Positions 1 to 54,122 of a DNA stretch of 54,122 nucleotides are shown here, piece by piece (positions within the stretch are counted from its first letter, which is position 1; each line of letters starts with the position of its first letter). Origin of the DNA: a virus; the IMG/VR virus record IMGVR_UViG_3300025674_000055, positions 1-54,122 of that record; one strand, written 5' to 3'. The notes below the pieces were generated by a model. It was given only the letters and a program-made list of their open reading frames with translations. It did not search any database and was not told where the DNA came from. The translations under genes and the position numbers were made by a program.

Positions 1-1972
1 TATTGCAGACAGTACTGGTGTTGTTACTCTTGCTTCGTCTGTATTGACTACGACTGACATCAATGGTGGGTCAATTGATGGTGTGACCATTGGCGGCGCA
101 TCTGCTGGCGCTGGCACTTTCACCACTCTGACGGCTACAGGCAATGTCACGCTGGGCGATGCCGCAACGGACACTGTGACAATCACTGCTGATGTTTCAT
201 CTAACATTATCCCCTCTGCTGACAACACCTATGACTTGGGTGCTGTAGGTTCTGAGTGGCGTAATTTGTACATTGATGGTACAGCAAACATTGATGTTCT
301 TGCTGCAGATGCTGCAACTATTTCAGGAAATTTGACAGTCAACGGCAACACCACACTCGGCAATGCCGCCACGGACACTGTGACAATTACCGCCGATGTG
401 GCCTCTAACATTATTCCTTCTGCGGACAACACCTATGACTTGGGTGCTTCTGGCTCCGAGTGGAAAGACTTGTATATTGATGGCACTGCCAACATAGACA
501 GCCTTGTTGCTGACACTGCTGACATCAACGGCGGCACCATCGACGGCACTGTGATAGGCGGCAGCACCCCTGCGGCTGTTACTGGCACGACTATCACTGG
601 CACCAGCTTTGTGACCACTGGGGATATGACCTTCGGCGACAACGACAAGGCCATCTTCGGCGCAGGGTCTGACCTACAGATTTATCATGACGGGTCGCAC
701 AGTTATGTCACAGATGAAGGCGCAGGAAATCTTTATCTAAGAAGCAATGGCAATGGTATTGTCATACAGGCTACAACTAGTGAAGATAGCATTGTTGCTT
801 TGGCAAACGGAGCCGTAACCCTTTATTACGACAACGCAGCCAAATTCGCCACCACCGCCACAGGCGTAGATGTCACTGGCGACATTGGTGCAGACACTGC
901 CACCATCTCTGGCAACCTGACTGTGGACACCAACACGCTGTTTGTGGATGCGGCGAATAATCGGGTTGGGATTGGGACAGTAAACCCTAACTATGCGTTA
1001 GAGCTAAATGCTTCTGGCAGCGGCGACGTTATTCTTTCTCGGCAGACGGGCGTTGATGGCGCAGATCTTCACTGGCTGGAAACTAGCGTTTCACCTACCA
1101 ATAACTTGGTGACCTTCAAAAGCACTGGCTCATCCAATGGCGGCTTTACTTTCAATCACGCCTCGACGGAATTTATGCGCATCGACAGCAGCGGGAACGT
1201 CGGGATTGGCGTTACCGACATGTCAGCGAGTGGGGCAAACGCAAAACTTGCAGTGGCGGGCGGTGTTTTAAATCTTGATGATACCCAAGCTATCGCATGG
1301 GGTGGCGGCACTAGTAGACCCAGTGTCAACGGTGTAAAAAGCACTGGGTTTTTGAACCTTTTAAGCCCTTCAAACATAGCTTTCAGTACTAACAGCACAG
1401 AACGCATGCGCATTGACTCGTCGGGCAATTTGCTTGTGGGGACGACGACTGGTGTTGGTGCTAGACTTCAAGCGTATGCCGCCGCAACACAACACGCTGT
1501 TTATGGGCAGGCACAGTCTTATGACTGGTTTCCTCTACTCGCCCACAATACGGCCACAAGCAATAATAATAGCTTTGTTTCCTTTGGCACCGAAGCGTCT
1601 TATACGCAACGTGGTAGTATTAGTTACAACCGTGCTGGCGGTCTTGTAGCCTACAATACCACATCGGATTACAGAGCAAAAAACATTGCAGGGCCGATTG
1701 AGGATGCGTCTAGCACCGTTCTAAGCCTCAAGCCATATATGGGGACGATGAAGGACGCCACGACAGAGCGTCCGATGTTCGTGGCCCACGAAACGCAAGA
1801 GGTCGCACCCTATGCTGTGACCGGCGAAAAGGATGCTGTCGATCAGGATGGCAACCCGAAGTATCAGCAGATGGACCACTCAACGCTGGTGCCGCTGCTC
1901 ACTGCCGCACTACAGGAAGCCCTGACCCGCATCGAAGTACTTGAGGCCCGTGTGGCCGCACTTGAAGCCTAA
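1..1972 (+). CDS. Tail fiber, C-terminal part with S74 intramolecular chaperone (5' end cut by window)
   Basis: The reading frame is open from base 2, so this is the body of a fiber whose N-terminus lies at 53672-54122. Residues early in this part repeat a module with the core TYDLG...W..LY.DGTANID, also present in the right-end fragment. The middle has beta-rich repeats ending in R(M)RIDSSGN, usual for fibers. The last ~100 residues carry the peptidase S74 endosialidase chaperone signature: SDYRAK, then AHETQEVAPYAVTGEKDA, then a C-terminal coiled coil. Such chaperones trimerise the fiber and cut themselves off at the Ser before Asp. Likely host recognition. GC and codon use are higher than in the AT-rich genes from 2.3 kb on. 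Confidence 0.9.
   Translation, partial: IADSTGVVTLASSVLTTTDINGGSIDGVTIGGASAGAGTFTTLTATGNVTLGDAATDTVTITADVSSNIIPSADNTYDLGAVGSEWRNLYIDGTANIDVLAADAATISGNLTVNGNTTLGNAATDTVTITADVASNIIPSADNTYDLGASGSEWKDLYIDGTANIDSLVADTADINGGTIDGTVIGGSTPAAVTGTTITGTSFVTTGDMTFGDNDKAIFGAGSDLQIYHDGSHSYVTDEGAGNLYLRSNGNGIVIQATTSEDSIVALANGAVTLYYDNAAKFATTATGVDVTGDIGADTATISGNLTVDTNTLFVDAANNRVGIGTVNPNYALELNASGSGDVILSRQTGVDGADLHWLETSVSPTNNLVTFKSTGSSNGGFTFNHASTEFMRIDSSGNVGIGVTDMSASGANAKLAVAGGVLNLDDTQAIAWGGGTSRPSVNGVKSTGFLNLLSPSNIAFSTNSTERMRIDSSGNLLVGTTTGVGARLQAYAAATQHAVYGQAQSYDWFPLLAHNTATSNNNSFVSFGTEASYTQRGSISYNRAGGLVAYNTTSDYRAKNIAGPIEDASSTVLSLKPYMGTMKDATTERPMFVAHETQEVAPYAVTGEKDAVDQDGNPKYQQMDHSTLVPLLTAALQEALTRIEVLEARVAALEA
133..505 (+). 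repeat. Duplicated fiber module
   Basis: Two imperfect copies (about 133-300 and 347-505) encode GNVTLGDAATDTVTITADV and GNTTLGNAATDTVTITADV, followed by NIIPSADNTYDLG and a W..LYIDGTANID segment. A third, more divergent TYDLG...DGTANLD copy lies near 53900-53970. This looks like growth of the shaft by duplication. Confidence 0.8.
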
Positions 1973-1983
1973 AGGAGACACCA

Positions 1984-2289
1984 ATGGCTATCAGCTACAA
2001 CTGGACTATCGCCAACCTTGAACACAACGTCGCTGACGGCGGTGTCATCGTGGCACACTGGCGTGTATCGGCAGAAGATGGCGAATACACCGCATCCGCA
2101 TACGGCACCGCAGGCTTTACGCCTGATCCGACTGCCGCAGGGTTCGTCCCCTATGCTGACCTGACCGAAGCTGACGTATTGGCTTGGGTATGGGGCGGTG
2201 TGGACAAGGACGAAATGGAAGCAAATCTTGCAGCGCAGATTGCTGATCAGAAGGCTCCGAAGACTGAGAGTGGCCTGCCTTGGGCTTGA
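1984..2289 (+). CDS. Small conserved marine-phage protein next to fiber
   Basis: 101 aa beginning MAISYNWTIANLE, with EDGEYTASAYGT and a C-terminal QKAPKTESGLPWA. Proteins with this N-terminus, aromatic core and PWA ending recur downstream of fibers in marine phages (DUF7936-like, from memory). It follows the fiber by 11 nt with a good Shine-Dalgarno (AAAGGAGA). No catalytic motif is seen. A role as fiber accessory or assembly factor is inferred from position only. Confidence 0.75.
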   Translation: MAISYNWTIANLEHNVADGGVIVAHWRVSAEDGEYTASAYGTAGFTPDPTAAGFVPYADLTEADVLAWVWGGVDKDEMEANLAAQIADQKAPKTESGLPWA

Positions 2290-2318
2290 CATAACATATA
2301 AAAAGAAAGGAGATTATA

Positions 2319-2531
2319 ATGACCGAGAAACAAACACAAGTCATTACGATCAATGATAAAGACTACACTGAAGACCAACTGAATGACCAACAGAAAGCAA
2401 TGATCAATCACATTGCTGACCTTGATCGCAAGATTCGTTCTGCTCAGTTTAATCTTGATCAACTTACTGTTGGCCGTGATGCTTTCATGCAGATGCTGAA
2501 TGCTTCGCTACAAGAGTCTGATACTGAATAA
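2319..2531 (+). CDS. Small coiled-coil protein (DUF6447-like)
   Basis: 70 aa. A short beta-like start (VITINDKDYTEDQLNDQQ) is followed by one helical segment, IADLDRKIRSAQFNLDQL. This layout matches small marine-phage proteins filed as DUF6447. AAAGGAG lies 9 nt upstream of the ATG. Function unknown; probably late, as it sits between fiber and internal virion proteins. Confidence 0.7.
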   Translation: MTEKQTQVITINDKDYTEDQLNDQQKAMINHIADLDRKIRSAQFNLDQLTVGRDAFMQMLNASLQESDTE

Positions 2532-2561
2532 TACACTACATAAAGACACATGGAGTATACA

Positions 2562-4574
2562 ATGGACACAACGCCAAATACTGACGGTACGTTTGTAGAA
2601 CAGGCAAATGGTGGCGTTGTGGCTGTTCAAAATAGAATGGTAAATGCACCAATCATGAGAGAGTTTACTGGCTTTAAACCTGAAGCAATGCAACGTATTG
2701 CAAATACTATGGGCTATCAGGGTGATATGAATAACTTTAATTCTTTCTTGCAGCAAAATCCTGAAGCTAATAAAAAGATGAATTACTATACGGATGCTGC
2801 ACGTAAGATGGCAAAAGGTGGATTGCTTAAAGCTCAAGAAGGTACATATGTTTCTCCAACTCCGCTTGGTCAACAGTATATTCCCCAACAAGATTTTTCA
2901 GAAGATCAAAATATAGTAGAAGTAATGGCTACTAGGGCTAAAACACCCGGTTTGCCTACTGGGGCAACTGTAGTTCCTGTTGGTACTACCTATGAAGCTG
3001 GACAGTTTATATCTCCAACGTCTGGTCAAGTAACTGGCAATATTGCTATTCCTACAGCAATGGCTACTACAGCCACTGCAACTATGCCGAAAACTACTTC
3101 TGCTGCTCAGTATACTGCGGCTGAAACTGGCACGGCTGCAGACATGGCAATGCGCACTGTAGAGGCTGCTCAAGGTACTGTTGATCCTCGTGCTAATATT
3201 CTTGCTGCAGAACAAACTGCAAGCAGTGTAGGTAATTTGAATGCCGCTCAGGGTAATGCTATCCTAATGGATAACCCTATACAAAGACAAATTCAAGATG
3301 GTGAACTTGTATCTGGCGTAGCTAACGCACAAACTGCTGCTACTTTTACAGAACAGATCCAAGCTGCTGAAGCAACACCCTCAAAGCAGGCTACTGTTCA
3401 AGGCCAGCTAGAAGGTCTTATGACTCAGTTTGAGGGTGGTGCTACACCTGAATGGGCTGCAGGGGCTATGCGGGCAGCTACAGCCACAATGGCTGCAAGA
3501 GGGCTTGGTGCATCTAGTCTTGCTGGTCAAGCCGTTGTACAGGCTGCTATGGAGTCTGCCCTGCCTATTGCTGCAGCAGATGCTCAGACTATTGCTCAGT
3601 TTGAAGCTCAAAACTTGTCAAACAGACAACAACGTGCTATGCTTGCTGCACAGCAACGTGCTGCTTTCATTGGCCAAGAGTTTGATCAGGCTTTCCAAGC
3701 TCGTGTTATCAACGCTTCTAAGATTAGTGACGTTGCTAACATGAACTTTACGGCAGAGCAACAGGTTGCACTTGAGAACAGCCGAATTGCCAATACAATG
3801 AATCTGCAGAATCTGAATAATTCTCAAGCATTGGTACTGGCGGAAGCAGGAGCACTTGCTAATCTGGATATGCAAAATCTAAGCACTCGTCAGCAAGCTG
3901 CTGTACAAAATGCTCAAAATTTCTTGGCTATGGATATGCAAAATTTGAGCAATCGTCAACAGACGGATTTGTTCAAGGCGCAACAAAGAGTACAAGCTTT
4001 GTTTACAGATCAGGCTGCACGTAATGCTGCAAAACAATTTAATGCCTCTTCTCAAAACCAAGTAGATCAGTTTTTTGCAAGCTTGTCTGCGCAGACTTCT
4101 CAATTTAATGCTACACAGACAAATGCACAGTCTCAGTTTAATGCGGGTCAAAGAAATACTATTGAACGTTTTAATGCTGAAATTAGAAATCAACGTGATC
4201 AATTCAATGCGCAGAATAGATTGGTGATTGACCAGTCGAATGCACAATGGCGTAGAGAAGTTGCAACTGCTAACACTGCCGCCGTAAACCGTGCGAATGA
4301 ATTAAATGCTACTGCACTTCTTGATGTATCTCAGTCTTCATATAATAACTTGTGGCAGTACTATAGAGATAACATGGAATGGGCATGGACATCTGCTGAA
4401 AATGAAAGAGAGCGTACTGTCAATCTTGCAATTGAACAGTTGCGGGCAGATTCTAATGCAGACATTCAATCTATGAAAGAAGATTATACCTCTTCATCTA
4501 ACTTTGGTTCTGCTGTATTTAAACTGTTAACATCAGATCTTAGTGGTTCTTTCCTTGGCAGTCTATTTGGATAA
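2562..4574 (+). CDS. Large Ala/Gln/Asn-rich virion protein, probable internal (ejection) protein
   Basis: About 670 aa. The ATG at 2562 is preferred over 2550 because GGAG sits 6 nt before it. The first ~250 residues are Thr/Ala-rich. The rest is a long alpha-helical stretch rich in NLxxRQQ and QFNAxxxN heptad-like repeats (around residues 350-560), the composition expected of T7-type internal core proteins ejected into the host envelope. It starts the block of three large proteins closing the late operon. It carries the short signature MAKGGLLKAQEGTYV, similar to VIKAQEGVFVVP in the 44272-46020 product, suggesting a shared docking element. No enzymatic motif recognised. Confidence 0.75.
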   Translation: MDTTPNTDGTFVEQANGGVVAVQNRMVNAPIMREFTGFKPEAMQRIANTMGYQGDMNNFNSFLQQNPEANKKMNYYTDAARKMAKGGLLKAQEGTYVSPTPLGQQYIPQQDFSEDQNIVEVMATRAKTPGLPTGATVVPVGTTYEAGQFISPTSGQVTGNIAIPTAMATTATATMPKTTSAAQYTAAETGTAADMAMRTVEAAQGTVDPRANILAAEQTASSVGNLNAAQGNAILMDNPIQRQIQDGELVSGVANAQTAATFTEQIQAAEATPSKQATVQGQLEGLMTQFEGGATPEWAAGAMRAATATMAARGLGASSLAGQAVVQAAMESALPIAAADAQTIAQFEAQNLSNRQQRAMLAAQQRAAFIGQEFDQAFQARVINASKISDVANMNFTAEQQVALENSRIANTMNLQNLNNSQALVLAEAGALANLDMQNLSTRQQAAVQNAQNFLAMDMQNLSNRQQTDLFKAQQRVQALFTDQAARNAAKQFNASSQNQVDQFFASLSAQTSQFNATQTNAQSQFNAGQRNTIERFNAEIRNQRDQFNAQNRLVIDQSNAQWRREVATANTAAVNRANELNATALLDVSQSSYNNLWQYYRDNMEWAWTSAENERERTVNLAIEQLRADSNADIQSMKEDYTSSSNFGSAVFKLLTSDLSGSFLGSLFG

Positions 4575-4586
4575 AGGTAAATAATA

Positions 4587-4787
4587 ATGTATAACGTTGC
4601 ATCTATGGCGTATAGAAATCTTCCTATTTCAAATCAAGAATCTACAAAAAGTAGAGAAACATCTGGTTTGCTTTCACGCAAGATTGAACCAAAAAAAGTT
4701 GAAGCTAAAGAAAAAACACCTAGAGAACGTGTGGCGGAATACGTGATGGAAATCCGTAAAGAAAGAGAGAAACTAAGAAATGGCTGA
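4587..4787 (+). CDS. Small basic helical protein
   Basis: 66 aa, Lys/Glu-rich C-terminal half (KTPRERVAEYVMEIRKERE) predicted helical. It lies between two virion genes and overlaps the next start by 8 nt, so it is probably translated with them. No family recognised; a minor virion or assembly protein is a guess. Confidence 0.7.
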   Translation: MYNVASMAYRNLPISNQESTKSRETSGLLSRKIEPKKVEAKEKTPRERVAEYVMEIRKEREKLRNG

Positions 4788-5316
4788 ACTACCGCAACTA
4801 TCAATTGATGCTCCTATTCCCGGCCAATCTCTTACTTCTGAATTGGGCAATCGTCCTTGGGAAAATCCGCCTCAATATACCACAGTGGAAGAGGCGCTGG
4901 AATATTACATTCCCAGAATCTTGAATCCTGCACTTCGTAACGATATGCTAAATGTTTTAGAGATGGGTGTTCCTGTTACGACATTTGCAAATGCCCTTCA
5001 AATAAGCGCAGTCATGGAGGGCAAACATACAATTGATGTTGGTGTTTTGGTTCTTCCTGTTCTTATTGAAGCTATTTCTTACGTGGCTGACATGGAAGGT
5101 ATTGAGTACAATACTGGTACGGAGATGGAAACGAAAGACAACACATTCAGTGAGTCTAACATTGCTCTGGCGAAGAAACGTATTCAAGACCGTATGGAAA
5201 AAGAAAAGAATAAACCCGCCACGAAAAAAGAAATGCCTGTCGAAGAAGACATGGGCGAAGAAGATATGATGGAAGCACCTGCACCTATGGGTGGTCTTAT
5301 GGCTAGGAGAGCATAA
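4780..5316 (+). CDS. Conserved virion-associated protein of marine podoviruses
   Basis: 178 aa. N-terminal LSIDAPIPGQSLTSELGNR plus PWENPPQY, then EMGVPVTTFANALQ and VMEGKHTIDVGVLVLPVL, a pattern I recognise from conserved proteins of marine cyano- and pelagiphages. The C-terminal third is a charged Lys/Glu/Met linker ending GGLMARRA. It shares its last base with the next ATG (TAATG). A structural role is inferred from location. Confidence 0.75.
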   Translation: MAELPQLSIDAPIPGQSLTSELGNRPWENPPQYTTVEEALEYYIPRILNPALRNDMLNVLEMGVPVTTFANALQISAVMEGKHTIDVGVLVLPVLIEAISYVADMEGIEYNTGTEMETKDNTFSESNIALAKKRIQDRMEKEKNKPATKKEMPVEEDMGEEDMMEAPAPMGGLMARRA

Positions 5317-6470
5317 TGGCTTTTAACTTTGGCGCATTTGTAGGTGGTTTTTCTGAACAGCTTGTCAAAGATCTGGAAGCTGAACAAGAACGCAAGTTTG
5401 AAATGGAAAAGATTGCCGAGACAGAGGCAATGAGACAACGTGCTGCAGCATCTAGCCGTAGACGTAGTGAGCAGATTGCTACAGAAAAGATGATGAACGC
5501 ACTGTCTATGTTTTATACACCTGAAAATGCCGCAAGAATTGCATTGGGTGGTGAGGCTGTAGTAGATCAATACCTTTCTTGGGGTGCAACAGCAACAGAA
5601 AAAGGACAAGACGCAAATATCCTTCTTCGACATAGCGGTGGAAGTAACGACGTAACTGATCAGCAGACACAAAATGACATGGCTACTTTTGCTGCTCCTA
5701 GTGCACCTGAAGCTACCATTAGTACTTCAGCAAGAACGGAAGCACCCATTCAAACTATTATGGGTGCAGGTGTTAGGGTAAACACTGAAGCAGTTGCTAC
5801 TTTATTCGGTGAGCCAGAAGACTTTGCTAGCAACTATGCCGCTCTTCTTGTTGAAATTACGCAAAGAAAAGAACGTCTTTTTGAGAAAAATCCAAATGAC
5901 CCTCAAATTGCTGAGCTTGATGCGCAGTTTGATAGAGTAAACGCAGATTACGCAAGAGTGAAAGAAAACGAAAGAGAGCCAAATGAAGAGGTAAGGTTTT
6001 ATACTGGGACACAGATTGAAACTATTGCTAATAGTCAGCTAAGACGAGCCTATACTCTTAATGGTTTTCAAACAAACGTTGATGCTGAAATTTTAAATAA
6101 CATGGAGGGTAGAGAACATATTGCGTATCTATCTATGATTCAAGCTGCACAATCTATACAAAATATTCATGGTGATAAGAATGATCCGTTGGTTGCTAAT
6201 ACAGTTAATGATATGCAAACTGCTGCAACAAGGGGATTTATAGATTACGGAAATGGTATTCGCTATGCTGGACCTTCTGCTAGACTTAAAGAACAAGTTG
6301 ATCCTGTCACGTTTAATACACTGGTAGGAGAAGGACGCTATAGAGTTGGGGATGTTATACCCGTTCAAACAGCAGATGGCACGACTAGATTTGTTGTTTA
6401 TACTGGCTTTCCAATGCCAACAAATACAGATGCAGATGGACGCTCTTATGATTTTCTGTTTCTAAATTAA
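5316..6470 (+). CDS. Virion-associated protein with N-terminal coiled coil
   Basis: 384 aa. Residues ~8-60 are a charged helix (EAEQERKFEMEKIAETEA), followed by an Ala/Thr linker and a mixed alpha/beta remainder. TAATG overlap with the upstream gene. No catalytic motif seen. In the same transcription block as the other internal virion proteins, so likely a core or tail component. Confidence 0.7.
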   Translation: MAFNFGAFVGGFSEQLVKDLEAEQERKFEMEKIAETEAMRQRAAASSRRRSEQIATEKMMNALSMFYTPENAARIALGGEAVVDQYLSWGATATEKGQDANILLRHSGGSNDVTDQQTQNDMATFAAPSAPEATISTSARTEAPIQTIMGAGVRVNTEAVATLFGEPEDFASNYAALLVEITQRKERLFEKNPNDPQIAELDAQFDRVNADYARVKENEREPNEEVRFYTGTQIETIANSQLRRAYTLNGFQTNVDAEILNNMEGREHIAYLSMIQAAQSIQNIHGDKNDPLVANTVNDMQTAATRGFIDYGNGIRYAGPSARLKEQVDPVTFNTLVGEGRYRVGDVIPVQTADGTTRFVVYTGFPMPTNTDADGRSYDFLFLN

Positions 6471-6482
6471 GGCACTTTTAAT

Positions 6483-9400
6483 ATGGCAGATGAAAGAGAA
6501 AAGCCAGATATTCTTAGTGCGTTTGGCGTAACAAATAATAATGTGCCTACTACAGAAGATGAGGATACACCACCAGCACAACCCGGAAATAAAAGTGGTG
6601 CGGATATTCTTGGTGCATTTGGTGTAGATTCAACAAAGGTTCCTGCTACGCCTTCACCAACTCTTCCGTCTAATGAGGTTAGAGGTAATGCTGGTGGTGC
6701 AGATATTCTTAGTGCGTTTGGTGCAACAAGCACTCAACAAGACCAAGTAGAACCTCTAGAAGTTGAAGAAACTATAAGTGAAGCTGACGTAACAGAACCC
6801 GGACTCACACAGGGTGTTGATGTAGCTATGCTTCCTCCTAGAATTGACGATGATCTTGAAGCTACTGCAGAAGTTGAACCTACTCCACAGCGCAGAGTAA
6901 CTGTTGATAGTGAGCAAGAGTTTTATGAACGCATCGACATGCTTGAATACGAGTATGGTGATGGCTTCTACGAGATTCCAGAAGATTGGGGTCTTGATGC
7001 CCGTATTGGTGCTCAGTTTGGTGTCGATCTTCGGAAAGCTCTAACTAATGAAGTGCAACGTGCTGAATCTGAGTCAGGTGTACAGAACCTTGAGTATGCA
7101 GGTTTATTGGAAGAGCAGGGTGTAGACACAACTGTTCAAGTTCCTATTCGTGATCCAGAAGAAATTCAAAGGCGACTGGAAGAACAAGCTGATACTGTTC
7201 AAGCATTGCTAGATGACCCTAACGCTTCTCGTAGTGCAATCACACAGGAACTGCTAGACAGGGGAATGTCTCTAAAAGAAATTATTACTAGTGTAACTTT
7301 ACTAGAAATAGCTCCTGTATCTGGCACAATTCTTGGTGTACAAGACATTCCTATTATGTATGAAGAAGCACGTCAGCAGTACGATGAAGGTGATATCTCA
7401 GGTGCTGCCACTACTCTTGGCTTTATAGGGTTAGAAACTCTTGCTAGTATAGCTGGTACAGCGGCAGGTGTTAAAGCTATTGCTGATGTAACACGTAGTT
7501 CACGTGCTACTCGTACTCTTAGAAATGCCTACAGAAATAACGTTGCTATTGCGGAAGCTGCTACGTCTGATGTTGCAAGAGAAGCTGCTGAACGTGCAGC
7601 ACAGGTAGCTGCAGACAATCAAGGTGTTGCTGAAGAACTCATTCGTGCGTTTGAAGCACGTACTGGTAAAACAATTTCTACTACTACGGATGATGGAAGA
7701 CTTGTTATTGACCCTGATCTAGCAAGGCAGGCTGGTCAAGAGACAATGCTAGATGTAGCAGGTACAGATTTAGCAGCTGGTGCTGATGAACTTCTACAGC
7801 CTATTCTTAGGCCAGAAAAATTTGATGCCGTAGTAGCCATTGCTTCAGACTACAAGCAAAGATATCCTGAAGCATTTAATAATAACCGCACTATTATAGA
7901 TAGTCTCTTTGACCTTACGGTAAACAAAGAACTTATTGGTGGGCAGGAACTTATTGACGATCTTAACAAGTATGGTCTGTCCTTTGAAGACTACATTCTT
8001 ACTGTAGTAGGTTCTGGTTCTGAGGCAGGTAAAATCCTCAATAAATTGTCTCAGATTAGACGTGCTAGACCTTCTGGTGTTGCAGAAGAAGAGGCAGCTA
8101 AAGCTACACTTGAAGCGCAGAATACCCTAAGACGTACATTTATGCGTCTTGAAAATATTCGTAGAGGGGGACTTGTCTCACAACTTGCTACGGCTGCACG
8201 TAACCTAACGTCTGCTTCTATTCGTGTGCCTATGGAGGCGCTTGCAAACGCTGCGGACACAGCAATATATCGTGCCACAAATGAAGGCACTGTTGCTGGT
8301 GTAATGGAAATGTTTAGTAAGCAAAACTGGAAAGATAGCTTTGCCCAATTTCGTTTGATCTACAGCAGACCTGATGTAGCACGTGCGTATACTGATTTTC
8401 TTTTACAGAGACCAGAACTAGCAAAGCAATACGACAGAATGTTTAATAATATTAATGAAATTCAAAAGCTAACAGGGCGTGGTTCCGGCACTGTTTCTGA
8501 TAAATTTTTATCTACAATGGAAGATGCTGTTGACTTTCTTAATATTCCTAACAGATGGCAAGAACATCTTATTAGGCGTGGTGTGTTCTTTAGTGAGTTA
8601 CAAAGGCTGACACGTAATGAGTATGGCATTGATCTAATAGACGAACTACAGGCTGGGAAACTACAAGATTTGTTAAACGATTCTTCTCTTGTAAAGCCAC
8701 CTAGTAGAAGATCATTCTTGGCACTAGTAGATGACGCTGTGACTAAATCGCTTGATGTGACTTACGCAAAGCAGCCTGACATTCCTATGTTTCGCAGTTG
8801 GTCACAGTTTATTGTACGTAATGGTCTTACAACTGTCGTACCATTCCCTCGCTTTATGTTCAATAGCATGGAGCTTATGGGGCAGTATGCGGCTGGTGCA
8901 TCCATTCCTCTGACACGTAAGGTGGCAAGCCTTGTAATGCCATCTCATCGTGGTCCTCTTACAGCTAAGGACAGACAACGTATTACACGAAACTTGCTTG
9001 GATTGACTGCTATTGCTGCGGCCTACCAGTATCGTATAAGTGAAGATGCTCCTGCTGATTATAAGCAAATGAATACGTCTGAAGGAGTTGTTATGGATAC
9101 TTCTCCGCAGTTTCCAATGAGGCAATATCTGTACATTGCTGAAGCTGCCAGACGTTACAGAGATGGAACCCTTGATAACTGGTTTAATGCACGTGAGTTT
9201 GCTGAAACATTTACAGGAAGCAATCTTCGTGCAGGTGTGAGCAATGCTATTCTAGAGGAATTAGCAGCAATTGCAGATGGCACTGATCTTACAAAAGAGG
9301 AATCTTTTGGTAGAAGAACTGGTGCTCTTTTTGGTCAATACCTGTCTACTTGGCTTGTACCATTTGCGCAGTTAATTGAAGCACAAAGAGCCACAGGTGA

Positions 9401-10091
9401 GCGTGGTCTTGAGTATCGTGATGTACGGGAAGACCCAACACTTGATGGATGGACTACCTTCTTCAATGAACTTGAAAGACCTACAGCACAACGTGGAATT
9501 AGTCTTACTGCAGAAGAAGAAGCAGCACTTCCACTGAGAGAGTATGTATTCTCTGAAAGTAGAAGACGTGTGAACCAACCAGCACGAGTTCTTCTTGGTC
9601 TTAGCCAAAGTTCTGCTACTTCAGAATATGGGGAATACTTCCTTAACAAAGGGTTTAACGAGTACGATCTTAGCAGCACATCTGAAGTGCCCACTGTAGT
9701 GCGATGGGAGAATCAACAGATTAGAAAAGTGCTGCCTATCATCGCTGAAGCAGCACAACGTAGAGAAGAAAAACTGCGCCTTGATTACGCAAACATGTCT
9801 GACACATACAAAAATAGTTTTACTGAATCTCAGCATGTAAACAATAATGTAATCCCACTCATCAACGGATTGGTACGTGACCTTCGTTCTAACCTACGTG
9901 AAATGAATGTTGGCGCAGAAAACCCATATACAAATGCTGTTGTACAGTACCGCAGAATACCTCCCGATATTAGAAAGTTGGCTACTAATTACTTTGTTGA
10001 GCGATATGATAGAGAGCCAGACGTAACAAGTACGGAAGACTTGCAACGTCTGATAGGTCTTGGCGATGCGCTACGAAAAGTATATCAATAA
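6483..10091 (+). CDS. Very large internal virion protein
   Basis: 1202 aa, the longest product, last in the late operon, as giant ejection proteins are in T7-like phages. The first ~85 residues contain three copies of a short motif, PDILSAFGV, ADILGAFGV and ADILSAFGA, separated by Thr/Pro-rich linkers. Residues ~270-320 hold a hydrophobic segment (APVSGTILGVQDI; TLASIAGTAAGVKAIA), and a second lies around 840-855. The rest is helical and rich in Arg/Glu. No lysozyme-type catalytic motif was recognised. It ends 10 nt before a strong terminator. Confidence 0.75.
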   Translation: MADEREKPDILSAFGVTNNNVPTTEDEDTPPAQPGNKSGADILGAFGVDSTKVPATPSPTLPSNEVRGNAGGADILSAFGATSTQQDQVEPLEVEETISEADVTEPGLTQGVDVAMLPPRIDDDLEATAEVEPTPQRRVTVDSEQEFYERIDMLEYEYGDGFYEIPEDWGLDARIGAQFGVDLRKALTNEVQRAESESGVQNLEYAGLLEEQGVDTTVQVPIRDPEEIQRRLEEQADTVQALLDDPNASRSAITQELLDRGMSLKEIITSVTLLEIAPVSGTILGVQDIPIMYEEARQQYDEGDISGAATTLGFIGLETLASIAGTAAGVKAIADVTRSSRATRTLRNAYRNNVAIAEAATSDVAREAAERAAQVAADNQGVAEELIRAFEARTGKTISTTTDDGRLVIDPDLARQAGQETMLDVAGTDLAAGADELLQPILRPEKFDAVVAIASDYKQRYPEAFNNNRTIIDSLFDLTVNKELIGGQELIDDLNKYGLSFEDYILTVVGSGSEAGKILNKLSQIRRARPSGVAEEEAAKATLEAQNTLRRTFMRLENIRRGGLVSQLATAARNLTSASIRVPMEALANAADTAIYRATNEGTVAGVMEMFSKQNWKDSFAQFRLIYSRPDVARAYTDFLLQRPELAKQYDRMFNNINEIQKLTGRGSGTVSDKFLSTMEDAVDFLNIPNRWQEHLIRRGVFFSELQRLTRNEYGIDLIDELQAGKLQDLLNDSSLVKPPSRRSFLALVDDAVTKSLDVTYAKQPDIPMFRSWSQFIVRNGLTTVVPFPRFMFNSMELMGQYAAGASIPLTRKVASLVMPSHRGPLTAKDRQRITRNLLGLTAIAAAYQYRISEDAPADYKQMNTSEGVVMDTSPQFPMRQYLYIAEAARRYRDGTLDNWFNAREFAETFTGSNLRAGVSNAILEELAAIADGTDLTKEESFGRRTGALFGQYLSTWLVPFAQLIEAQRATGERGLEYRDVREDPTLDGWTTFFNELERPTAQRGISLTAEEEAALPLREYVFSESRRRVNQPARVLLGLSQSSATSEYGEYFLNKGFNEYDLSSTSEVPTVVRWENQQIRKVLPIIAEAAQRREEKLRLDYANMSDTYKNSFTESQHVNNNVIPLINGLVRDLRSNLREMNVGAENPYTNAVVQYRRIPPDIRKLATNYFVERYDREPDVTSTEDLQRLIGLGDALRKVYQ

Positions 10092-10101
10092 TACACATAA
10101 G

Positions 10102-10129
10102 AATGGGGGCACTTTGGCCCCCATTTTTT
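10102..10129. terminator. Bidirectional intrinsic terminator between convergent operons
   Basis: A 9-bp perfect stem (AATGGGGGC / GCCCCCATT) with loop ACTTTG is followed by a T run on the plus strand. On the minus strand the run is only AA/TT-rich and weaker. It sits between the end of the rightward late operon and the last leftward gene, so it can serve both. Confidence 0.92.
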
Positions 10130-10133
10130 ATGC

Positions 10134-10463
10134 TTAACGTTTGTCTCCACTACCACCTAGTGTGCCAGATTCCTGTCTACTTCGAAGCTTTGCTTCGTTC
10201 TGTCCAGCAATCATGCCTAGTGTAAGGTTAAGATCAGTAGCAAGTGCAGCACAGTACCAGAGTACATCACCAATCTCACTTGCGATCTGTTCACGCCAAT
10301 CCTTTGGTGCATTCTCTACGCCATCACGAATAAGCTTCTTCACCTTGTTTGCCACTTCACCTGCTTCACCTGCTAGGCCAAGGGCGGGGTACAGAATCTT
10401 GTGCTCTACAGGATAGATTGCTGTCCTAGACGCTGACCGTTGATACGAATTGAAGTCAGACAT
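10134..10463 (-). CDS. mazG: MazG-like nucleotide pyrophosphohydrolase
   Basis: 109 aa from the ATG at 10463, chosen because AAAGGAGA lies 8 nt upstream; a longer form from 10514 would run into the preceding gene. The all-alpha NTP-PPase signature is complete: E33-A-G-E36 and E63-I-G-D66, which bind Mg2+. The family hydrolyses (d)NTPs or (p)ppGpp to monophosphates; in marine phages it is thought to modulate host nucleotide or stringent signalling. It is last in the leftward operon. The Ser/Gly/Arg-rich tail is unstructured. Confidence 0.9.
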   Translation of the reverse strand: MSDFNSYQRSASRTAIYPVEHKILYPALGLAGEAGEVANKVKKLIRDGVENAPKDWREQIASEIGDVLWYCAALATDLNLTLGMIAGQNEAKLRSRQESGTLGGSGDKR

Positions 10464-10713
10464 TTTGTACTTCTCCTTTAGAAACTCTTGTGCCTCTTGC
10501 TCTAGCTTGTTCATTCTCCTGCACTCTACTTAGCTGCTCGGCATAAGCTTTGTCAAAGCCCCGTTGCCACTCCCTATGCTGCATTGTATCTGAATGAAAA
10601 GGATTAGTAACTCTACCACGTTGAAAGTCTTTGTAGCCTTTCTCGTATTGCATACGCAATGGTGCGTCATACTTGCCAAGACCACGTTGCTCTCGTGAAA
10701 GTTTCTGTTTCAT
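10456..10713 (-). CDS. RMF/CrpP-like small protein
   Basis: 85 aa. The pattern Y..GY..F..GR, NPF, then R-E-W-Q-R-G-F-D-K-A-Y (residues ~23-57) matches the ribosome modulation factor/CrpP fold, where a short two-helix protein binds ribosomes or, in CrpP, acts on small molecules. The match is by eye. It overlaps the mazG start by 8 nt and directly follows phoH. If the likeness holds, it could inhibit or store host ribosomes during infection; that is inference. Confidence 0.55.
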   Translation of the reverse strand: MKQKLSREQRGLGKYDAPLRMQYEKGYKDFQRGRVTNPFHSDTMQHREWQRGFDKAYAEQLSRVQENEQARARGTRVSKGEVQNV

Positions 10714-11421
10714 TCAGTGCCCTTTCTTTTCTTCTTGCATAAATGCAGCTATCCATTGTTTACACAGATCAGATCGTACAATGTCTTCCATTCTAAATTC
10801 AATCACTGGAACTGGAAGCATGTACTTCTTGACCATGTGAATGGCTTTACTCAGCCCACTTGTCTCTTGCAAGTCGGACTGAAAGATATCGCCATTGAGA
10901 ATAACCTTACAGTTTTCTCCAACACGTGTCAAGAACATCTTAATCTCATGTGGTGTTACGTTCTGTGCTTCATCAAGAATTACAAACGCATCTGTGAAAG
11001 ATCTTCCTCGCATAGTTTCAAAGGGTGCAATTTCAATGTTACCATTCTTTATGCCAGTTTCAACTGCACCTTTGCCTAAGTGCCAATGCAGTACCTCAAG
11101 AACAGGCATGACCCACGGCATCATCTTCTCTTCAAGTGTACCCGGAAAGTAGCCAATAGATTTACCTGCTGCTACATTCGGACGAGTGATGATGATCTTG
11201 TCAATCTGCTTAGTGATATACAGATTGGCTGCATACGTAGCCGCAATGTATGTCTTACCTGTTCCTGCAGGACCAAGGACAATGATTTGTTTGTAATTCT
11301 CAATCGCATCAATGTATTCCTTCTGTCTCTCATTCTGAGGCAGTAGGTCTGCTGTGTCTTTTCTTTCTGCGTTTTTGTATGTAGTCTTCCTGCGAGTACG
11401 TTTGGCTTCTTGTTGTACCAT
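10714..11421 (-). CDS. phoH: PhoH-like ATPase
   Basis: 235 aa. P-loop GPAGTGKT (residues 50-57), the family motif IIITRPNVAAGKSIGYFPG (~77-95), and Walker B FVILDEAQN (147-155). This is the short PhoH form common in marine phages; its role there (RNA- or phosphate-related) is not settled. Its first ~30 codons overlap the 3' end of the DUF1289 gene in another frame. Confidence 0.93.
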   Translation of the reverse strand: MVQQEAKRTRRKTTYKNAERKDTADLLPQNERQKEYIDAIENYKQIIVLGPAGTGKTYIAATYAANLYITKQIDKIIITRPNVAAGKSIGYFPGTLEEKMMPWVMPVLEVLHWHLGKGAVETGIKNGNIEIAPFETMRGRSFTDAFVILDEAQNVTPHEIKMFLTRVGENCKVILNGDIFQSDLQETSGLSKAIHMVKKYMLPVPVIEFRMEDIVRSDLCKQWIAAFMQEEKKGH

Positions 11422-11557
11422 TGTTTATTGATTCCATTATCTCCAGTTGTTTTTTCTCAGTGAGTATAGACCAGTTTCGTATCTCTATGATCGTCCTTTT
11501 ACATGAGGTGCACACACCATCTGAAAGCAGACAGCCACGTACACACGGACTAGGCAT
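11330..11557 (-). CDS. DUF1289 cysteine-rich protein
   Basis: 75 aa. SPCVRGCLLSDGVCTSCKRT followed by EIRNW is the DUF1289 signature (C-x3-C...C-x2-C-RT..EI..W), normally a small metal-binding protein of proteobacteria. The start overlaps the stop of the upstream gene (TAATG), and the 3' end overlaps phoH by about 90 nt. Probably acquired from a host; function unknown. Confidence 0.8.
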   Translation of the reverse strand: MPSPCVRGCLLSDGVCTSCKRTIIEIRNWSILTEKKQLEIMESINNGTTRSQTYSQEDYIQKRRKKRHSRPTASE

Positions 11558-11700
11558 TACCCCTGCCCTCTGTTTGGTTTGTAGCTACGCTTCTTGTGCT
11601 TATTCATAGAGCTAAGCTTGATCTGAGACTTAGTGTTACCTTGTGATGTTTTCTTTTTAAGTGGTTCTGGTTTCCATGTAACGTTTGGAACTTTAGCCAT
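11557..11700 (-). CDS. Small basic protein with STMNKHKKRSY-type end
   Basis: 47 aa, very Lys/Arg-rich. The C-terminal SSMNKHKKRSYKPNRGQG resembles small proteins seen repeatedly in marine T7-like phages beside phoH. It is translationally coupled to the next gene. Function unknown; nucleic-acid binding is plausible from charge alone. Confidence 0.75.
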   Translation of the reverse strand: MAKVPNVTWKPEPLKKKTSQGNTKSQIKLSSMNKHKKRSYKPNRGQG

Positions 11701-11721
11701 AGATATAATCCTTATATATAA

Positions 11722-11797
11722 TGGTGCCTCAGATCTGAATCCAACAGACTATCTTCGGGTTACAAATCCGCTGCATCGCCAGCAATGCTTCTGAGGC
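11722..11797 (-). tRNA. Degenerate tRNA, anticodon UGU (Thr) with encoded CCA
   Basis: 76 nt folding as a cloverleaf: perfect 7-bp acceptor (GCCTCAG/CTGAGGC) followed by A and CCA, a 4-bp D stem GCAT/ATGC with GG in the loop, anticodon loop TTTGTAA, and a 5-bp T stem. Faults: position 8 is A, only three anticodon stem pairs are canonical (A.C and G.A mismatches at the ends), and the T loop reads TTGGATT, lacking the usual C. It may be a decaying tRNA-Thr, a divergent functional one, or a tRNA-derived attachment sequence. Confidence 0.6.
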
Positions 11798-11805
11798 ACT
11801 ATCCT

Positions 11806-12168
11806 TTATCCAGCAGAACGAGTGACGAAGTTGACTCTGATCTTCTTAGGCTCAAAGAATTTCTGGATCATGTCCTGTGCAATGCCAATATCCACAGGCT
11901 TACAAGAAAAGATGTCGATGTAGGCATCACCATTCAGGTCAACCATGTGACCAGAGATGTTGCTAGTCTCAATCATCTGACAGAAACTGATACCAGCTTT
12001 GTCAGGTGCATGAGTAGCGAAGTGTTCGATCATGGGTTCACCAAATGCAACCATGTCGATAGCAGGAACAAGTTCCTTAATGAAGTTGTACACATTCTGC
12101 TTGTCACTGATCAAGTCAATGTCACAAGCAGCACAGTCAAACATTGCGTGATAACCCCAGTATGCCAT
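11806..12168 (-). CDS. speD: S-adenosylmethionine decarboxylase-like proenzyme
   Basis: 120 aa, the usual prokaryotic SpeD length. The residues expected for pyruvoyl-dependent AdoMet decarboxylases can be aligned: S69 (self-cleavage, pyruvoyl source) in ETSNISGHM, H74 five residues later, and C89 in IDIFSCK. The stretch GDAYIDIFSCKPVD matches the family's AxVDVFtC block. The product would make decarboxylated AdoMet for spermidine synthesis. The sequence before the cleavage Ser is ET-S rather than E-S, so processing needs testing. It lies between the two tRNA genes. Confidence 0.75.
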   Translation of the reverse strand: MAYWGYHAMFDCAACDIDLISDKQNVYNFIKELVPAIDMVAFGEPMIEHFATHAPDKAGISFCQMIETSNISGHMVDLNGDAYIDIFSCKPVDIGIAQDMIQKFFEPKKIRVNFVTRSAG

Positions 12169-12197
12169 ATAAATCTCCTATGTGATGACATGTAAGT

Positions 12198-12274
12198 TGG
12201 CCTTCCCTGAGAGATTCGAACTCCCGACCTAGTGATTAGAAGTCACTTGCTCTATCCAGCTGAGCTAAGGGAAG
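12198..12274 (-). tRNA. tRNA-Arg (anticodon UCU)
   Basis: 77 nt, complete cloverleaf: acceptor CTTCCCT/AGGGAAG, D arm GCTC...GAGC, anticodon stem AGTGA/TCACT around loop CTTCTAA, T arm GGGAG TTCGAAT CTCTC, discriminator G and encoded CCA. It reads AGA, a codon used often in this phage's late genes. Confidence 0.97.
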
Positions 12275-12287
12275 ATTATCTTCTACA

Positions 12288-12324
12288 GTAAAAATGCGGA
12301 GAATACAAGCCATAATCTCCGCAT
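12288..12324 (-). terminator. Intrinsic terminator upstream of tRNA-Arg
   Basis: Stem ATGCGGAGA/TCTCCGCAT (9 bp, 13-nt loop) followed on the minus strand by TTTTT. It would end transcripts leaving the 12347-12784 gene, and could cut expression of tRNA-Arg, SpeD and phoH unless read through. Confidence 0.8.
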
Positions 12325-12346
12325 GTTATTGTTTTAGGTAACAGGA

Positions 12347-12784
12347 TTACGCTACAACAAGTAGCTCTGCATCCTTATATGGGTAGTGATAGAATGTCTC
12401 GCCACTACGAATGTTTCGACCAAAGGCAGGCTTCACCATGTCTGCCGTAAGCTTGCGACCTTCGATACGCCAGCACTGTTCAATGCTATTGTCGAAGATG
12501 TAGAAGTCTACACAGCCATTGTACTTGTTGATCAAGCGTGACTTACGTTCAGGAATACGAATCTCATCCCAATCTGTAGGCCACTCACCTGTCCAAGCAG
12601 TCTTGACTTCCGCTTCGCTGTGAAACGTGTAGCCTTTGTACTCACTAACTACGTCAGCATAATAGTTTTCAGACACAGAAATAATCTTATGCCCACGATC
12701 TTCAAGTAGTTTTATGAGAGCATCCTTAGCTTTGTTATCATACTTGTCATAAAGATGTTTCTCAAAAGGCTTACGTACAGACAT
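12347..12784 (-). CDS. Hypothetical protein, possible PD-(D/E)XK-like fold
   Basis: 145 aa. The block HSEAEVKTAW, then W(D)EIRIPERKSRL and NGCVDFYIFD, is reminiscent of restriction-endonuclease-like folds, but the catalytic arrangement is not clear. Conserved in marine phages near nucleotide-metabolism genes as far as I recall. Good SD AAGGAGACACC upstream. Function unassigned. Confidence 0.6.
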   Translation of the reverse strand: MSVRKPFEKHLYDKYDNKAKDALIKLLEDRGHKIISVSENYYADVVSEYKGYTFHSEAEVKTAWTGEWPTDWDEIRIPERKSRLINKYNGCVDFYIFDNSIEQCWRIEGRKLTADMVKPAFGRNIRSGETFYHYPYKDAELLVVA

Positions 12785-12856
12785 GGTGTCTCCTTATATT
12801 ATTATGTGTTTTATAAACAGGACACAAGACGCCCTCATGCCCTGTCTATGATACAT

Positions 12857-14929
12857 TTACGTTAAGTCTACAACCTCGCAGACCTCACCAGTACACGCAT
12901 AGGTCTGGCTTGACTTAGTTGTGTCTTCCTTTTCATACTCCGATAGACGAGACCAGTCAATCTTTTCTGGCATCAATGATAGAAGATTTTCATAGTCAGT
13001 CTTGCCAACTTCCTGATAGGGTGCCTGCTGATATGTGTGTTCGTTGTAGGGCAAGAAGCTGACACCCGACATCTCATCAAAGTGCTTATAGACAAATGCA
13101 CCAACATCAAACCACTCGTCAGTCCTCACGTTGATTGTGACAGATGGTTTGTGTTCACACCAGTTGCGCTGATAAGCCAACCACAACTCAAGCTGTTCAA
13201 TGGCTGTCATATCAGCAGTGACTACAGCATTCTTAGGTGCCTTCTGCGGGAAGCTGAATACAGTAGTTGTCTCAGGCTTCATCACACAAGGCTCAGAGGG
13301 TACACCCATATCCTTCATGAACTGTGTCAGTGGATCTTTATTGTCGCCACGTACAGTACGAATGTAGTAATAGGAATGACGAGCGTGGATGCCAGAAGCA
13401 CTATCCACAAGTTGTGAGACGGTTCCAGAGGGCTTAACGCAAGTAATAGCAGCAGAAACAGGGATGCCAAGACGTTCAGCCCACTCACGATTAGTGTCAA
13501 CAGCGATAGCTTTGAGATGTTCAAGTGTTTTCTCCAATCCTGCATTATTTAGGGTTAGTAGCGGGTTGTCCATGATGCCTGTCAAGCTAACACCCAGCAA
13601 CCTCTCTTCGTCTGTGTTGTCCTTCCACTTCTTACGAAGATATGGGAAGTGTGTGTAGGTAGACTGAATCGTACCAAGGATGGTAGCCAGTCTTACTTTT
13701 TGCTCAAGCGTTTCAATGCTGTCTGTCGCACGGACGACAACTTCTGTAAGATTGCAGAACTGATAGGGTCGCAGGATGATTTCACTACAGGGGTTTGTTC
13801 CGAACTCTTGGTCTGCGTCTCGTCTGCTATTCTTTGATGCCTGCTTCTTTGATGCTTGACGGTTAAAGATACCACGCTCACCGCTACCACTCTCGACCAG
13901 TGACATCCACTCACTCATAAAACCAACTGCATCCGGCTTCTCAGCGTAACTGACAGAATTGTTAGCCAGTGCCCTTTGAGGTTCAATGGTCCACCAACCT
14001 ACTTTCTTTTCATACTCAAGTCTTTGTTGATTGTAGTCGTCTTTATCCTTCCCTTTGTATAGGGTTACCTTGTAAGTAGGACGTACAGCAGGATTCTTTT
14101 TCATAGTTAGTGCATATGCCCAACTGGTTTCGTCCTCAGAGACAAGTACATATTCATCAACATCGTATGAAGAGAATTTTGCCTGAGACATAGCAATGCT
14201 GTTAAGATCAGAAAGAGAAATCATGGCTGAGCGGCGTACACCTCCAACAACAACAACCTCACCAATCTTACACATAATGTCGTGGCACTCAATGTCAGTA
14301 AGTTTACGACCTTCTGCTGCCTTGAACTTGGCTACAACAAAGTTGAACAAGTCGATCAGGGGAGCAGGTCCACTAGCACGGCCACCGAAGGTCTTGAGGC
14401 GGGAACCTGCAGGTCGCACCCTAGAAACATCCCATCTTGGAATCTCACCACTGTAGAGTAGTGCGATGACCTGACGAAGCGCCTTAGCCCAACCTTCTTT
14501 GCTGTCCTTCACAACGACAGTGGTATCGCTGTTGAACAACTCAGGAACCTCAGGCAGCTTTGTGACAAACTGACGTTCAACTGAGAAGCCAACACCAGTG
14601 CCACATAGCAGAATAAACATAGCCTCATCGAAGGACTTCGGGTCATCGATAGGCAAGTAACTACAGTTGTATGCACAGGTGTTGTCACGCTGCAGTGCAG
14701 GACCAGCAGTCATCATAGCCCGCATGGATGGCATGATTTCCAGACCAAGGATAGCATCACGAATTTGGTTAATATAAGAGTCGTTTCCCGCTTTAGGATA
14801 TACAACATTATCCATGTATCTCTGTACTGTCTCAGGCCAGCTTTCACGCCGACCTTCATTGTCCAGCCAACGAGCATACCTAGATGTATGAATAAAAGAC
14901 TGGTAATCCGTAGGTAGGTAGTTGTTCAT
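12857..14929 (-). CDS. nrdJ: Adenosylcobalamin-dependent (class II) ribonucleotide reductase
   Basis: 690 aa, single chain, the size of monomeric class II enzymes. Visible: NTCAYNC with the first redox Cys (residues 83-89), GTGVGFSVE (~111-119), NPCSEI (379-384, radical Cys with Asn and Glu), the second redox Cys in FCNLTE (~391-396) and a C-terminal CTGEVC pair that re-reduces the active site. It reduces ribonucleotides to dNTPs using B12. The phage thus depends on host or environmental cobalamin, a trait of several marine alphaproteobacterial phages. No class I partner subunit gene is present. Confidence 0.95.
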   Translation of the reverse strand: MNNYLPTDYQSFIHTSRYARWLDNEGRRESWPETVQRYMDNVVYPKAGNDSYINQIRDAILGLEIMPSMRAMMTAGPALQRDNTCAYNCSYLPIDDPKSFDEAMFILLCGTGVGFSVERQFVTKLPEVPELFNSDTTVVVKDSKEGWAKALRQVIALLYSGEIPRWDVSRVRPAGSRLKTFGGRASGPAPLIDLFNFVVAKFKAAEGRKLTDIECHDIMCKIGEVVVVGGVRRSAMISLSDLNSIAMSQAKFSSYDVDEYVLVSEDETSWAYALTMKKNPAVRPTYKVTLYKGKDKDDYNQQRLEYEKKVGWWTIEPQRALANNSVSYAEKPDAVGFMSEWMSLVESGSGERGIFNRQASKKQASKNSRRDADQEFGTNPCSEIILRPYQFCNLTEVVVRATDSIETLEQKVRLATILGTIQSTYTHFPYLRKKWKDNTDEERLLGVSLTGIMDNPLLTLNNAGLEKTLEHLKAIAVDTNREWAERLGIPVSAAITCVKPSGTVSQLVDSASGIHARHSYYYIRTVRGDNKDPLTQFMKDMGVPSEPCVMKPETTTVFSFPQKAPKNAVVTADMTAIEQLELWLAYQRNWCEHKPSVTINVRTDEWFDVGAFVYKHFDEMSGVSFLPYNEHTYQQAPYQEVGKTDYENLLSLMPEKIDWSRLSEYEKEDTTKSSQTYACTGEVCEVVDLT

Positions 14930-14933
14930 TCAA

Positions 14934-15092
14934 TTACTCCGATACGATTTTGATATGCTTAATATCTATGCCATCAATGTCATAGATAAATTCATGTAGT
15001 GCCTCGTGAATTTCATCATCAACGAATCCATCAACAGGCATGTGATATTCTTCTTCGTCTATTTCAAGAGTGAGTAGTACTTTTACTAGCAT
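14934..15092 (-). CDS. Small acidic protein
   Basis: 52 aa, rich in Glu/Asp, with a KVLLTLEIDEEEY start and FIYDIDGIDIKHIKI end, probably one small alpha/beta domain. It overlaps the DUF3310 gene by 29 nt and precedes nrdJ by 4 nt. Function unknown. Confidence 0.7.
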   Translation of the reverse strand: MLVKVLLTLEIDEEEYHMPVDGFVDDEIHEALHEFIYDIDGIDIKHIKIVSE

Positions 15093-15312
15093 TTAATTCC
15101 TCAATAGCTTCTGTGGCTTTGTTGCTATACCAGTTATGCTTACGCATATCCTCTAGAAACTTGCCTTTATATTCTGCTCTGTGCTGGTACTTCATTGCAT
15201 TACCACGGCAGTACGCAATAAAACCTTCCAATCCTAGAACCTGTTTGATGTAATCGATGCACTCAATGTCACCCATGTTATAATGTTTCGGTTTATCTAC
15301 GGGATCAAACAT
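15064..15312 (-). CDS. DUF3310 protein
   Basis: 82 aa. DKPKHYN, then ECIDYIKQVLG, then YCRGNAMKYQHRAEYKG fits DUF3310 (often labelled nucleotide kinase of T7-like phages, without proof). It lies among replication and nucleotide genes. Confidence 0.88.
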   Translation of the reverse strand: MFDPVDKPKHYNMGDIECIDYIKQVLGLEGFIAYCRGNAMKYQHRAEYKGKFLEDMRKHNWYSNKATEAIEELNASKSTTHS

Positions 15313-15320
15313 GTTGCCTC

Positions 15321-15650
15321 CTAGAATTTTAATTTGATTACGTTGTCAGCGATTTTTTCTGTCTTAGGCTTTGGCGATTCTTCATCTGAATCATTGTGAA
15401 GTTTCTTAGCGTATTTGTTTAGTGCCTTTCTAAACTCTACACTGTCTTCCATCAAGGGCAAGGATGCAGTGACTAGCATAGTAAGATACATCATCTGATC
15501 GAAGTCTTCTTCGTCCAGATTGTTTTCTGGTGTTGTGACAATACCGACTGAAATATCACCAGACCAATATCCATCTTCATCTAGCATTGGGTTAAGCCTA
15601 ATGAGGAAGTCGTTAGGATCAAAGTCGATTAAAATACTTTCTTCGTTCAC
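15321..15650 (-). CDS. Hypothetical acidic protein
   Basis: 109 aa, acidic (ESILIDFDPNDF, NNLDEEDFDQMMYLTML), ending ADNVIKLKF. Seen in the same position in other marine T7-like phages as I recall; no function known. One nucleotide separates it from the endonuclease gene. Confidence 0.72.
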   Translation of the reverse strand: MNEESILIDFDPNDFLIRLNPMLDEDGYWSGDISVGIVTTPENNLDEEDFDQMMYLTMLVTASLPLMEDSVEFRKALNKYAKKLHNDSDEESPKPKTEKIADNVIKLKF

Positions 15651-15651
15651 A

Positions 15652-16104
15652 TTAGCTCCTTTTAATCTTTGAGAATGGAAACTTAATCAGATCAGGGTGT
15701 GTGTCTTTACCCTTTTCTTTTAGCCACTCTTGTGGAATGATCCTATCGTAGTATTGAAAGCCATGCTTCTCACACCACAGACCATATGTAGTCTTAGCAC
15801 CCTTGCTAAGCTTGCGTCTACTGCTTTCGAACACAAACCGAATGTCTAGGTTTGGGTGTTGCTTCTTTACTGCAAGATGTTTCCTGCGATCCTCTGATGT
15901 GAACCTACCCTTTACTTCAATAATAATCCCGTTGGGTAGAATGAAGTCGGGGGTATAGGTGCGGTACATCAGGTCTTCCCATTCGATCTTGACCTTCTCA
16001 TACTTAAAGGGAACGTTGTTCTCTTTCAAGTAATCCTTGATCTTAATCTCTAGCCCGCTCCTATACCCATGTTTCAGGGCAGCTTTAAACTGCCTTCCGT
16101 CCAT
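15652..16104 (-). CDS. Endonuclease I-like Holliday junction resolvase
   Basis: 150 aa, like T7 gp3. The catalytic set is visible: E19 (RSGLE), D53 in TYTPDF, E63-V-K65 in IIEVKG. Such enzymes form domain-swapped dimers, cut branched DNA during packaging, and help degrade host DNA. Overlaps the upstream small gene by 1 nt. Confidence 0.93.
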   Translation of the reverse strand: MDGRQFKAALKHGYRSGLEIKIKDYLKENNVPFKYEKVKIEWEDLMYRTYTPDFILPNGIIIEVKGRFTSEDRRKHLAVKKQHPNLDIRFVFESSRRKLSKGAKTTYGLWCEKHGFQYYDRIIPQEWLKEKGKDTHPDLIKFPFSKIKRS

Positions 16105-16310
16105 CAGAACATCCAGTTCTTTCTAGTCACTGCATAGCCAAGACTACGTAGCTCTTCAAGAATAGCTTTGTCTGCAGATTGCCGTGCTTCAACTGCGGCA
16201 CGTAGACCACTATAACGTCGATCACTTAGTTCTTTCTTACGCTTAGCTACCTCTTTCTCAAGCATGTCAATCTCTTCTTGCATCTCTTTAATTTCATCAT
16301 CTCCTAGCAT
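16104..16310 (-). CDS. Small coiled-coil protein
   Basis: 68 aa, one long charged helix (EEIDMLEKEVAKRKKELSDR) then AILEELRSLGYAV. Lies between two nucleases. May be a nuclease cofactor, but only position supports this. Confidence 0.65.
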   Translation of the reverse strand: MLGDDEIKEMQEEIDMLEKEVAKRKKELSDRRYSGLRAAVEARQSADKAILEELRSLGYAVTRKNWMF

Positions 16311-16313
16311 GTA

Positions 16314-17162
16314 TCACTCCTTTACTTTAATGTATGCCACTGTCTTAGGATCACGTGCTTGTGATGCCTTAGATGGTAGCTCTTGCAACGTAGGCCAACA
16401 TTCAAATCTGTAGTCACAGAACGCACAGTTCTTGTTGAGCACAATGTTTCCTGTCGGCTTTCCTCTGTATGTCTCTGGCTCTGGTTCGAAGCAACGCTGA
16501 AACTCGTTAGCATTTACAGTATCAACTGTATTCTGTAACTTGTCCAACTCTGCATTCATGTCGATGCCATCAGCAGGTACATACTTGAACTGCCCGTTGG
16601 CTTTATTGATTACCCACCAGCCACCAGCCTTCTTGTCTGAGGCTTTAGCGTAACCAGCTAGCTGTCCAACGTAACCAAACGAATCGCCAGATGCCAGTGT
16701 ATCAAATGACTCAAACTTATTTCGATATGACCAGTCAGAGGCTGACTTAACATCGTCTACTGCATCATTCAGGGTTAGGTCATACGTGCCACTAATCTCT
16801 GTGTCATTCAGCTTCAGCGTTACGTGTTCCGATTCACCAAAGGGAATGCCAGCTTCCACTAGCACCCCCTTGAATACTGCTTCAACGATATCACCCAACA
16901 TCATGTTCATCACAAATGAGTTGGGCTTGGGGAGTGATGTCTCTGGTTTGTTTTTCTCAAACCAAAGTTGGCAAGCTGGTCTGCCTATATTAGACATACG
17001 CAGTCTAAACCCATCACTCCCCCGTCCTCCCCCGAACTGGCGGCGAACAGCATCTGCAACGTCTTTTGCAATACGTTCAATCGTATCCTCAGAGATAGAT
17101 GACTTACCGTTTGCAGCGTCTTCTAGATACTGGTGCAACGTCAGTTCAGCGGGATGATACAT
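16314..17162 (-). CDS. Cas4/RecB-like PD-(D/E)XK exonuclease with probable Fe-S cluster
   Basis: 282 aa. Core motif: SGTYDLTLN, then DDVKSAS (D...D-x-K) at roughly residues 122-142, and a downstream QLAGYA element, as in the RecB nuclease family. One Cys in GRPACQLWF near the N-terminus and three in CAFCDYRFEC near the C-terminus are spaced as in AddB/Cas4 4Fe-4S nucleases. It takes the place of T7 gp6 between endonuclease I and the ssDNA-binding protein, so a role in recombination and host DNA breakdown is likely. No cas1/cas2 or repeats are nearby. Confidence 0.87.
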   Translation of the reverse strand: MYHPAELTLHQYLEDAANGKSSISEDTIERIAKDVADAVRRQFGGGRGSDGFRLRMSNIGRPACQLWFEKNKPETSLPKPNSFVMNMMLGDIVEAVFKGVLVEAGIPFGESEHVTLKLNDTEISGTYDLTLNDAVDDVKSASDWSYRNKFESFDTLASGDSFGYVGQLAGYAKASDKKAGGWWVINKANGQFKYVPADGIDMNAELDKLQNTVDTVNANEFQRCFEPEPETYRGKPTGNIVLNKNCAFCDYRFECWPTLQELPSKASQARDPKTVAYIKVKE

Positions 17163-18052
17163 TATGCAAAGTCCTCCATGTCTACGTCAATGAAGTCTTC
17201 AACCATTTCAGTATCAACAACTTCAGACTTGTGTGCATTTTCATCCCAAGCACTAAGGATGTATTCGTTATAATTATTCACCCAAGCCTTAAAGTTTTCG
17301 AGTGTTTCACGTGTTTCATTATCTATACCGAAAGTCTCTGACAAATCTAACTGCGTGACAGGTAGATAAAACGAGTTACCATTTGGTAGCTTGCGTTCTT
17401 CTGTAGTTCCAATAAGTTTATGTTGAACAAGAAGTCGGCGCATCTTTTCATACTTATTTAAAACCTCACTTACAGTCTTAAATGCGTCACGGTTTTCAAT
17501 TTCCCAGATGAATGGTGTTGCTGGTACATCTACAGAATTACCACTTTCATCTACCGCATTTGTAAGTTCAACTGTACCGAACATAACAAGTACACGTTTA
17601 ATCTGTCGGATCAGCTCTTGTGTTTTTTCTGGCAGTGCCTTGAAGTCTTGAATATACCCTGCAGGTTTGCCGCAGTTAAAGCCACCATCGTTATCTTTCA
17701 AATCAATGGTAAGGCTATCTGCCATCACAGTTTTGATGTAGCGGTTAGGTGTCTTGTCACTTCCCATTACAAAACGCTTGTACATAAAACGTTTAGCATA
17801 TGGTTTAATAACCGCAGATTCTGCGTAATAAGTTGGACCATCTGGAATATCCAATTTGTAAGTGCCTGCACCTACAATTTCCATCTTAACTTTCTTGCCG
17901 TTAACTTCTGACTCACCCATAATAGGATTATGGTTAAGTCTAAGACGTGCTAGGCTACTAGTTTTCTCACGAGTACCTGTGCTGAGCGACATGCCCATAA
18001 CCTTTGCCATTTCTGCATAGGTCTTTGCATCAACTGTTGTTAGTTCATTCAT
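17162..18052 (-). CDS. Single-stranded DNA-binding protein
   Basis: 296 aa from the ATG at 18052, with AAAGGAG 8 nt upstream. It has an OB-fold-like beta-rich centre and an acidic C-terminus (VEDFIDVDMEDFA) ending in an aromatic residue region, as in T7 gp2.5-type proteins, where the tail contacts polymerase and helicase. It lies between nuclease and polymerase. The family is recognised from context and tail, less from core sequence. Confidence 0.75.
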   Translation of the reverse strand: MNELTTVDAKTYAEMAKVMGMSLSTGTREKTSSLARLRLNHNPIMGESEVNGKKVKMEIVGAGTYKLDIPDGPTYYAESAVIKPYAKRFMYKRFVMGSDKTPNRYIKTVMADSLTIDLKDNDGGFNCGKPAGYIQDFKALPEKTQELIRQIKRVLVMFGTVELTNAVDESGNSVDVPATPFIWEIENRDAFKTVSEVLNKYEKMRRLLVQHKLIGTTEERKLPNGNSFYLPVTQLDLSETFGIDNETRETLENFKAWVNNYNEYILSAWDENAHKSEVVDTEMVEDFIDVDMEDFA

Positions 18053-18086
18053 GTAAGTATCTCCTTTCAAGTGGATGGTAGTTATA

Positions 18087-20135
18087 TCACGCTACATCTT
18101 TTGTGTCAAGCCAGTTAGGCCCGATCTTAGCTTCAAGAAGTAGCGGTACGTTAAAGTCTAGTTGCCATTTACTGTTCACAATCTTTAGCAGATTTCTGTT
18201 AGCTGTGTCAATAACCTTGAGCACCATTTTTACTTCATCAGGATGCACATCAATCACGATACTGTCATGCACTGTGTTGACGATGCAGCTTTGAAGTTTG
18301 TTAGCCTCAAGAAGTTTGTCGATGTAGATCAACGACACAGGAACGATATCCGCTGTAGCAAATGATTGCACAGGGAAGTTCTTGATCTGTGTGAAGTATG
18401 TAACTCCACCATACCTACGCCGCTGTACATCTGGAAAAGCAAACTCTCTGCCAGATGGTGTCGTAATCTTTCCTGTACTCAGTGCCTCCTTTGCTAGTGC
18501 TTCGTGCCATTTACCAATACCAGAATACTTTTCAGTGAACTGCTTGTAGTATGCAGCCTCTGCTGGTGTACGACCAAATCCACTAGCACCATACAAAGGA
18601 GCAAAGGTATGTGCCTTCGCTTCCTGACGTGACATCTTCTGACCTGCATCGGAAATAACCTTTGCAGTGTAGCTGTGCACATCGAAACCTGTGGTCACTT
18701 CCTCAATCGCAGTATCGTCTTGGCTAAGATATGCAGCCACACGAAACTCCAACTGTGCGAAGTCAGCTTCCATAATCTGTCCACCTTCCCAGCGTGACAC
18801 AAACACTTTCTTCACAGGAAATGTACCGCCACGTGGCATGTTCTGCATGTTAGGATCAGCACCAGACAGACGACCTGTTGCTGTCCTGTGCTGCAACAAT
18901 CTCACGTGCAGCTTACCATCCTGCTTTGTGTGAGTGGCAATGCCATCTACGAAGCTTGAGAGATAAGTATCAACAGCAGAAAGCCTACGTACTCGCTGTA
19001 GAAAGAGTGCTGCATCATCCATGCTGCGAGACTTTGCAATTCCCTCAAGGAAGGTGAGGTTGTCTTTACTTGTGCTGAATCCATTTGCGCTTATCCAATT
19101 ATGATCTGGTGCATTAAACTTTAATCCTGCGATTGTACGCTTATCGTCCACAAACAAATAACCAGAGCCATCACACTCTGAACACTTGGTTGCTTTGGCG
19201 AATGGCGTACCATCCTTCTTAGTCTTATGCACCTTGCCTACGCCCTTACATGGCTGACACTGGTGTGCCTTCTGCCGATATAGAACATCTGTGTGTCGCT
19301 TCACTGTGCTGTTGAACTCACGTGCATCCATACGATTATCAAACAGAGAAGGCCATGTCTTTTTATCCTGAGGTGCACGGCTGTAGATAACCCAAGACAA
19401 CTGCTCTGGTGAATTGAGATTGATAGGACGATCACCCATCAACTCACGTGCCTGTGCCTCAAGCTGGTGCAACAGTTCCTGCTTCTCCTGCTCAAACTCT
19501 TTACGCACATCTTCCAATGCGTCTAAGTTAACGGCAAATCCTCTCTGATAAATCTTAGCCAAGTGCTTAGCAATACGATTGGTGAACAGCATTGTGTTAT
19601 TCAATGGAGCATCAGTGGTTGTGTATCGATCACGAAGCCTACGAAACAACTGCTGTGTTGCATGTAGATCGTGAGACAGATACTCAGATAGCTCTGCGTG
19701 TGGAATATCACGAACAGAATAGCCTTGTTTGAAATACTCCTTCAGCGTGTCCTGCTTCTGCACAGCCAACTGATAACGTTCAGCACATGCCTCAAGTGAC
19801 AGTGGCTCTTTCTGTCCACGCTGTAGGACATACTCCATCAACATCGTGTCGGCTATGTCACCATCATATGTGAAGCCTGATTCCCACAGCCACAGAAGAT
19901 CGTGTGCTGCGTTGTGACAAATGAGAAGGGAGGTGCCATCCAGTTTGTCTTGGACAATGCGCCTCCCTTCTTGTGTGGGTTTATGCTCTGCATGATCGAA
20001 TGTTACAATGTCTTCGTTCCCATCATCATCTAGCATACCCACCATAACAAGTGTGTTCTCTGGTTCGAATGGATCAAGATGCATCTTTCCATTGCGTTCC
20101 ACAACAGTGTTCTCTACGTCGAGTGTTAGTATCAT
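18087..20135 (-). CDS. Family-A DNA polymerase with inserted DnaJ-type zinc finger
   Basis: 682 aa. 3'-5' exonuclease: D6/E8 in LDVENT, CHNAAHDL (73-80), HDLHATQ (155-161). Polymerase: motif A MEADFAQLEFR (D458), motif B R503..AK507...F511...YG, motif C VHDSIVID (H623, D624). Between the domains, residues 293-328 form two CxxCxGxG motifs (CQPCKGVG and CSECDGSG), the zinc-binding centre of DnaJ. This insertion is known from SAR116 phage HMO-2011 and relatives. The residue matching E. coli 762 is Phe, as is usual for virulent phages by published correlations, although an integrase is present. Confidence 0.95.
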   Translation of the reverse strand: MILTLDVENTVVERNGKMHLDPFEPENTLVMVGMLDDDGNEDIVTFDHAEHKPTQEGRRIVQDKLDGTSLLICHNAAHDLLWLWESGFTYDGDIADTMLMEYVLQRGQKEPLSLEACAERYQLAVQKQDTLKEYFKQGYSVRDIPHAELSEYLSHDLHATQQLFRRLRDRYTTTDAPLNNTMLFTNRIAKHLAKIYQRGFAVNLDALEDVRKEFEQEKQELLHQLEAQARELMGDRPINLNSPEQLSWVIYSRAPQDKKTWPSLFDNRMDAREFNSTVKRHTDVLYRQKAHQCQPCKGVGKVHKTKKDGTPFAKATKCSECDGSGYLFVDDKRTIAGLKFNAPDHNWISANGFSTSKDNLTFLEGIAKSRSMDDAALFLQRVRRLSAVDTYLSSFVDGIATHTKQDGKLHVRLLQHRTATGRLSGADPNMQNMPRGGTFPVKKVFVSRWEGGQIMEADFAQLEFRVAAYLSQDDTAIEEVTTGFDVHSYTAKVISDAGQKMSRQEAKAHTFAPLYGASGFGRTPAEAAYYKQFTEKYSGIGKWHEALAKEALSTGKITTPSGREFAFPDVQRRRYGGVTYFTQIKNFPVQSFATADIVPVSLIYIDKLLEANKLQSCIVNTVHDSIVIDVHPDEVKMVLKVIDTANRNLLKIVNSKWQLDFNVPLLLEAKIGPNWLDTKDVA

Positions 20136-20150
20136 GTCGGCTCCTTCCAG

Positions 20151-20342
20151 TCATGGCGACCAGTATTCCATAGTAGGGTCTATCAAATTATTGTAGTGCT
20201 CGTCAAGTGCCCTCTGAAAGTCACGATCATCTGCATACATTTTAATAGCACTCAACACTTCAGTGAGTGTCATGTCATACTTCTTCATAGCTTCGCTAAC
20301 TTTAACTAGCTCAGTCTCGTCTGGTAGAACCCATTTTGCCAT
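20151..20342 (-). CDS. Small helical protein
   Basis: 63 aa from the ATG at 20342 (GGAGG 5 nt upstream). Mostly helical: ELVKVSEAMKKYDMTLTEVL. Overlaps the upstream gene by 32 nt. Lies just upstream of the polymerase. No family recognised. Confidence 0.65.
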   Translation of the reverse strand: MAKWVLPDETELVKVSEAMKKYDMTLTEVLSAIKMYADDRDFQRALDEHYNNLIDPTMEYWSP

Positions 20343-20580
20343 AGCAACCTCCATTAATTAATCGTGTATAGAATGCCCCTTCAGGGCTACGTAATGCAGC
20401 CATCAAGTCTAGTAGCTGCTGATATGAAATAGCAATCACACTGTCACCCAACAACTCATCATCTTGTGTGATGTAAACAGTGTTGTCATCACCTATTACT
20501 AATCTGATGTCTGCGAACTCTGCTGCTTCGTCAAGCGAGACGATGATTGCTGAGTCTGGTTCGAACTCGACTGTGTACAT
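20311..20580 (-). CDS. Hypothetical acidic protein
   Basis: 89 aa; N-terminal YTVEFEPDSAIIVSLDEAAEF followed by an alternating hydrophobic pattern, then a YQQLLDLMAAL helix. Function unknown. Partly shares DNA with the short gene at 20499-20666 in another frame. Confidence 0.65.
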   Translation of the reverse strand: MYTVEFEPDSAIIVSLDEAAEFADIRLVIGDDNTVYITQDDELLGDSVIAISYQQLLDLMAALRSPEGAFYTRLINGGCYGKMGSTRRD

Positions 20581-20666
20581 TCTTTATCGTCCTTCAAAAA
20601 CTGATTGGCTCTATCGACAAACCACTCATTTGGTAACGGCTTACGCCCTTCAGGTAACTTACCCAT
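20499..20666 (-). CDS. Short hypothetical protein
   Basis: 55 aa. The first half (MGKLPEGRKPLPNEWFVDRA) looks like coding sequence with GGAGA upstream. The second half overlaps the 20580 gene for 82 nt and is low-complexity Ser/Gln/Thr, so either the end is dispensable or the call is wrong. Confidence 0.5.
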   Translation of the reverse strand: MGKLPEGRKPLPNEWFVDRANQFLKDDKECTQSSSNQTQQSSSRLTKQQSSQTSD

Positions 20667-20667
20667 C

Positions 20668-20847
20668 TTATACTGTCTCCATGTTATACTCTACAACCCA
20701 GCCCGTGTTCCAGTTTTTAGCAGCGTCATCTGCTTCCTGCTTAGTGTCAAATACACATGGCTTGCTGTAATATGTGAAAGGATTATCATGTGATAGATAC
20801 ATCCATTCACCCTCATCCACCTCTATCATCACTGCATACTTAGTCAT
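20668..20847 (-). CDS. Small hypothetical protein
   Basis: 59 aa. KYAVMIEVDEGEWMYLSHD, then a QEADDAAKNWNTGWVVEY pattern, as seen in many small phage proteins of unknown role. Its ATG overlaps the stop of thyX. Confidence 0.7.
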   Translation of the reverse strand: MTKYAVMIEVDEGEWMYLSHDNPFTYYSKPCVFDTKQEADDAAKNWNTGWVVEYNMETV

Positions 20848-21466
20848 TCATCAATGCCTCCCATGATACAGGGAATAGATCCCCCATCACCTTGCTGATC
20901 TGGTCAGCCACAATGCGTGTCTCGTACTGTGTGTCAGGTGCACAGCGTAGTACACACATAGCAGCGAAGGCATCAAGGCTACCGCTCCACCACCATTCTG
21001 TCATGGTGGATTGTGGAAGAACCATACGGGCTTGCTCAGGTGCTACACCCTCGTCAAGCAGTTGGTTGTACATGGCAAGGCACTTGTCATTATAGTATAA
21101 CATGTTTGCATTAGAATGTACCTCACCCTCGCTGCCCTGTTTCTTGTCAGCACTACGCCCACGCCAAACGTCAGGTACATAGAACTCTACGTTGTCATCT
21201 ACGTATCGCCTACTGATTTCGTTGACACGCAAGAACTTGTGCTTAACAAGTTGTGCCCTGATAAAGATAGGAGCCTTGACATGGAAGGATGCGAAGGCAT
21301 GGCCGAAGGGTGACAGGTGCTTGTGCTTTGCAAGGTAGCGGATCAGTTTGATGTCTTTGTCTTGGAATGCATCGTGCTTCTTACCAAAGCTGACCCGTGC
21401 TGCGTTCACAACAGACAGGTCAGAACCCATGTGGTCCTTAAGTGTTGCTTTGATACCAGCCATCAT
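20840..21466 (-). CDS. thyX: Flavin-dependent thymidylate synthase
   Basis: 208 aa, typical ThyX length. The signature region reads QLVKHKFLRVNEISRRY (residues 72-88): a degenerate form of RHR-x7-S with K75-H76-K77 and S85, then RRY. Also LSPFGHAFASFHVKAPIF, which fits the fold. Makes dTMP from dUMP with folate and FADH2 and complements the phage RNR. Confidence 0.92.
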   Translation of the reverse strand: MMAGIKATLKDHMGSDLSVVNAARVSFGKKHDAFQDKDIKLIRYLAKHKHLSPFGHAFASFHVKAPIFIRAQLVKHKFLRVNEISRRYVDDNVEFYVPDVWRGRSADKKQGSEGEVHSNANMLYYNDKCLAMYNQLLDEGVAPEQARMVLPQSTMTEWWWSGSLDAFAAMCVLRCAPDTQYETRIVADQISKVMGDLFPVSWEALMND

Positions 21467-21756
21467 AATACATCCCCCAATACTCTATCCCAAGCCTTAT
21501 TCATTAGCCGACCCTGATCGTAATAGTAATTGGTAGTGTAATACTGTAACACTCGGATAGTAGATTTCCCATCGTGATACAACTCAATCAGGTCTGTCTG
21601 TTGGATAGGTGACAGGTTCTTGATGTTAAGCAGGCGCTCCACTTCAGCGCAGATACTCTCAAGGCTGTCCTCTAGTCCGACGACTACAAAGTCAGTGAAG
21701 ATATCATCACCACCATCAAGCAGTCGTGCTACCAGTTTCTCTTTAGCTGTTGTCAT
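21463..21756 (-). CDS. Hypothetical protein
   Basis: 97 aa from the ATG at 21756 (GGAGG 6 nt upstream). Helical with SLESICAEVERLLNIK and a Tyr-rich end. It overlaps thyX by 4 nt, so it is probably translated with it. Unknown function. Confidence 0.68.
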   Translation of the reverse strand: MTTAKEKLVARLLDGGDDIFTDFVVVGLEDSLESICAEVERLLNIKNLSPIQQTDLIELYHDGKSTIRVLQYYTTNYYYDQGRLMNKAWDRVLGDVL

Positions 21757-21967
21757 CTTCCGCCTCCTTGCTCTTTCCGTATTCAATCAGATGGGTCAGT
21801 GCATCATGAATGTCCAGCCCATATGCAGCACAGGTTATGACTAGCTCCAGCCCCAACTCAGTGATCTTCTTGCTGGACGCATCGTCAAGGTCGAAAGTGT
21901 AGGTGTCTGAACCATCCTCATGTTCTACTGTGTCAGTGATTAAAATCCTTGCCAGATCGTCACTCAT
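21743..21967 (-). CDS. Hypothetical acidic protein
   Basis: 74 aa, acidic; MSDDLARILITDTVEHEDG start and GLDIHDALTHLIEYG helix. Between helicase and the small thyX-linked gene. No family recognised. Confidence 0.68.
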   Translation of the reverse strand: MSDDLARILITDTVEHEDGSDTYTFDLDDASSKKITELGLELVITCAAYGLDIHDALTHLIEYGKSKEAEDDNS

Positions 21968-21991
21968 CCCCGATCCTCTCCGTTTGGTTGG

Positions 21992-23215
21992 TCATGCTAC
22001 GTATCTCGCAATCTTGTATTCCAAATCACAATGCACAATGCCGTGCCAGCCAGATAGTTTGTTCTTCACCACATTCAAGTGCCGCTGCAAGTCTTCCTCG
22101 TCCTGTCCCTCTACTGGTGGGTTCTTAGAAATCATAATCATAAGGTCTGCCTCTGCTGCCTTACCAGTTCGACTGCCTTCCATCATAGCTTGGTTCAACA
22201 CCACCTTACCCTCTGCCTCTGCACTAAGCTGAGACATGTAGAATATAGCACACTCATACTGTTTTGCAATCTGCCGTGCATGAATGGCATTTGCTTTCAG
22301 TGCCTCATCAGGACGTGCATAGCCCGCTGTCTTGGCAAACTTGTCACCCATATCAAGGATCACAATGTCAGGCTTGTATGACTTGCACACGCTCTCTACC
22401 CATGCCATGTCACGACCAGTTGCATCCTTGAATTTGATGTTGTCACGAATGCGATTGTATTGTGCCATAGCTGCGTCTTTGTTCTTGGCAATCTCATACT
22501 TGTCCATGCCACATGCTGCCGTGATGTAACGCTGTGCCACACGATGGTAGCCTTCTTCGTTACACAGGATTACACACTTGGCACCCTGCCATGCAAATCC
22601 ATCTGGACCTGCAATCAGTGACGCATGGAACGAAGTCTTACCCGTATTAGGACGGGCACCTACCTCGACCAAGTGACCAGCGTTGATGCCTTCCACCTTG
22701 CGTGTCAGCGTAGGAATGTTGAAGTGCCAACGTGCTTCCATATCATTCATAGCCATGATGGTATCAAGTGAGATGTCTTCCCACTCGACATTCAGGTTTG
22801 GAGTGAAGTCATCACCATACTGCTCAAGCAGAATACGCAAAGGCTCAAGGCTACCTTTGCTGCCATTCACATAATCAAACCCAAGGTTGGCAATGTCTTC
22901 GCCAACAACTTGCTGAAACAGCTTGGATAATACCTCTTGTGCAATGTCACTGCCCATAGGCTGTTCTTTTTTAATCTGATTAAACAGGGAACTGTAGGCT
23001 TGCTTCTGTGCTGTAGTCATTGTCGGATTGTTCGACATGAACAATGCTTCAATCTCGTCAGGTGTAACAGTGCGACTGTAGCGATCCATCGCTGCGTCAA
23101 TAGTCTGCTTGATCTTGCGAACATCCTTGCTGAACAGACGATCAGGGCAACGTGCACCCCGGTGATCGTCATAGAATGTTTTGTCCATCAAGCTACGGAC
23201 CAATGATAATTCCAT
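21992..23215 (-). CDS. DnaB/T7 gp4-type replicative helicase
   Basis: 407 aa. RecA-like core with Walker A GARPNTGKT (186-194), H1a-like CNEEG near 215, Walker B DIVILDMGDK (~275), a glutamine-containing YMSQLS segment and an arginine-finger region around SRTGKAAEADLMI. The first ~130 residues are helical, like a linker or primase-binding part. Separate from the primase gene by 1 nt: this phage splits the activities that T7 gp4 fuses. Confidence 0.92.
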   Translation of the reverse strand: MELSLVRSLMDKTFYDDHRGARCPDRLFSKDVRKIKQTIDAAMDRYSRTVTPDEIEALFMSNNPTMTTAQKQAYSSLFNQIKKEQPMGSDIAQEVLSKLFQQVVGEDIANLGFDYVNGSKGSLEPLRILLEQYGDDFTPNLNVEWEDISLDTIMAMNDMEARWHFNIPTLTRKVEGINAGHLVEVGARPNTGKTSFHASLIAGPDGFAWQGAKCVILCNEEGYHRVAQRYITAACGMDKYEIAKNKDAAMAQYNRIRDNIKFKDATGRDMAWVESVCKSYKPDIVILDMGDKFAKTAGYARPDEALKANAIHARQIAKQYECAIFYMSQLSAEAEGKVVLNQAMMEGSRTGKAAEADLMIMISKNPPVEGQDEEDLQRHLNVVKNKLSGWHGIVHCDLEYKIARYVA

Positions 23216-23216
23216 G

Positions 23217-23978
23217 TCAGGCTCCTAGTGTTGTAAGGTTTTCAATGTCGGTAGGGTTACGATACTTCAGGTCATCGTGTAGTCGCAGCACTTTCACTGT
23301 GTCTACATAACCTCTTAACTCTTTCGCAAATTGCAGTGTCTTCGGGAGTGCGTCAGGGTCAAGCGCAATCACTGCTGTTGAGAACTGTGCAAGATGCCTC
23401 TTGTGATAATCAGATAGTGATGTGCCCAACACTGCTATCCCGACATACACATCACCACCTACAATAGCGGCACTCACACAGTCCTCAACAACAACCGCAG
23501 TTGTACCATGCCCCCACGAGTATGGCAAGCTGCTTTTTCCATAGCGTTTCCACTTAGGTAAGCGGTGTGACAATGATCTACCAGTAGCATCCACCATCAC
23601 ACTGCCTTGCATGACAGGGAACACAACTCTGTTCTCCTTCACATCATACAACAAGCCCAGTTCGTCAGCATCCAACTCCCACTGATCGCAGAAGGATGCG
23701 ATGCTGTCGTTATCTTTCACAAGCCACTCAGGCTTATCGAATGACCCAGAGTGTGTCTCTTCTGCAACACTACCAAGAGACTTACGAATATCCTCACTGG
23801 TAAGACGCACTCTCGTGCCACCACTAAGAGTGCAGCTAGCTTTGTAGCAGTTCCATACAAGAGAACCCATGTTGTTCGTCACAGTAAAGGTCTTGTATCC
23901 TCCACATGAAGGACAGTTAAGACGCTTAGTCTCACCATTACTTAGTGATAGATCATTTATATATTCTCTTATATTCAT
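23217..23978 (-). CDS. DNA primase (zinc finger plus Toprim)
   Basis: 253 aa. Zinc finger C22-x2-C25...C44-x4-C49, then a Toprim core with E165 in VVVEDCVSA and D207-P-D209 in ALDPD, which bind metal. Makes primers for the partner helicase encoded next to it. Confidence 0.92.
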   Translation of the reverse strand: MNIREYINDLSLSNGETKRLNCPSCGGYKTFTVTNNMGSLVWNCYKASCTLSGGTRVRLTSEDIRKSLGSVAEETHSGSFDKPEWLVKDNDSIASFCDQWELDADELGLLYDVKENRVVFPVMQGSVMVDATGRSLSHRLPKWKRYGKSSLPYSWGHGTTAVVVEDCVSAAIVGGDVYVGIAVLGTSLSDYHKRHLAQFSTAVIALDPDALPKTLQFAKELRGYVDTVKVLRLHDDLKYRNPTDIENLTTLGA

Positions 23979-23996
23979 TGTATATCACTTTCAATG

Positions 23997-25100
23997 TTAC
24001 TCACATACGCTCGATTTTACCGATACGTTTCTGCGTGTCAAGGCATTATTCGCACTGTCGAAGGTATGCTTCATGTATGGTCGCACAGATGCAACATGAT
24101 TGTGTCCAGTCACCGACATGATCTGTGGCAATGGCACACCCTTGTCAACCATCTGTGTCACTCCTGTTCTACGTAAGTCCATGAGACGTAGCTCTTCAGG
24201 TAGGTCAGCCTCTCGCATGATACGTCTACCTACTTTCGACAGACGTTCCATACGATAGGGTGTGAACACTCCACGTTCAGGCTTAGGATATGGTGCAACA
24301 TACTTCTGAAAACCAAAGTCAGCTTTCTGCTGTGACAGCATGTAGTGCAGGTCATCTGAGATAGGCAGAAAAACTTCTGCTCTACGCTTGCTTTGTTCCA
24401 GATGTAGTTGCCTCTCGTCCAAGTCTATGTTATCCCATGTTAGCATCCTCATGTCACCCAAACGTTGGCACCACTCGTATGCCATGTGTATTATGATTCC
24501 CACGTTACGATAGTCAAAACTAGAATAAGCAACATCAAGGAAAGAGATAACATGTTCATGCTCCCACACTACTTTGCGCTGCTTAGGCTGCTTGCGCTTT
24601 ATGTTTCCAAATGGATTCACGAAAGCTTCTTCCATCGTGATCGCATAGTTATACACTCGACTAGCAGAGGTAGCCACGTGATTCGCAAAGCTGACACCCC
24701 GCTTCACCCATTCCTCATACACCTGCTTTGCAACCTTAGATGTAACAGACTGATACTTTCTGGTGCCAAGCTTGTCACATAATTCAGTGAGACAATACCT
24801 GTAATCTGCTTTAGTTGTCTCACGTAACATGTTGAAATCATTAGACTGATAATAGAACTCGACAAGATCAGACACAGTGCTGCTGTTGTTTAGCTTCACA
24901 ATCTGTGATTGAACATCACGATACTGATCGATGGCATCGTTATACTGTCGTGCAAGCTTACGCATCTCACGCACATCACTTGGCATCTCGCCACGAGTCA
25001 CAAGCCCTGCGTCTACCCACTTCTGTGGTGGGTTGTAACGGAAAGAGATGTCACCCGAAGGTGACACCCGTCGTTGCACATAGCGTGGCAGCTTTACCAT
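23997..25100 (-). CDS. int: Tyrosine recombinase / integrase
   Basis: 367 aa. N-terminal SAM-like core-binding region (~75-170), then the catalytic domain: Arg I in RLGDMRML (R213), Lys in SKRR (K238), D-L-R-R in LMDLRRTG (R310), H333 in TGHNH and nucleophile Tyr342 in RPYMKH. The usual first His of HxxR is Met307. It lies within the replication block, next to the primase and a DUF932-like gene, without an adjacent intergenic attP, repressor or excisionase that I can see. Confidence 0.92.
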   Translation of the reverse strand: MVKLPRYVQRRVSPSGDISFRYNPPQKWVDAGLVTRGEMPSDVREMRKLARQYNDAIDQYRDVQSQIVKLNNSSTVSDLVEFYYQSNDFNMLRETTKADYRYCLTELCDKLGTRKYQSVTSKVAKQVYEEWVKRGVSFANHVATSASRVYNYAITMEEAFVNPFGNIKRKQPKQRKVVWEHEHVISFLDVAYSSFDYRNVGIIIHMAYEWCQRLGDMRMLTWDNIDLDERQLHLEQSKRRAEVFLPISDDLHYMLSQQKADFGFQKYVAPYPKPERGVFTPYRMERLSKVGRRIMREADLPEELRLMDLRRTGVTQMVDKGVPLPQIMSVTGHNHVASVRPYMKHTFDSANNALTRRNVSVKSSVCE

Positions 25101-25933
25101 TACGCTGCTTCCAGCATCTTGAAGCGATCATCACTGATCCACTTGCTTACCTCTTGCTCACGTGACCACATGCTGATTGCCTGTGTGTCGTTGCCAGTGT
25201 TACGCAGATTGAAACCATTACGTTCATCTGCATACGATGCGTAGTTTGTAAAGGCACTATACAATGCCCACTTGTTGTGACCACGCACTGATGCCTCTTG
25301 CATATACAAGCTATACATACGCTCTGCCTTGCGCTCAGAGCCAAGCATCTCTTCAAGCAGTGACGATACGTTCACATACTTGAGGCTTGTCTGTGCCCAC
25401 ACCTGCAACTCCTGTGACTGCTTCTTGAAGTCAGTCTGCGCACGATTCAGTTCATAGATGAAACTGTCCATCGTGAAGTTGGCAGTGTTCTTACGGCGCA
25501 CCTTGTCATAGTCTCCACGAATCATGCCATTGGTGCAGAAGAAATCGATCTGTCCAAAGAACACTTGATTGCTGCACGTGCCATCAATGCCATGCAGTGA
25601 GATGATTCGCTGTGCCACCTCAGTCTCGTGCTTGTCAGTCGCAATGACAGACTTAGTGTTAGGGAATGTAACATCCATCATAGTCCATGCACCATTACGT
25701 GCAGTGCGCCACTTGAACTTCGCAGTGCTGATCGCATCATCACCTAGTTCTTCCGTGAGTGTATCCACAACACCACTATAAAAGTCACGATGATTAGCGC
25801 AGTTAAACTTGTGTCCGACAATTCCAAGGTATTCTCCAGTCTTGCTGTTGATGACATACTTCTTGTCACTCACTTTGGTTTCTTCGAAAGCCACATCGAA
25901 GTCGAGGTATTCGGGAATCATGTCAAAAGCCAT
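25100..25933 (-). CDS. DUF932-like protein
   Basis: 277 aa from the ATG at 25933 (AAAGGAG 7 nt upstream). Contains VINSKTGEYLGIVGHKF near the N-terminus, CTNGMIRG, and a helical end with RNGFNLRNTGN: the layout of DUF932/plasmid-type proteins found in phages. Function unknown. Its stop overlaps the integrase start. Confidence 0.75.
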   Translation of the reverse strand: MAFDMIPEYLDFDVAFEETKVSDKKYVINSKTGEYLGIVGHKFNCANHRDFYSGVVDTLTEELGDDAISTAKFKWRTARNGAWTMMDVTFPNTKSVIATDKHETEVAQRIISLHGIDGTCSNQVFFGQIDFFCTNGMIRGDYDKVRRKNTANFTMDSFIYELNRAQTDFKKQSQELQVWAQTSLKYVNVSSLLEEMLGSERKAERMYSLYMQEASVRGHNKWALYSAFTNYASYADERNGFNLRNTGNDTQAISMWSREQEVSKWISDDRFKMLEAA

Positions 25934-25998
25934 ATCGGTTCTCCTTTGGTTTACGTTTGGCAACTGTGCCATAGTTATGTAGATAGTTCAACACTAAA

Positions 25999-26397
25999 CT
26001 AATACGAATAGAACTTGTGTGTCCCATATGTAACAGTGTGGTTGAACTCTTCTGCCCAGTATGGGCTGACATAGTTAGCATGATAGAACAGTGCACCATC
26101 CGTAATGTCATCCACTATTCCATCAAGCACATCACGAGCGATTAGCTGGGCTTCTTCCCATGCTCGTGCGTTAGCGGGTCGTTCAGGTTTACCATCACAA
26201 TACCAACTGAACTGACACTGATGTAGTTCAGTGCTATGTCTCTGCTTTACTACAGCACACACAGTGTCTGGGAATCTGTCATGCGCAACACGATTCATCA
26301 CAACATGTGCAACGGCATACTTGCCCATCATGCCCTCACCACGTGCTTCGTAATACACATTCATGGCTAAGCATATAAGTGCTGTGTTAAGTAGCAT
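25999..26397 (-). CDS. SleB-type cell wall hydrolase
   Basis: 132 aa from the ATG at 26397 (AAGGA upstream). CLAMNVYYEARGEG with catalytic-type Glu, AVAHVVMNRVAHDRFP, then CQFSWYCDGK are the signatures of the Hydrolase_2/SleB family, which cuts peptidoglycan. No signal peptide is clear, although the N-terminus is hydrophobic (LLNTALICLAM). Its place in the early leftward block, far from the lysis cassette, is odd. Confidence 0.85.
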   Translation of the reverse strand: MLLNTALICLAMNVYYEARGEGMMGKYAVAHVVMNRVAHDRFPDTVCAVVKQRHSTELHQCQFSWYCDGKPERPANARAWEEAQLIARDVLDGIVDDITDGALFYHANYVSPYWAEEFNHTVTYGTHKFYSY

Positions 26398-26896
26398 GAT
26401 CCTTGTCCTCAAACCATTCTGGCACAGGTCTGCTAGACCATACCATGTGGAAGCGTTGTTGCTTAGTCTTGTAGAACTTGCGGTAACTTTCAACAGGCCA
26501 CGGCTCATGTGATCTAAGATGCACATGATCCCCGAAACACTCAGGGTGATCTGTCATGCCTACATCATCAAGCATCCATGTTGCATCAGACAGTGCTGGT
26601 AGCAGCCGCTCTGACGCATGGTATTTGCCATAGCGATGTGTGTATTCATGTAGCATAGCACGAAACAGATGCAGGGAATACATGTAGTTTGAACGAGACA
26701 TGCCAGCCCACAGTGTGCAGGGATGGTTCTTATGTGCTACACGATACAGGCCATACTTGTCTGCATAGTCAGGGTCAAGCTGACGCACTACAGTAGACAG
26801 CATCTGTGCCTCTTCTAGCGGCATCTTAACTACGTGCTTGTCACACAGTGACTGTGCGATAGCTTCTGGTGTGTGGTCAATAATAAATCGGTTCAT
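26387..26896 (-). CDS. Pyrimidine-dimer glycosylase-like protein
   Basis: 169 aa from the ATG at 26896 (GGAG 8 nt upstream). CDKHVVKMPLEEAQMLS, then HKNHPCTLWAG and EYTHRYGK.H, is the pattern of marine-phage proteins usually annotated as pyrimidine dimer DNA glycosylases. A repair role is by similarity only. A copy of the palindromic repeat ends 16 nt before its start. Confidence 0.7.
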   Translation of the reverse strand: MNRFIIDHTPEAIAQSLCDKHVVKMPLEEAQMLSTVVRQLDPDYADKYGLYRVAHKNHPCTLWAGMSRSNYMYSLHLFRAMLHEYTHRYGKYHASERLLPALSDATWMLDDVGMTDHPECFGDHVHLRSHEPWPVESYRKFYKTKQQRFHMVWSSRPVPEWFEDKDHAT

Positions 26897-27185
26897 CTGC
26901 ATTTCTCCGGTTAGGTCCAACGTTGGACTTAGTTTGCTTCTCGAACACAACATCCTTACGCACTCGCCAATATACCCAGCTTAGCTGGCAGTGATGGCGT
27001 TCACGAAACACATAACGTGCAACAAAGTCTATGATGGGAACAAAGTTAAACTTACCCTCACGTTTCCACCCATAGTTACGGGCACTGAATGTCTGATTGC
27101 TAGGACCAAATGTGATCACATTGAATAGCACAGACAGAGCTATGCCTATTCGCTTTAGGTAATCGATCAAGGTTCTTCCATTCAT
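26877..27185 (-). CDS. Hypothetical protein carrying KSNVGPN tail
   Basis: 102 aa from the ATG at 27185. Core RTLIDYLKRIGIALSVLFNV (hydrophobic, possibly membrane-associated), then SARNYGWKREGKFNFVP and HCQLSWVYW, known to me from conserved marine-phage proteins. The last 20 residues contain KSNVGPN, encoded by a copy of the dispersed palindrome and lying outside the conserved core. Confidence 0.72.
   Translation of the reverse strand: MNGRTLIDYLKRIGIALSVLFNVITFGPSNQTFSARNYGWKREGKFNFVPIIDFVARYVFRERHHCQLSWVYWRVRKDVVFEKQTKSNVGPNRRNADEPIYY
26912..26932. repeat. Palindromic repeat copy 1
   Basis: Arms GTCCA/TGGAC around ACGT with conserved TAG/TTAG flanks. In frame in the 26877-27185 gene (KSNVGPN) and 16 nt before the 26896 start. 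Confidence 0.95.
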
Positions 27186-27199
27186 CGCAGGGATCATCC

Positions 27200-27439
27200 T
27201 CAGTTAATTGCCATTGGTGCTTCATAGATGTAGTCATACTCTTCATATTCCTCTGCTTCATACTCAGCCACAGACACAAGATCAATGTGCACAGCTTCAG
27301 GATAGTTGTGCCTAGCCAGCATGAAGGCAAAGTGAGTGGCAGTTTTCCAATCCTCAATCGATGGGTAAGTGTCATCCAGTTGAATGACACTCTCCACACC
27401 ATCGACTTCAAGTGTAATTTCGTAAGCATTAACTATCAT
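27200..27439 (-). CDS. Hypothetical acidic protein
   Basis: 79 aa from the ATG at 27439 (GGAG 8 nt upstream). VNAYEITLEVDGVESVIQL start and a highly acidic Tyr/Glu end (EYEAEEYEEYDY). Acidic proteins like this can mimic DNA, but nothing else supports that. Unknown. Confidence 0.65.
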   Translation of the reverse strand: MIVNAYEITLEVDGVESVIQLDDTYPSIEDWKTATHFAFMLARHNYPEAVHIDLVSVAEYEAEEYEEYDYIYEAPMAIN

Positions 27440-27608
27440 TGTTTGCACTCCATCCTTTCATGCGATCAGGGTAGACAAGAAACAGATCATACTTGATGTA
27501 GTCTTTTTCTTTTTCAATGAAAGCCATTGCTCTTTCAGTTGTGCTGAACAACGTATCATCCCAAAAGAACCAGCCCATTGGTGTGTGACAAGCTACTTTA
27601 CATGGCAT
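27429..27608 (-). CDS. Short hypothetical protein
   Basis: 59 aa, MPCKVACHTPMGWFFWDDTL, with GGAG 8 nt before the ATG. Overlaps the next gene by 11 nt. Unknown function. Confidence 0.65.
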   Translation of the reverse strand: MPCKVACHTPMGWFFWDDTLFSTTERAMAFIEKEKDYIKYDLFLVYPDRMKGWSANNDS

Positions 27609-27626
27609 CAGTTCATCTCCTGCTGT

Positions 27627-27884
27627 TCAAATGTTCACGTATTTATCCAGAAACTTTATCTCTAAAGTTATGTGAACATGATTAAAACTAGCGTAGATAC
27701 CGCTTAGCACATCGAATGCTTGAAAAACACTCTTGCGAAAAGCCTCAGTGTTTACATCATCACCCTGACTGAAAGGTATCTCAGTCAGAATCTCTTTTGT
27801 TTCGTTCTGTTCAAATGCATCTTCTACAGTGTAGACTGTGATGACAGCATCCGCAGTTTCGAACCAGATATTCATATCATTCAT
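27627..27884 (-). CDS. Hypothetical protein
   Basis: 85 aa from the ATG at 27884, overlapping the upstream stop by 8 nt. MNDMNIWFETADAVITVYTV; rather acidic, with no recognised motif. Confidence 0.6.
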   Translation of the reverse strand: MNDMNIWFETADAVITVYTVEDAFEQNETKEILTEIPFSQGDDVNTEAFRKSVFQAFDVLSGIYASFNHVHITLEIKFLDKYVNI

Positions 27885-28353
27885 CCTCATCTTCACTGAT
27901 GTATTCCAGATGATTAAAGTATTCATCTTCCAGATTACAAGTGTCAATAACGTCCTGTGGAATATCCTCTCGCCATGACGTATCGTTGAAGTCAATTTCA
28001 TAGAAGCAATCTTCACTGTCTGCATACACACCAGCAAAGCACATGCCGGGTTCGTAGTAGTATGCAGTCACAGAGATGCCAAGCCGTTCTTCACCTTTCA
28101 TGTAGGCACCGATAGGTGGAGACCATGCAGAGTCAAAGCTAAGTGTTAGTTCCTGTGTCTCAGGATTAAGTTCCCAATCCACAGCGGACACATCCCACTT
28201 GGTTCCCCATGTTTCCACGGCAGTGTCATACTCCCACTCACCAATAGGTGCTAGGTATTCCAGTAGGCGGTTCTCCTTCACCGCCTCTGCAATGGCTTCC
28301 AGTGTGGCGTAATCGCCAGTGATTGTGGCAGTGTTCATGCACCAGTTAGGCAT
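27877..28353 (-). CDS. YubB/Api92-like ferredoxin-fold protein (DUF1281 type)
   Basis: 158 aa. MPNWCMNTATITG is the hallmark N-terminus of this family, with a conserved WGTKWD and the late SFDSAWSPP element. Common on plasmids and phages; function unknown. Confidence 0.85.
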   Translation of the reverse strand: MPNWCMNTATITGDYATLEAIAEAVKENRLLEYLAPIGEWEYDTAVETWGTKWDVSAVDWELNPETQELTLSFDSAWSPPIGAYMKGEERLGISVTAYYYEPGMCFAGVYADSEDCFYEIDFNDTSWREDIPQDVIDTCNLEDEYFNHLEYISEDEDE

Positions 28354-28364
28354 AGTGTCTCTCC

Positions 28365-28589
28365 TTATCCAGCAAAGTGAAACAGCTTACGCTGAGACTT
28401 GGGGTTACGTTCAACATACAAGCTGAACTTGCCAACGTGATGTGCAGTCATACACTCGTCACGCTTGAACAGCTTGAAGCCACGAGACTTGTGCTTACGC
28501 TTACGCACCAGACCCTTGAGGCCAAGCACATTGAAGCGGAAACCTTTGGTGGTGTCGTTGAGAGGCTTAGTTGCGACGATGATAAACAT
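28365..28589 (-). CDS. Small basic protein
   Basis: 74 aa, Lys/Arg-rich middle (LVRKRKHKSRGFKLFKRDE). Unknown; nucleic-acid binding possible from charge. SD AAGGAGA 6 nt upstream. Confidence 0.65.
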   Translation of the reverse strand: MFIIVATKPLNDTTKGFRFNVLGLKGLVRKRKHKSRGFKLFKRDECMTAHHVGKFSLYVERNPKSQRKLFHFAG

Positions 28590-28601
28590 GTGTAGTTCTC
28601 C

Positions 28602-28967
28602 TTATGCTGCGTAGGTAGTAGGGGTGAAGTCAATTTGTTGCCAGCCATATGAACAGCAGGCATATGCTTTCTCAGCCTCTATGTCAACGAGCACATCGCC
28701 AACAGACATAGAGTAGGCATGACGAAACTTTTCAATGCGAGACTTGCTATTGCTAGGGTAGCCATTGCCAACATTAAAGGCTTCTTCAATGTCATGGGCA
28801 GCAATCAGTGCCACCAACTTGTATAGGTTGAACACACAGGCTGCATCGACAGGCTTCTGTGCCTCTCCATCACGCAGCAGCATGGTGTCAAACTTGATGT
28901 CACGAAACACTTGCGTCTGAATTTGCTGAGTGTTCAGTTTGATCTGATACAGAAGATAGCTAGGCAT
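28602..28967 (-). CDS. Hypothetical protein (YodL-like C-terminus)
   Basis: 121 aa from the ATG at 28967. C-terminal SMSVGDVLVD...AYACCSYGWQQI recalls the YodL/antirestriction-associated motif SVGDVI...GW. Early gene; role not known. Confidence 0.65.
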   Translation of the reverse strand: MPSYLLYQIKLNTQQIQTQVFRDIKFDTMLLRDGEAQKPVDAACVFNLYKLVALIAAHDIEEAFNVGNGYPSNSKSRIEKFRHAYSMSVGDVLVDIEAEKAYACCSYGWQQIDFTPTTYAA

Positions 28968-29145
28968 TGGATAGTTCCTTTTCAATAAGTCTGGTTTCAC
29001 ATTCACAATCAACGCAATGACTTACGTCATAGGTGGCAGCAAGTGTCCATTTCTGTTCTTCAACAGACCACATGGCATAGGCATCAAGCATAACATTGTC
29101 ACTGCCACAGTGCTTACAAACTATCGTGACTTTACTATCAGACAT
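28960..29145 (-). CDS. Small zinc-ribbon protein
   Basis: 61 aa. Two cysteine pairs, CKHCG and CVDCEC, bracket the domain, as in zinc ribbons. Start at 29145 fits AAAGG 7 nt upstream. Unknown partner. Confidence 0.72.
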   Translation of the reverse strand: MSDSKVTIVCKHCGSDNVMLDAYAMWSVEEQKWTLAATYDVSHCVDCECETRLIEKELSNA

Positions 29146-29279
29146 CATGCAACCTTTCGTGCTTGTTGTTTCTGTTTACGTGCAATCTTGCGATCACGTT
29201 TCCAGTCATCACGTTTCTCAGTTTTAGGTCCAACATTGGACTTAGCAAACTTAATAAAGTTTTTCATCTCGTAACGCAT
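29145..29279 (-). CDS. Very small basic protein with KSNVGP motif
   Basis: 44 aa, Lys/Arg-rich (WKRDRKIARKQKQQARK). KSNVGP is encoded by palindrome copy 2. Its stop overlaps the zinc-ribbon start. Function unknown. Confidence 0.65.
   Translation of the reverse strand: MRYEMKNFIKFAKSNVGPKTEKRDDWKRDRKIARKQKQQARKVA
29225..29245. repeat. Palindromic repeat copy 2
   Basis: GTCCA-ACAT-TGGAC with the same flanks, inside the 29145-29279 gene, read in the same frame as copies 1, 4 and 5. Confidence 0.95.
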
Positions 29280-29403
29280 TTTGCTTTTCCTTCTTCGTCA
29301 ACTTGCGTTTGTTACCCTTCTTGGGCGGTATGACCTGTGGGGCTTTGCGCTCTTGCAGCATAGCCTTTGCCACAGGATTTACAATCCCCACTTTGATCTT
29401 CAT
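29251..29403 (-). CDS. Small basic protein (GIVNPVAKAML type)
   Basis: 50 aa from the ATG at 29403. IKVGIVNPVAKAMLQERK then a Lys-rich end is a pattern I know from other marine podoviruses. Function unknown. Confidence 0.72.
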   Translation of the reverse strand: MKIKVGIVNPVAKAMLQERKAPQVIPPKKGNKRKLTKKEKQNALRDEKLY

Positions 29404-29404
29404 A

Positions 29405-29647
29405 TCACATACACCTCTCTGCTGCGATAAACTTGCGTAGCCAATCTGTGGCATTAGACTTTGAGTAAACCTCTATCTTAGGAGGAGCGCCTACAAACTT
29501 ACTAGAACGAGGGTTATACTTTTCTTCTAGGCTGCGGCATCTCCAATGCAGTCCATCAAGGGAATAGGCGTATGCTAGCATAGTTCCGTTATCCCAAACT
29601 GACATCTCCCACTTAGGAAAAAGGTCGAGTAATCCGTGATGTTTCAT
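29405..29647 (-). CDS. Hypothetical protein
   Basis: 80 aa; WEMSVWDNGTMLAYAYSLDG with Trp/Tyr-rich beta pattern. One nucleotide from the next gene and one from the previous. Unknown. Confidence 0.6.
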   Translation of the reverse strand: MKHHGLLDLFPKWEMSVWDNGTMLAYAYSLDGLHWRCRSLEEKYNPRSSKFVGAPPKIEVYSKSNATDWLRKFIAAERCM

Positions 29648-29648
29648 A

Positions 29649-30347
29649 TCAGTGCTCCGACAAATGCACTACCACAGTGCGGTTGATAGTTTTCTGTGAG
29701 AAACAGCCAGCCTTGCAGACAGCACAGTGTCCAGCCATTTTCTTCCATGTCTTAGGACACTTGAACATGTCCTTGCCTTTGGGGTCAACAGTGCGAGTGT
29801 CATCCCCATAGAACATGATGTTCCAGCCAGCATCCTGCATCATCTGCCACTCATCATCCGTGTTGGATGGATCGAATGACGCATTGATTGCACAATTGGG
29901 TAGGGTCATCAATTCGATTTCAATCAAGCTGCGAAGCATGACATTGCGCCACGCTCTCGTGGGTATCCACCACAGTGTGTCAGGTGTAGCCTCACACATA
30001 GCCTTGATGCGATACACATCTTCGATGGAACTGATAGCCTCACCACGTGTCATGTGACGCACTCGTTTGGTCTGCTTACGCTTCTTGTCCAGCCAAGCTT
30101 TGACACTCTGCATGGACTGCACAGACAGTTTCTGCCAGATCGTCTCACAACGATCATCACGCTTAGCCATGTTCTTATACATACGATACAGCTTGACGTT
30201 GTAGCAAGTTGCATCGCAGTAGTCAGTGCGGTGCACACAAGTGCCTTTGTGGTTCTCCGTGTCATTGATGGGGCGGTCACTGGCATACATACCAATGTCA
30301 TCGCAGAAACGAAATAGGTCATTCAGTTCGGCAGTAGAGACAGTCAT
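29649..30347 (-). CDS. GP88-like cysteine-rich protein
   Basis: 232 aa. Cys pattern C..RTDYCDATCYN near residues 36-50, then KLYRMYKNMAKR and a second Cys set near the C-terminus (CPKTWKK, CAVCKAGC). This resembles the phage GP88 family, which looks like a metal- or cluster-binding protein of unknown activity. A palindrome copy lies 18 nt upstream of its ATG, and a perfect 14-bp inverted repeat further up. Confidence 0.65.
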   Translation of the reverse strand: MTVSTAELNDLFRFCDDIGMYASDRPINDTENHKGTCVHRTDYCDATCYNVKLYRMYKNMAKRDDRCETIWQKLSVQSMQSVKAWLDKKRKQTKRVRHMTRGEAISSIEDVYRIKAMCEATPDTLWWIPTRAWRNVMLRSLIEIELMTLPNCAINASFDPSNTDDEWQMMQDAGWNIMFYGDDTRTVDPKGKDMFKCPKTWKKMAGHCAVCKAGCFSQKTINRTVVVHLSEH

Positions 30348-30364
30348 GGTGTCACCTTTGGTGT

Positions 30365-30385
30365 TAGGTCCAACGTTGGACTTAA
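30365..30385. repeat. Palindromic repeat copy 3 (intergenic)
   Basis: GTCCA-ACGT-TGGAC, 18 nt upstream of the start of the GP88-like gene. Confidence 0.95.
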
Positions 30386-30410
30386 GGTTTCAGTGTTAAT
30401 GTATATACAT

Positions 30411-30448
30411 GTTATATAACACTTTCATAAATTCAAGTGTTATATAAC
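30411..30448. repeat. Perfect 14-bp inverted repeat
   Basis: GTTATATAACACTT / AAGTGTTATATAAC separated by 10 nt. Each arm holds the smaller palindrome GTTATATAAC and the ACACTT sequence repeated in the control region. In the AT-rich gap 30348-30468 before the GP88-like gene; a likely regulator site or hairpin. Confidence 0.9.
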
Positions 30449-30468
30449 TGTAATACTATTAAATGTCA

Positions 30469-30630
30469 TCAATGGGGAAAATACCACTGAACATGGTATC
30501 CCCCAATGCCGGGGAAGAAAAAGCCAAAGCCATCGAACTCAACATACGTGTAGGGCCACAATGCCGTGATCACAATGGCAAGGCACAGGAACAGGACAAA
30601 CGTAAGTTTGAAGTATAGACGATAGAGCAT
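30469..30630 (-). CDS. Small single-span membrane protein
   Basis: 53 aa. LTFVLFLCLAIVITALWPY is one membrane helix, followed by an aromatic/Gly end (FGFFFPGIGGYH). A palindrome copy lies about 31 nt upstream of the start. Function unknown; early membrane protein. Confidence 0.65.
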   Translation of the reverse strand: MLYRLYFKLTFVLFLCLAIVITALWPYTYVEFDGFGFFFPGIGGYHVQWYFPH

Positions 30631-30631
30631 G

Positions 30632-30799
30632 TTACACCTTTTTCAGTTTGGGTTTTCCATTAGGTCCAATGTTGGACTTAGCTTCGATTGCTTGCAATCT
30701 GTTACGCAACTGCGCTGCACGATCCTCAGCAGACACAGGTTTACGTAGCCTAGCACTGCTAGACTTCCAGTTAAATTGCTTATGCAATTTATAGGTCAT
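30632..30799 (-). CDS. Small basic protein with KSNIGPN end
   Basis: 55 aa from the ATG at 30799. Basic; near its C-terminus KSNIGPN is encoded by palindrome copy 4. Function unknown. Confidence 0.65.
   Translation of the reverse strand: MTYKLHKQFNWKSSSARLRKPVSAEDRAAQLRNRLQAIEAKSNIGPNGKPKLKKV
30661..30681. repeat. Palindromic repeat copy 4
   Basis: GTCCA-ATGT-TGGAC; in frame in the 30632-30799 gene. Confidence 0.95.
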
Positions 30800-30876
30800 C
30801 GGTCGAACACTCCTTCGAACCACATGGCTATAGCCAAAGGTATGCCAAAGCATAGGACAAGCACAAGCACAGTCAT
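30796..30876 (-). CDS. Tiny membrane peptide
   Basis: 26 aa: LVLVLCFGIPLAIAMWF is a membrane helix, with AGGAAG 6 nt before ATG and an ATGA overlap with the next start. Coding status rests on RBS and hydrophobicity. Confidence 0.5.
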   Translation of the reverse strand: MTVLVLVLCFGIPLAIAMWFEGVFDR

Positions 30877-30877
30877 G

Positions 30878-31078
30878 TCACACTTCCTCATGAAATTCTG
30901 CATCCCATTCCTCTGGAATGATGCCAGTCATCAGAAACTCACGTTGCTCTGGTGACAAATGTGGCATGGCATCCTGTATAAGCATACCCTCTCGCCATGA
31001 CAGGTATTGGTGCATTGTGATAGGCAGGTCCATCACATGTGTTTTGCCAGTCAGCACAGATTGACGTTCTATACGCAT
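30878..31078 (-). CDS. Conserved small phage protein (LTGKTHVMDLP type)
   Basis: 66 aa from the ATG at 31078 (AAAGG 7 nt upstream). MRIERQSVLTGKTHVMDLP, LIQDAMPHLS and REFLMTGIIPEEWD match a small protein conserved in many marine T4- and T7-like phages, of unknown function. The longer open frame upstream is not used. Confidence 0.8.
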   Translation of the reverse strand: MRIERQSVLTGKTHVMDLPITMHQYLSWREGMLIQDAMPHLSPEQREFLMTGIIPEEWDAEFHEEV

Positions 31079-31118
31079 AGTAAAACCTTTCAGGTTTGGG
31101 TTGAACCACCAATACTGC

Positions 31119-31138
31119 CCCATAAAGGGGCAGCATGA
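31119..31138 (-). other. Intergenic hairpin
   Basis: CTGCCCC/GGGGCAG (7 bp, 5-nt loop) between two leftward genes, without a T run. Probably an mRNA processing or partial terminator structure. Confidence 0.6.
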
Positions 31139-31148
31139 ATGGCTGAAC

Positions 31149-31736
31149 TCAGGCAGCTTTGCTGACAGCCTTAGCATTGTCAGCATATTCTGCAAGAATA
31201 TCATCGATGACATCCAGCACATTGATGCCACTTGCTTCGCAAACAGCCTTGAGTTGCTTGACGATATCACCTTTGGTGATGACAGGCTTGGCAGCTTCCT
31301 TAGCTTCGCTATTAGGTCCAACATTGGACTTAGCTTCACCTTTGGTGGAAGCAGCTTCAGCCTTCCCAGTGCCTTCGGCACTTTTACGCATTGCTGCTTG
31401 AAGAGCAGTCAGAGAGGTGAAACCTTTCTTGCTTTCAGCAAGGAATTGGCGGCACTCCTTTTCGTTTTCAACGAACCACAGAGCCTCAGAACGGCGACGT
31501 TTATCCACTATGTGGATTCCACAATCCTTCAGCCTTTGGCTGGAAATACGCTCACCACCCTCAGCCTTCAACTGCTGAAGCAGTTTGCCCAACCGAGTGT
31601 CAAAGCCATCGGCTTTGGTGAAGGCATTGAAACGACGAACATCAGCTTTGCTGATCTGTTTCCATTCTGCTGCCAGAATGAAGCCTTCAGCTTCAAGAGT
31701 GTTGATTTCCGGCTTGTTGATGGTCGAAGTGGTCAT
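31149..31736 (-). CDS. First leftward (early) gene; hypothetical with KSNVGPN linker
   Basis: 195 aa. N-terminal ~110 residues form a helical basic region (KADVRRFNAFTKADGFDTRL), then a low-complexity Ala/Lys/Glu linker containing KSNVGPN (copy 5), then a C-terminal helical region (IVKQLKAVCEASGINVLDV). It is the closest leftward gene to the control region, so probably the first expressed; a DNA-binding or host-takeover role is inference. Confidence 0.7.
   Translation of the reverse strand: MTTSTINKPEINTLEAEGFILAAEWKQISKADVRRFNAFTKADGFDTRLGKLLQQLKAEGGERISSQRLKDCGIHIVDKRRRSEALWFVENEKECRQFLAESKKGFTSLTALQAAMRKSAEGTGKAEAASTKGEAKSNVGPNSEAKEAAKPVITKGDIVKQLKAVCEASGINVLDVIDDILAEYADNAKAVSKAA
31313..31333. 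repeat. Palindromic repeat copy 5
   Basis: GTCCA-ACAT-TGGAC; encodes KSNVGPN inside the linker of the 31149-31736 product. Confidence 0.95.
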
Positions 31737-31748
31737 GGCTTTCTCTTT

Positions 31749-31837
31749 CTCTATCTGTTGTTACATATAAGAGATATTTTTATCTCTCACAAAAAGTGAG
31801 ATAAAAATAGCTCTATGTAACTTAAACAGATAGAGAG
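31749..31837. repeat. Long imperfect inverted repeat (arms ~42 nt)
   Basis: Left arm begins CTCTATCTGTT, runs through TTACATA and ATTTTTATCTC to CTCAC; right arm begins GTGAG and mirrors these to AACAGATAGAG, with a 5-A loop. A few bulges. It lies 13 nt before the first leftward ATG, so it would form a large hairpin in that mRNA leader or a cruciform. Confidence 0.88.
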
Positions 31838-32040
31838 TTAGGGTGGATCGGTCAAGGGGGTCAATCAAATTTGTTTTACAAATTACCTGCAACGTGATCC
31901 TCCGCACGGGTCGTTTCGCATGTGACTGCAAAAAATATATTTCATATATATTTTTGAAGTTCGTGCGTGAAACTCGTGAGACAGCTTGGCTAAGACGACA
32001 GGATGAGTGTGGCATTATTACAACAGTATAACTGTTGGCA

Positions 32041-32056
32041 GGTCCAACGTTGGACT
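32041..32056. repeat. Palindromic repeat copy 6 (control region)
   Basis: GGTCCAACGTTGGACT; adjacent to AACAGT-ATA-ACTGTT (32022-32036). Outer flanks differ from the other copies. Confidence 0.9.
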
Positions 32057-32471
32057 AGTCAGTGACCAAAGCCTTCGGCTTAACATGTGATGTGATGTGA
32101 TGACATGTGACCATCGAAGATGGGAGGGTGGTAGTTTATGCATCGACATCGCAACAGTGACCCACCTCACCCCATTGGGGGTGGTGACACAGAAAATACC
32201 ACGGCAACTGATTCTATATCAGTTGTTCACCTTGGCTAAGTCACTGAATCTGTTACAGCTTTGCTGTAGTTGGTGGAAGTGAGGCATTGGTTTTGTTTCA
32301 CCACAGGTCATGACATTGCATTATGCAGGCAATTGTGCAGTGAACAGGGGGTGGGCAGGGGCCAGTGCCGGGTGTGGCGTAGTTGTATATGGCTCTCTAC
32401 ACAGATCAGGAAAAATGTACTGTTAACCACATTACATATATAGTGGTTTACACACAGGCTGGGTTGCTAAA

Positions 32472-32481
32472 TGTGATCACA
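32472..32481. promoter_or_regulatory. TGTGATCACA palindrome, copy 1
   Basis: Perfect 10-bp palindrome followed by AA; the same sequence recurs 65 bp later. Candidate operator. Confidence 0.6.
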
Positions 32482-32536
32482 AATATGGGTGTGTTTGGGT
32501 GCATCTGCGGATATGGTCACTTAAGTGTACACTACT

Positions 32537-32546
32537 TGTGATCACA
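32537..32546. promoter_or_regulatory. TGTGATCACA palindrome, copy 2
   Basis: Second copy, also followed by AA, about 90 bp upstream of the rightward promoter. Confidence 0.6.
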
Positions 32547-32631
32547 AAAGTATGGCAGGTGATGTGCCTGCACAAGTAGCTGTACTGTGGCAACAGTGTC
32601 ACACTAAATTTGTTTCTCACGAAGATATTGC

Positions 32632-32660
32632 TTGACATGGGGTATGAATATGTGTAAAAC
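32632..32660 (+). promoter_or_regulatory. Sigma-70 promoter for the rightward operon
   Basis: TTGACA (perfect -35), 17-nt spacer, TAAAAC (-10, 4 of 6). The predicted start near 32667 lies at the first ACACTTA repeat and gives a leader of about 230 nt. Confidence 0.7.
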
Positions 32661-32668
32661 TATATATA

Positions 32669-32813
32669 ACACTTAAACTAAGATTACACTTAAAGTGCTT
32701 ACATGTACAGTGTACACTTAGATGTTTCTATATACTAACTTAGATATACACTTATCTGTATATAATACTTAGAATGAATAAACACTTAGGTAACACGTAC
32801 AGTGTTACACTTA
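32669..32813 (+). repeat. Six ACACTTA repeats (iteron-like)
   Basis: ACACTTA begins at 32669, 32686, 32714, 32748, 32782 and 32807, all on one strand, with weaker ATACTTA at 32765. The spacing is irregular (17-34 bp). The last overlaps its own inverse (ACACTTAAGTGT). AT-rich. Could be protein-binding iterons for replication or regulation. Confidence 0.75.
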
Positions 32814-32845
32814 AGTGTACTATCCCTGAAAGGAAGAATACGTAT

Positions 32846-32890
32846 ATGCCTCGCAGTTTACTGCGGGGAGCTTTGTATTTTTATAGTTGA
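32846..32890 (+). CDS. Possible 14-aa leader peptide
   Basis: ATG with AAGGAAG about 10 nt upstream, encoding MPRSLLRGALYFYS, stop at 32888-32890, six nt before the first large rightward gene. It spans the terminator-like hairpin, so its translation would disrupt the hairpin. No proof that it is made. Confidence 0.4.
   Translation: MPRSLLRGALYFYS
32849..32881 (+). terminator. Terminator-like hairpin in leader (attenuator)
   Basis: CCTCGCAG/CTGCGGGG stem (8 bp, one G.T) with loop TTTA, followed by AGCTTTGTATTTTT. Placed between the promoter and the first gene, it would end most rightward transcripts unless anti-terminated, and would leave a leader RNA of about 215 nt. Confidence 0.65.
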
Positions 32891-32895
32891 CTTCT

Positions 32896-33108
32896 ATGAA
32901 AAAATCAGTAAAACTATATACAGACAATGTTCTTGAAGAATTTTACAAGCATCTAATGGATGGTAATCTTGAGGACTTACATATTCCGCACAGTGATGTA
33001 TTCTACGTGAGAGAAGCAGTAAGTGCGCACTATGGCCGTATCTTTACGTTAGAAGAAGTTGAACGTGCCATGAGACTAGAAGGATGGACAGATGGACATG
33101 AAGAATGA
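32896..33108 (+). CDS. First rightward gene; small hypothetical protein
   Basis: 70 aa from the ATG at 32896 (an upstream TTG at 32887 is in frame but less likely). Helical, TDNVLEEFYKHLMDG then HSDVFYVREAVSAHYG. Overlaps the next gene by 17 nt. Unknown function; resembles no family I know. Confidence 0.65.
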   Translation: MKKSVKLYTDNVLEEFYKHLMDGNLEDLHIPHSDVFYVREAVSAHYGRIFTLEEVERAMRLEGWTDGHEE

Positions 33109-33502
33109 CAAGAAGGGTTTGATGGCATCCTTTGTGGTGGGCATGGATATTGCTCCTGACATTGTAGATGCTAAGACCAATGCAAAGAATGCTGAGATGG
33201 TTGTACGTGAGTGGAACCTTGGCCCTGAGACTCCCTCTGAAGTACCCGGTGAGAATGCTGAGTACTGGCGTGATATGGCAGACAGATGGCAGATTGAAGA
33301 GGCAGAGGCACGTAGACGTATGTGTGCTAACTGTGAATACTTCTGCAATACTCCCGGCATGATGATGGCTATGGAAGATATTCCCTTCAACGAAATGGAT
33401 GAAGGTGCAGGTGGCAGAGGTTACTGCAAGAAGTTCTCCTTCATTTGTCATAACCTTCGTACATGTCAGGCATGGGACAAAGGTGACGACTACTATGGCT
33501 AA
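33092..33502 (+). CDS. Cysteine-containing hypothetical protein
   Basis: 136 aa. MCANCEYFC then GYCKKFSFICHNLRTCQAW has a Cys set that could hold zinc or a cluster. The N-terminal half is helical (AEYWRDMADRWQIEEAEARRR). Overlaps the next gene by 8 nt. Function unknown. Confidence 0.7.
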   Translation: MDMKNDKKGLMASFVVGMDIAPDIVDAKTNAKNAEMVVREWNLGPETPSEVPGENAEYWRDMADRWQIEEAEARRRMCANCEYFCNTPGMMMAMEDIPFNEMDEGAGGRGYCKKFSFICHNLRTCQAWDKGDDYYG

Positions 33503-33776
33503 AGATCCTAGACTGGAACGTGCAGGTGTCACTGGCTATAACAAGCCTAAGCGTACACCTAATCATCCTACGAAGTCTCATGTGGTTGTAGCCAAAGAAG
33601 GTGATACGATTAAGACCATTCGTTTTGGTCAGCAAGGTGTGACTGGTGCAGGTAAGAATCCACAGTCAGCTAAGGACAAAGCCCGTAAGCGTAGCTACTA
33701 TGCACGGCATAATGCACAAGACCCTAATCCTAGCAAACTATCTGCTCGGTATTGGAGTCACAAGGTCAAATGGTGA
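33495..33776 (+). CDS. Conserved small basic marine-phage protein
   Basis: 93 aa from the ATG at 33495. MAKDPRLERAGVTGYNKPKR, then HVVVAKEGDTIKTIRFGQQG and a C-terminal ARYWSHKVKW is a pattern very widely shared in marine podoviruses (DUF6321-like as I recall). Function unknown. Confidence 0.85.
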   Translation: MAKDPRLERAGVTGYNKPKRTPNHPTKSHVVVAKEGDTIKTIRFGQQGVTGAGKNPQSAKDKARKRSYYARHNAQDPNPSKLSARYWSHKVKW

Positions 33777-33786
33777 GGATACTATA

Positions 33787-34338
33787 ATGGCAGGAATTGG
33801 TAGACTAGCTAGGGGTATTGCAGGCGGAAGCTCACGTACTCCCCGTAGAACACGTCCCGGTAGTGGTGAAAGTGGTAACAGAGGTGATACACCAGAGTTT
33901 GCTGAGCGTGATAGACGTGCCGCTGCAGAGCGTAGTAGAACACGTGCTAACCAAGAGCAGGCTAGAGCGACTGAAAAGCGTGGTGCTATCTCTAATGTTC
34001 CAGTTTCTGCAACATCAGTTAGACGTGCAACGACTATTCAAGAAGTTAATATGCGTAGACGGCAAGTAGAAGACATGCCCGATGGTCGTGGTAAGTCTAT
34101 GCTTCTTGATCTTCTTGATCAAAGAGAGAGACAAATTCGTGCTATGGACACGGCAGATGCTGATCGTGCTTCTCGTCGTAGTGCACAAGCTAACCGTGAT
34201 CGCACAGTCAATACTAAAGAGAACGTGACTCTTCCTTCCATGCCTTTTGCTAAAGGTGGCATGGCTAAGAAGTACAACAAAGGTGGGTACGCTAACTGTG
34301 GTGCCTCTATGAAGCCTGACGGTAAAAGAAGGAAGTAA
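33787..34338 (+). CDS. Arg-rich protein with KGGYANCGAS tail
   Basis: 183 aa from the ATG at 33787. Arg-rich helical body, then FAKGGMAKKYNKGGYANCGAS near the end, a tail repeated in many pelagiphage-type small proteins. DNA binding is plausible from composition. Unknown. Confidence 0.72.
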   Translation: MAGIGRLARGIAGGSSRTPRRTRPGSGESGNRGDTPEFAERDRRAAAERSRTRANQEQARATEKRGAISNVPVSATSVRRATTIQEVNMRRRQVEDMPDGRGKSMLLDLLDQRERQIRAMDTADADRASRRSAQANRDRTVNTKENVTLPSMPFAKGGMAKKYNKGGYANCGASMKPDGKRRK

Positions 34339-34341
34339 GAT

Positions 34342-34530
34342 ATGTGGCTAGCTGTCGTAATGTACTGCACCACTCCAGATGTTACGACATGCCAAGTCAT
34401 AGCAAATACTGAGAAACTGTATTACTCTGGGGAAGCATGTATGGCAGATGCCACAGATGTAGAAACTGCAATCCTTCTGCAAATGATGTATGCCAAAGCT
34501 GGATGTTTTAAACTGGGTGAGTCTGTATAA
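34342..34530 (+). CDS. Small cysteine-containing protein
   Basis: 62 aa; MWLAVVMYCTTPDVTTCQV start, two Cys, hydrophobic N-terminus like a signal sequence. Its stop overlaps the next ATG. Unknown. Confidence 0.65.
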   Translation: MWLAVVMYCTTPDVTTCQVIANTEKLYYSGEACMADATDVETAILLQMMYAKAGCFKLGESV

Positions 34531-34673
34531 TGCCTCTTACGAAAAAAGGTGAAAAGGTTAAAGCTGCCATGAAGAAGCAGTATGGTGCCAAGAAAGGTGA
34601 GCAAGTTTTCTATGCCACCGAAAACAAAGGCAAGGTCAAAGGTCTAGTTAAAAAGAAGGCTACTAAAAAGTGA
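34530..34673 (+). CDS. Small Lys-rich conserved protein
   Basis: 47 aa. PLTKKGEKVKAAMKKQYGAKK then GEQVFYATENKGKV is common in marine phages. Function unknown. Its stop overlaps the GTG of the next gene. Confidence 0.78.
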   Translation: MPLTKKGEKVKAAMKKQYGAKKGEQVFYATENKGKVKGLVKKKATKK

Positions 34674-35908
34674 GTCTTACTTCTTATCCTAAGTATACCT
34701 ATATTGCAGAGGGTGACGGTAACGTAAATCTTTACGGTACTGCTCTCGACTCTTTTGGTAGAATTAGGGTAAGTGAACCCTACACACTCTTTGACAGTCA
34801 GAACCGCTATGTAAAAGATCCTCAGTTTGATGAATCGCTGACTGGAAGTGCTACAACTACCTTTGTTGCTAATGAAGGTGTTGTTGATATGGATGTTACC
34901 ATAGCCAGTGGCGACAAAGTTATACGACAGTCTAAACGCAGGTTTCCGTATCAACCCGGTAAATCTTTGTTAGTACTAGCCACATTTGTAATGGATGAGG
35001 CACAGACAGAGCTTCGCCAGCGTGTTGGTTACTTTGACGACAACAATGGTGTTTTCCTGCAGCTTGATGACGATGAACTTAGTTTTGTGCTTAGATCATA
35101 TGTTACAGGTTCAGTTGTAGATACCCGCAAGGTAGCAAAGTCAAACTGGAACATAGATAAGTTTGATGGAACTGGCCCTAGTGGTTTGACCCTTGATATT
35201 ACAAAAGCTCAGATATTGTTCTTTGACTTTGAGTGGCTGGGTGTTGGTTCTGTTCGTTGTGGCTTTGTGATTAACGGTAAGTTCTATCTTGCTCATGTTT
35301 ATCACAATGCCAACTTGATTTCTACCACCTACATGACCACTGCAATCCTGCCAGTGCGCTATGAGATTGAAGCTAAGGCTGCTTTAACCTCTGCAGCAAA
35401 ATTAAAGCAGATTTGTTCTACTGTAGTCTCTGAGGGGGGCTACCAACAGAAGTCAAAACTTCACTGGGCTAGAATGACTACAGATACTACGCTCAGCACT
35501 TCCTTTGAACCCCTTGTGAGCATACGGTTAAACGCAAGTAGACTAGGCGCTGTTGTTCTTCCTGCAAGGTTTATTGTCCTTCCTCAGACTTCTCCTGCAG
35601 ATTATGAAGTTGCTCTAATTAAAAATGCAACACTTACTTCTGCATCTTACACTACAGGCTCCTTTACCAACGTAGACTTTGATGTGGCCGCAACTGCACT
35701 GTCTGGTGGTACAATCGTAGACGTTGTATATGTATCTTCATCTAATCAATCAGGTGGAAGTCTTGAGCAAGCTGTTGATTATAACTTTGACTTACAGTTA
35801 GGTGTTACGATTGGTGGCACTAGTGATGTGTATACTCTAGCTGCTCGTGGTCTTAGTGGTACTCCAGACATGATTGGCGCATTGGCATTCTGGGATTTGA
35901 CAGACTAA
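34670..35908 (+). CDS. Probable structural protein
   Basis: 412 aa, GTG start overlapping the previous stop. Beta-rich, with DSFGRIRVSEPYTLFDSQ near the N-terminus and HVYHNANLISTTYM; fits proteins reported as virion components of marine phages, but its role (tail or capsid fiber) is not known. It is before the lysis and packaging block rather than with other structural genes. Confidence 0.7.
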   Translation: MSLTSYPKYTYIAEGDGNVNLYGTALDSFGRIRVSEPYTLFDSQNRYVKDPQFDESLTGSATTTFVANEGVVDMDVTIASGDKVIRQSKRRFPYQPGKSLLVLATFVMDEAQTELRQRVGYFDDNNGVFLQLDDDELSFVLRSYVTGSVVDTRKVAKSNWNIDKFDGTGPSGLTLDITKAQILFFDFEWLGVGSVRCGFVINGKFYLAHVYHNANLISTTYMTTAILPVRYEIEAKAALTSAAKLKQICSTVVSEGGYQQKSKLHWARMTTDTTLSTSFEPLVSIRLNASRLGAVVLPARFIVLPQTSPADYEVALIKNATLTSASYTTGSFTNVDFDVAATALSGGTIVDVVYVSSSNQSGGSLEQAVDYNFDLQLGVTIGGTSDVYTLAARGLSGTPDMIGALAFWDLTD

Positions 35909-36249
35909 TGGAACCTCGCAAAAAAAGAACTGTTAGCAAAGAGTTGACCACAGGGGATTCTGATATCTACACCTGTCCAGATCTTTTTGATGGGGATGTT
36001 CACAGTATCATTGTAACGAATGCTTCTGCAAATGTAGTTACTGTTAGTCTTGATTGGTATGACAGTGATACAACAACATACTATACCATTATGGAGCAAG
36101 TGCAACTTAAGCCCTATTCTTTGGTGCAGTTAACTGAATACCCTCTTTACTTGCGCAGACAAAATAAGATTCGTGGTTTGGCTAGTGCTGGATCAGCAGT
36201 TACAGTTACTGTTGCGGTTGAAGAATCTTTTAATGGCGTGGCGAGATAA
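35908..36249 (+). CDS. Small beta-rich protein, probably structural
   Basis: 113 aa. Immunoglobulin-like beta pattern (ANVVTVSLDWYDS...VQLKPYSLVQLTEY). Start overlaps the previous stop, so it may be a partner of that protein. Confidence 0.65.
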   Translation: MEPRKKRTVSKELTTGDSDIYTCPDLFDGDVHSIIVTNASANVVTVSLDWYDSDTTTYYTIMEQVQLKPYSLVQLTEYPLYLRRQNKIRGLASAGSAVTVTVAVEESFNGVAR

Positions 36250-36265
36250 TTAAAGTATGACAGAG

Positions 36266-36294
36266 TTGCAATAATTGCAATAGTATGGTATAAC
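36266..36294 (+). promoter_or_regulatory. Sigma-70 promoter for the DUF1127/lysis/packaging operon
   Basis: TTGCAA, 17-nt spacer, TATAAC. The transcript should start near 36301, about 60 nt before the DUF1127 gene, right at a hairpin. Confidence 0.75.
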
Positions 36295-36310
36295 TAAGTA
36301 TGTTATAACT

Positions 36311-36354
36311 ACTCCTGTTGGACCATCTGGTCCTTATGTATACACAACAGGAGT
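36311..36354 (+). promoter_or_regulatory. RNA hairpin burying the DUF1127 ribosome binding site
   Basis: ACTCCTGTT (36311-36319) pairs with AACAGGAGT (36346-36354), which contains the Shine-Dalgarno CAGGAG. A second hairpin, GGACC/GGTCC, lies inside. This leader occupies almost all of the predicted 5' UTR, so it could be a thermosensor, a protein-binding site or a ligand switch. Confidence 0.72.
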
Positions 36355-36359
36355 TAAAA

Positions 36360-36563
36360 ATGCTGAAGCGCATTTACAATTATTTAATTAGCTATCAAGA
36401 AAAAAAGGTTGCACTCTGGCAAATTGACAACCTCAGTGATGCACAGCTTAAAGACATTGGCTATACACGCAGCCAGCTATACGAGGCAGTATATGGCAAG
36501 CCCATCCAAAACAAAGTCAAGAGTAAACGAAGCTGGCAACTATACAAAACCAGCAATGCGTAA
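36360..36563 (+). CDS. DUF1127 (YjiS-like) protein
   Basis: 67 aa from the ATG at 36360 (CAGGAG 6 nt upstream). Residues ~19-45, WQIDNLSDAQLKDIGYTRSQ, match DUF1127: L..L.D.QL.DIG..R..I. In alphaproteobacteria such small proteins bind RNA or affect phosphate and carbon metabolism. A host-derived regulator in a phage late operon is unusual. Its 3' part overlaps the next gene by 71 nt. Confidence 0.85.
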   Translation: MLKRIYNYLISYQEKKVALWQIDNLSDAQLKDIGYTRSQLYEAVYGKPIQNKVKSKRSWQLYKTSNA

Positions 36564-36684
36564 GCGTTTGTTTGAGAAGATTAAGGCTGGCACCAAGGGT
36601 GGTAAGGCTGGGCAGTGGTCGGCTAGGAAGGCACAGCTTCTTGCAAGTGAGTACAAAAAAGCAGGAGGCGGCTACCGTGACTAA
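36493..36684 (+). CDS. DUF5872-like small basic protein
   Basis: 63 aa from the ATG at 36493. NYTKPAMRKRLFEKIKAGTK then AQLLASEYKKAGGGYRD, a C-terminus shared by many marine-phage proteins and genes in marine bacteria. Function unknown. Confidence 0.82.
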   Translation: MASPSKTKSRVNEAGNYTKPAMRKRLFEKIKAGTKGGKAGQWSARKAQLLASEYKKAGGGYRD

Positions 36685-36805
36685 GAAGCTTACAGTAGCT
36701 GAGAAGTACAGGCAGCTTAAGGCTCAGACTGAATCTGCTGGCATGAAAGTAGAAGAAGTTGATGGCAAGATTGTTGTCAGAAGAAAACCTAAGAATAAAA
36801 AGTAA
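36677..36805 (+). CDS. Small basic protein (GTG start)
   Basis: 42 aa, GTG start with AGGAGGCGG upstream, overlapping the previous stop. VTKKLTVAEKYRQLKAQTES start; helical. Unknown. Confidence 0.7.
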   Translation: MTKKLTVAEKYRQLKAQTESAGMKVEEVDGKIVVRRKPKNKK

Positions 36806-37344
36806 TGCCTACAAGTATTGAACTTGACATTAGATCTTGGTCTGAGCAAGTACTAGAAGTACCCAATGCACACCTTAAGGGCTTACCTGCATGTCCATAT
36901 GCTAGGAAAGCTTGGAGAGATAACAAGGTACTCGTAACTGAAACTCAGAACATGAGTAGCTGGGCTGACCACTATTGCCATCACTTTAATAAGTACAACA
37001 AAGATTTGATTATTGTAGCTTCTTATAACCTACCTGACATAGATGACTTTAATAGTTTTATTGAAGATCATCTAAACGCCAACTATCCTAAGTTACACTG
37101 TATGGGTTTTCACCCTGAGTATGGAGCAGAAGATGCTGAGCTAGACTTCTTGCTAGAGAATGACTGGCACAGTGAGATAGAAGAAGACTACTGCATGATT
37201 TTTATACAAAATCTAAAGCTTGTAGTAGAAGCAAGTGATAAACTAGAGCCGCTTGGTTATTATCAAGCATATCCCAAGGAAGAGTACGAAGCCTTGGTAG
37301 TACAGCGAAAAAGGAAATACCTCAATGGCAATGAAACCCCGTAA
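36805..37344 (+). CDS. Hypothetical protein, possible DUF1415 relative
   Basis: 179 aa. LPACPYARKAWRDNK, a DDFNSFIEDHLN segment and MGFHPEYGAED recall the CP.A...FHP.Y pattern of DUF1415. The match is by eye. TAATG overlap upstream. Unknown. Confidence 0.6.
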   Translation: MPTSIELDIRSWSEQVLEVPNAHLKGLPACPYARKAWRDNKVLVTETQNMSSWADHYCHHFNKYNKDLIIVASYNLPDIDDFNSFIEDHLNANYPKLHCMGFHPEYGAEDAELDFLLENDWHSEIEEDYCMIFIQNLKLVVEASDKLEPLGYYQAYPKEEYEALVVQRKRKYLNGNETP

Positions 37345-37465
37345 GATGAAGCGTGGTGGCACAGCTACCACAGAAGATAAGAAAAAAACAGGCATGATGC
37401 GTGGTGGTATGGTCAAGAAACCTACCGCCATGAAACGTGGCGGCATGGTTAAAAATAAAAAGTAA
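37325..37465 (+). CDS. Tiny basic protein with repeated M[KM]RGG
   Basis: 46 aa, with MKRGG, MMRGG and MKRGG repeated at about 16-residue steps. Small RGG-bearing proteins are common in marine phages; RNA binding is possible. Overlaps the previous gene by 20 nt. Confidence 0.65.
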   Translation: MAMKPRKMKRGGTATTEDKKKTGMMRGGMVKKPTAMKRGGMVKNKK

Positions 37466-37466
37466 A

Positions 37467-37712
37467 ATGACTAAGAAGGCACCACAAAAATCTTTGGATA
37501 AATGGACACGTCAAAAATGGCGTACCAAAAGTGGTAAGCCTTCTGGTGAAACAAATGAACGTTATTTACCAGAAAAAGCCATTGAGTCGCTTAGTAGTTC
37601 TGAGTATGCTGCAACAACTAAAGCTAAGCGAGAAGGTACAGCTAAAGGTAAGCAGTTTGTGCCGCAGCCTAAGAAGATTGCAGAAAAAACCAAACGATTT
37701 AGAAGAACTTGA
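37467..37712 (+). CDS. DUF5872 family protein
   Basis: 81 aa from the ATG at 37467. KSLDKWTRQKWRTKSGKPSG, then ERYLPEKAIESLSSSEYAAT and a basic end: strong match to DUF5872. Function unknown. Confidence 0.87.
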   Translation: MTKKAPQKSLDKWTRQKWRTKSGKPSGETNERYLPEKAIESLSSSEYAATTKAKREGTAKGKQFVPQPKKIAEKTKRFRRT

Positions 37713-37723
37713 TTGAGGGTGCT

Positions 37724-38191
37724 ATGGCATTTAAACTTTCCAAAAGAAGTCTAGATAAACTAAAGGGTGTACACCCCAAACTAGTCACTGTTGTAAAAAA
37801 AGCTATTACATATACTACAGTTGACTTTGGCGTTACATGTGGTATGAGACTTCTGGAAGAGCAAGAGCGTCTTGTTGCTGCTGGTAGATCACAGACAATG
37901 GCATCCAAGCATCTCCTTCAAGCAGATGGTTACTCTCATGCTGTAGACCTTGTTGCTTATGTCGATGGTGAAGTAACTTGGGAACTCAATGTTTATGACA
38001 ATATCTGTGATGCTATGGCTAAGGCTGCAGATGAAGAGGGTGTAGCTATCAAGTGGGGTGCCGCTTGGTCTGAGGGAGACATTCGTTTTTACAAAGGTAC
38101 GGCAGAAGATGCTATGAACGAATACATTGATCTTCGTAGATCGCAAGGGCGTAGGCCATTTATCGATTCGCCTCACTACGAATTGATGTAA
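37724..38191 (+). CDS. M15-family peptidase endolysin
   Basis: 155 aa from the ATG at 37724 (GAGG 6 nt upstream). Zinc peptidase pattern: S61-x-H63 with H72..D75 in SHAVDLV, then SPHYEL near the end, as in WDxPHFEL of L-Ala-D-Glu carboxypeptidase endolysins. Cleaves peptidoglycan cross-link peptides at lysis. No signal sequence, so holin-dependent. Confidence 0.9.
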   Translation: MAFKLSKRSLDKLKGVHPKLVTVVKKAITYTTVDFGVTCGMRLLEEQERLVAAGRSQTMASKHLLQADGYSHAVDLVAYVDGEVTWELNVYDNICDAMAKAADEEGVAIKWGAAWSEGDIRFYKGTAEDAMNEYIDLRRSQGRRPFIDSPHYELM

Positions 38192-38218
38192 TTATACTAG
38201 TTGCAGGGAAGTTTAAAT

Positions 38219-38491
38219 ATGACCACTGAACAATGGCCCCTTACAAAATCTGTACCTTTAACTTTTATTTTTGCTATACTTTTGCAAACAATGACTCTTG
38301 TTTGGTTTATTGCAAATCTGAATAGTAACGTTGAAGATAATGCCAGAGAGATTGTGCGACATGAAACACGCATTCAATCTCTTGAAACAGCAGTTCAAAG
38401 CCAAGCCGTTGCAGTGGCTCGTATGGATGAAAACATTCAAGCTATCCGCAGTATGATTGAGAATCTTGTCAGAGAACAGACAAGTAGATGA
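38219..38491 (+). CDS. Single-span membrane protein with coiled coil
   Basis: 90 aa from the ATG at 38219. Membrane helix VPLTFIFAILLQTMTLVWFI, then an outer coiled coil (REIVRHETRIQSLETAVQ). An inner-membrane lysis component (holin or spanin-like) is suggested by position next to the endolysin. Confidence 0.72.
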   Translation: MTTEQWPLTKSVPLTFIFAILLQTMTLVWFIANLNSNVEDNAREIVRHETRIQSLETAVQSQAVAVARMDENIQAIRSMIENLVREQTSR

Positions 38492-38661
38492 CGCTGTGTG
38501 TTCTTGTCTTCGTAAGCTATGGACATCTTTTTATAAACAATCAGGGAAGTTGGTTTTACAAATCTTGTTACTATGATTGTGGCACACGGGTACACAGGTG
38601 GTACGACAAAATATACCGTGTAGATTCTCAACACCTTTGCCCGAAGAGCTACTATGATTGA
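38488..38661 (+). CDS. Small secreted cysteine-rich protein
   Basis: 57 aa; hydrophobic N-terminus LCVLVFVSYGHLF, then CYYDCG and a later Cys. ATG overlaps the stop before. Possible periplasmic lysis helper; unknown. Confidence 0.6.
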   Translation: MTLCVLVFVSYGHLFINNQGSWFYKSCYYDCGTRVHRWYDKIYRVDSQHLCPKSYYD

Positions 38662-39121
38662 TCCGTTTACAGCCCTGTCCGTAGCGAGTACTGCGGTATC
38701 CCAGATACAACAGCTACTGTCTGCAGGCAGAGATGCTTCGGCTGCTATGTCTAAGTTTGCTGGCGCTGTAAGTGATATTAACTACGCTGCTGAGAGAGCT
38801 AAGAATCCTAGTATATGGAAGACGCTAACTGGAAGTGCTGAATCTGAAGCCATAGAATTATTTACTGCACAGAAAAAAGTGCAGGATATGCGCCAACAGA
38901 TAGAGACCATGATTGGTTATACTTATGGTGAAAAGGGTTTGGCTGAGTACAAAGAAACCCTACGTAGAGTTAAGAAGCAACGAGAGGATACTGTCTACAG
39001 AAAGCAGAAGATAAAGGAAGCTTTGTTATTGTGGACAGTTGGAGTCCTTGCTACGCTTGCTGGTACTGCTGGATTAGTGGCTGTAGTATATTTTCTTGGC
39101 ATTCAGCAAGGAAAGTGGTAA
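38654..39121 (+). CDS. C-tail anchored coiled-coil protein
   Basis: 155 aa. Long helical body (AQKKVQDMRQQIETMIGYT), then a C-terminal membrane helix (LLLWTVGVLATLAGTAGLV). In the lysis cassette before holin. Common in marine podoviruses, function unknown. Confidence 0.72.
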   Translation: MIDPFTALSVASTAVSQIQQLLSAGRDASAAMSKFAGAVSDINYAAERAKNPSIWKTLTGSAESEAIELFTAQKKVQDMRQQIETMIGYTYGEKGLAEYKETLRRVKKQREDTVYRKQKIKEALLLWTVGVLATLAGTAGLVAVVYFLGIQQGKW

Positions 39122-39122
39122 G

Positions 39123-39395
39123 ATGAAGATAACACCTGAATGGCTAGACAAGTGGCGCATCTGGCCTCGTATGATTATCACTCTGTATGGTCTTGCGTTT
39201 TATCAGACAACAAACTGGTTTATGAACCTATCTGATCCTACGAATGCTCAAGCTGGTTTTGTGTCTGTTGTAGTTGGAGCAGGTGCAGGTTTCTTTGGAA
39301 TATATGTGAATGGCAGAAATACTCACACGATTAATCACACGTCTAACTCCACTGAGACTTCTACTCGTTCTAGTTCTAGTGAGTATGACCGCTAG
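39123..39395 (+). CDS. Holin
   Basis: 90 aa from the ATG at 39123. MKITPEWLDKWRIWPRMI, two membrane segments (MIITLYGLAFYQTTNWF; GFVSVVVGAGAGFFGIYV), Asn/Thr/Ser polar end. Matches holins of marine T7-like phages. Overlaps the spanin gene by 86 nt. Confidence 0.82.
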   Translation: MKITPEWLDKWRIWPRMIITLYGLAFYQTTNWFMNLSDPTNAQAGFVSVVVGAGAGFFGIYVNGRNTHTINHTSNSTETSTRSSSSEYDR

Positions 39396-39711
39396 TTGTT
39401 CTGCCATTAACCCATTGGGTTTTTTATCTGGTGGTACTAATGTAGCGGCAAATACACAACTAGGTAAAACAAATACACAAACACTTGGTACAACTAATAA
39501 TACAGACGCAGGAATTAAAGCTACGGGTGATGTAGAAAATATCAACCAAGACTTCGACTCTGGTAACAAAGTAGCAACAGACAGAGTTGACAACCTTACC
39601 ATTAATGAAATACCTGTTTGGGTTATTTTGCTTTTAATCTTAGGGTGGCTGCTACCAACTCCAACACAAATTGGGCAAGGAATTTTAAACTTGTTCCGTA
39701 GAAAAAAATAG
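39310..39711 (+). CDS. Unimolecular spanin candidate
   Basis: 133 aa. Lipoprotein signal: basic start, hydrophobic LLLVLVLVSMTASC with lipobox Cys, then a Asn/Thr-rich periplasmic part and a C-terminal membrane helix (VWVILLLILGWLLP). An outer-membrane lipid anchor plus inner-membrane helix in one chain is the u-spanin plan (as T1 gp11), which fuses the two membranes at lysis. Confidence 0.82.
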   Translation: MAEILTRLITRLTPLRLLLVLVLVSMTASCSAINPLGFLSGGTNVAANTQLGKTNTQTLGTTNNTDAGIKATGDVENINQDFDSGNKVATDRVDNLTINEIPVWVILLLILGWLLPTPTQIGQGILNLFRRKK

Positions 39712-39719
39712 GATACACT

Positions 39720-40097
39720 ATGTCTAGACAACTTACAGATAAACAGAAAAAGTTCTTGGACGTTCTGTTTGAAGAGGCAGGAGGCGATGTTCCTACTGCT
39801 AAACGTCTTGCTGGTTATTCTGATGCCACGTCTAGTACAGAAGTAGTAGCCTCTTTGAAAGAAGAAATCATTGACGCTACCCATATGTACATGGCACGTA
39901 ATGCGCCGAAAGCTGCTATGTCTATGGTTGGTGCGCTTTATGATCCTACTGAACTTGGTATTCGGGATAAGATGGCAGCAGCCAAAGAGCTTCTGGATCG
40001 CACAGGTCTTGTAAAGACTGAGAAGGTTCAGGTCGAAGCAAAGGGTGGCGTTATGTTGATGCCAGCCAAAAACCCAACAGAAGAAGATGATGACTAA
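39720..40097 (+). CDS. terS: Terminase small subunit
   Basis: 125 aa. LTDKQKKFLDVLFEEAGGD then a Ala-rich helix-turn-helix (AKRLAGYSD) and DKMAAAKELLDRTGL: standard small terminase. Binds packaging DNA. Precedes terL. Confidence 0.85.
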   Translation: MSRQLTDKQKKFLDVLFEEAGGDVPTAKRLAGYSDATSSTEVVASLKEEIIDATHMYMARNAPKAAMSMVGALYDPTELGIRDKMAAAKELLDRTGLVKTEKVQVEAKGGVMLMPAKNPTEEDDD

Positions 40098-40524
40098 GAA
40101 AACAGGAACATGGAAGCTTCCTCAACCCACCGACATTAAAGAGGATAATGAATGGGTTCCTATTCCTCGTATATCTAGGACAGTACCATTTGGTTACTCA
40201 GTTGATCCAGATGATGAGTATGTGCTGCTACCAATTCAAAGTGAATTAGATCTGCTTGAGAAGGCTAAAGAGTATCTTAAGCAATATTCATATAGAGAAG
40301 TGGCACATTGGCTTACTAGAAATACAGGGCGATATATTTCGCATGTAGGTTTAAAGAAGCGATTGGATAATGAGCGAAGAAGAAAAAACAAAGCTGGAAG
40401 CCTTCGCAGATGGGCAAACTATGCGGAAAAGGCAATCGCCAAGGCGCATGAAATTGAACAGAAGAGACTCGACGCAAAAGCCCAGCAACTCAGTTCCAGC
40501 GAAACCGAAAGCAGAGCCAGCTAA
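40087..40524 (+). CDS. Helix-turn-helix protein overlapping both terminase genes
   Basis: 145 aa. SYREVAHWLTRNTGRYISHVGLKKRL has the form of a resolvase/sigma-like helix-turn-helix. Overlaps terS by 11 nt and terL by 155 nt. Possibly a second DNA-recognition subunit of packaging. Confidence 0.75.
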   Translation: MMTKKTGTWKLPQPTDIKEDNEWVPIPRISRTVPFGYSVDPDDEYVLLPIQSELDLLEKAKEYLKQYSYREVAHWLTRNTGRYISHVGLKKRLDNERRRKNKAGSLRRWANYAEKAIAKAHEIEQKRLDAKAQQLSSSETESRAS

Positions 40525-41962
40525 AATTGTTGAATCAACTCCAGATGAATTGGCGGTTGAAGAAGCACACAACGTAATCTTTAAGCCTAACCCCGGTCCT
40601 CAGACTGAGTTCTTGGCTGCAAGTGAAAGAGAAGTGTTATATGGCGGAAGTGCTGGTGGCGGTAAGTCTTATGCTATGTTGGCTGACCCTCTTCGTTACA
40701 TGGGGCACCCAGCGTTTAGCGGCCTACTCCTACGTCACACGACAGAAGAATTAAGGGAACTTATCTTCAAGTCGCAAGAGATGTATCCCAAAATCTGGCC
40801 CGGTATTAAGTGGTCAGAAAGAAAAATGCAGTGGACTGCGCCATCTGGTGCAAGGTTGTGGATGTCCTACCTTGACAGGGATGAGGATGTCTTGCGTTAT
40901 CAGGGTCTGGCATTTAGCTGGATAGGCTTTGACGAATTAACTCAATGGGCCACACCATATGCATGGAATTACATGCGGTCTCGTCTACGGTCCACTGCAC
41001 CTGATCTTCCTATCTTTATGAGGGCTACGACTAACCCCGGAGGTAGAGGGCATCACTGGGTTAAAAAAATGTTTATTGATCCTGCGCCTGCAGGTAGTAC
41101 ATTTGATGCTACGGATATTGAAACTGGTGAAGTTCTTAAGTACCCTATAGGTCATAGTAAAGCAGGTAAGTCTCTTTTTAAACGTAGGTTTATTCCTGCT
41201 AGACTTTCTGACAACCCATACCTTGCTGCTCAGGGTGACTATGAAGCAATGCTTCTGTCTCTTCCTGAACAACAAAGACGCCAGCTTCTTGAAGGTGATT
41301 GGGATATTAAAGAAGGTGCAGCGTTTACTGAGTTTGACAGAACTATACATGTAATAGAACCATTCAAGATTCCGTCCAACTGGGTTAAGTTTAGAGCAGC
41401 AGACTATGGTTACGGTTCTCATAGTGGAGTACTTTGGTTTGCTGTATCCCCAAGTGAACAATTGATTGTTTACAGAGAATTGTATGTTAGTAGAGTCCTT
41501 GCTACCGATCTTGCAGATAGGGTATTGCAGCTTGAGGCAGAAGACGGTAATATTAAGTATGGAGTTCTAGACAGTTCTTTGTGGCACAAACGAGGCGATA
41601 CAGGACCGAGTCTAGCAGAACAAATGATTAGTCGTGGCTGCAGATGGAGACCTTCTGACAGATCAAAAGGTTCTCGTGTTGCTGGTAAAAATGAAATACA
41701 TCGTAGGCTGCAGGTAGATGAGTTTACAGAAGAGCCACGTCTAGTGTTCTTCAATAACTGCGTAAACATAATTGCACAGCTTCCAGCTTTGCCGATTGAC
41801 AAAAAGAATCTAGAGGATATTGATACTTCATCAGAAGACCATTTGTATGACGCTCTTAGATATGGCATAATGTCTAGACCAAGGTTTAGTATTTTTGACT
41901 ACGACTCAAGAGGAACTCCGTCAAATGGTATGCGAATGGCAGATCCAGTATTCGGCTATTAA
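40370..41962 (+). CDS. terL: Terminase large subunit
   Basis: 530 aa. Walker A GGSAGGGKS (92-100), Walker B FSWIGFDEL, motif III ATTNPGG, nuclease Asp residues in RAADYG, GVLDSS and DHLYDALRY. The conserved part begins near residue 67; the 51 residues before come from DNA also used by the helix-turn-helix gene in another frame. ATG 40370 or 40424 could be the true start. Confidence 0.95.
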   Translation: MSEEEKTKLEAFADGQTMRKRQSPRRMKLNRRDSTQKPSNSVPAKPKAEPAKIVESTPDELAVEEAHNVIFKPNPGPQTEFLAASEREVLYGGSAGGGKSYAMLADPLRYMGHPAFSGLLLRHTTEELRELIFKSQEMYPKIWPGIKWSERKMQWTAPSGARLWMSYLDRDEDVLRYQGLAFSWIGFDELTQWATPYAWNYMRSRLRSTAPDLPIFMRATTNPGGRGHHWVKKMFIDPAPAGSTFDATDIETGEVLKYPIGHSKAGKSLFKRRFIPARLSDNPYLAAQGDYEAMLLSLPEQQRRQLLEGDWDIKEGAAFTEFDRTIHVIEPFKIPSNWVKFRAADYGYGSHSGVLWFAVSPSEQLIVYRELYVSRVLATDLADRVLQLEAEDGNIKYGVLDSSLWHKRGDTGPSLAEQMISRGCRWRPSDRSKGSRVAGKNEIHRRLQVDEFTEEPRLVFFNNCVNIIAQLPALPIDKKNLEDIDTSSEDHLYDALRYGIMSRPRFSIFDYDSRGTPSNGMRMADPVFGY

Positions 41963-41973
41963 AGGTAAATTAG

Positions 41974-44109
41974 ATGGCAGAAGATAACGAAGTCTTTATC
42001 GAAGATGATGCAATCATTCTTGAAGACACAAAAAATTCTATGGAAGACGACGCAGGTACGAATAATATTATTTCGTATGTAATGGAACGTTATCGTAGAT
42101 CTGAAGATATTCGCAGACAAGATGAGACACGTTGGCTTCGGGCATATAGAAACTATCGTGGTTTGTATGGTCCTGATGTTCAATTTACTGAAGCAGAAAA
42201 GTCTCGTGTTTTTATTAAAGTAACTAAGACAAAAACACTTGCTGCCTATGGTCAGATTGTTGATGTGCTATTTGCAAACAACAAATTTCCGCTTACTGTT
42301 GATCCCACTGAACTTCCAGATGGTGTGGTAGATAGTGTTCACTTTGACCCTCAAGAACCTGAGCAGCTTCGTCAAAGCAACATGGATGAGTTGATAAGCC
42401 CCTATGGTTATCGTAATGATGGTAGAGAAATTCCCAAAGGGGCAACTGCTAAAACGCTACGTGAAAGCATTGGAGCTTTAGCAGAAAAGCTTAGAGATAT
42501 TTCTGGTGTTAAAGAAGGTCCGGGTACTACACCTTCCTCTATTACCTTTGAGCCTGCTATGATTGCAGCCAAAAAGATGCAGAAAAAAATTCAAGATCAA
42601 CTTGAAGAATCTAATGCATCTAAGCACCTTCGTAGCACAGCATTCGAAATGGCACTGTTTGGTACAGGCGTCATGAAGGGTCCGTTTGCGGTAGACAAAG
42701 AATACCCTAGCTGGAATGATGATGGTGAATACGAACCTACCTTTAAAACAGTTCCTCAAGTATCTCATGTTTCTGTGTGGAACTTCTATCCTGATCCTGA
42801 TGCAAGCAATATGGATGAAGCACAGTATGTGATTGAACGACACAAGATGTCTCGCTCACAACTTCGTGCTTTGAAAAAGCGTCCATACTTCCGCTCTTCA
42901 GTTATTGATGATGCTATTTCTTTTGGTGAAAACTATATTAAAAAATACTGGGAAGAAGATCTTGCAGACTACGCACCCGATCAGGGCATTGATCGTTTCG
43001 AAGTTTTGGAATATTGGGGCATGGTTGATGTCCAGATGCTCATTGATTATGGCGTAGATATTCCAAGAGAACTGGAAGAAGTTGATGAATTGCAAGCAAA
43101 CGTTTGGATTTGTAATAACAAAGTCCTTCGTATGGTACTCAATCCTTTTAAGCCCGCACGTATTCCGTTTATGGCCGCTCCCTATGAGCTTAATCCGTAT
43201 TCGTTCTTTGGTGTTGGTATCGCAGAAAATATGGATGACACACAAACTCTAATGAACGGCTTTATGCGTATGGCGGTTGATAATGCTGTTCTATCTGGCA
43301 ACCTGCTTATCGAAGTAGATGAAACTAACTTGGTGCCCGGTCAAGATTTGTCTGTGTATCCCGGTAAAGTATTCCGAAGACAGGGTGGTGCACCGGGTCA
43401 GGCTATCTTTGGTACAAAGTTTCCTAATGTTGCACAAGAAAACTTGCAGCTTTTTGACAAAGCCCGTGTGTTGGCCGATGAGAGCACAGGCTTTCCCAGC
43501 TTTGCACATGGACAGACAGGTGTTATGGGTGTCGGCAGAACTGCCAGCGGTATTAGTATGCTAATGGGTGCAGCAAGTGGTACAATTAAAACTGTCATTA
43601 AAAACGTAGACGACTATCTTCTTCGTCCTTTGGGTGAAGGTCTGTTCCGTTTCAATATGCAGTTTGACTTTGATCATACCATTAAGGGTGATCTTGAAGT
43701 CAAAGCTCGTGGTACAGAAAGCTTGATGGCAAATGAAGTACGCAGCCAGCGTCTCATGCAGTTTTTGCAAGTTGCAAGCAATCCTGCTCTTGCGCCCTTT
43801 GCAAAATTCCAGTATATTATTAGAGAGATTGCTAAGTCTCTTGAACTTGATCCCGATAAAGTTACCAACGACATTAATGAGGCAGCAATTCAAGCTGAGC
43901 TTATGAAAGGTTTCCAACAAGAGCAAGCTCAGCAACAGGGTGGAGCACCAGCAGGTGCTAATCCGATGGATATGACAGGAGCAGGCGGTGGTACTATTGG
44001 TACTGGCGCTGTTCCAATGCCGCAAGAAGAAGGGTTCAGTGGTAATGCAGGACAAGAACAGCCTCAACCAACTCAAGGGGTTGGTCAGCAACCAAGCCCA
44101 ATGGGCTAA
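41974..44109 (+). CDS. Portal protein
   Basis: 711 aa. Helical, with RRQDETRWLRAYRNYRGLYG at the start and AYGQIVDVLFANN; the central part has PNVWNFYPDPDAS-like WNFYPDPDAS, and the C-terminus is a Gln/Gly/Pro-rich tail. In portal position after terL; T7-like podovirus type. Confidence 0.9.
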   Translation: MAEDNEVFIEDDAIILEDTKNSMEDDAGTNNIISYVMERYRRSEDIRRQDETRWLRAYRNYRGLYGPDVQFTEAEKSRVFIKVTKTKTLAAYGQIVDVLFANNKFPLTVDPTELPDGVVDSVHFDPQEPEQLRQSNMDELISPYGYRNDGREIPKGATAKTLRESIGALAEKLRDISGVKEGPGTTPSSITFEPAMIAAKKMQKKIQDQLEESNASKHLRSTAFEMALFGTGVMKGPFAVDKEYPSWNDDGEYEPTFKTVPQVSHVSVWNFYPDPDASNMDEAQYVIERHKMSRSQLRALKKRPYFRSSVIDDAISFGENYIKKYWEEDLADYAPDQGIDRFEVLEYWGMVDVQMLIDYGVDIPRELEEVDELQANVWICNNKVLRMVLNPFKPARIPFMAAPYELNPYSFFGVGIAENMDDTQTLMNGFMRMAVDNAVLSGNLLIEVDETNLVPGQDLSVYPGKVFRRQGGAPGQAIFGTKFPNVAQENLQLFDKARVLADESTGFPSFAHGQTGVMGVGRTASGISMLMGAASGTIKTVIKNVDDYLLRPLGEGLFRFNMQFDFDHTIKGDLEVKARGTESLMANEVRSQRLMQFLQVASNPALAPFAKFQYIIREIAKSLELDPDKVTNDINEAAIQAELMKGFQQEQAQQQGGAPAGANPMDMTGAGGGTIGTGAVPMPQEEGFSGNAGQEQPQPTQGVGQQPSPMG

Positions 44110-44260
44110 GTTTGTTGATTACTTAGAATTTGTTATTAGACAACAACATAGAACTATGGAACAATCAGATAGTGTAGATGCTATTAGACGTGCTCAAGGT
44201 GCTATCTATCAACTTCGTAGACTGCAAATGCTTAGAGACGAAGTTCTTAAATCCAGTTAA
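44045..44260 (+). CDS. Small helical protein overlapping portal 3' end
   Basis: 71 aa from the ATG at 44045. KGLVSNQAQWAKFVDYLEFV, then RRAQGAIYQLRRLQMLRDEV, clear coding composition. Overlaps the portal gene by 65 nt in another frame. Assembly role suspected from place. Confidence 0.75.
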   Translation: MQDKNSLNQLKGLVSNQAQWAKFVDYLEFVIRQQHRTMEQSDSVDAIRRAQGAIYQLRRLQMLRDEVLKSS

Positions 44261-44271
44261 AGGACAATACA

Positions 44272-46020
44272 ATGTACGAAAAGCAAATGGAACTCTTTGA
44301 GGATGGTGGCCTTATGGAAGAGGGCGGCATGGTAGACGAAGTTTCTGGAAACGATGTACCTCCGGGCAGCAACCGTAAAGAAGTTCGTGATGACATTCCA
44401 GCCATGCTCAGTGAAGGTGAGTTTGTTTTTCCTGCAGATGTAGTTCGTTATTTTGGTCTTGAGCGGTTGATGGAAATGCGGCAACAAGCCAAAATGGGCC
44501 TTAAAAGAATGGAAGAAATGGGTCAGATGGGTAATAGCGAAGAGGCTATTATTCCTGACGATCTGCCATTTACACTTGAAGATTTAGAGTTTGCAGAGCC
44601 ACAAGAGTATAATCAAGGTGGTGTTATCAAAGCACAAGAAGGTGTTTTTGTTGTGCCCTCTAGCTTCAATAATACACAATCATATACATCTACGACTGTT
44701 CCTGCTAGCTCTGTGGTTCCAACTAATACACAAGGCTTTACCACCGGTTACACACCAACTTTTGTAAATCAACCTGACATAACAACAGGCACTACTACAG
44801 ACGATTCAGAAGATACAGACGAACCTTTTGTTCCTGAAGTTAGCGATGTGTATGAGTATAGAAAATATAAGAATACTAGTACTGGTGAAATTAGAGATAT
44901 TGCATTTTATAAGGGTGAGCCTGTTATTCCAATTCCTGACGGTTTTGTTCCATACTCAGAAGATGAAACAACTGAACCTGAAGACGTAACAGATACTAGT
45001 GTTCAAACGGCTCAAGTTTTAGACACAGAAGATAGTAACGATAATTTTGATCCTTCTACGGGCACTCCAACTGGGCAAGAAACTATACCCGTTGGCTCTT
45101 TGTCGAATGAAGATTTGATGAGAAAATTGAATCAATCTCGTATGCTTGCAAGAGCATCTAGTGCAATGGGTGCCGTAATTAATCCTGCCATTGGTGCTGT
45201 TGTTGGCGTTGCAGCAAAAGCAAGATACAATGATCTACTGGAAGAAGCTCAACGAAGAGGTCTTGATACTGGAGACGCTGAACGTATGGGCAGTGTCTTT
45301 GGCGGTGAGTCTAGCTTGTATGAAGGTCTACAGGACTTTAGCGGAGATAAAAAAGTTACATTTGCAGACACGTGGCTTGGAGACTTGCTTGGCTTAGATG
45401 GACAAGCAGGTGTGCAAGGTCCGGGTCTGCAAGCATCTAGACAAGGCGCAAGACGTGGTTCAACTACTACCGCTAGAGCCGTAACATCTACTCCTGCAGT
45501 GGCAGTAGCAGAAACACGTCAACCGTCACAGGCTGCGGCTGCACAAACAGAAGCAAATAGACAGGCTCAAGAAGCTAGTGCAGAGGCAGAAAGACAACGC
45601 CAAGCTGAAGCACAGGCTGAAGCAAATAGACAAGCACAAGAAGCTAGGGCAGAGGCAGAACGTCAACGTCAAGCCGCAGCGCAAGCAGAAGCAAATAGAC
45701 AAGCGCAGGCAGCTAGAGCAGAAGCTGAACGTCAACGTCAGGCTGAGGCACAAGCGGAAGCAAATAGACAAGCACAAGAATCACGTGGCGATGATCGTCC
45801 TGCAAGTTGGGATGGTGGCCGTGTTGCAGAGACACAAAGCAAAACTAGCTACAGTTCTTCGTCCGAAGCAAGAGCAGCAGCAAGTCGTGCAGCAGAACGT
45901 AGTGGTACAGGCATGGCAACAAGAGGTAGAGCCGCAGGTGGTTTTATTACAAAACTTGAAGAACAACCTACAGCTACACCTAAAAAGAAACGTGGTATAG
46001 CAGCACGTAATAAAAAATAA
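44272..46020 (+). CDS. Structural/assembly protein with EANRQAQ coiled-coil repeats
   Basis: 582 aa. N-terminal domain with VPPGSNRKEVRDDIPAMLSE, GEFVFPADVVRYFG and LMEMRQQAKMG is conserved in marine podoviruses. Middle is Thr/Pro-rich; residues ~270-310 contain a hydrophobic stretch (AVINPAIGAVVGVAAKA). Residues ~420-505 are repeats (see repeat), then a basic tail KKKRGIAARNKK. Confidence 0.8.
   Translation: MYEKQMELFEDGGLMEEGGMVDEVSGNDVPPGSNRKEVRDDIPAMLSEGEFVFPADVVRYFGLERLMEMRQQAKMGLKRMEEMGQMGNSEEAIIPDDLPFTLEDLEFAEPQEYNQGGVIKAQEGVFVVPSSFNNTQSYTSTTVPASSVVPTNTQGFTTGYTPTFVNQPDITTGTTTDDSEDTDEPFVPEVSDVYEYRKYKNTSTGEIRDIAFYKGEPVIPIPDGFVPYSEDETTEPEDVTDTSVQTAQVLDTEDSNDNFDPSTGTPTGQETIPVGSLSNEDLMRKLNQSRMLARASSAMGAVINPAIGAVVGVAAKARYNDLLEEAQRRGLDTGDAERMGSVFGGESSLYEGLQDFSGDKKVTFADTWLGDLLGLDGQAGVQGPGLQASRQGARRGSTTTARAVTSTPAVAVAETRQPSQAAAAQTEANRQAQEASAEAERQRQAEAQAEANRQAQEARAEAERQRQAAAQAEANRQAQAARAEAERQRQAEAQAEANRQAQESRGDDRPASWDGGRVAETQSKTSYSSSSEARAAASRAAERSGTGMATRGRAAGGFITKLEEQPTATPKKKRGIAARNKK
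45535..45786 (+). repeat. Tandem repeats, ~60-nt units (Ala/Glu/Gln coiled coil)
   Basis: Four units with EANRQAQ[EA][AS]RAEAERQRQ[AE]A, unit length ~20 residues, in the 44272-46020 gene. Could form one long helix; length may vary between strains. Confidence 0.85.
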
Positions 46021-46093
46021 TCTGCTATATTAGACTGGCCTACCCATCCCCCATACCGACATGGCTACGGTGGCCCCAGTAAGGATTTAAAAT

Positions 46094-46957
46094 ATGTCTG
46101 AGAACATGACTATTATGGCTTCTGAAGTAGAAGCACCTAGAAAAGTTGCATTTGCTAATCGCAAGTACACTAATGAAGAACGAATTAAACAAGAAGAAGA
46201 AGAGCTTCAACAATTGATTCAGGAACAACAAGAACCTAAAGAGCAAGTTCAAGAGGAAGCTGAACCCGAATCTGCAGAAGAACGTTCTTTTAAAAAACGT
46301 TATGGTGATCTTCGTAGACATCAGCAGCAAAAAGAAAAAGAATATGAAGATCGTATTGCTCGATTAGAAGAACAGCTTAACAAAGCCACACAACAAGAAA
46401 TTAAACTGCCTAAGTCAGATGATGACATTGAAGCTTGGGCAAAGAAGTATCCTGACGTTGCAGCAATCGTAGAAACAATCGCAATTAAAAAAGCACGTGA
46501 GCAAGCAGAGGGTCTGGAAGCTCGTGTGCGTGAGATTGACGAAATGAAAGCAACTGCCGCACGTGAGAAAGCTGAAGCAGAACTTATGCGTCTGCACCCA
46601 GACTTTGATGAGATTCGTGACAGCGATGACTTCCATCAGTGGGTGGATGATCAACCTAAGTGGGTACAAGATGCGCTGTACGAAAATGATTCGGATGCTA
46701 AGTCTGCAGCTAGAGCCATTGACTTGTACAAAGCTGATAGAAATATCAAAGTTAAAACTACGAGTTCAAAAGATGCTGCATCTTCCGTGAATCCACGGGG
46801 TCGTAGCAAACCTGCTGAAAAAGAAACTTCCAACTACTACAGAGAATCTGCTGTAGCAAAGATGTCTGCTACTCAATATGAAAAAGTTGCAGACGAAATC
46901 ATGGAAGCCATTCGTACTGGTAAATTTATTTACGATTTATCGGGTAGTGCACGTTAA
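46094..46957 (+). CDS. Capsid scaffolding protein
   Basis: 287 aa. Highly charged coiled coil (EERIKQEEEELQQLIQEQQE; RIARLEEQLNKA), acidic middle and conserved C-terminal helix (YEKVADEIMEAIRTGKFIYD). It lies directly before the major capsid gene, and a basic C-terminal helix is typical of scaffold binding to coat. Confidence 0.85.
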   Translation: MSENMTIMASEVEAPRKVAFANRKYTNEERIKQEEEELQQLIQEQQEPKEQVQEEAEPESAEERSFKKRYGDLRRHQQQKEKEYEDRIARLEEQLNKATQQEIKLPKSDDDIEAWAKKYPDVAAIVETIAIKKAREQAEGLEARVREIDEMKATAAREKAEAELMRLHPDFDEIRDSDDFHQWVDDQPKWVQDALYENDSDAKSAARAIDLYKADRNIKVKTTSSKDAASSVNPRGRSKPAEKETSNYYRESAVAKMSATQYEKVADEIMEAIRTGKFIYDLSGSAR

Positions 46958-46963
46958 AAAGTA

Positions 46964-46992
46964 TTGACAATACAGTTTACTCACTGTATAAC
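46964..46992 (+). promoter_or_regulatory. Strong sigma-70 promoter before the capsid gene
   Basis: TTGACA (perfect), 17-nt spacer, TATAAC (5 of 6). Begins an mRNA with a ~220-nt leader for the major capsid protein. Confidence 0.85.
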
Positions 46993-47219
46993 TATATCTA
47001 TAGATTTGAGGTTAGACTCCGGTTGGCTACTCTAACCTCTATCACTTTCCCACAAACACATGTCTTTACGGATTACCTAATCCGACTAGGCCCGTATCAC
47101 CTGCAAGCTATAACTGATCATTATATGCTGTAGGCTATACGCACCCTAACACGATTAGCCTCTGAAATAAACCATGTAAGTTTGTATCTGTAAATCCAAG
47201 CTATTATAGGAGAATAACA
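46993..47219 (+). promoter_or_regulatory. Capsid mRNA leader with hairpin
   Basis: No gene found. Hairpin GAGGTTAGA/TCTAACCTC (47008-47039, 9 bp, 14-nt loop) close to the transcript 5' end, a form able to protect mRNA. AGGAGA 7 nt before the capsid ATG. Confidence 0.65.
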
Positions 47220-48293
47220 ATGGCATTTGGAGCAGCTTCGGGCTATGGCAACTTGCCGAATGGCAATTTCTCGCCCGTCATTTACAGCAAACAGGTGCAA
47301 CTTGCTTTCCGCAAAGCATCTGTTGTTGACGCAATCACAAACAACGACTACTTTGGCGAAATCGCAAACATGGGCGATACCGTCAAGATCATCAAAGAAC
47401 CTGAAATCACTGTGTCGTCGTACCTGCGTGGTACACAGATCACTGCACAGGATCTGGATGATGAAGACTTCTCGCTGGTTATCGACAAAGCAAACTACTT
47501 TGCATTCAAAGTTGATGACATCGAAGAAGCTCACTCGCACGTGAACTTCCAGTCTCTGGCTTCGGATCGTGCTGCCTATCGTTTGGCTGATCAGTACGAC
47601 CAAGAAGTTCTTGGTTACTTGTCGGGCTATGCTCAGTCGGCTCTTCATGTTAATGCTGACGCAGTGAACACAACTGTGAATGGCACAAAGGCAATCGCAA
47701 CTGCTGGTTCGGACGAACTGCTTGCTTCAATGAAGCTCAATAAGGGTGACTTCGGCAACATCTCGACCTCTTCGGCTGGCGATCATTCGATCCCTGTCGC
47801 TGCTCGTCTGCCGGGTGCAACCACTCTGCCCACAACTCACGTTTCGCCTGTCATGCTGATCAACCGTATGGCTCGTCTGCTGGACCAGCAAAACGTGGAC
47901 AAAGCAGGTCGTTGGCTGGTTGTTGATCCGATCATGATGGAAGTCCTGATGGACGAAGACAGCCGTTTCCTGAACGCTGACTACGGCGATTCGGGTGCTC
48001 TTCGCAATGGTCTGACCCTGAATAACTGGAACGGTTTCCGTGTGTACGTGTCGAACAACCTGCCGAAAGTGGGTGGCGGTGCTGGCACCACGGGTACTGC
48101 AAACCAGAACACCGACTATGGTGTGATTGTTGCAGGTCATGATTCTGCTATTGCAACTGCAGAGCAGATCAACAAAACCGAAACCTACCGTGACCCCGAC
48201 TCGTTTGCTGACGTTGTTCGTGGTATGCATCTGTATGGTCGCAAGATTCTTCGTCCCGAAGCTATTGCGACAGCAAAATACAACCTTGCCTGA
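47220..48293 (+). CDS. Major capsid protein
   Basis: 357 aa. In order after scaffold, with its own promoter. Pattern: VIYSKQVQLAFRKASVVDAI, then IKEPEITVSSYLRG, and a late VVRGMHLYGRKILRPEAIA; HK97-fold type of marine podoviruses. Codon use favours CTG, TCG and CGT, unlike the AT-rich neighbours, as for highly expressed genes. Confidence 0.92.
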   Translation: MAFGAASGYGNLPNGNFSPVIYSKQVQLAFRKASVVDAITNNDYFGEIANMGDTVKIIKEPEITVSSYLRGTQITAQDLDDEDFSLVIDKANYFAFKVDDIEEAHSHVNFQSLASDRAAYRLADQYDQEVLGYLSGYAQSALHVNADAVNTTVNGTKAIATAGSDELLASMKLNKGDFGNISTSSAGDHSIPVAARLPGATTLPTTHVSPVMLINRMARLLDQQNVDKAGRWLVVDPIMMEVLMDEDSRFLNADYGDSGALRNGLTLNNWNGFRVYVSNNLPKVGGGAGTTGTANQNTDYGVIVAGHDSAIATAEQINKTETYRDPDSFADVVRGMHLYGRKILRPEAIATAKYNLA

Positions 48294-48308
48294 TAGGAGG
48301 ACTTAGTT

Positions 48309-48800
48309 ATGGCTACCGTTACTACTCTCGCAGGCGCTGGTGGTGCTTTCTCGACTGCAGGTCGTACCCCCTACGTCATCGACAACATCGTTGACTTCGC
48401 TGCTGCTGTCACCGCTAAGGGTGGCGCACTGGCTCAGGCCGACATCATCGAAGCTCTGGAACTGCCCGCTCAGTGCCAGATTCTTTCGTGTGGTGCAGAG
48501 GTCATTGAAGCCCATGCGGGTACTTCGACTGACCTGACGCTTGACATTGGTATCACTGGCGGTAACACCGACTTTGTTGCTGATGGCTTCGACTACGATG
48601 CTGCTGCTGTTGGCGCTGTGACTTCGCCTGTTGTTGCAGAACTTCCGCTGTACAATGCTTCGGCAGACACGATTGACATTCTGTTGGCTACCATGACTGG
48701 TACGACCACAGGTGGCAAGATGCGTGTTTGGGCTTGCATTGTTCCCGTTGACGGTCGTCAGCAGGAAGCTGCAGAAGTTGTTCGTGATCAACTCGCATAA
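48309..48800 (+). CDS. Capsid-associated (decoration-type) protein
   Basis: 163 aa; beta-rich, Ala/Gly/Thr-rich, ending CIVPVDGRQ then a helix. Shares the biased codons of the capsid gene and follows it by 15 nt with AGGAGG, so high expression is expected. Decoration role inferred. Confidence 0.72.
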   Translation: MATVTTLAGAGGAFSTAGRTPYVIDNIVDFAAAVTAKGGALAQADIIEALELPAQCQILSCGAEVIEAHAGTSTDLTLDIGITGGNTDFVADGFDYDAAAVGAVTSPVVAELPLYNASADTIDILLATMTGTTTGGKMRVWACIVPVDGRQQEAAEVVRDQLA

Positions 48801-48807
48801 TAACGGA

Positions 48808-48831
48808 GGGGGGCTGCTTCGGTGGCCCCCC
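48808..48831 (+). other. UUCG-capped hairpin after the capsid genes
   Basis: GGGGGGC paired with GCCCCCC, continued by T.G and G.T wobbles and a C(TTCG)G tetraloop. No T run follows. It starts 7 nt after the decoration gene's stop and ends 9 nt before the next ATG: a partial terminator or a barrier to exonucleases. Confidence 0.85.
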
Positions 48832-48839
48832 ACTACTCC

Positions 48840-49235
48840 ATGAGAATACTTCACTCTGAGAAAAAAGTAGAAGGCTTTGAGCACAGAGTTTTTTCTTTGA
48901 ATGAAGTATACTGGAAACTTGATGAGTCTGCAGAGTTAGACTGGAAGTTTCGAGAAGCTTTAGCTAAGTCTCTAGATAAACGTGGGATGCTGTGGCCTCC
49001 TATAGTTTGGAAGCAAGAAACTTTCCTTGTTTATCTAGAAGAGGGTAAACGTAGACACGACCCTTACAAGGCTATAGAAATTGATCTATACTATAGGGTT
49101 GCCATAGGAAACAACAGATTTCACTATGCACAAGAAAAGGGTTACACCCACATAGAGTGTGTTGTAGCCGAAGTTTGGAAAGACAGAGATACCATCCTAA
49201 CTCAGACTGTGATGGAATATAGGAAGGACTACTAG
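48840..49235 (+). CDS. ParB/sulfiredoxin-like domain protein
   Basis: 131 aa from the ATG at 48840. RVAIGNNRFHYAQEKGYTHI then ECVVAEVWKD recalls the ParB-like nuclease fold (V.GNHR...A...GY..I.C.V). In the virion block, but likely not structural. The start is just after a stable hairpin and lacks a clear RBS. Confidence 0.65.
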   Translation: MRILHSEKKVEGFEHRVFSLNEVYWKLDESAELDWKFREALAKSLDKRGMLWPPIVWKQETFLVYLEEGKRRHDPYKAIEIDLYYRVAIGNNRFHYAQEKGYTHIECVVAEVWKDRDTILTQTVMEYRKDY

Positions 49236-49237
49236 AC

Positions 49238-49675
49238 ATGGCTATCACAACGGCAATGTGTACAAGCTTCAAGCAGGAGTTGCTTGGTGGTGTTCATGAT
49301 CTGGATACCGACAGCATCAAGCTTGCATTGATTAAAGCTACACCGAGTGGTACTTATGGTGCTGCTACTACGAATTACTCTGATGTAACTGGAAACTCTG
49401 ATGAAGCCAGCGGTACTAACTATTCTGCGGGTGGTCAGGTTCTTGATGGAGCTACCATCTCTGTTTCTGGTACAACTGCTATCGTTGACTTTACTGATGA
49501 AGTCTTTGCTGATGTGACTGTCTCTACGGATGGCTGTATCATCTACAATGCTTCTCAGGGCAACAAGGCTATTGCTGTAATTGACTTTGGTGGCACTGTC
49601 AGTGCTACTGCTGGTGACTTGACTGTTGAGTTCCCTACTGCGGATGCTTCTAACGCTGTGATCCGCATCGCCTAA
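49238..49675 (+). CDS. Small beta-rich virion protein
   Basis: 145 aa. Conserved type in marine podoviruses: MCTSFKQELLGGVHDLDTD, then IKLALIKATPSGTYGAAT. Near tail genes; possibly a head or tail decoration protein. Confidence 0.72.
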   Translation: MAITTAMCTSFKQELLGGVHDLDTDSIKLALIKATPSGTYGAATTNYSDVTGNSDEASGTNYSAGGQVLDGATISVSGTTAIVDFTDEVFADVTVSTDGCIIYNASQGNKAIAVIDFGGTVSATAGDLTVEFPTADASNAVIRIA

Positions 49676-49690
49676 TAGAAGGTAGCGGCT

Positions 49691-50461
49691 ATGGCTGTCA
49701 CTGTCAATGCAGCGGTCTATGGTGTAGCAGTATATGGTGTTGCCAGATACGGCAAGATCATTGTCAGCAACCTAGACCAAGCAACAGCCACTGGTCAAGT
49801 AAATGCAGTACAGGTTAATCTTTCTGTAACGCTTGCAAGTGTAGTAGCAACTGGTTCTGTAGAAAGTCTGACTGCTGGTGGCTTTGAAGTAGACATCACT
49901 GAAAAAATTCCCACTGGTATTTTTGCTACAGGTCAAGTTTCTGCGGTACAAGTTAATCCAACGGAAAAGGTAACTGGTGTTGCTGGTTCTGGTCAGACAG
50001 GTGATCCTGTTGTAACAGCCTCCAGTAATATAGTTTCTGCCAGTGTCTTTTCTACAGGCTCTGTTGAAGCTGTACAAGAAAATGTCAGCGAAAAACTTGG
50101 GTCTGTAACTGCTACAGTAAATATCAACGCAGTACAAGTAAACGTCACTGAGATACTTGCTTTTGTTGCATCTACTGGCAGTATTGGTACGCTGACATTT
50201 AGTAACACTGTTACCCCCACAGGTGTTCAGGCACAGGGTGTTATTAACAGTGTTGAGCCTAAGCCTACTGAAGCTCTTGGCAGTGTCAGTGCAACAGGTT
50301 TTGTTGGCAACCTAAAACTTAATACGACGGCAGGTATTACCTCAGTTGGCATGACAGGTTCTGTGACAGCGACGACTCAGACTGCCGTAGTGTTTAACTT
50401 TGAGGCTGTTAAAGAGACCTACAGCAGACAGAGAACTATCTACCTTTCGAGGGCTGCATAA
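49691..50461 (+). CDS. Repetitive beta-rich protein
   Basis: 256 aa. About seven to eight degenerate units containing ATG.V..VQVN.(T/S)E(K) across the protein. Repeats suggest a fibrous or surface structure. Stop overlaps the next ATG. Confidence 0.72.
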   Translation: MAVTVNAAVYGVAVYGVARYGKIIVSNLDQATATGQVNAVQVNLSVTLASVVATGSVESLTAGGFEVDITEKIPTGIFATGQVSAVQVNPTEKVTGVAGSGQTGDPVVTASSNIVSASVFSTGSVEAVQENVSEKLGSVTATVNINAVQVNVTEILAFVASTGSIGTLTFSNTVTPTGVQAQGVINSVEPKPTEALGSVSATGFVGNLKLNTTAGITSVGMTGSVTATTQTAVVFNFEAVKETYSRQRTIYLSRAA

Positions 50462-50631
50462 TGGCTACAACCAGTGCAGAAAGAACTGTCAGAATTACTG
50501 ATGAGAATAGAGTGGTTTTAATAGTTGACTTCTCTCAGAATCGCAGGGTCTACATCCCTAAAGAAAACAGGACAGTTATTGTCGTTGATCGCAAGACAAC
50601 ATCTGCAGATCGCACAGTAAACGCAGTATAG
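50461..50631 (+). CDS. Small beta-rich protein
   Basis: 56 aa: ERTVRITDENRVVLIVDFSQ then RRVYIPKENRTVIVVD, alternating pattern with repeated RTV. Between structural genes; common in marine phages. Unknown. Confidence 0.7.
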   Translation: MATTSAERTVRITDENRVVLIVDFSQNRRVYIPKENRTVIVVDRKTTSADRTVNAV

Positions 50632-50640
50632 GACACTTAG

Positions 50641-50961
50641 ATGAGCTACCGCTGGCCGAATAAAGATCCTGATGAAACACTTGACTACAGCATTGACTGG
50701 TCAAGATTCTTGGGTACTGGTGTAACTGTCACATCTGCTCAGTGGTACGTTGATGACGCTTCTGGTGTTAAGACTGCCATCAATGCAGGACAGACTGTCA
50801 ACAGCATTCAGAATGTGTCTCAGACCAATAACTCTACTGTTACTACTATCAACATTGGTAGTGGGACAAACAACGTAGAATACAAGTTCTACTGCAGAAT
50901 TACAGACAGTTCTGGCAGTCAGGCAGAGAGAGTTGTCAAACTTCGGATCAAGGAGAGATAA
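50641..50961 (+). CDS. Small Ig-like virion protein
   Basis: 106 aa: SYRWPNKDPDETLDYSIDWS, then a beta-sandwich-like pattern ending YKFYCRITDSSG. Known from tail regions of marine phages. Just before the tail tube gene. Confidence 0.72.
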   Translation: MSYRWPNKDPDETLDYSIDWSRFLGTGVTVTSAQWYVDDASGVKTAINAGQTVNSIQNVSQTNNSTVTTINIGSGTNNVEYKFYCRITDSSGSQAERVVKLRIKER

Positions 50962-51684
50962 ATGGCGTATGATTTCCTTGGCCTTGTAAATGATATCAAC
51001 AAGAGACTTAACGAAGTTGAGTTGACCTCTGCTAACTTTGCTACTGTTACTGGTTTTTACAGTGCAGCAAAAGACTCTGTGAATGCCTCACTGCGTTATA
51101 TCAACCGGTCTGCATTTGAGTGGCCGTTCAATCATGTTGAACAGGAAGACGTTCTGACTGCAGGTGAGATTCGCTACGGCTATCCTGCTGATACAAAGAC
51201 AGTTGACTTTGACTCTTTCAGAATTAAACGGTCTTCTACATTTGGTAATGAAACTCAGAAGCTGAAGATCATTTCCTACGAAGAATATTTGGGAAGATAT
51301 GTAGACGATGAGTACAACACTAGTAACACTGGCATTCGTACTATTCCTCGCCTAGTCTTTCGTACTCCAAATCAAGGCTATGGTGTATATCCTGCACCTG
51401 ACAATGCCTATGAGTTAGTCTACGAATACTACAGACTTCCTGTTGACCTGATCGGTGCTACAGACGTTCCCAGCATTCCTGAGCAGTTCCGTTATGTGAT
51501 CATCGACGGTGCAATGTATCATGCCTATTTGTTCCGTGGTAATACTCAGGATGCTAGTATTCAGTTTCAAAGATTTGAAGAGGGTATCAAAGACATGAGA
51601 ACCCTTTATATCAACAGGTACGACTACGTGAGAGATACCCGTATCTTGGGTGGTGGTTATATCTCTAATCCTAGAGTTGCTTAA
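50962..51684 (+). CDS. Tail tubular protein A-like adaptor
   Basis: 240 aa. Helical start (DFLGLVNDINKRLNEVELTS), SAFEWPFNH and C-terminal YRLPVDLIG...QFRYVIIDGAMYHAYLF; T7 gp11-like. Attaches to portal. Confidence 0.85.
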   Translation: MAYDFLGLVNDINKRLNEVELTSANFATVTGFYSAAKDSVNASLRYINRSAFEWPFNHVEQEDVLTAGEIRYGYPADTKTVDFDSFRIKRSSTFGNETQKLKIISYEEYLGRYVDDEYNTSNTGIRTIPRLVFRTPNQGYGVYPAPDNAYELVYEYYRLPVDLIGATDVPSIPEQFRYVIIDGAMYHAYLFRGNTQDASIQFQRFEEGIKDMRTLYINRYDYVRDTRILGGGYISNPRVA

Positions 51685-53660
51685 TGCCTACACAGTGGCA
51701 GACATTTCCTGTTGAGATGCGGGGTGGGTTGATTACCAATGTCAGCCCCCTTCAGCAAGGTATAAACTTTCCGGGTTCTGCACGATCCTTGACAAACTTT
51801 GAGCCTTCTATTGAGGGTGGCTATCGTCGCATTGAAGGCTACAACAAGTTTGATGAAGATCCTGTTCCTCTGTATGGTGAACCTGTTGTTCAGGGTAGTG
51901 GTCAAACAGGTACATCTCTTGTTCTTGCCAATATCTTTGTTACTCCTGTAAATGGTGATACTCTCACGATTACTGGTGTAACAGGTACATACACAGTATC
52001 TTCAGTAACCTTTGATTCTAACGCAAAGACTGCAACACTTACTCTGTCTACGTCCTTGGATAGCTCTCCTGCAGACAAAGCAGCAGTCACTTTTACGAAC
52101 AACACAGTAGACTTGATTGAATGCATTATCTACTTCAAGCAGAAGGCTGTTGCATATCGTAATGCAGACTTGTGGGAATCGTCTGGCACTGGCTGGACTA
52201 GGATCAACACACCTGACTATGGCACTGTTCTTGTTGATGGTGGTAGTCAGACTGGTACAACTCTCAATGTTGATGGACTGACAGCTACACCTCAGATTGG
52301 TGACACATTTACTGTCGCTGGCATTGAGAAGGTTTATACGATCACCAATGCAGTTACTGTGACTAATGGTGATGCAGCACTGACAATCAGCCCAGCACTG
52401 GCTACATCACCTGCAGACAATGCTGCTGTGACATTCTTAAGTACAGACCGCAGTGCTGGTGGCAAGCATCGCTTTGTGCGATACAACTTTACTGGCACTT
52501 CTCGCATCATGGTTGTTGACGGTACGAATGCACCCTGCAAGTATGATGGTACAACTTTTACAGTTTTGGATGCAGCACCCTCAGATGTTGTTGGGGCTGA
52601 TCACGTAAAAGAATTTAAAAGCCACTTGTTCTTTGCTAAGGGCAATCAGCTTACCTTTACTGCACCCTATACAGACTCCGACTTTAGTGCTGCTAATGGT
52701 GCTGGTGTAATCACTATCCCTCACACGATCACTGGTTTGATTGTTTTCCGTGAGCAGTTGATTATCTTCAGCACCAGCAAGATTCACAGACTGGTTGGAA
52801 ATACGATATCTGACTTTACGCTTCAACCGATTTCACTTGACATTGGTTGCGTAAGAGAGGATACTATACAGGAAGTTGGTGGTGACATTGCATTCCTTGG
52901 GCCTGACGGTGTTAGGCTTCTGAGTGCAACTGATCGCATTGGTGACTTTGGTTTGGCTGTGGCATCAAGACCTATTCAGTCTGAAGCTAACAGACTTGTC
53001 AGTGCCAACACCAGCTTCGCATCCTGTGTTATTAGATCCAAGAACCAGTATCGTATGTTTGGTTACTCTGCCAGTGTAACAGAGGATTCTGCTGCAGGCA
53101 TTCTAGCCACACAGTTTGCAGACCAGACTGCTCAGGGTATGGCATGGGCAGAGACTCGTGGCATACTGGTGTATGTTGCAGACAGTGTATACTCCAGTGA
53201 GGCTCAGGGTGAGGTCATCATCTTTGCCAACAGGGATGGTTACGTATACAGAATGGAATCAGGCAATAGCTTTGATGGTGACATGATTAGAGCATTTTAC
53301 TCCACTCCATTCGTTGCAGTATCTGATCCAAGGCTTAGAAAGACTTTCTATAAGCTGACAACCTATCTGGACCCTGAAGGGTCTATTACAGGTACAGTGA
53401 CACCCAAGTTAGACTTTGATGAACCTAACCTTGCTCAACCCCAGCCTATCGCACTGACGAATACAACAGGGGTTGCATCGTTCTACGGGGTTAGCACATA
53501 CGGTACAGGGATATTCGGGGGCAAACTAAGATATGCTTTCACAAGTCAACTCGTAGGCTCTGGTTTTACATTTAGTCTTCAGTATGTCTTTGAAAGCACT
53601 GATCCTCCATTTTCACTAGACGCAATCACCATTGAATTTGCGACAAACGACAGACAGTAA
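51684..53660 (+). CDS. Tail tubular protein B-like nozzle
   Basis: 658 aa, T7 gp12 position. VEMRGGLITNVSPLQQGI and NFPGSARSLTNFEPSIEGGY at the start are typical. Contains two copies of a ~75-residue insertion domain (residues ~70-145 and ~180-255) with QTGT(S/T)L and (T/S)SPAD(K/N)AAVTF. Confidence 0.87.
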   Translation: MPTQWQTFPVEMRGGLITNVSPLQQGINFPGSARSLTNFEPSIEGGYRRIEGYNKFDEDPVPLYGEPVVQGSGQTGTSLVLANIFVTPVNGDTLTITGVTGTYTVSSVTFDSNAKTATLTLSTSLDSSPADKAAVTFTNNTVDLIECIIYFKQKAVAYRNADLWESSGTGWTRINTPDYGTVLVDGGSQTGTTLNVDGLTATPQIGDTFTVAGIEKVYTITNAVTVTNGDAALTISPALATSPADNAAVTFLSTDRSAGGKHRFVRYNFTGTSRIMVVDGTNAPCKYDGTTFTVLDAAPSDVVGADHVKEFKSHLFFAKGNQLTFTAPYTDSDFSAANGAGVITIPHTITGLIVFREQLIIFSTSKIHRLVGNTISDFTLQPISLDIGCVREDTIQEVGGDIAFLGPDGVRLLSATDRIGDFGLAVASRPIQSEANRLVSANTSFASCVIRSKNQYRMFGYSASVTEDSAAGILATQFADQTAQGMAWAETRGILVYVADSVYSSEAQGEVIIFANRDGYVYRMESGNSFDGDMIRAFYSTPFVAVSDPRLRKTFYKLTTYLDPEGSITGTVTPKLDFDEPNLAQPQPIALTNTTGVASFYGVSTYGTGIFGGKLRYAFTSQLVGSGFTFSLQYVFESTDPPFSLDAITIEFATNDRQ

Positions 53661-53671
53661 GGAACTCTCTA

Positions 53672-54122
53672 ATGGGCACAGGTTACACTCGTAACGATAC
53701 CGTCAACAACATTGCAGATGGTAACGTAATCAATGCTTCCGATCTGGACGGCGAGTTTGACGCAGTTCAGTCAGCATTTGATGCAGCTACTGGACACACA
53801 CATGATGGCACAACTGGTGAGGGCGCACCTATTGAGGTTACTGGCCCTGCACAGGAATATGTGTCAACTGCGACAGAGCTTCGTCCTAAGACGAATAACA
53901 CCTATGACCTTGGCAGTGTATCTCTGCAATGGAAAGACTTGTATGTAGACGGTACAGCCAATCTGGATACTGTAGACATTGACGCTGGTAATATTGATGG
54001 TACGACCATTGGTGGCACTACACCTGCTGCTGGCACATTCACCACTGTGAATGCTACCACAGTAGACACGACCAATATCGAAGTGACAAACATCAAAGCC
54101 AAGGATGGCACTGCTGCAGGTT
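53672..54122 (+). CDS. Tail fiber N-terminus (cut at window end)
   Basis: 150 codons visible. MGTGYTRNDTVNNIADGNVI and ASDLDGEFDAVQSAFD is the usual N-terminal virion-binding segment; then HTHDGT and one TYDLG...DGTANLD module. It stops at an open codon at base 54122; the rest lies at 1-1972. Confidence 0.9.
   Translation, partial: MGTGYTRNDTVNNIADGNVINASDLDGEFDAVQSAFDAATGHTHDGTTGEGAPIEVTGPAQEYVSTATELRPKTNNTYDLGSVSLQWKDLYVDGTANLDTVDIDAGNIDGTTIGGTTPAAGTFTTVNATTVDTTNIEVTNIKAKDGTAAG

Follow-up and report, generated by a model that had tools for sequence, protein, structure and literature searches.

A Shine-Dalgarno-covering hairpin and a host-type promoter box form a conserved leader cassette of DUF1127 genes in HMO-2011-type phages

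The ribosome binding sites of T4 e, soc, 49 and I-TevI and of Aeh1 mobE are sequestered in read-through mRNA, and transcripts from an internal late promoter lack the 5' strand of the sequestering structure (PMC3014915, PMC2988022). The leader described here resembles these locks in that the Shine-Dalgarno (SD) sequence or start codon is predicted to be hidden in RNA from upstream promoters, with a promoter lying at or within the 5' strand. It differs from them in belonging to an unrelated, podovirus-like group of phages infecting Alphaproteobacteria, in having a promoter that by its sequence is sigma-70-like and host-type and not a phage late promoter, and in occurring as one cassette per genome, on a single gene family and with a conserved upstream box.

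The gene family concerned is DUF1127, whose members are RNA binders and also PhoR-binding phosphate regulators (PMC12501420). Leader-based control of a DUF1127 gene, with a ribosome binding site inside a hairpin, is known from Sinorhizobium meliloti, where the duf1127-1 leader acts by uORF-dependent transcription attenuation (PMC12218461). The S. meliloti hairpin covers the ribosome binding site of the uORF and control is by premature termination, whereas the phage stem holds the SD of the gene itself; attenuation of the duf1127-1 kind was rejected for the phage genes because their leaders, counted from the predicted start, are only 18-56 nt long (median 26 nt). At the promoter level, VtlR (LsrB) is a LysR-type activator with the published box GCAT-N3-TG-N3-T; among its direct targets is atu1667, which is orthologous to Brucella genes likewise activated by VtlR (PMC7486931). 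One paper ranks VtlR as the primary regulator of the Brucella DUF1127 proteins (PMC12595884); another regards LsrB as confined to Rhizobiales (PMC11975290).

The DNA analysed (the window; IMG/VR record IMGVR_UViG_3300025674_000055, 54,122 nt) comes from an HMO-2011-type phage. Its TerL is 87% identical to that of Roseobacter phage CRP-1 and 81% identical to that of HMO-2011, the TerS, TerL and portal genes are syntenic, and the replication genes are of the HMO-2011 type; a DNA polymerase, a DnaB-like helicase, a primase, a ribonucleotide reductase and a tyrosine integrase are encoded on the minus strand. The integrase suggests a possibly temperate lifestyle, as in CRP-3, for which integration has been demonstrated (PMC9038755). 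The features discussed are listed in Table 1.

Table 1. Features of the window and of its DUF1127 leader
Feature	Position	Strand	Basis or remark
DUF1127 gene, 67 aa	36360..36563	+	Pfam PF06568 match above gathering score
Degenerate copy of the box GCATA[AG]CGGGnnTGCA, reading TATGACAGAGTTGCA	36256..36270	+	Aligned with 54 other phage leaders
Promoter P1, TTGCAA-17-TATAAC	36266..36294	+	Sequence; predicted start near 36301
Promoter P2, extended -10 TGTTATAAC abutting the 5' arm	36301..36309	+	Second unit of a 15-bp direct repeat
5' arm of SD-locking stem, ACTCCTGTTG	36311..36320	+	100% complementary to 36345-36354; arms covary among relatives
3' arm, CAACAGGAGT, with Shine-Dalgarno AGGAG at 36349-36353	36345..36354	+	Fold and inverted repeat
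Nested GGACC-ATCT-GGTCC hairpin inside the loop	36320..36333	+	Predicted fold; not conserved in relatives
Tyrosine integrase	23997-25100	-	
tRNA-Arg(TCT) gene	12198-12274	-	Replication strand

The initial annotation of the window had proposed the DUF1127 gene, and the open reading frame scored 24.8 bits against the Pfam DUF1127 profile (cut-off 23.3), in agreement with that assignment; the match was restricted to profile positions 18-37 and to the C-terminal half of the protein. PF06568 was also matched by all 12 aligned phage relatives. The window protein cannot be called arginine-rich, with 3 Arg (and 9 Lys) in 67 residues; the median over 96 phage copies is 10% Arg and the family average about 14% (PMC12501420). 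Arginine richness is a tendency within the family and no defining trait. A single-sequence structure model predicted three helices with a mean pLDDT of 70. By analogy with the family members described (PMC12501420), the phage protein might act in phosphate control via PhoR or in RNA binding; control of host mRNA during infection, as the initial annotation had suggested, is a conjecture.

The ribosome binding site was likewise found in a leader hairpin, as the initial annotation had claimed: the two arms form a perfect 10-bp stem, the SD sequence lies in the 3' arm and the loop holds a nested hairpin of 5 bp. The local fold of -19.4 kcal/mol compares with -10.2 +/- 2.4 kcal/mol in dinucleotide shuffles (z -3.8; 0/200).

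To see this hairpin in its phage group, 55 non-redundant phage DUF1127 leaders were gathered from two protein-based scans and from named phages. Uninterrupted stems of 7 or more Watson-Crick pairs that include the SD were present in 36 of the 55 leaders; the figures for comparison are 21 of 387 other SD-bearing starts on these contigs (Fisher p 2e-24) and roughly 10% in shuffles. In permutation tests, which ignore relatedness among the leaders, 162 flank pairs were counted around the CTCC/GGAG core against 82.8 +/- 9.6 (maximum 109) when 5' regions were swapped 1000 times between phages, and in a 25-sequence alignment two-sided changes were found at 6 of 9 pairs, with 14 cells against 5.3 +/- 1.8 (0/500 shuffles). 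The covariation signal was gone when the partner was slid by 1-3 columns. The loops of the relatives measure 6-45 nt and have no common sequence; what is conserved is the structure of the hairpin, not its sequence.

These data bear on two readings that do without a functional RNA hairpin. Inverted repeats beside -10 boxes are often operators, and the repeat might accordingly be a DNA site for a repressor; this is very improbable, since the repeat sequence varies between phages with paired changes, the distance between the arms ranges from 6 to 45 nt, and the position of the 3' arm is always tied to that of the SD or the start codon. That the leader is functionless, through chance or plain descent from one ancestral leader, would fit the similar leaders of close relatives, and is hardly credible in view of the excess over control starts, the covariation and an independent scan described below; a chance origin of the cassette is already refuted.

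The cassette was absent from T7-like phage CRP-118 (Autographiviridae), from its relatives L011 and L101 and from the jumbo phages Atu_ph07 and Phosso, which rules out that it is a trait of every phage DUF1127 gene. The DUF1127 gene of CRP-118 (L124) has no hairpin and overlaps the end of the preceding gene; the L011 and L101 contigs encode proteins very similar to those of CRP-118, and their DUF1127 genes also have no hairpin. In phiM12, a large Sinorhizobium phage, the DUF1127 gene (L123:1001) has a 9-bp SD-covering stem (CTTTTTGGT/ACCAAAAGG), with neither the box nor a -10 at the arm. Two contigs carry a second small gene 3' of DUF1127 with a similar layout and the SD in the 3' arm (L050:6428 and L067:946, both on the + strand); in L050 the arms of this second gene surround an internal -10-like element (ACTCCTG..TGGTATAAT..CAGGAGT).

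The position of the promoter relative to the hairpin was analysed with -10 elements chosen by sequence and with start sites predicted 7 nt past the -10. In all 55 leaders the box GCATA[AG]CGGGnnTGCA is followed after 38-41 nt (39 nt in 31 leaders) by a -10 of the form TGnTATAA[C/T], whose variants are TATAAC, TATAAT and TAAAAC. The hairpin pairs with the SD or the start, and its 5' arm abuts the -10, overlaps it or lies upstream of it. In several phages (L019, L020, L039, L050, L073 and L086) the -10 lies between the two arms, so that the local RNA there would have no hairpin.

Fold predictions separated the two kinds of transcript. The SD was paired (>0.5) in the read-through RNA of 51 of the 55 leaders, and in only 9 of 55 when the RNA started 7 nt after the -10. 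Shifting this start 15 nt upstream gave 47 locked leaders of 55, and a shift of 3 nt was enough to lock 26. The contrast of 51 with 9, together with the shifted starts, indicates that the geometry of -10 and arm is tuned such that the local RNA escapes the lock and the read-through RNA is caught. Little locking was predicted for leaders L014 and L070.

The independent scan searched viral contigs, some of which overlap the set of 55 leaders, with a DNA pattern of box plus -10 that was blind to protein and hairpin. Of the 77 places found, 76 lay 5' of a DUF1127 open reading frame; among the 52 distinct leaders, locking was predicted in 48 for the read-through RNA and in 7 for RNA begun at the local start. 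In 1.65 Mb of phage sequence (both strands), nearly every combination of a -10 with an SD hairpin belonged to a DUF1127 gene. The box occurred 76 times in DUF1127 leaders and 9 times elsewhere in the phage sequences, 2 of these 9 being further copies of DUF1127 leaders, and the possibility of a general phage promoter box was rejected because the box is almost confined to DUF1127 leaders.

The gene, the box and the hairpin were all present in CRP-9, which had been missed by tblastn and was found by HMM. Neither a DUF1127 gene nor the box was found in the stretches searched of HMO-2011, MW202701 and HTVC033P. Integrase relatives were detected in 9 CRP phages. A cassette tied to lysogeny only was rejected, since CRP-9 and CRP-13 carry it with no detected integrase relative.

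In the window the CGGG core of the box ends 39 nt 5' of the second -10; the window copy of the box matches the consensus at only 5 of 9 core positions and retains TTGCA. TATAAC is credible as a -10 because TTGACA-17-TATAAC, with a perfect TTGACA, recurs twice in the window (46964-46992, + strand; 18109-18081, - strand) and because the Caulobacter RpoD consensus GCTANAWC also ends in C (PMC8144410). The first of these two promoters lies 5' of the coat gene and the second is on the replication strand.

The initial annotation had placed a sigma-70 promoter and a transcript start just before the hairpin. P1 agrees with this, and its predicted RNA retains the entire hairpin and is fully locked in the fold prediction. 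However, the -10 at the position conserved in all 55 leaders is that of P2, which repeats the P1 -10 15 nt downstream; its predicted start near 36316 falls within the 5' arm, and the local transcript would lose that arm. In the predicted P2 RNA the stem is gone, with the SD still about 0.62 paired, now in another helix that involves the coding region. Owing to this residual pairing and to the fully locked P1 RNA, most relatives illustrate the design more cleanly than the window does.

A hairpin wholly contained in the RNA from P1 would suit an RNA switch acting on the transcript of the gene itself, as had initially been suggested, for instance a thermometer or a ligand switch. An RNA lock on the ribosome binding site was indeed found, but the conserved lock would act on read-through RNA. 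A thermometer does not agree with the prediction that the lock is stable and keeps the SD paired at all temperatures from 5 to 45 C. Against a riboswitch stand the loops, which differ in length and share no sequence, and the Rfam search of the window, which had a tRNA as its sole match and none at the DUF1127 leader. Moreover, tandem TATAAY elements 14-16 nt apart, as in P1 and P2, are present in only 16 of the 55 leaders, and in the phages with the promoter between the arms the local RNA would be free of the hairpin. A switch on the P1 RNA is thus quite improbable. Transcripts beginning upstream, which the initial annotation had counted as a refutation, are probably the very point of the lock.

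The hairpin and the box give different results when compared with bacterial DUF1127 genes. Among SD-bearing DUF1127 genes of Alphaproteobacteria, only 2 of 52 have a stem of at least 7 pairs; the hairpin is therefore a phage feature, and its inheritance from host leaders was rejected. The box, on the other hand, is shared. The pattern GCAT-N3-[GTA]G-N3-T was found within 200 nt upstream of 35 of 90 host DUF1127 genes, compared with 2.9% of shuffles and 11 of 418 other open reading frames. One host family, made up of genomes related to G025 and probably belonging to Rhodobacteraceae to judge by its CcaF1-like proteins, had the box in 23 of 30 cases; a -10-like hexamer follows after 37-40 nt, equivalent to the phage spacing of 38-41 nt. 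The typical element of this family, TGCTGCATAGC[AG]GCATTG-N10-ATTGTGCAnnTGCAGCA, precedes the -10, and no description of it was found in the literature examined. In L300-L329 the extended element sits 90-140 nt upstream of DUF1127.

The box of the phage leaders bears a partial resemblance to that of the VtlR/LsrB-activated promoters of Rhizobiales, in its GCAT-N3-nG-N3-T form and its place 5' of DUF1127 genes, and differs from it at one position: GCAT-N3-[GTA]G-N3-T is present in 30 of the 55 phage leaders, and the TG of the VtlR box is mostly GG or AG. Because of this change and of the description of LsrB as unique to Rhizobiales, a related LysR-type regulator, other than VtlR/LsrB itself, is the likely candidate for reading the box in Roseobacter hosts.

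Our preferred reading, which we consider probable, is that the leader is an expression insulator in which a lock of the T4 gene e/I-TevI type is joined to a host DUF1127 promoter, either captured or mimicked, and that DUF1127 is translated only from RNA of that promoter. Read-through RNA from upstream phage genes would contain the 5' arm, which would pair with the SD, the start or both and leave DUF1127 untranslated. The -10 of the gene's own promoter abuts the 5' arm, falls within it or lies downstream of it, and in the local RNA the ribosome site would be free because most of the arm is missing. The promoter would be of host type; its GCAT-N3-NG-N3-TG box, some 39 bp 5' of the -10, resembles that of the VtlR/LsrB activators. 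Phage DUF1127 would then be made only when the host polymerase and the host DUF1127 regulator use the promoter, as in early infection, stress or lysogeny, and would be off during long phage transcription.

The same lock could serve the opposite timing. As in T4, it might silence early read-through RNA while the local promoter acts as a phage-controlled late promoter of the terminase and structural operon, the manner in which T4 e, soc and I-TevI behave (PMC3014915, PMC2988022). This late role is the main rival because DUF1127 heads the terminase region in many genomes: in relatives with enough sequence it lies on the late strand, 5' of TerS and TerL, often 130-170 bp before TerS. We regard it as possible, if unlikely. 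In the sequence of the DUF1127 leaders no phage-controlled late promoter was seen, the -10 being sigma-70-like and the box being shared with bacterial DUF1127 genes, and the near confinement of the box to DUF1127 leaders is unlike a late-promoter system. Host control of timing is favoured over the late role since the box is shared with host DUF1127 genes.

Morons of temperate phages are accessory genes with their own host-type promoter in the late region. Phage DUF1127 is also an accessory gene with a host-type promoter in that region, and differs from morons in its additional translational lock against read-through and in its presence in CRP-9 and CRP-13, where no integrase relative was detected. 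A bolder version of the insulator reading, for which we see the balance as even, is that phage DUF1127 is a moron under a host regulator and insulated from the phage, that its lock evolved many times over in sequence, and that the host regulator alone sets the timing of DUF1127.

The elements of the cassette have each been described before; what appears to be new is to find them combined on one host-derived gene throughout a phage group. A survey of HMO-2011-type genomes mentions neither promoters nor hairpins nor DUF proteins (PMC9038755), and no description of regulatory RNA in such phages was found in the literature searched. The cassette was not reported, by title or abstract, in the literature on DUF1127, read-through locks of ribosome binding sites and roseophage promoters, a coverage that takes in few subscription journals.

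Phages of the HMO-2011 type rank among the most abundant in the sea, and the cassette links their infections to a family of small proteins for which a connection with PhoR and phosphate control has recently been made. The model is directly testable in the cultured Roseobacter phages CRP-1, CRP-3 and CRP-13, and the host-side finding, a conserved box at fixed spacing before DUF1127 genes within a single family of Alphaproteobacteria, has a use of its own. If the model is true, a gene transcribed as part of an operon would be translated only from a host-type promoter, and the phage would carry a host regulator without its mistimed synthesis.
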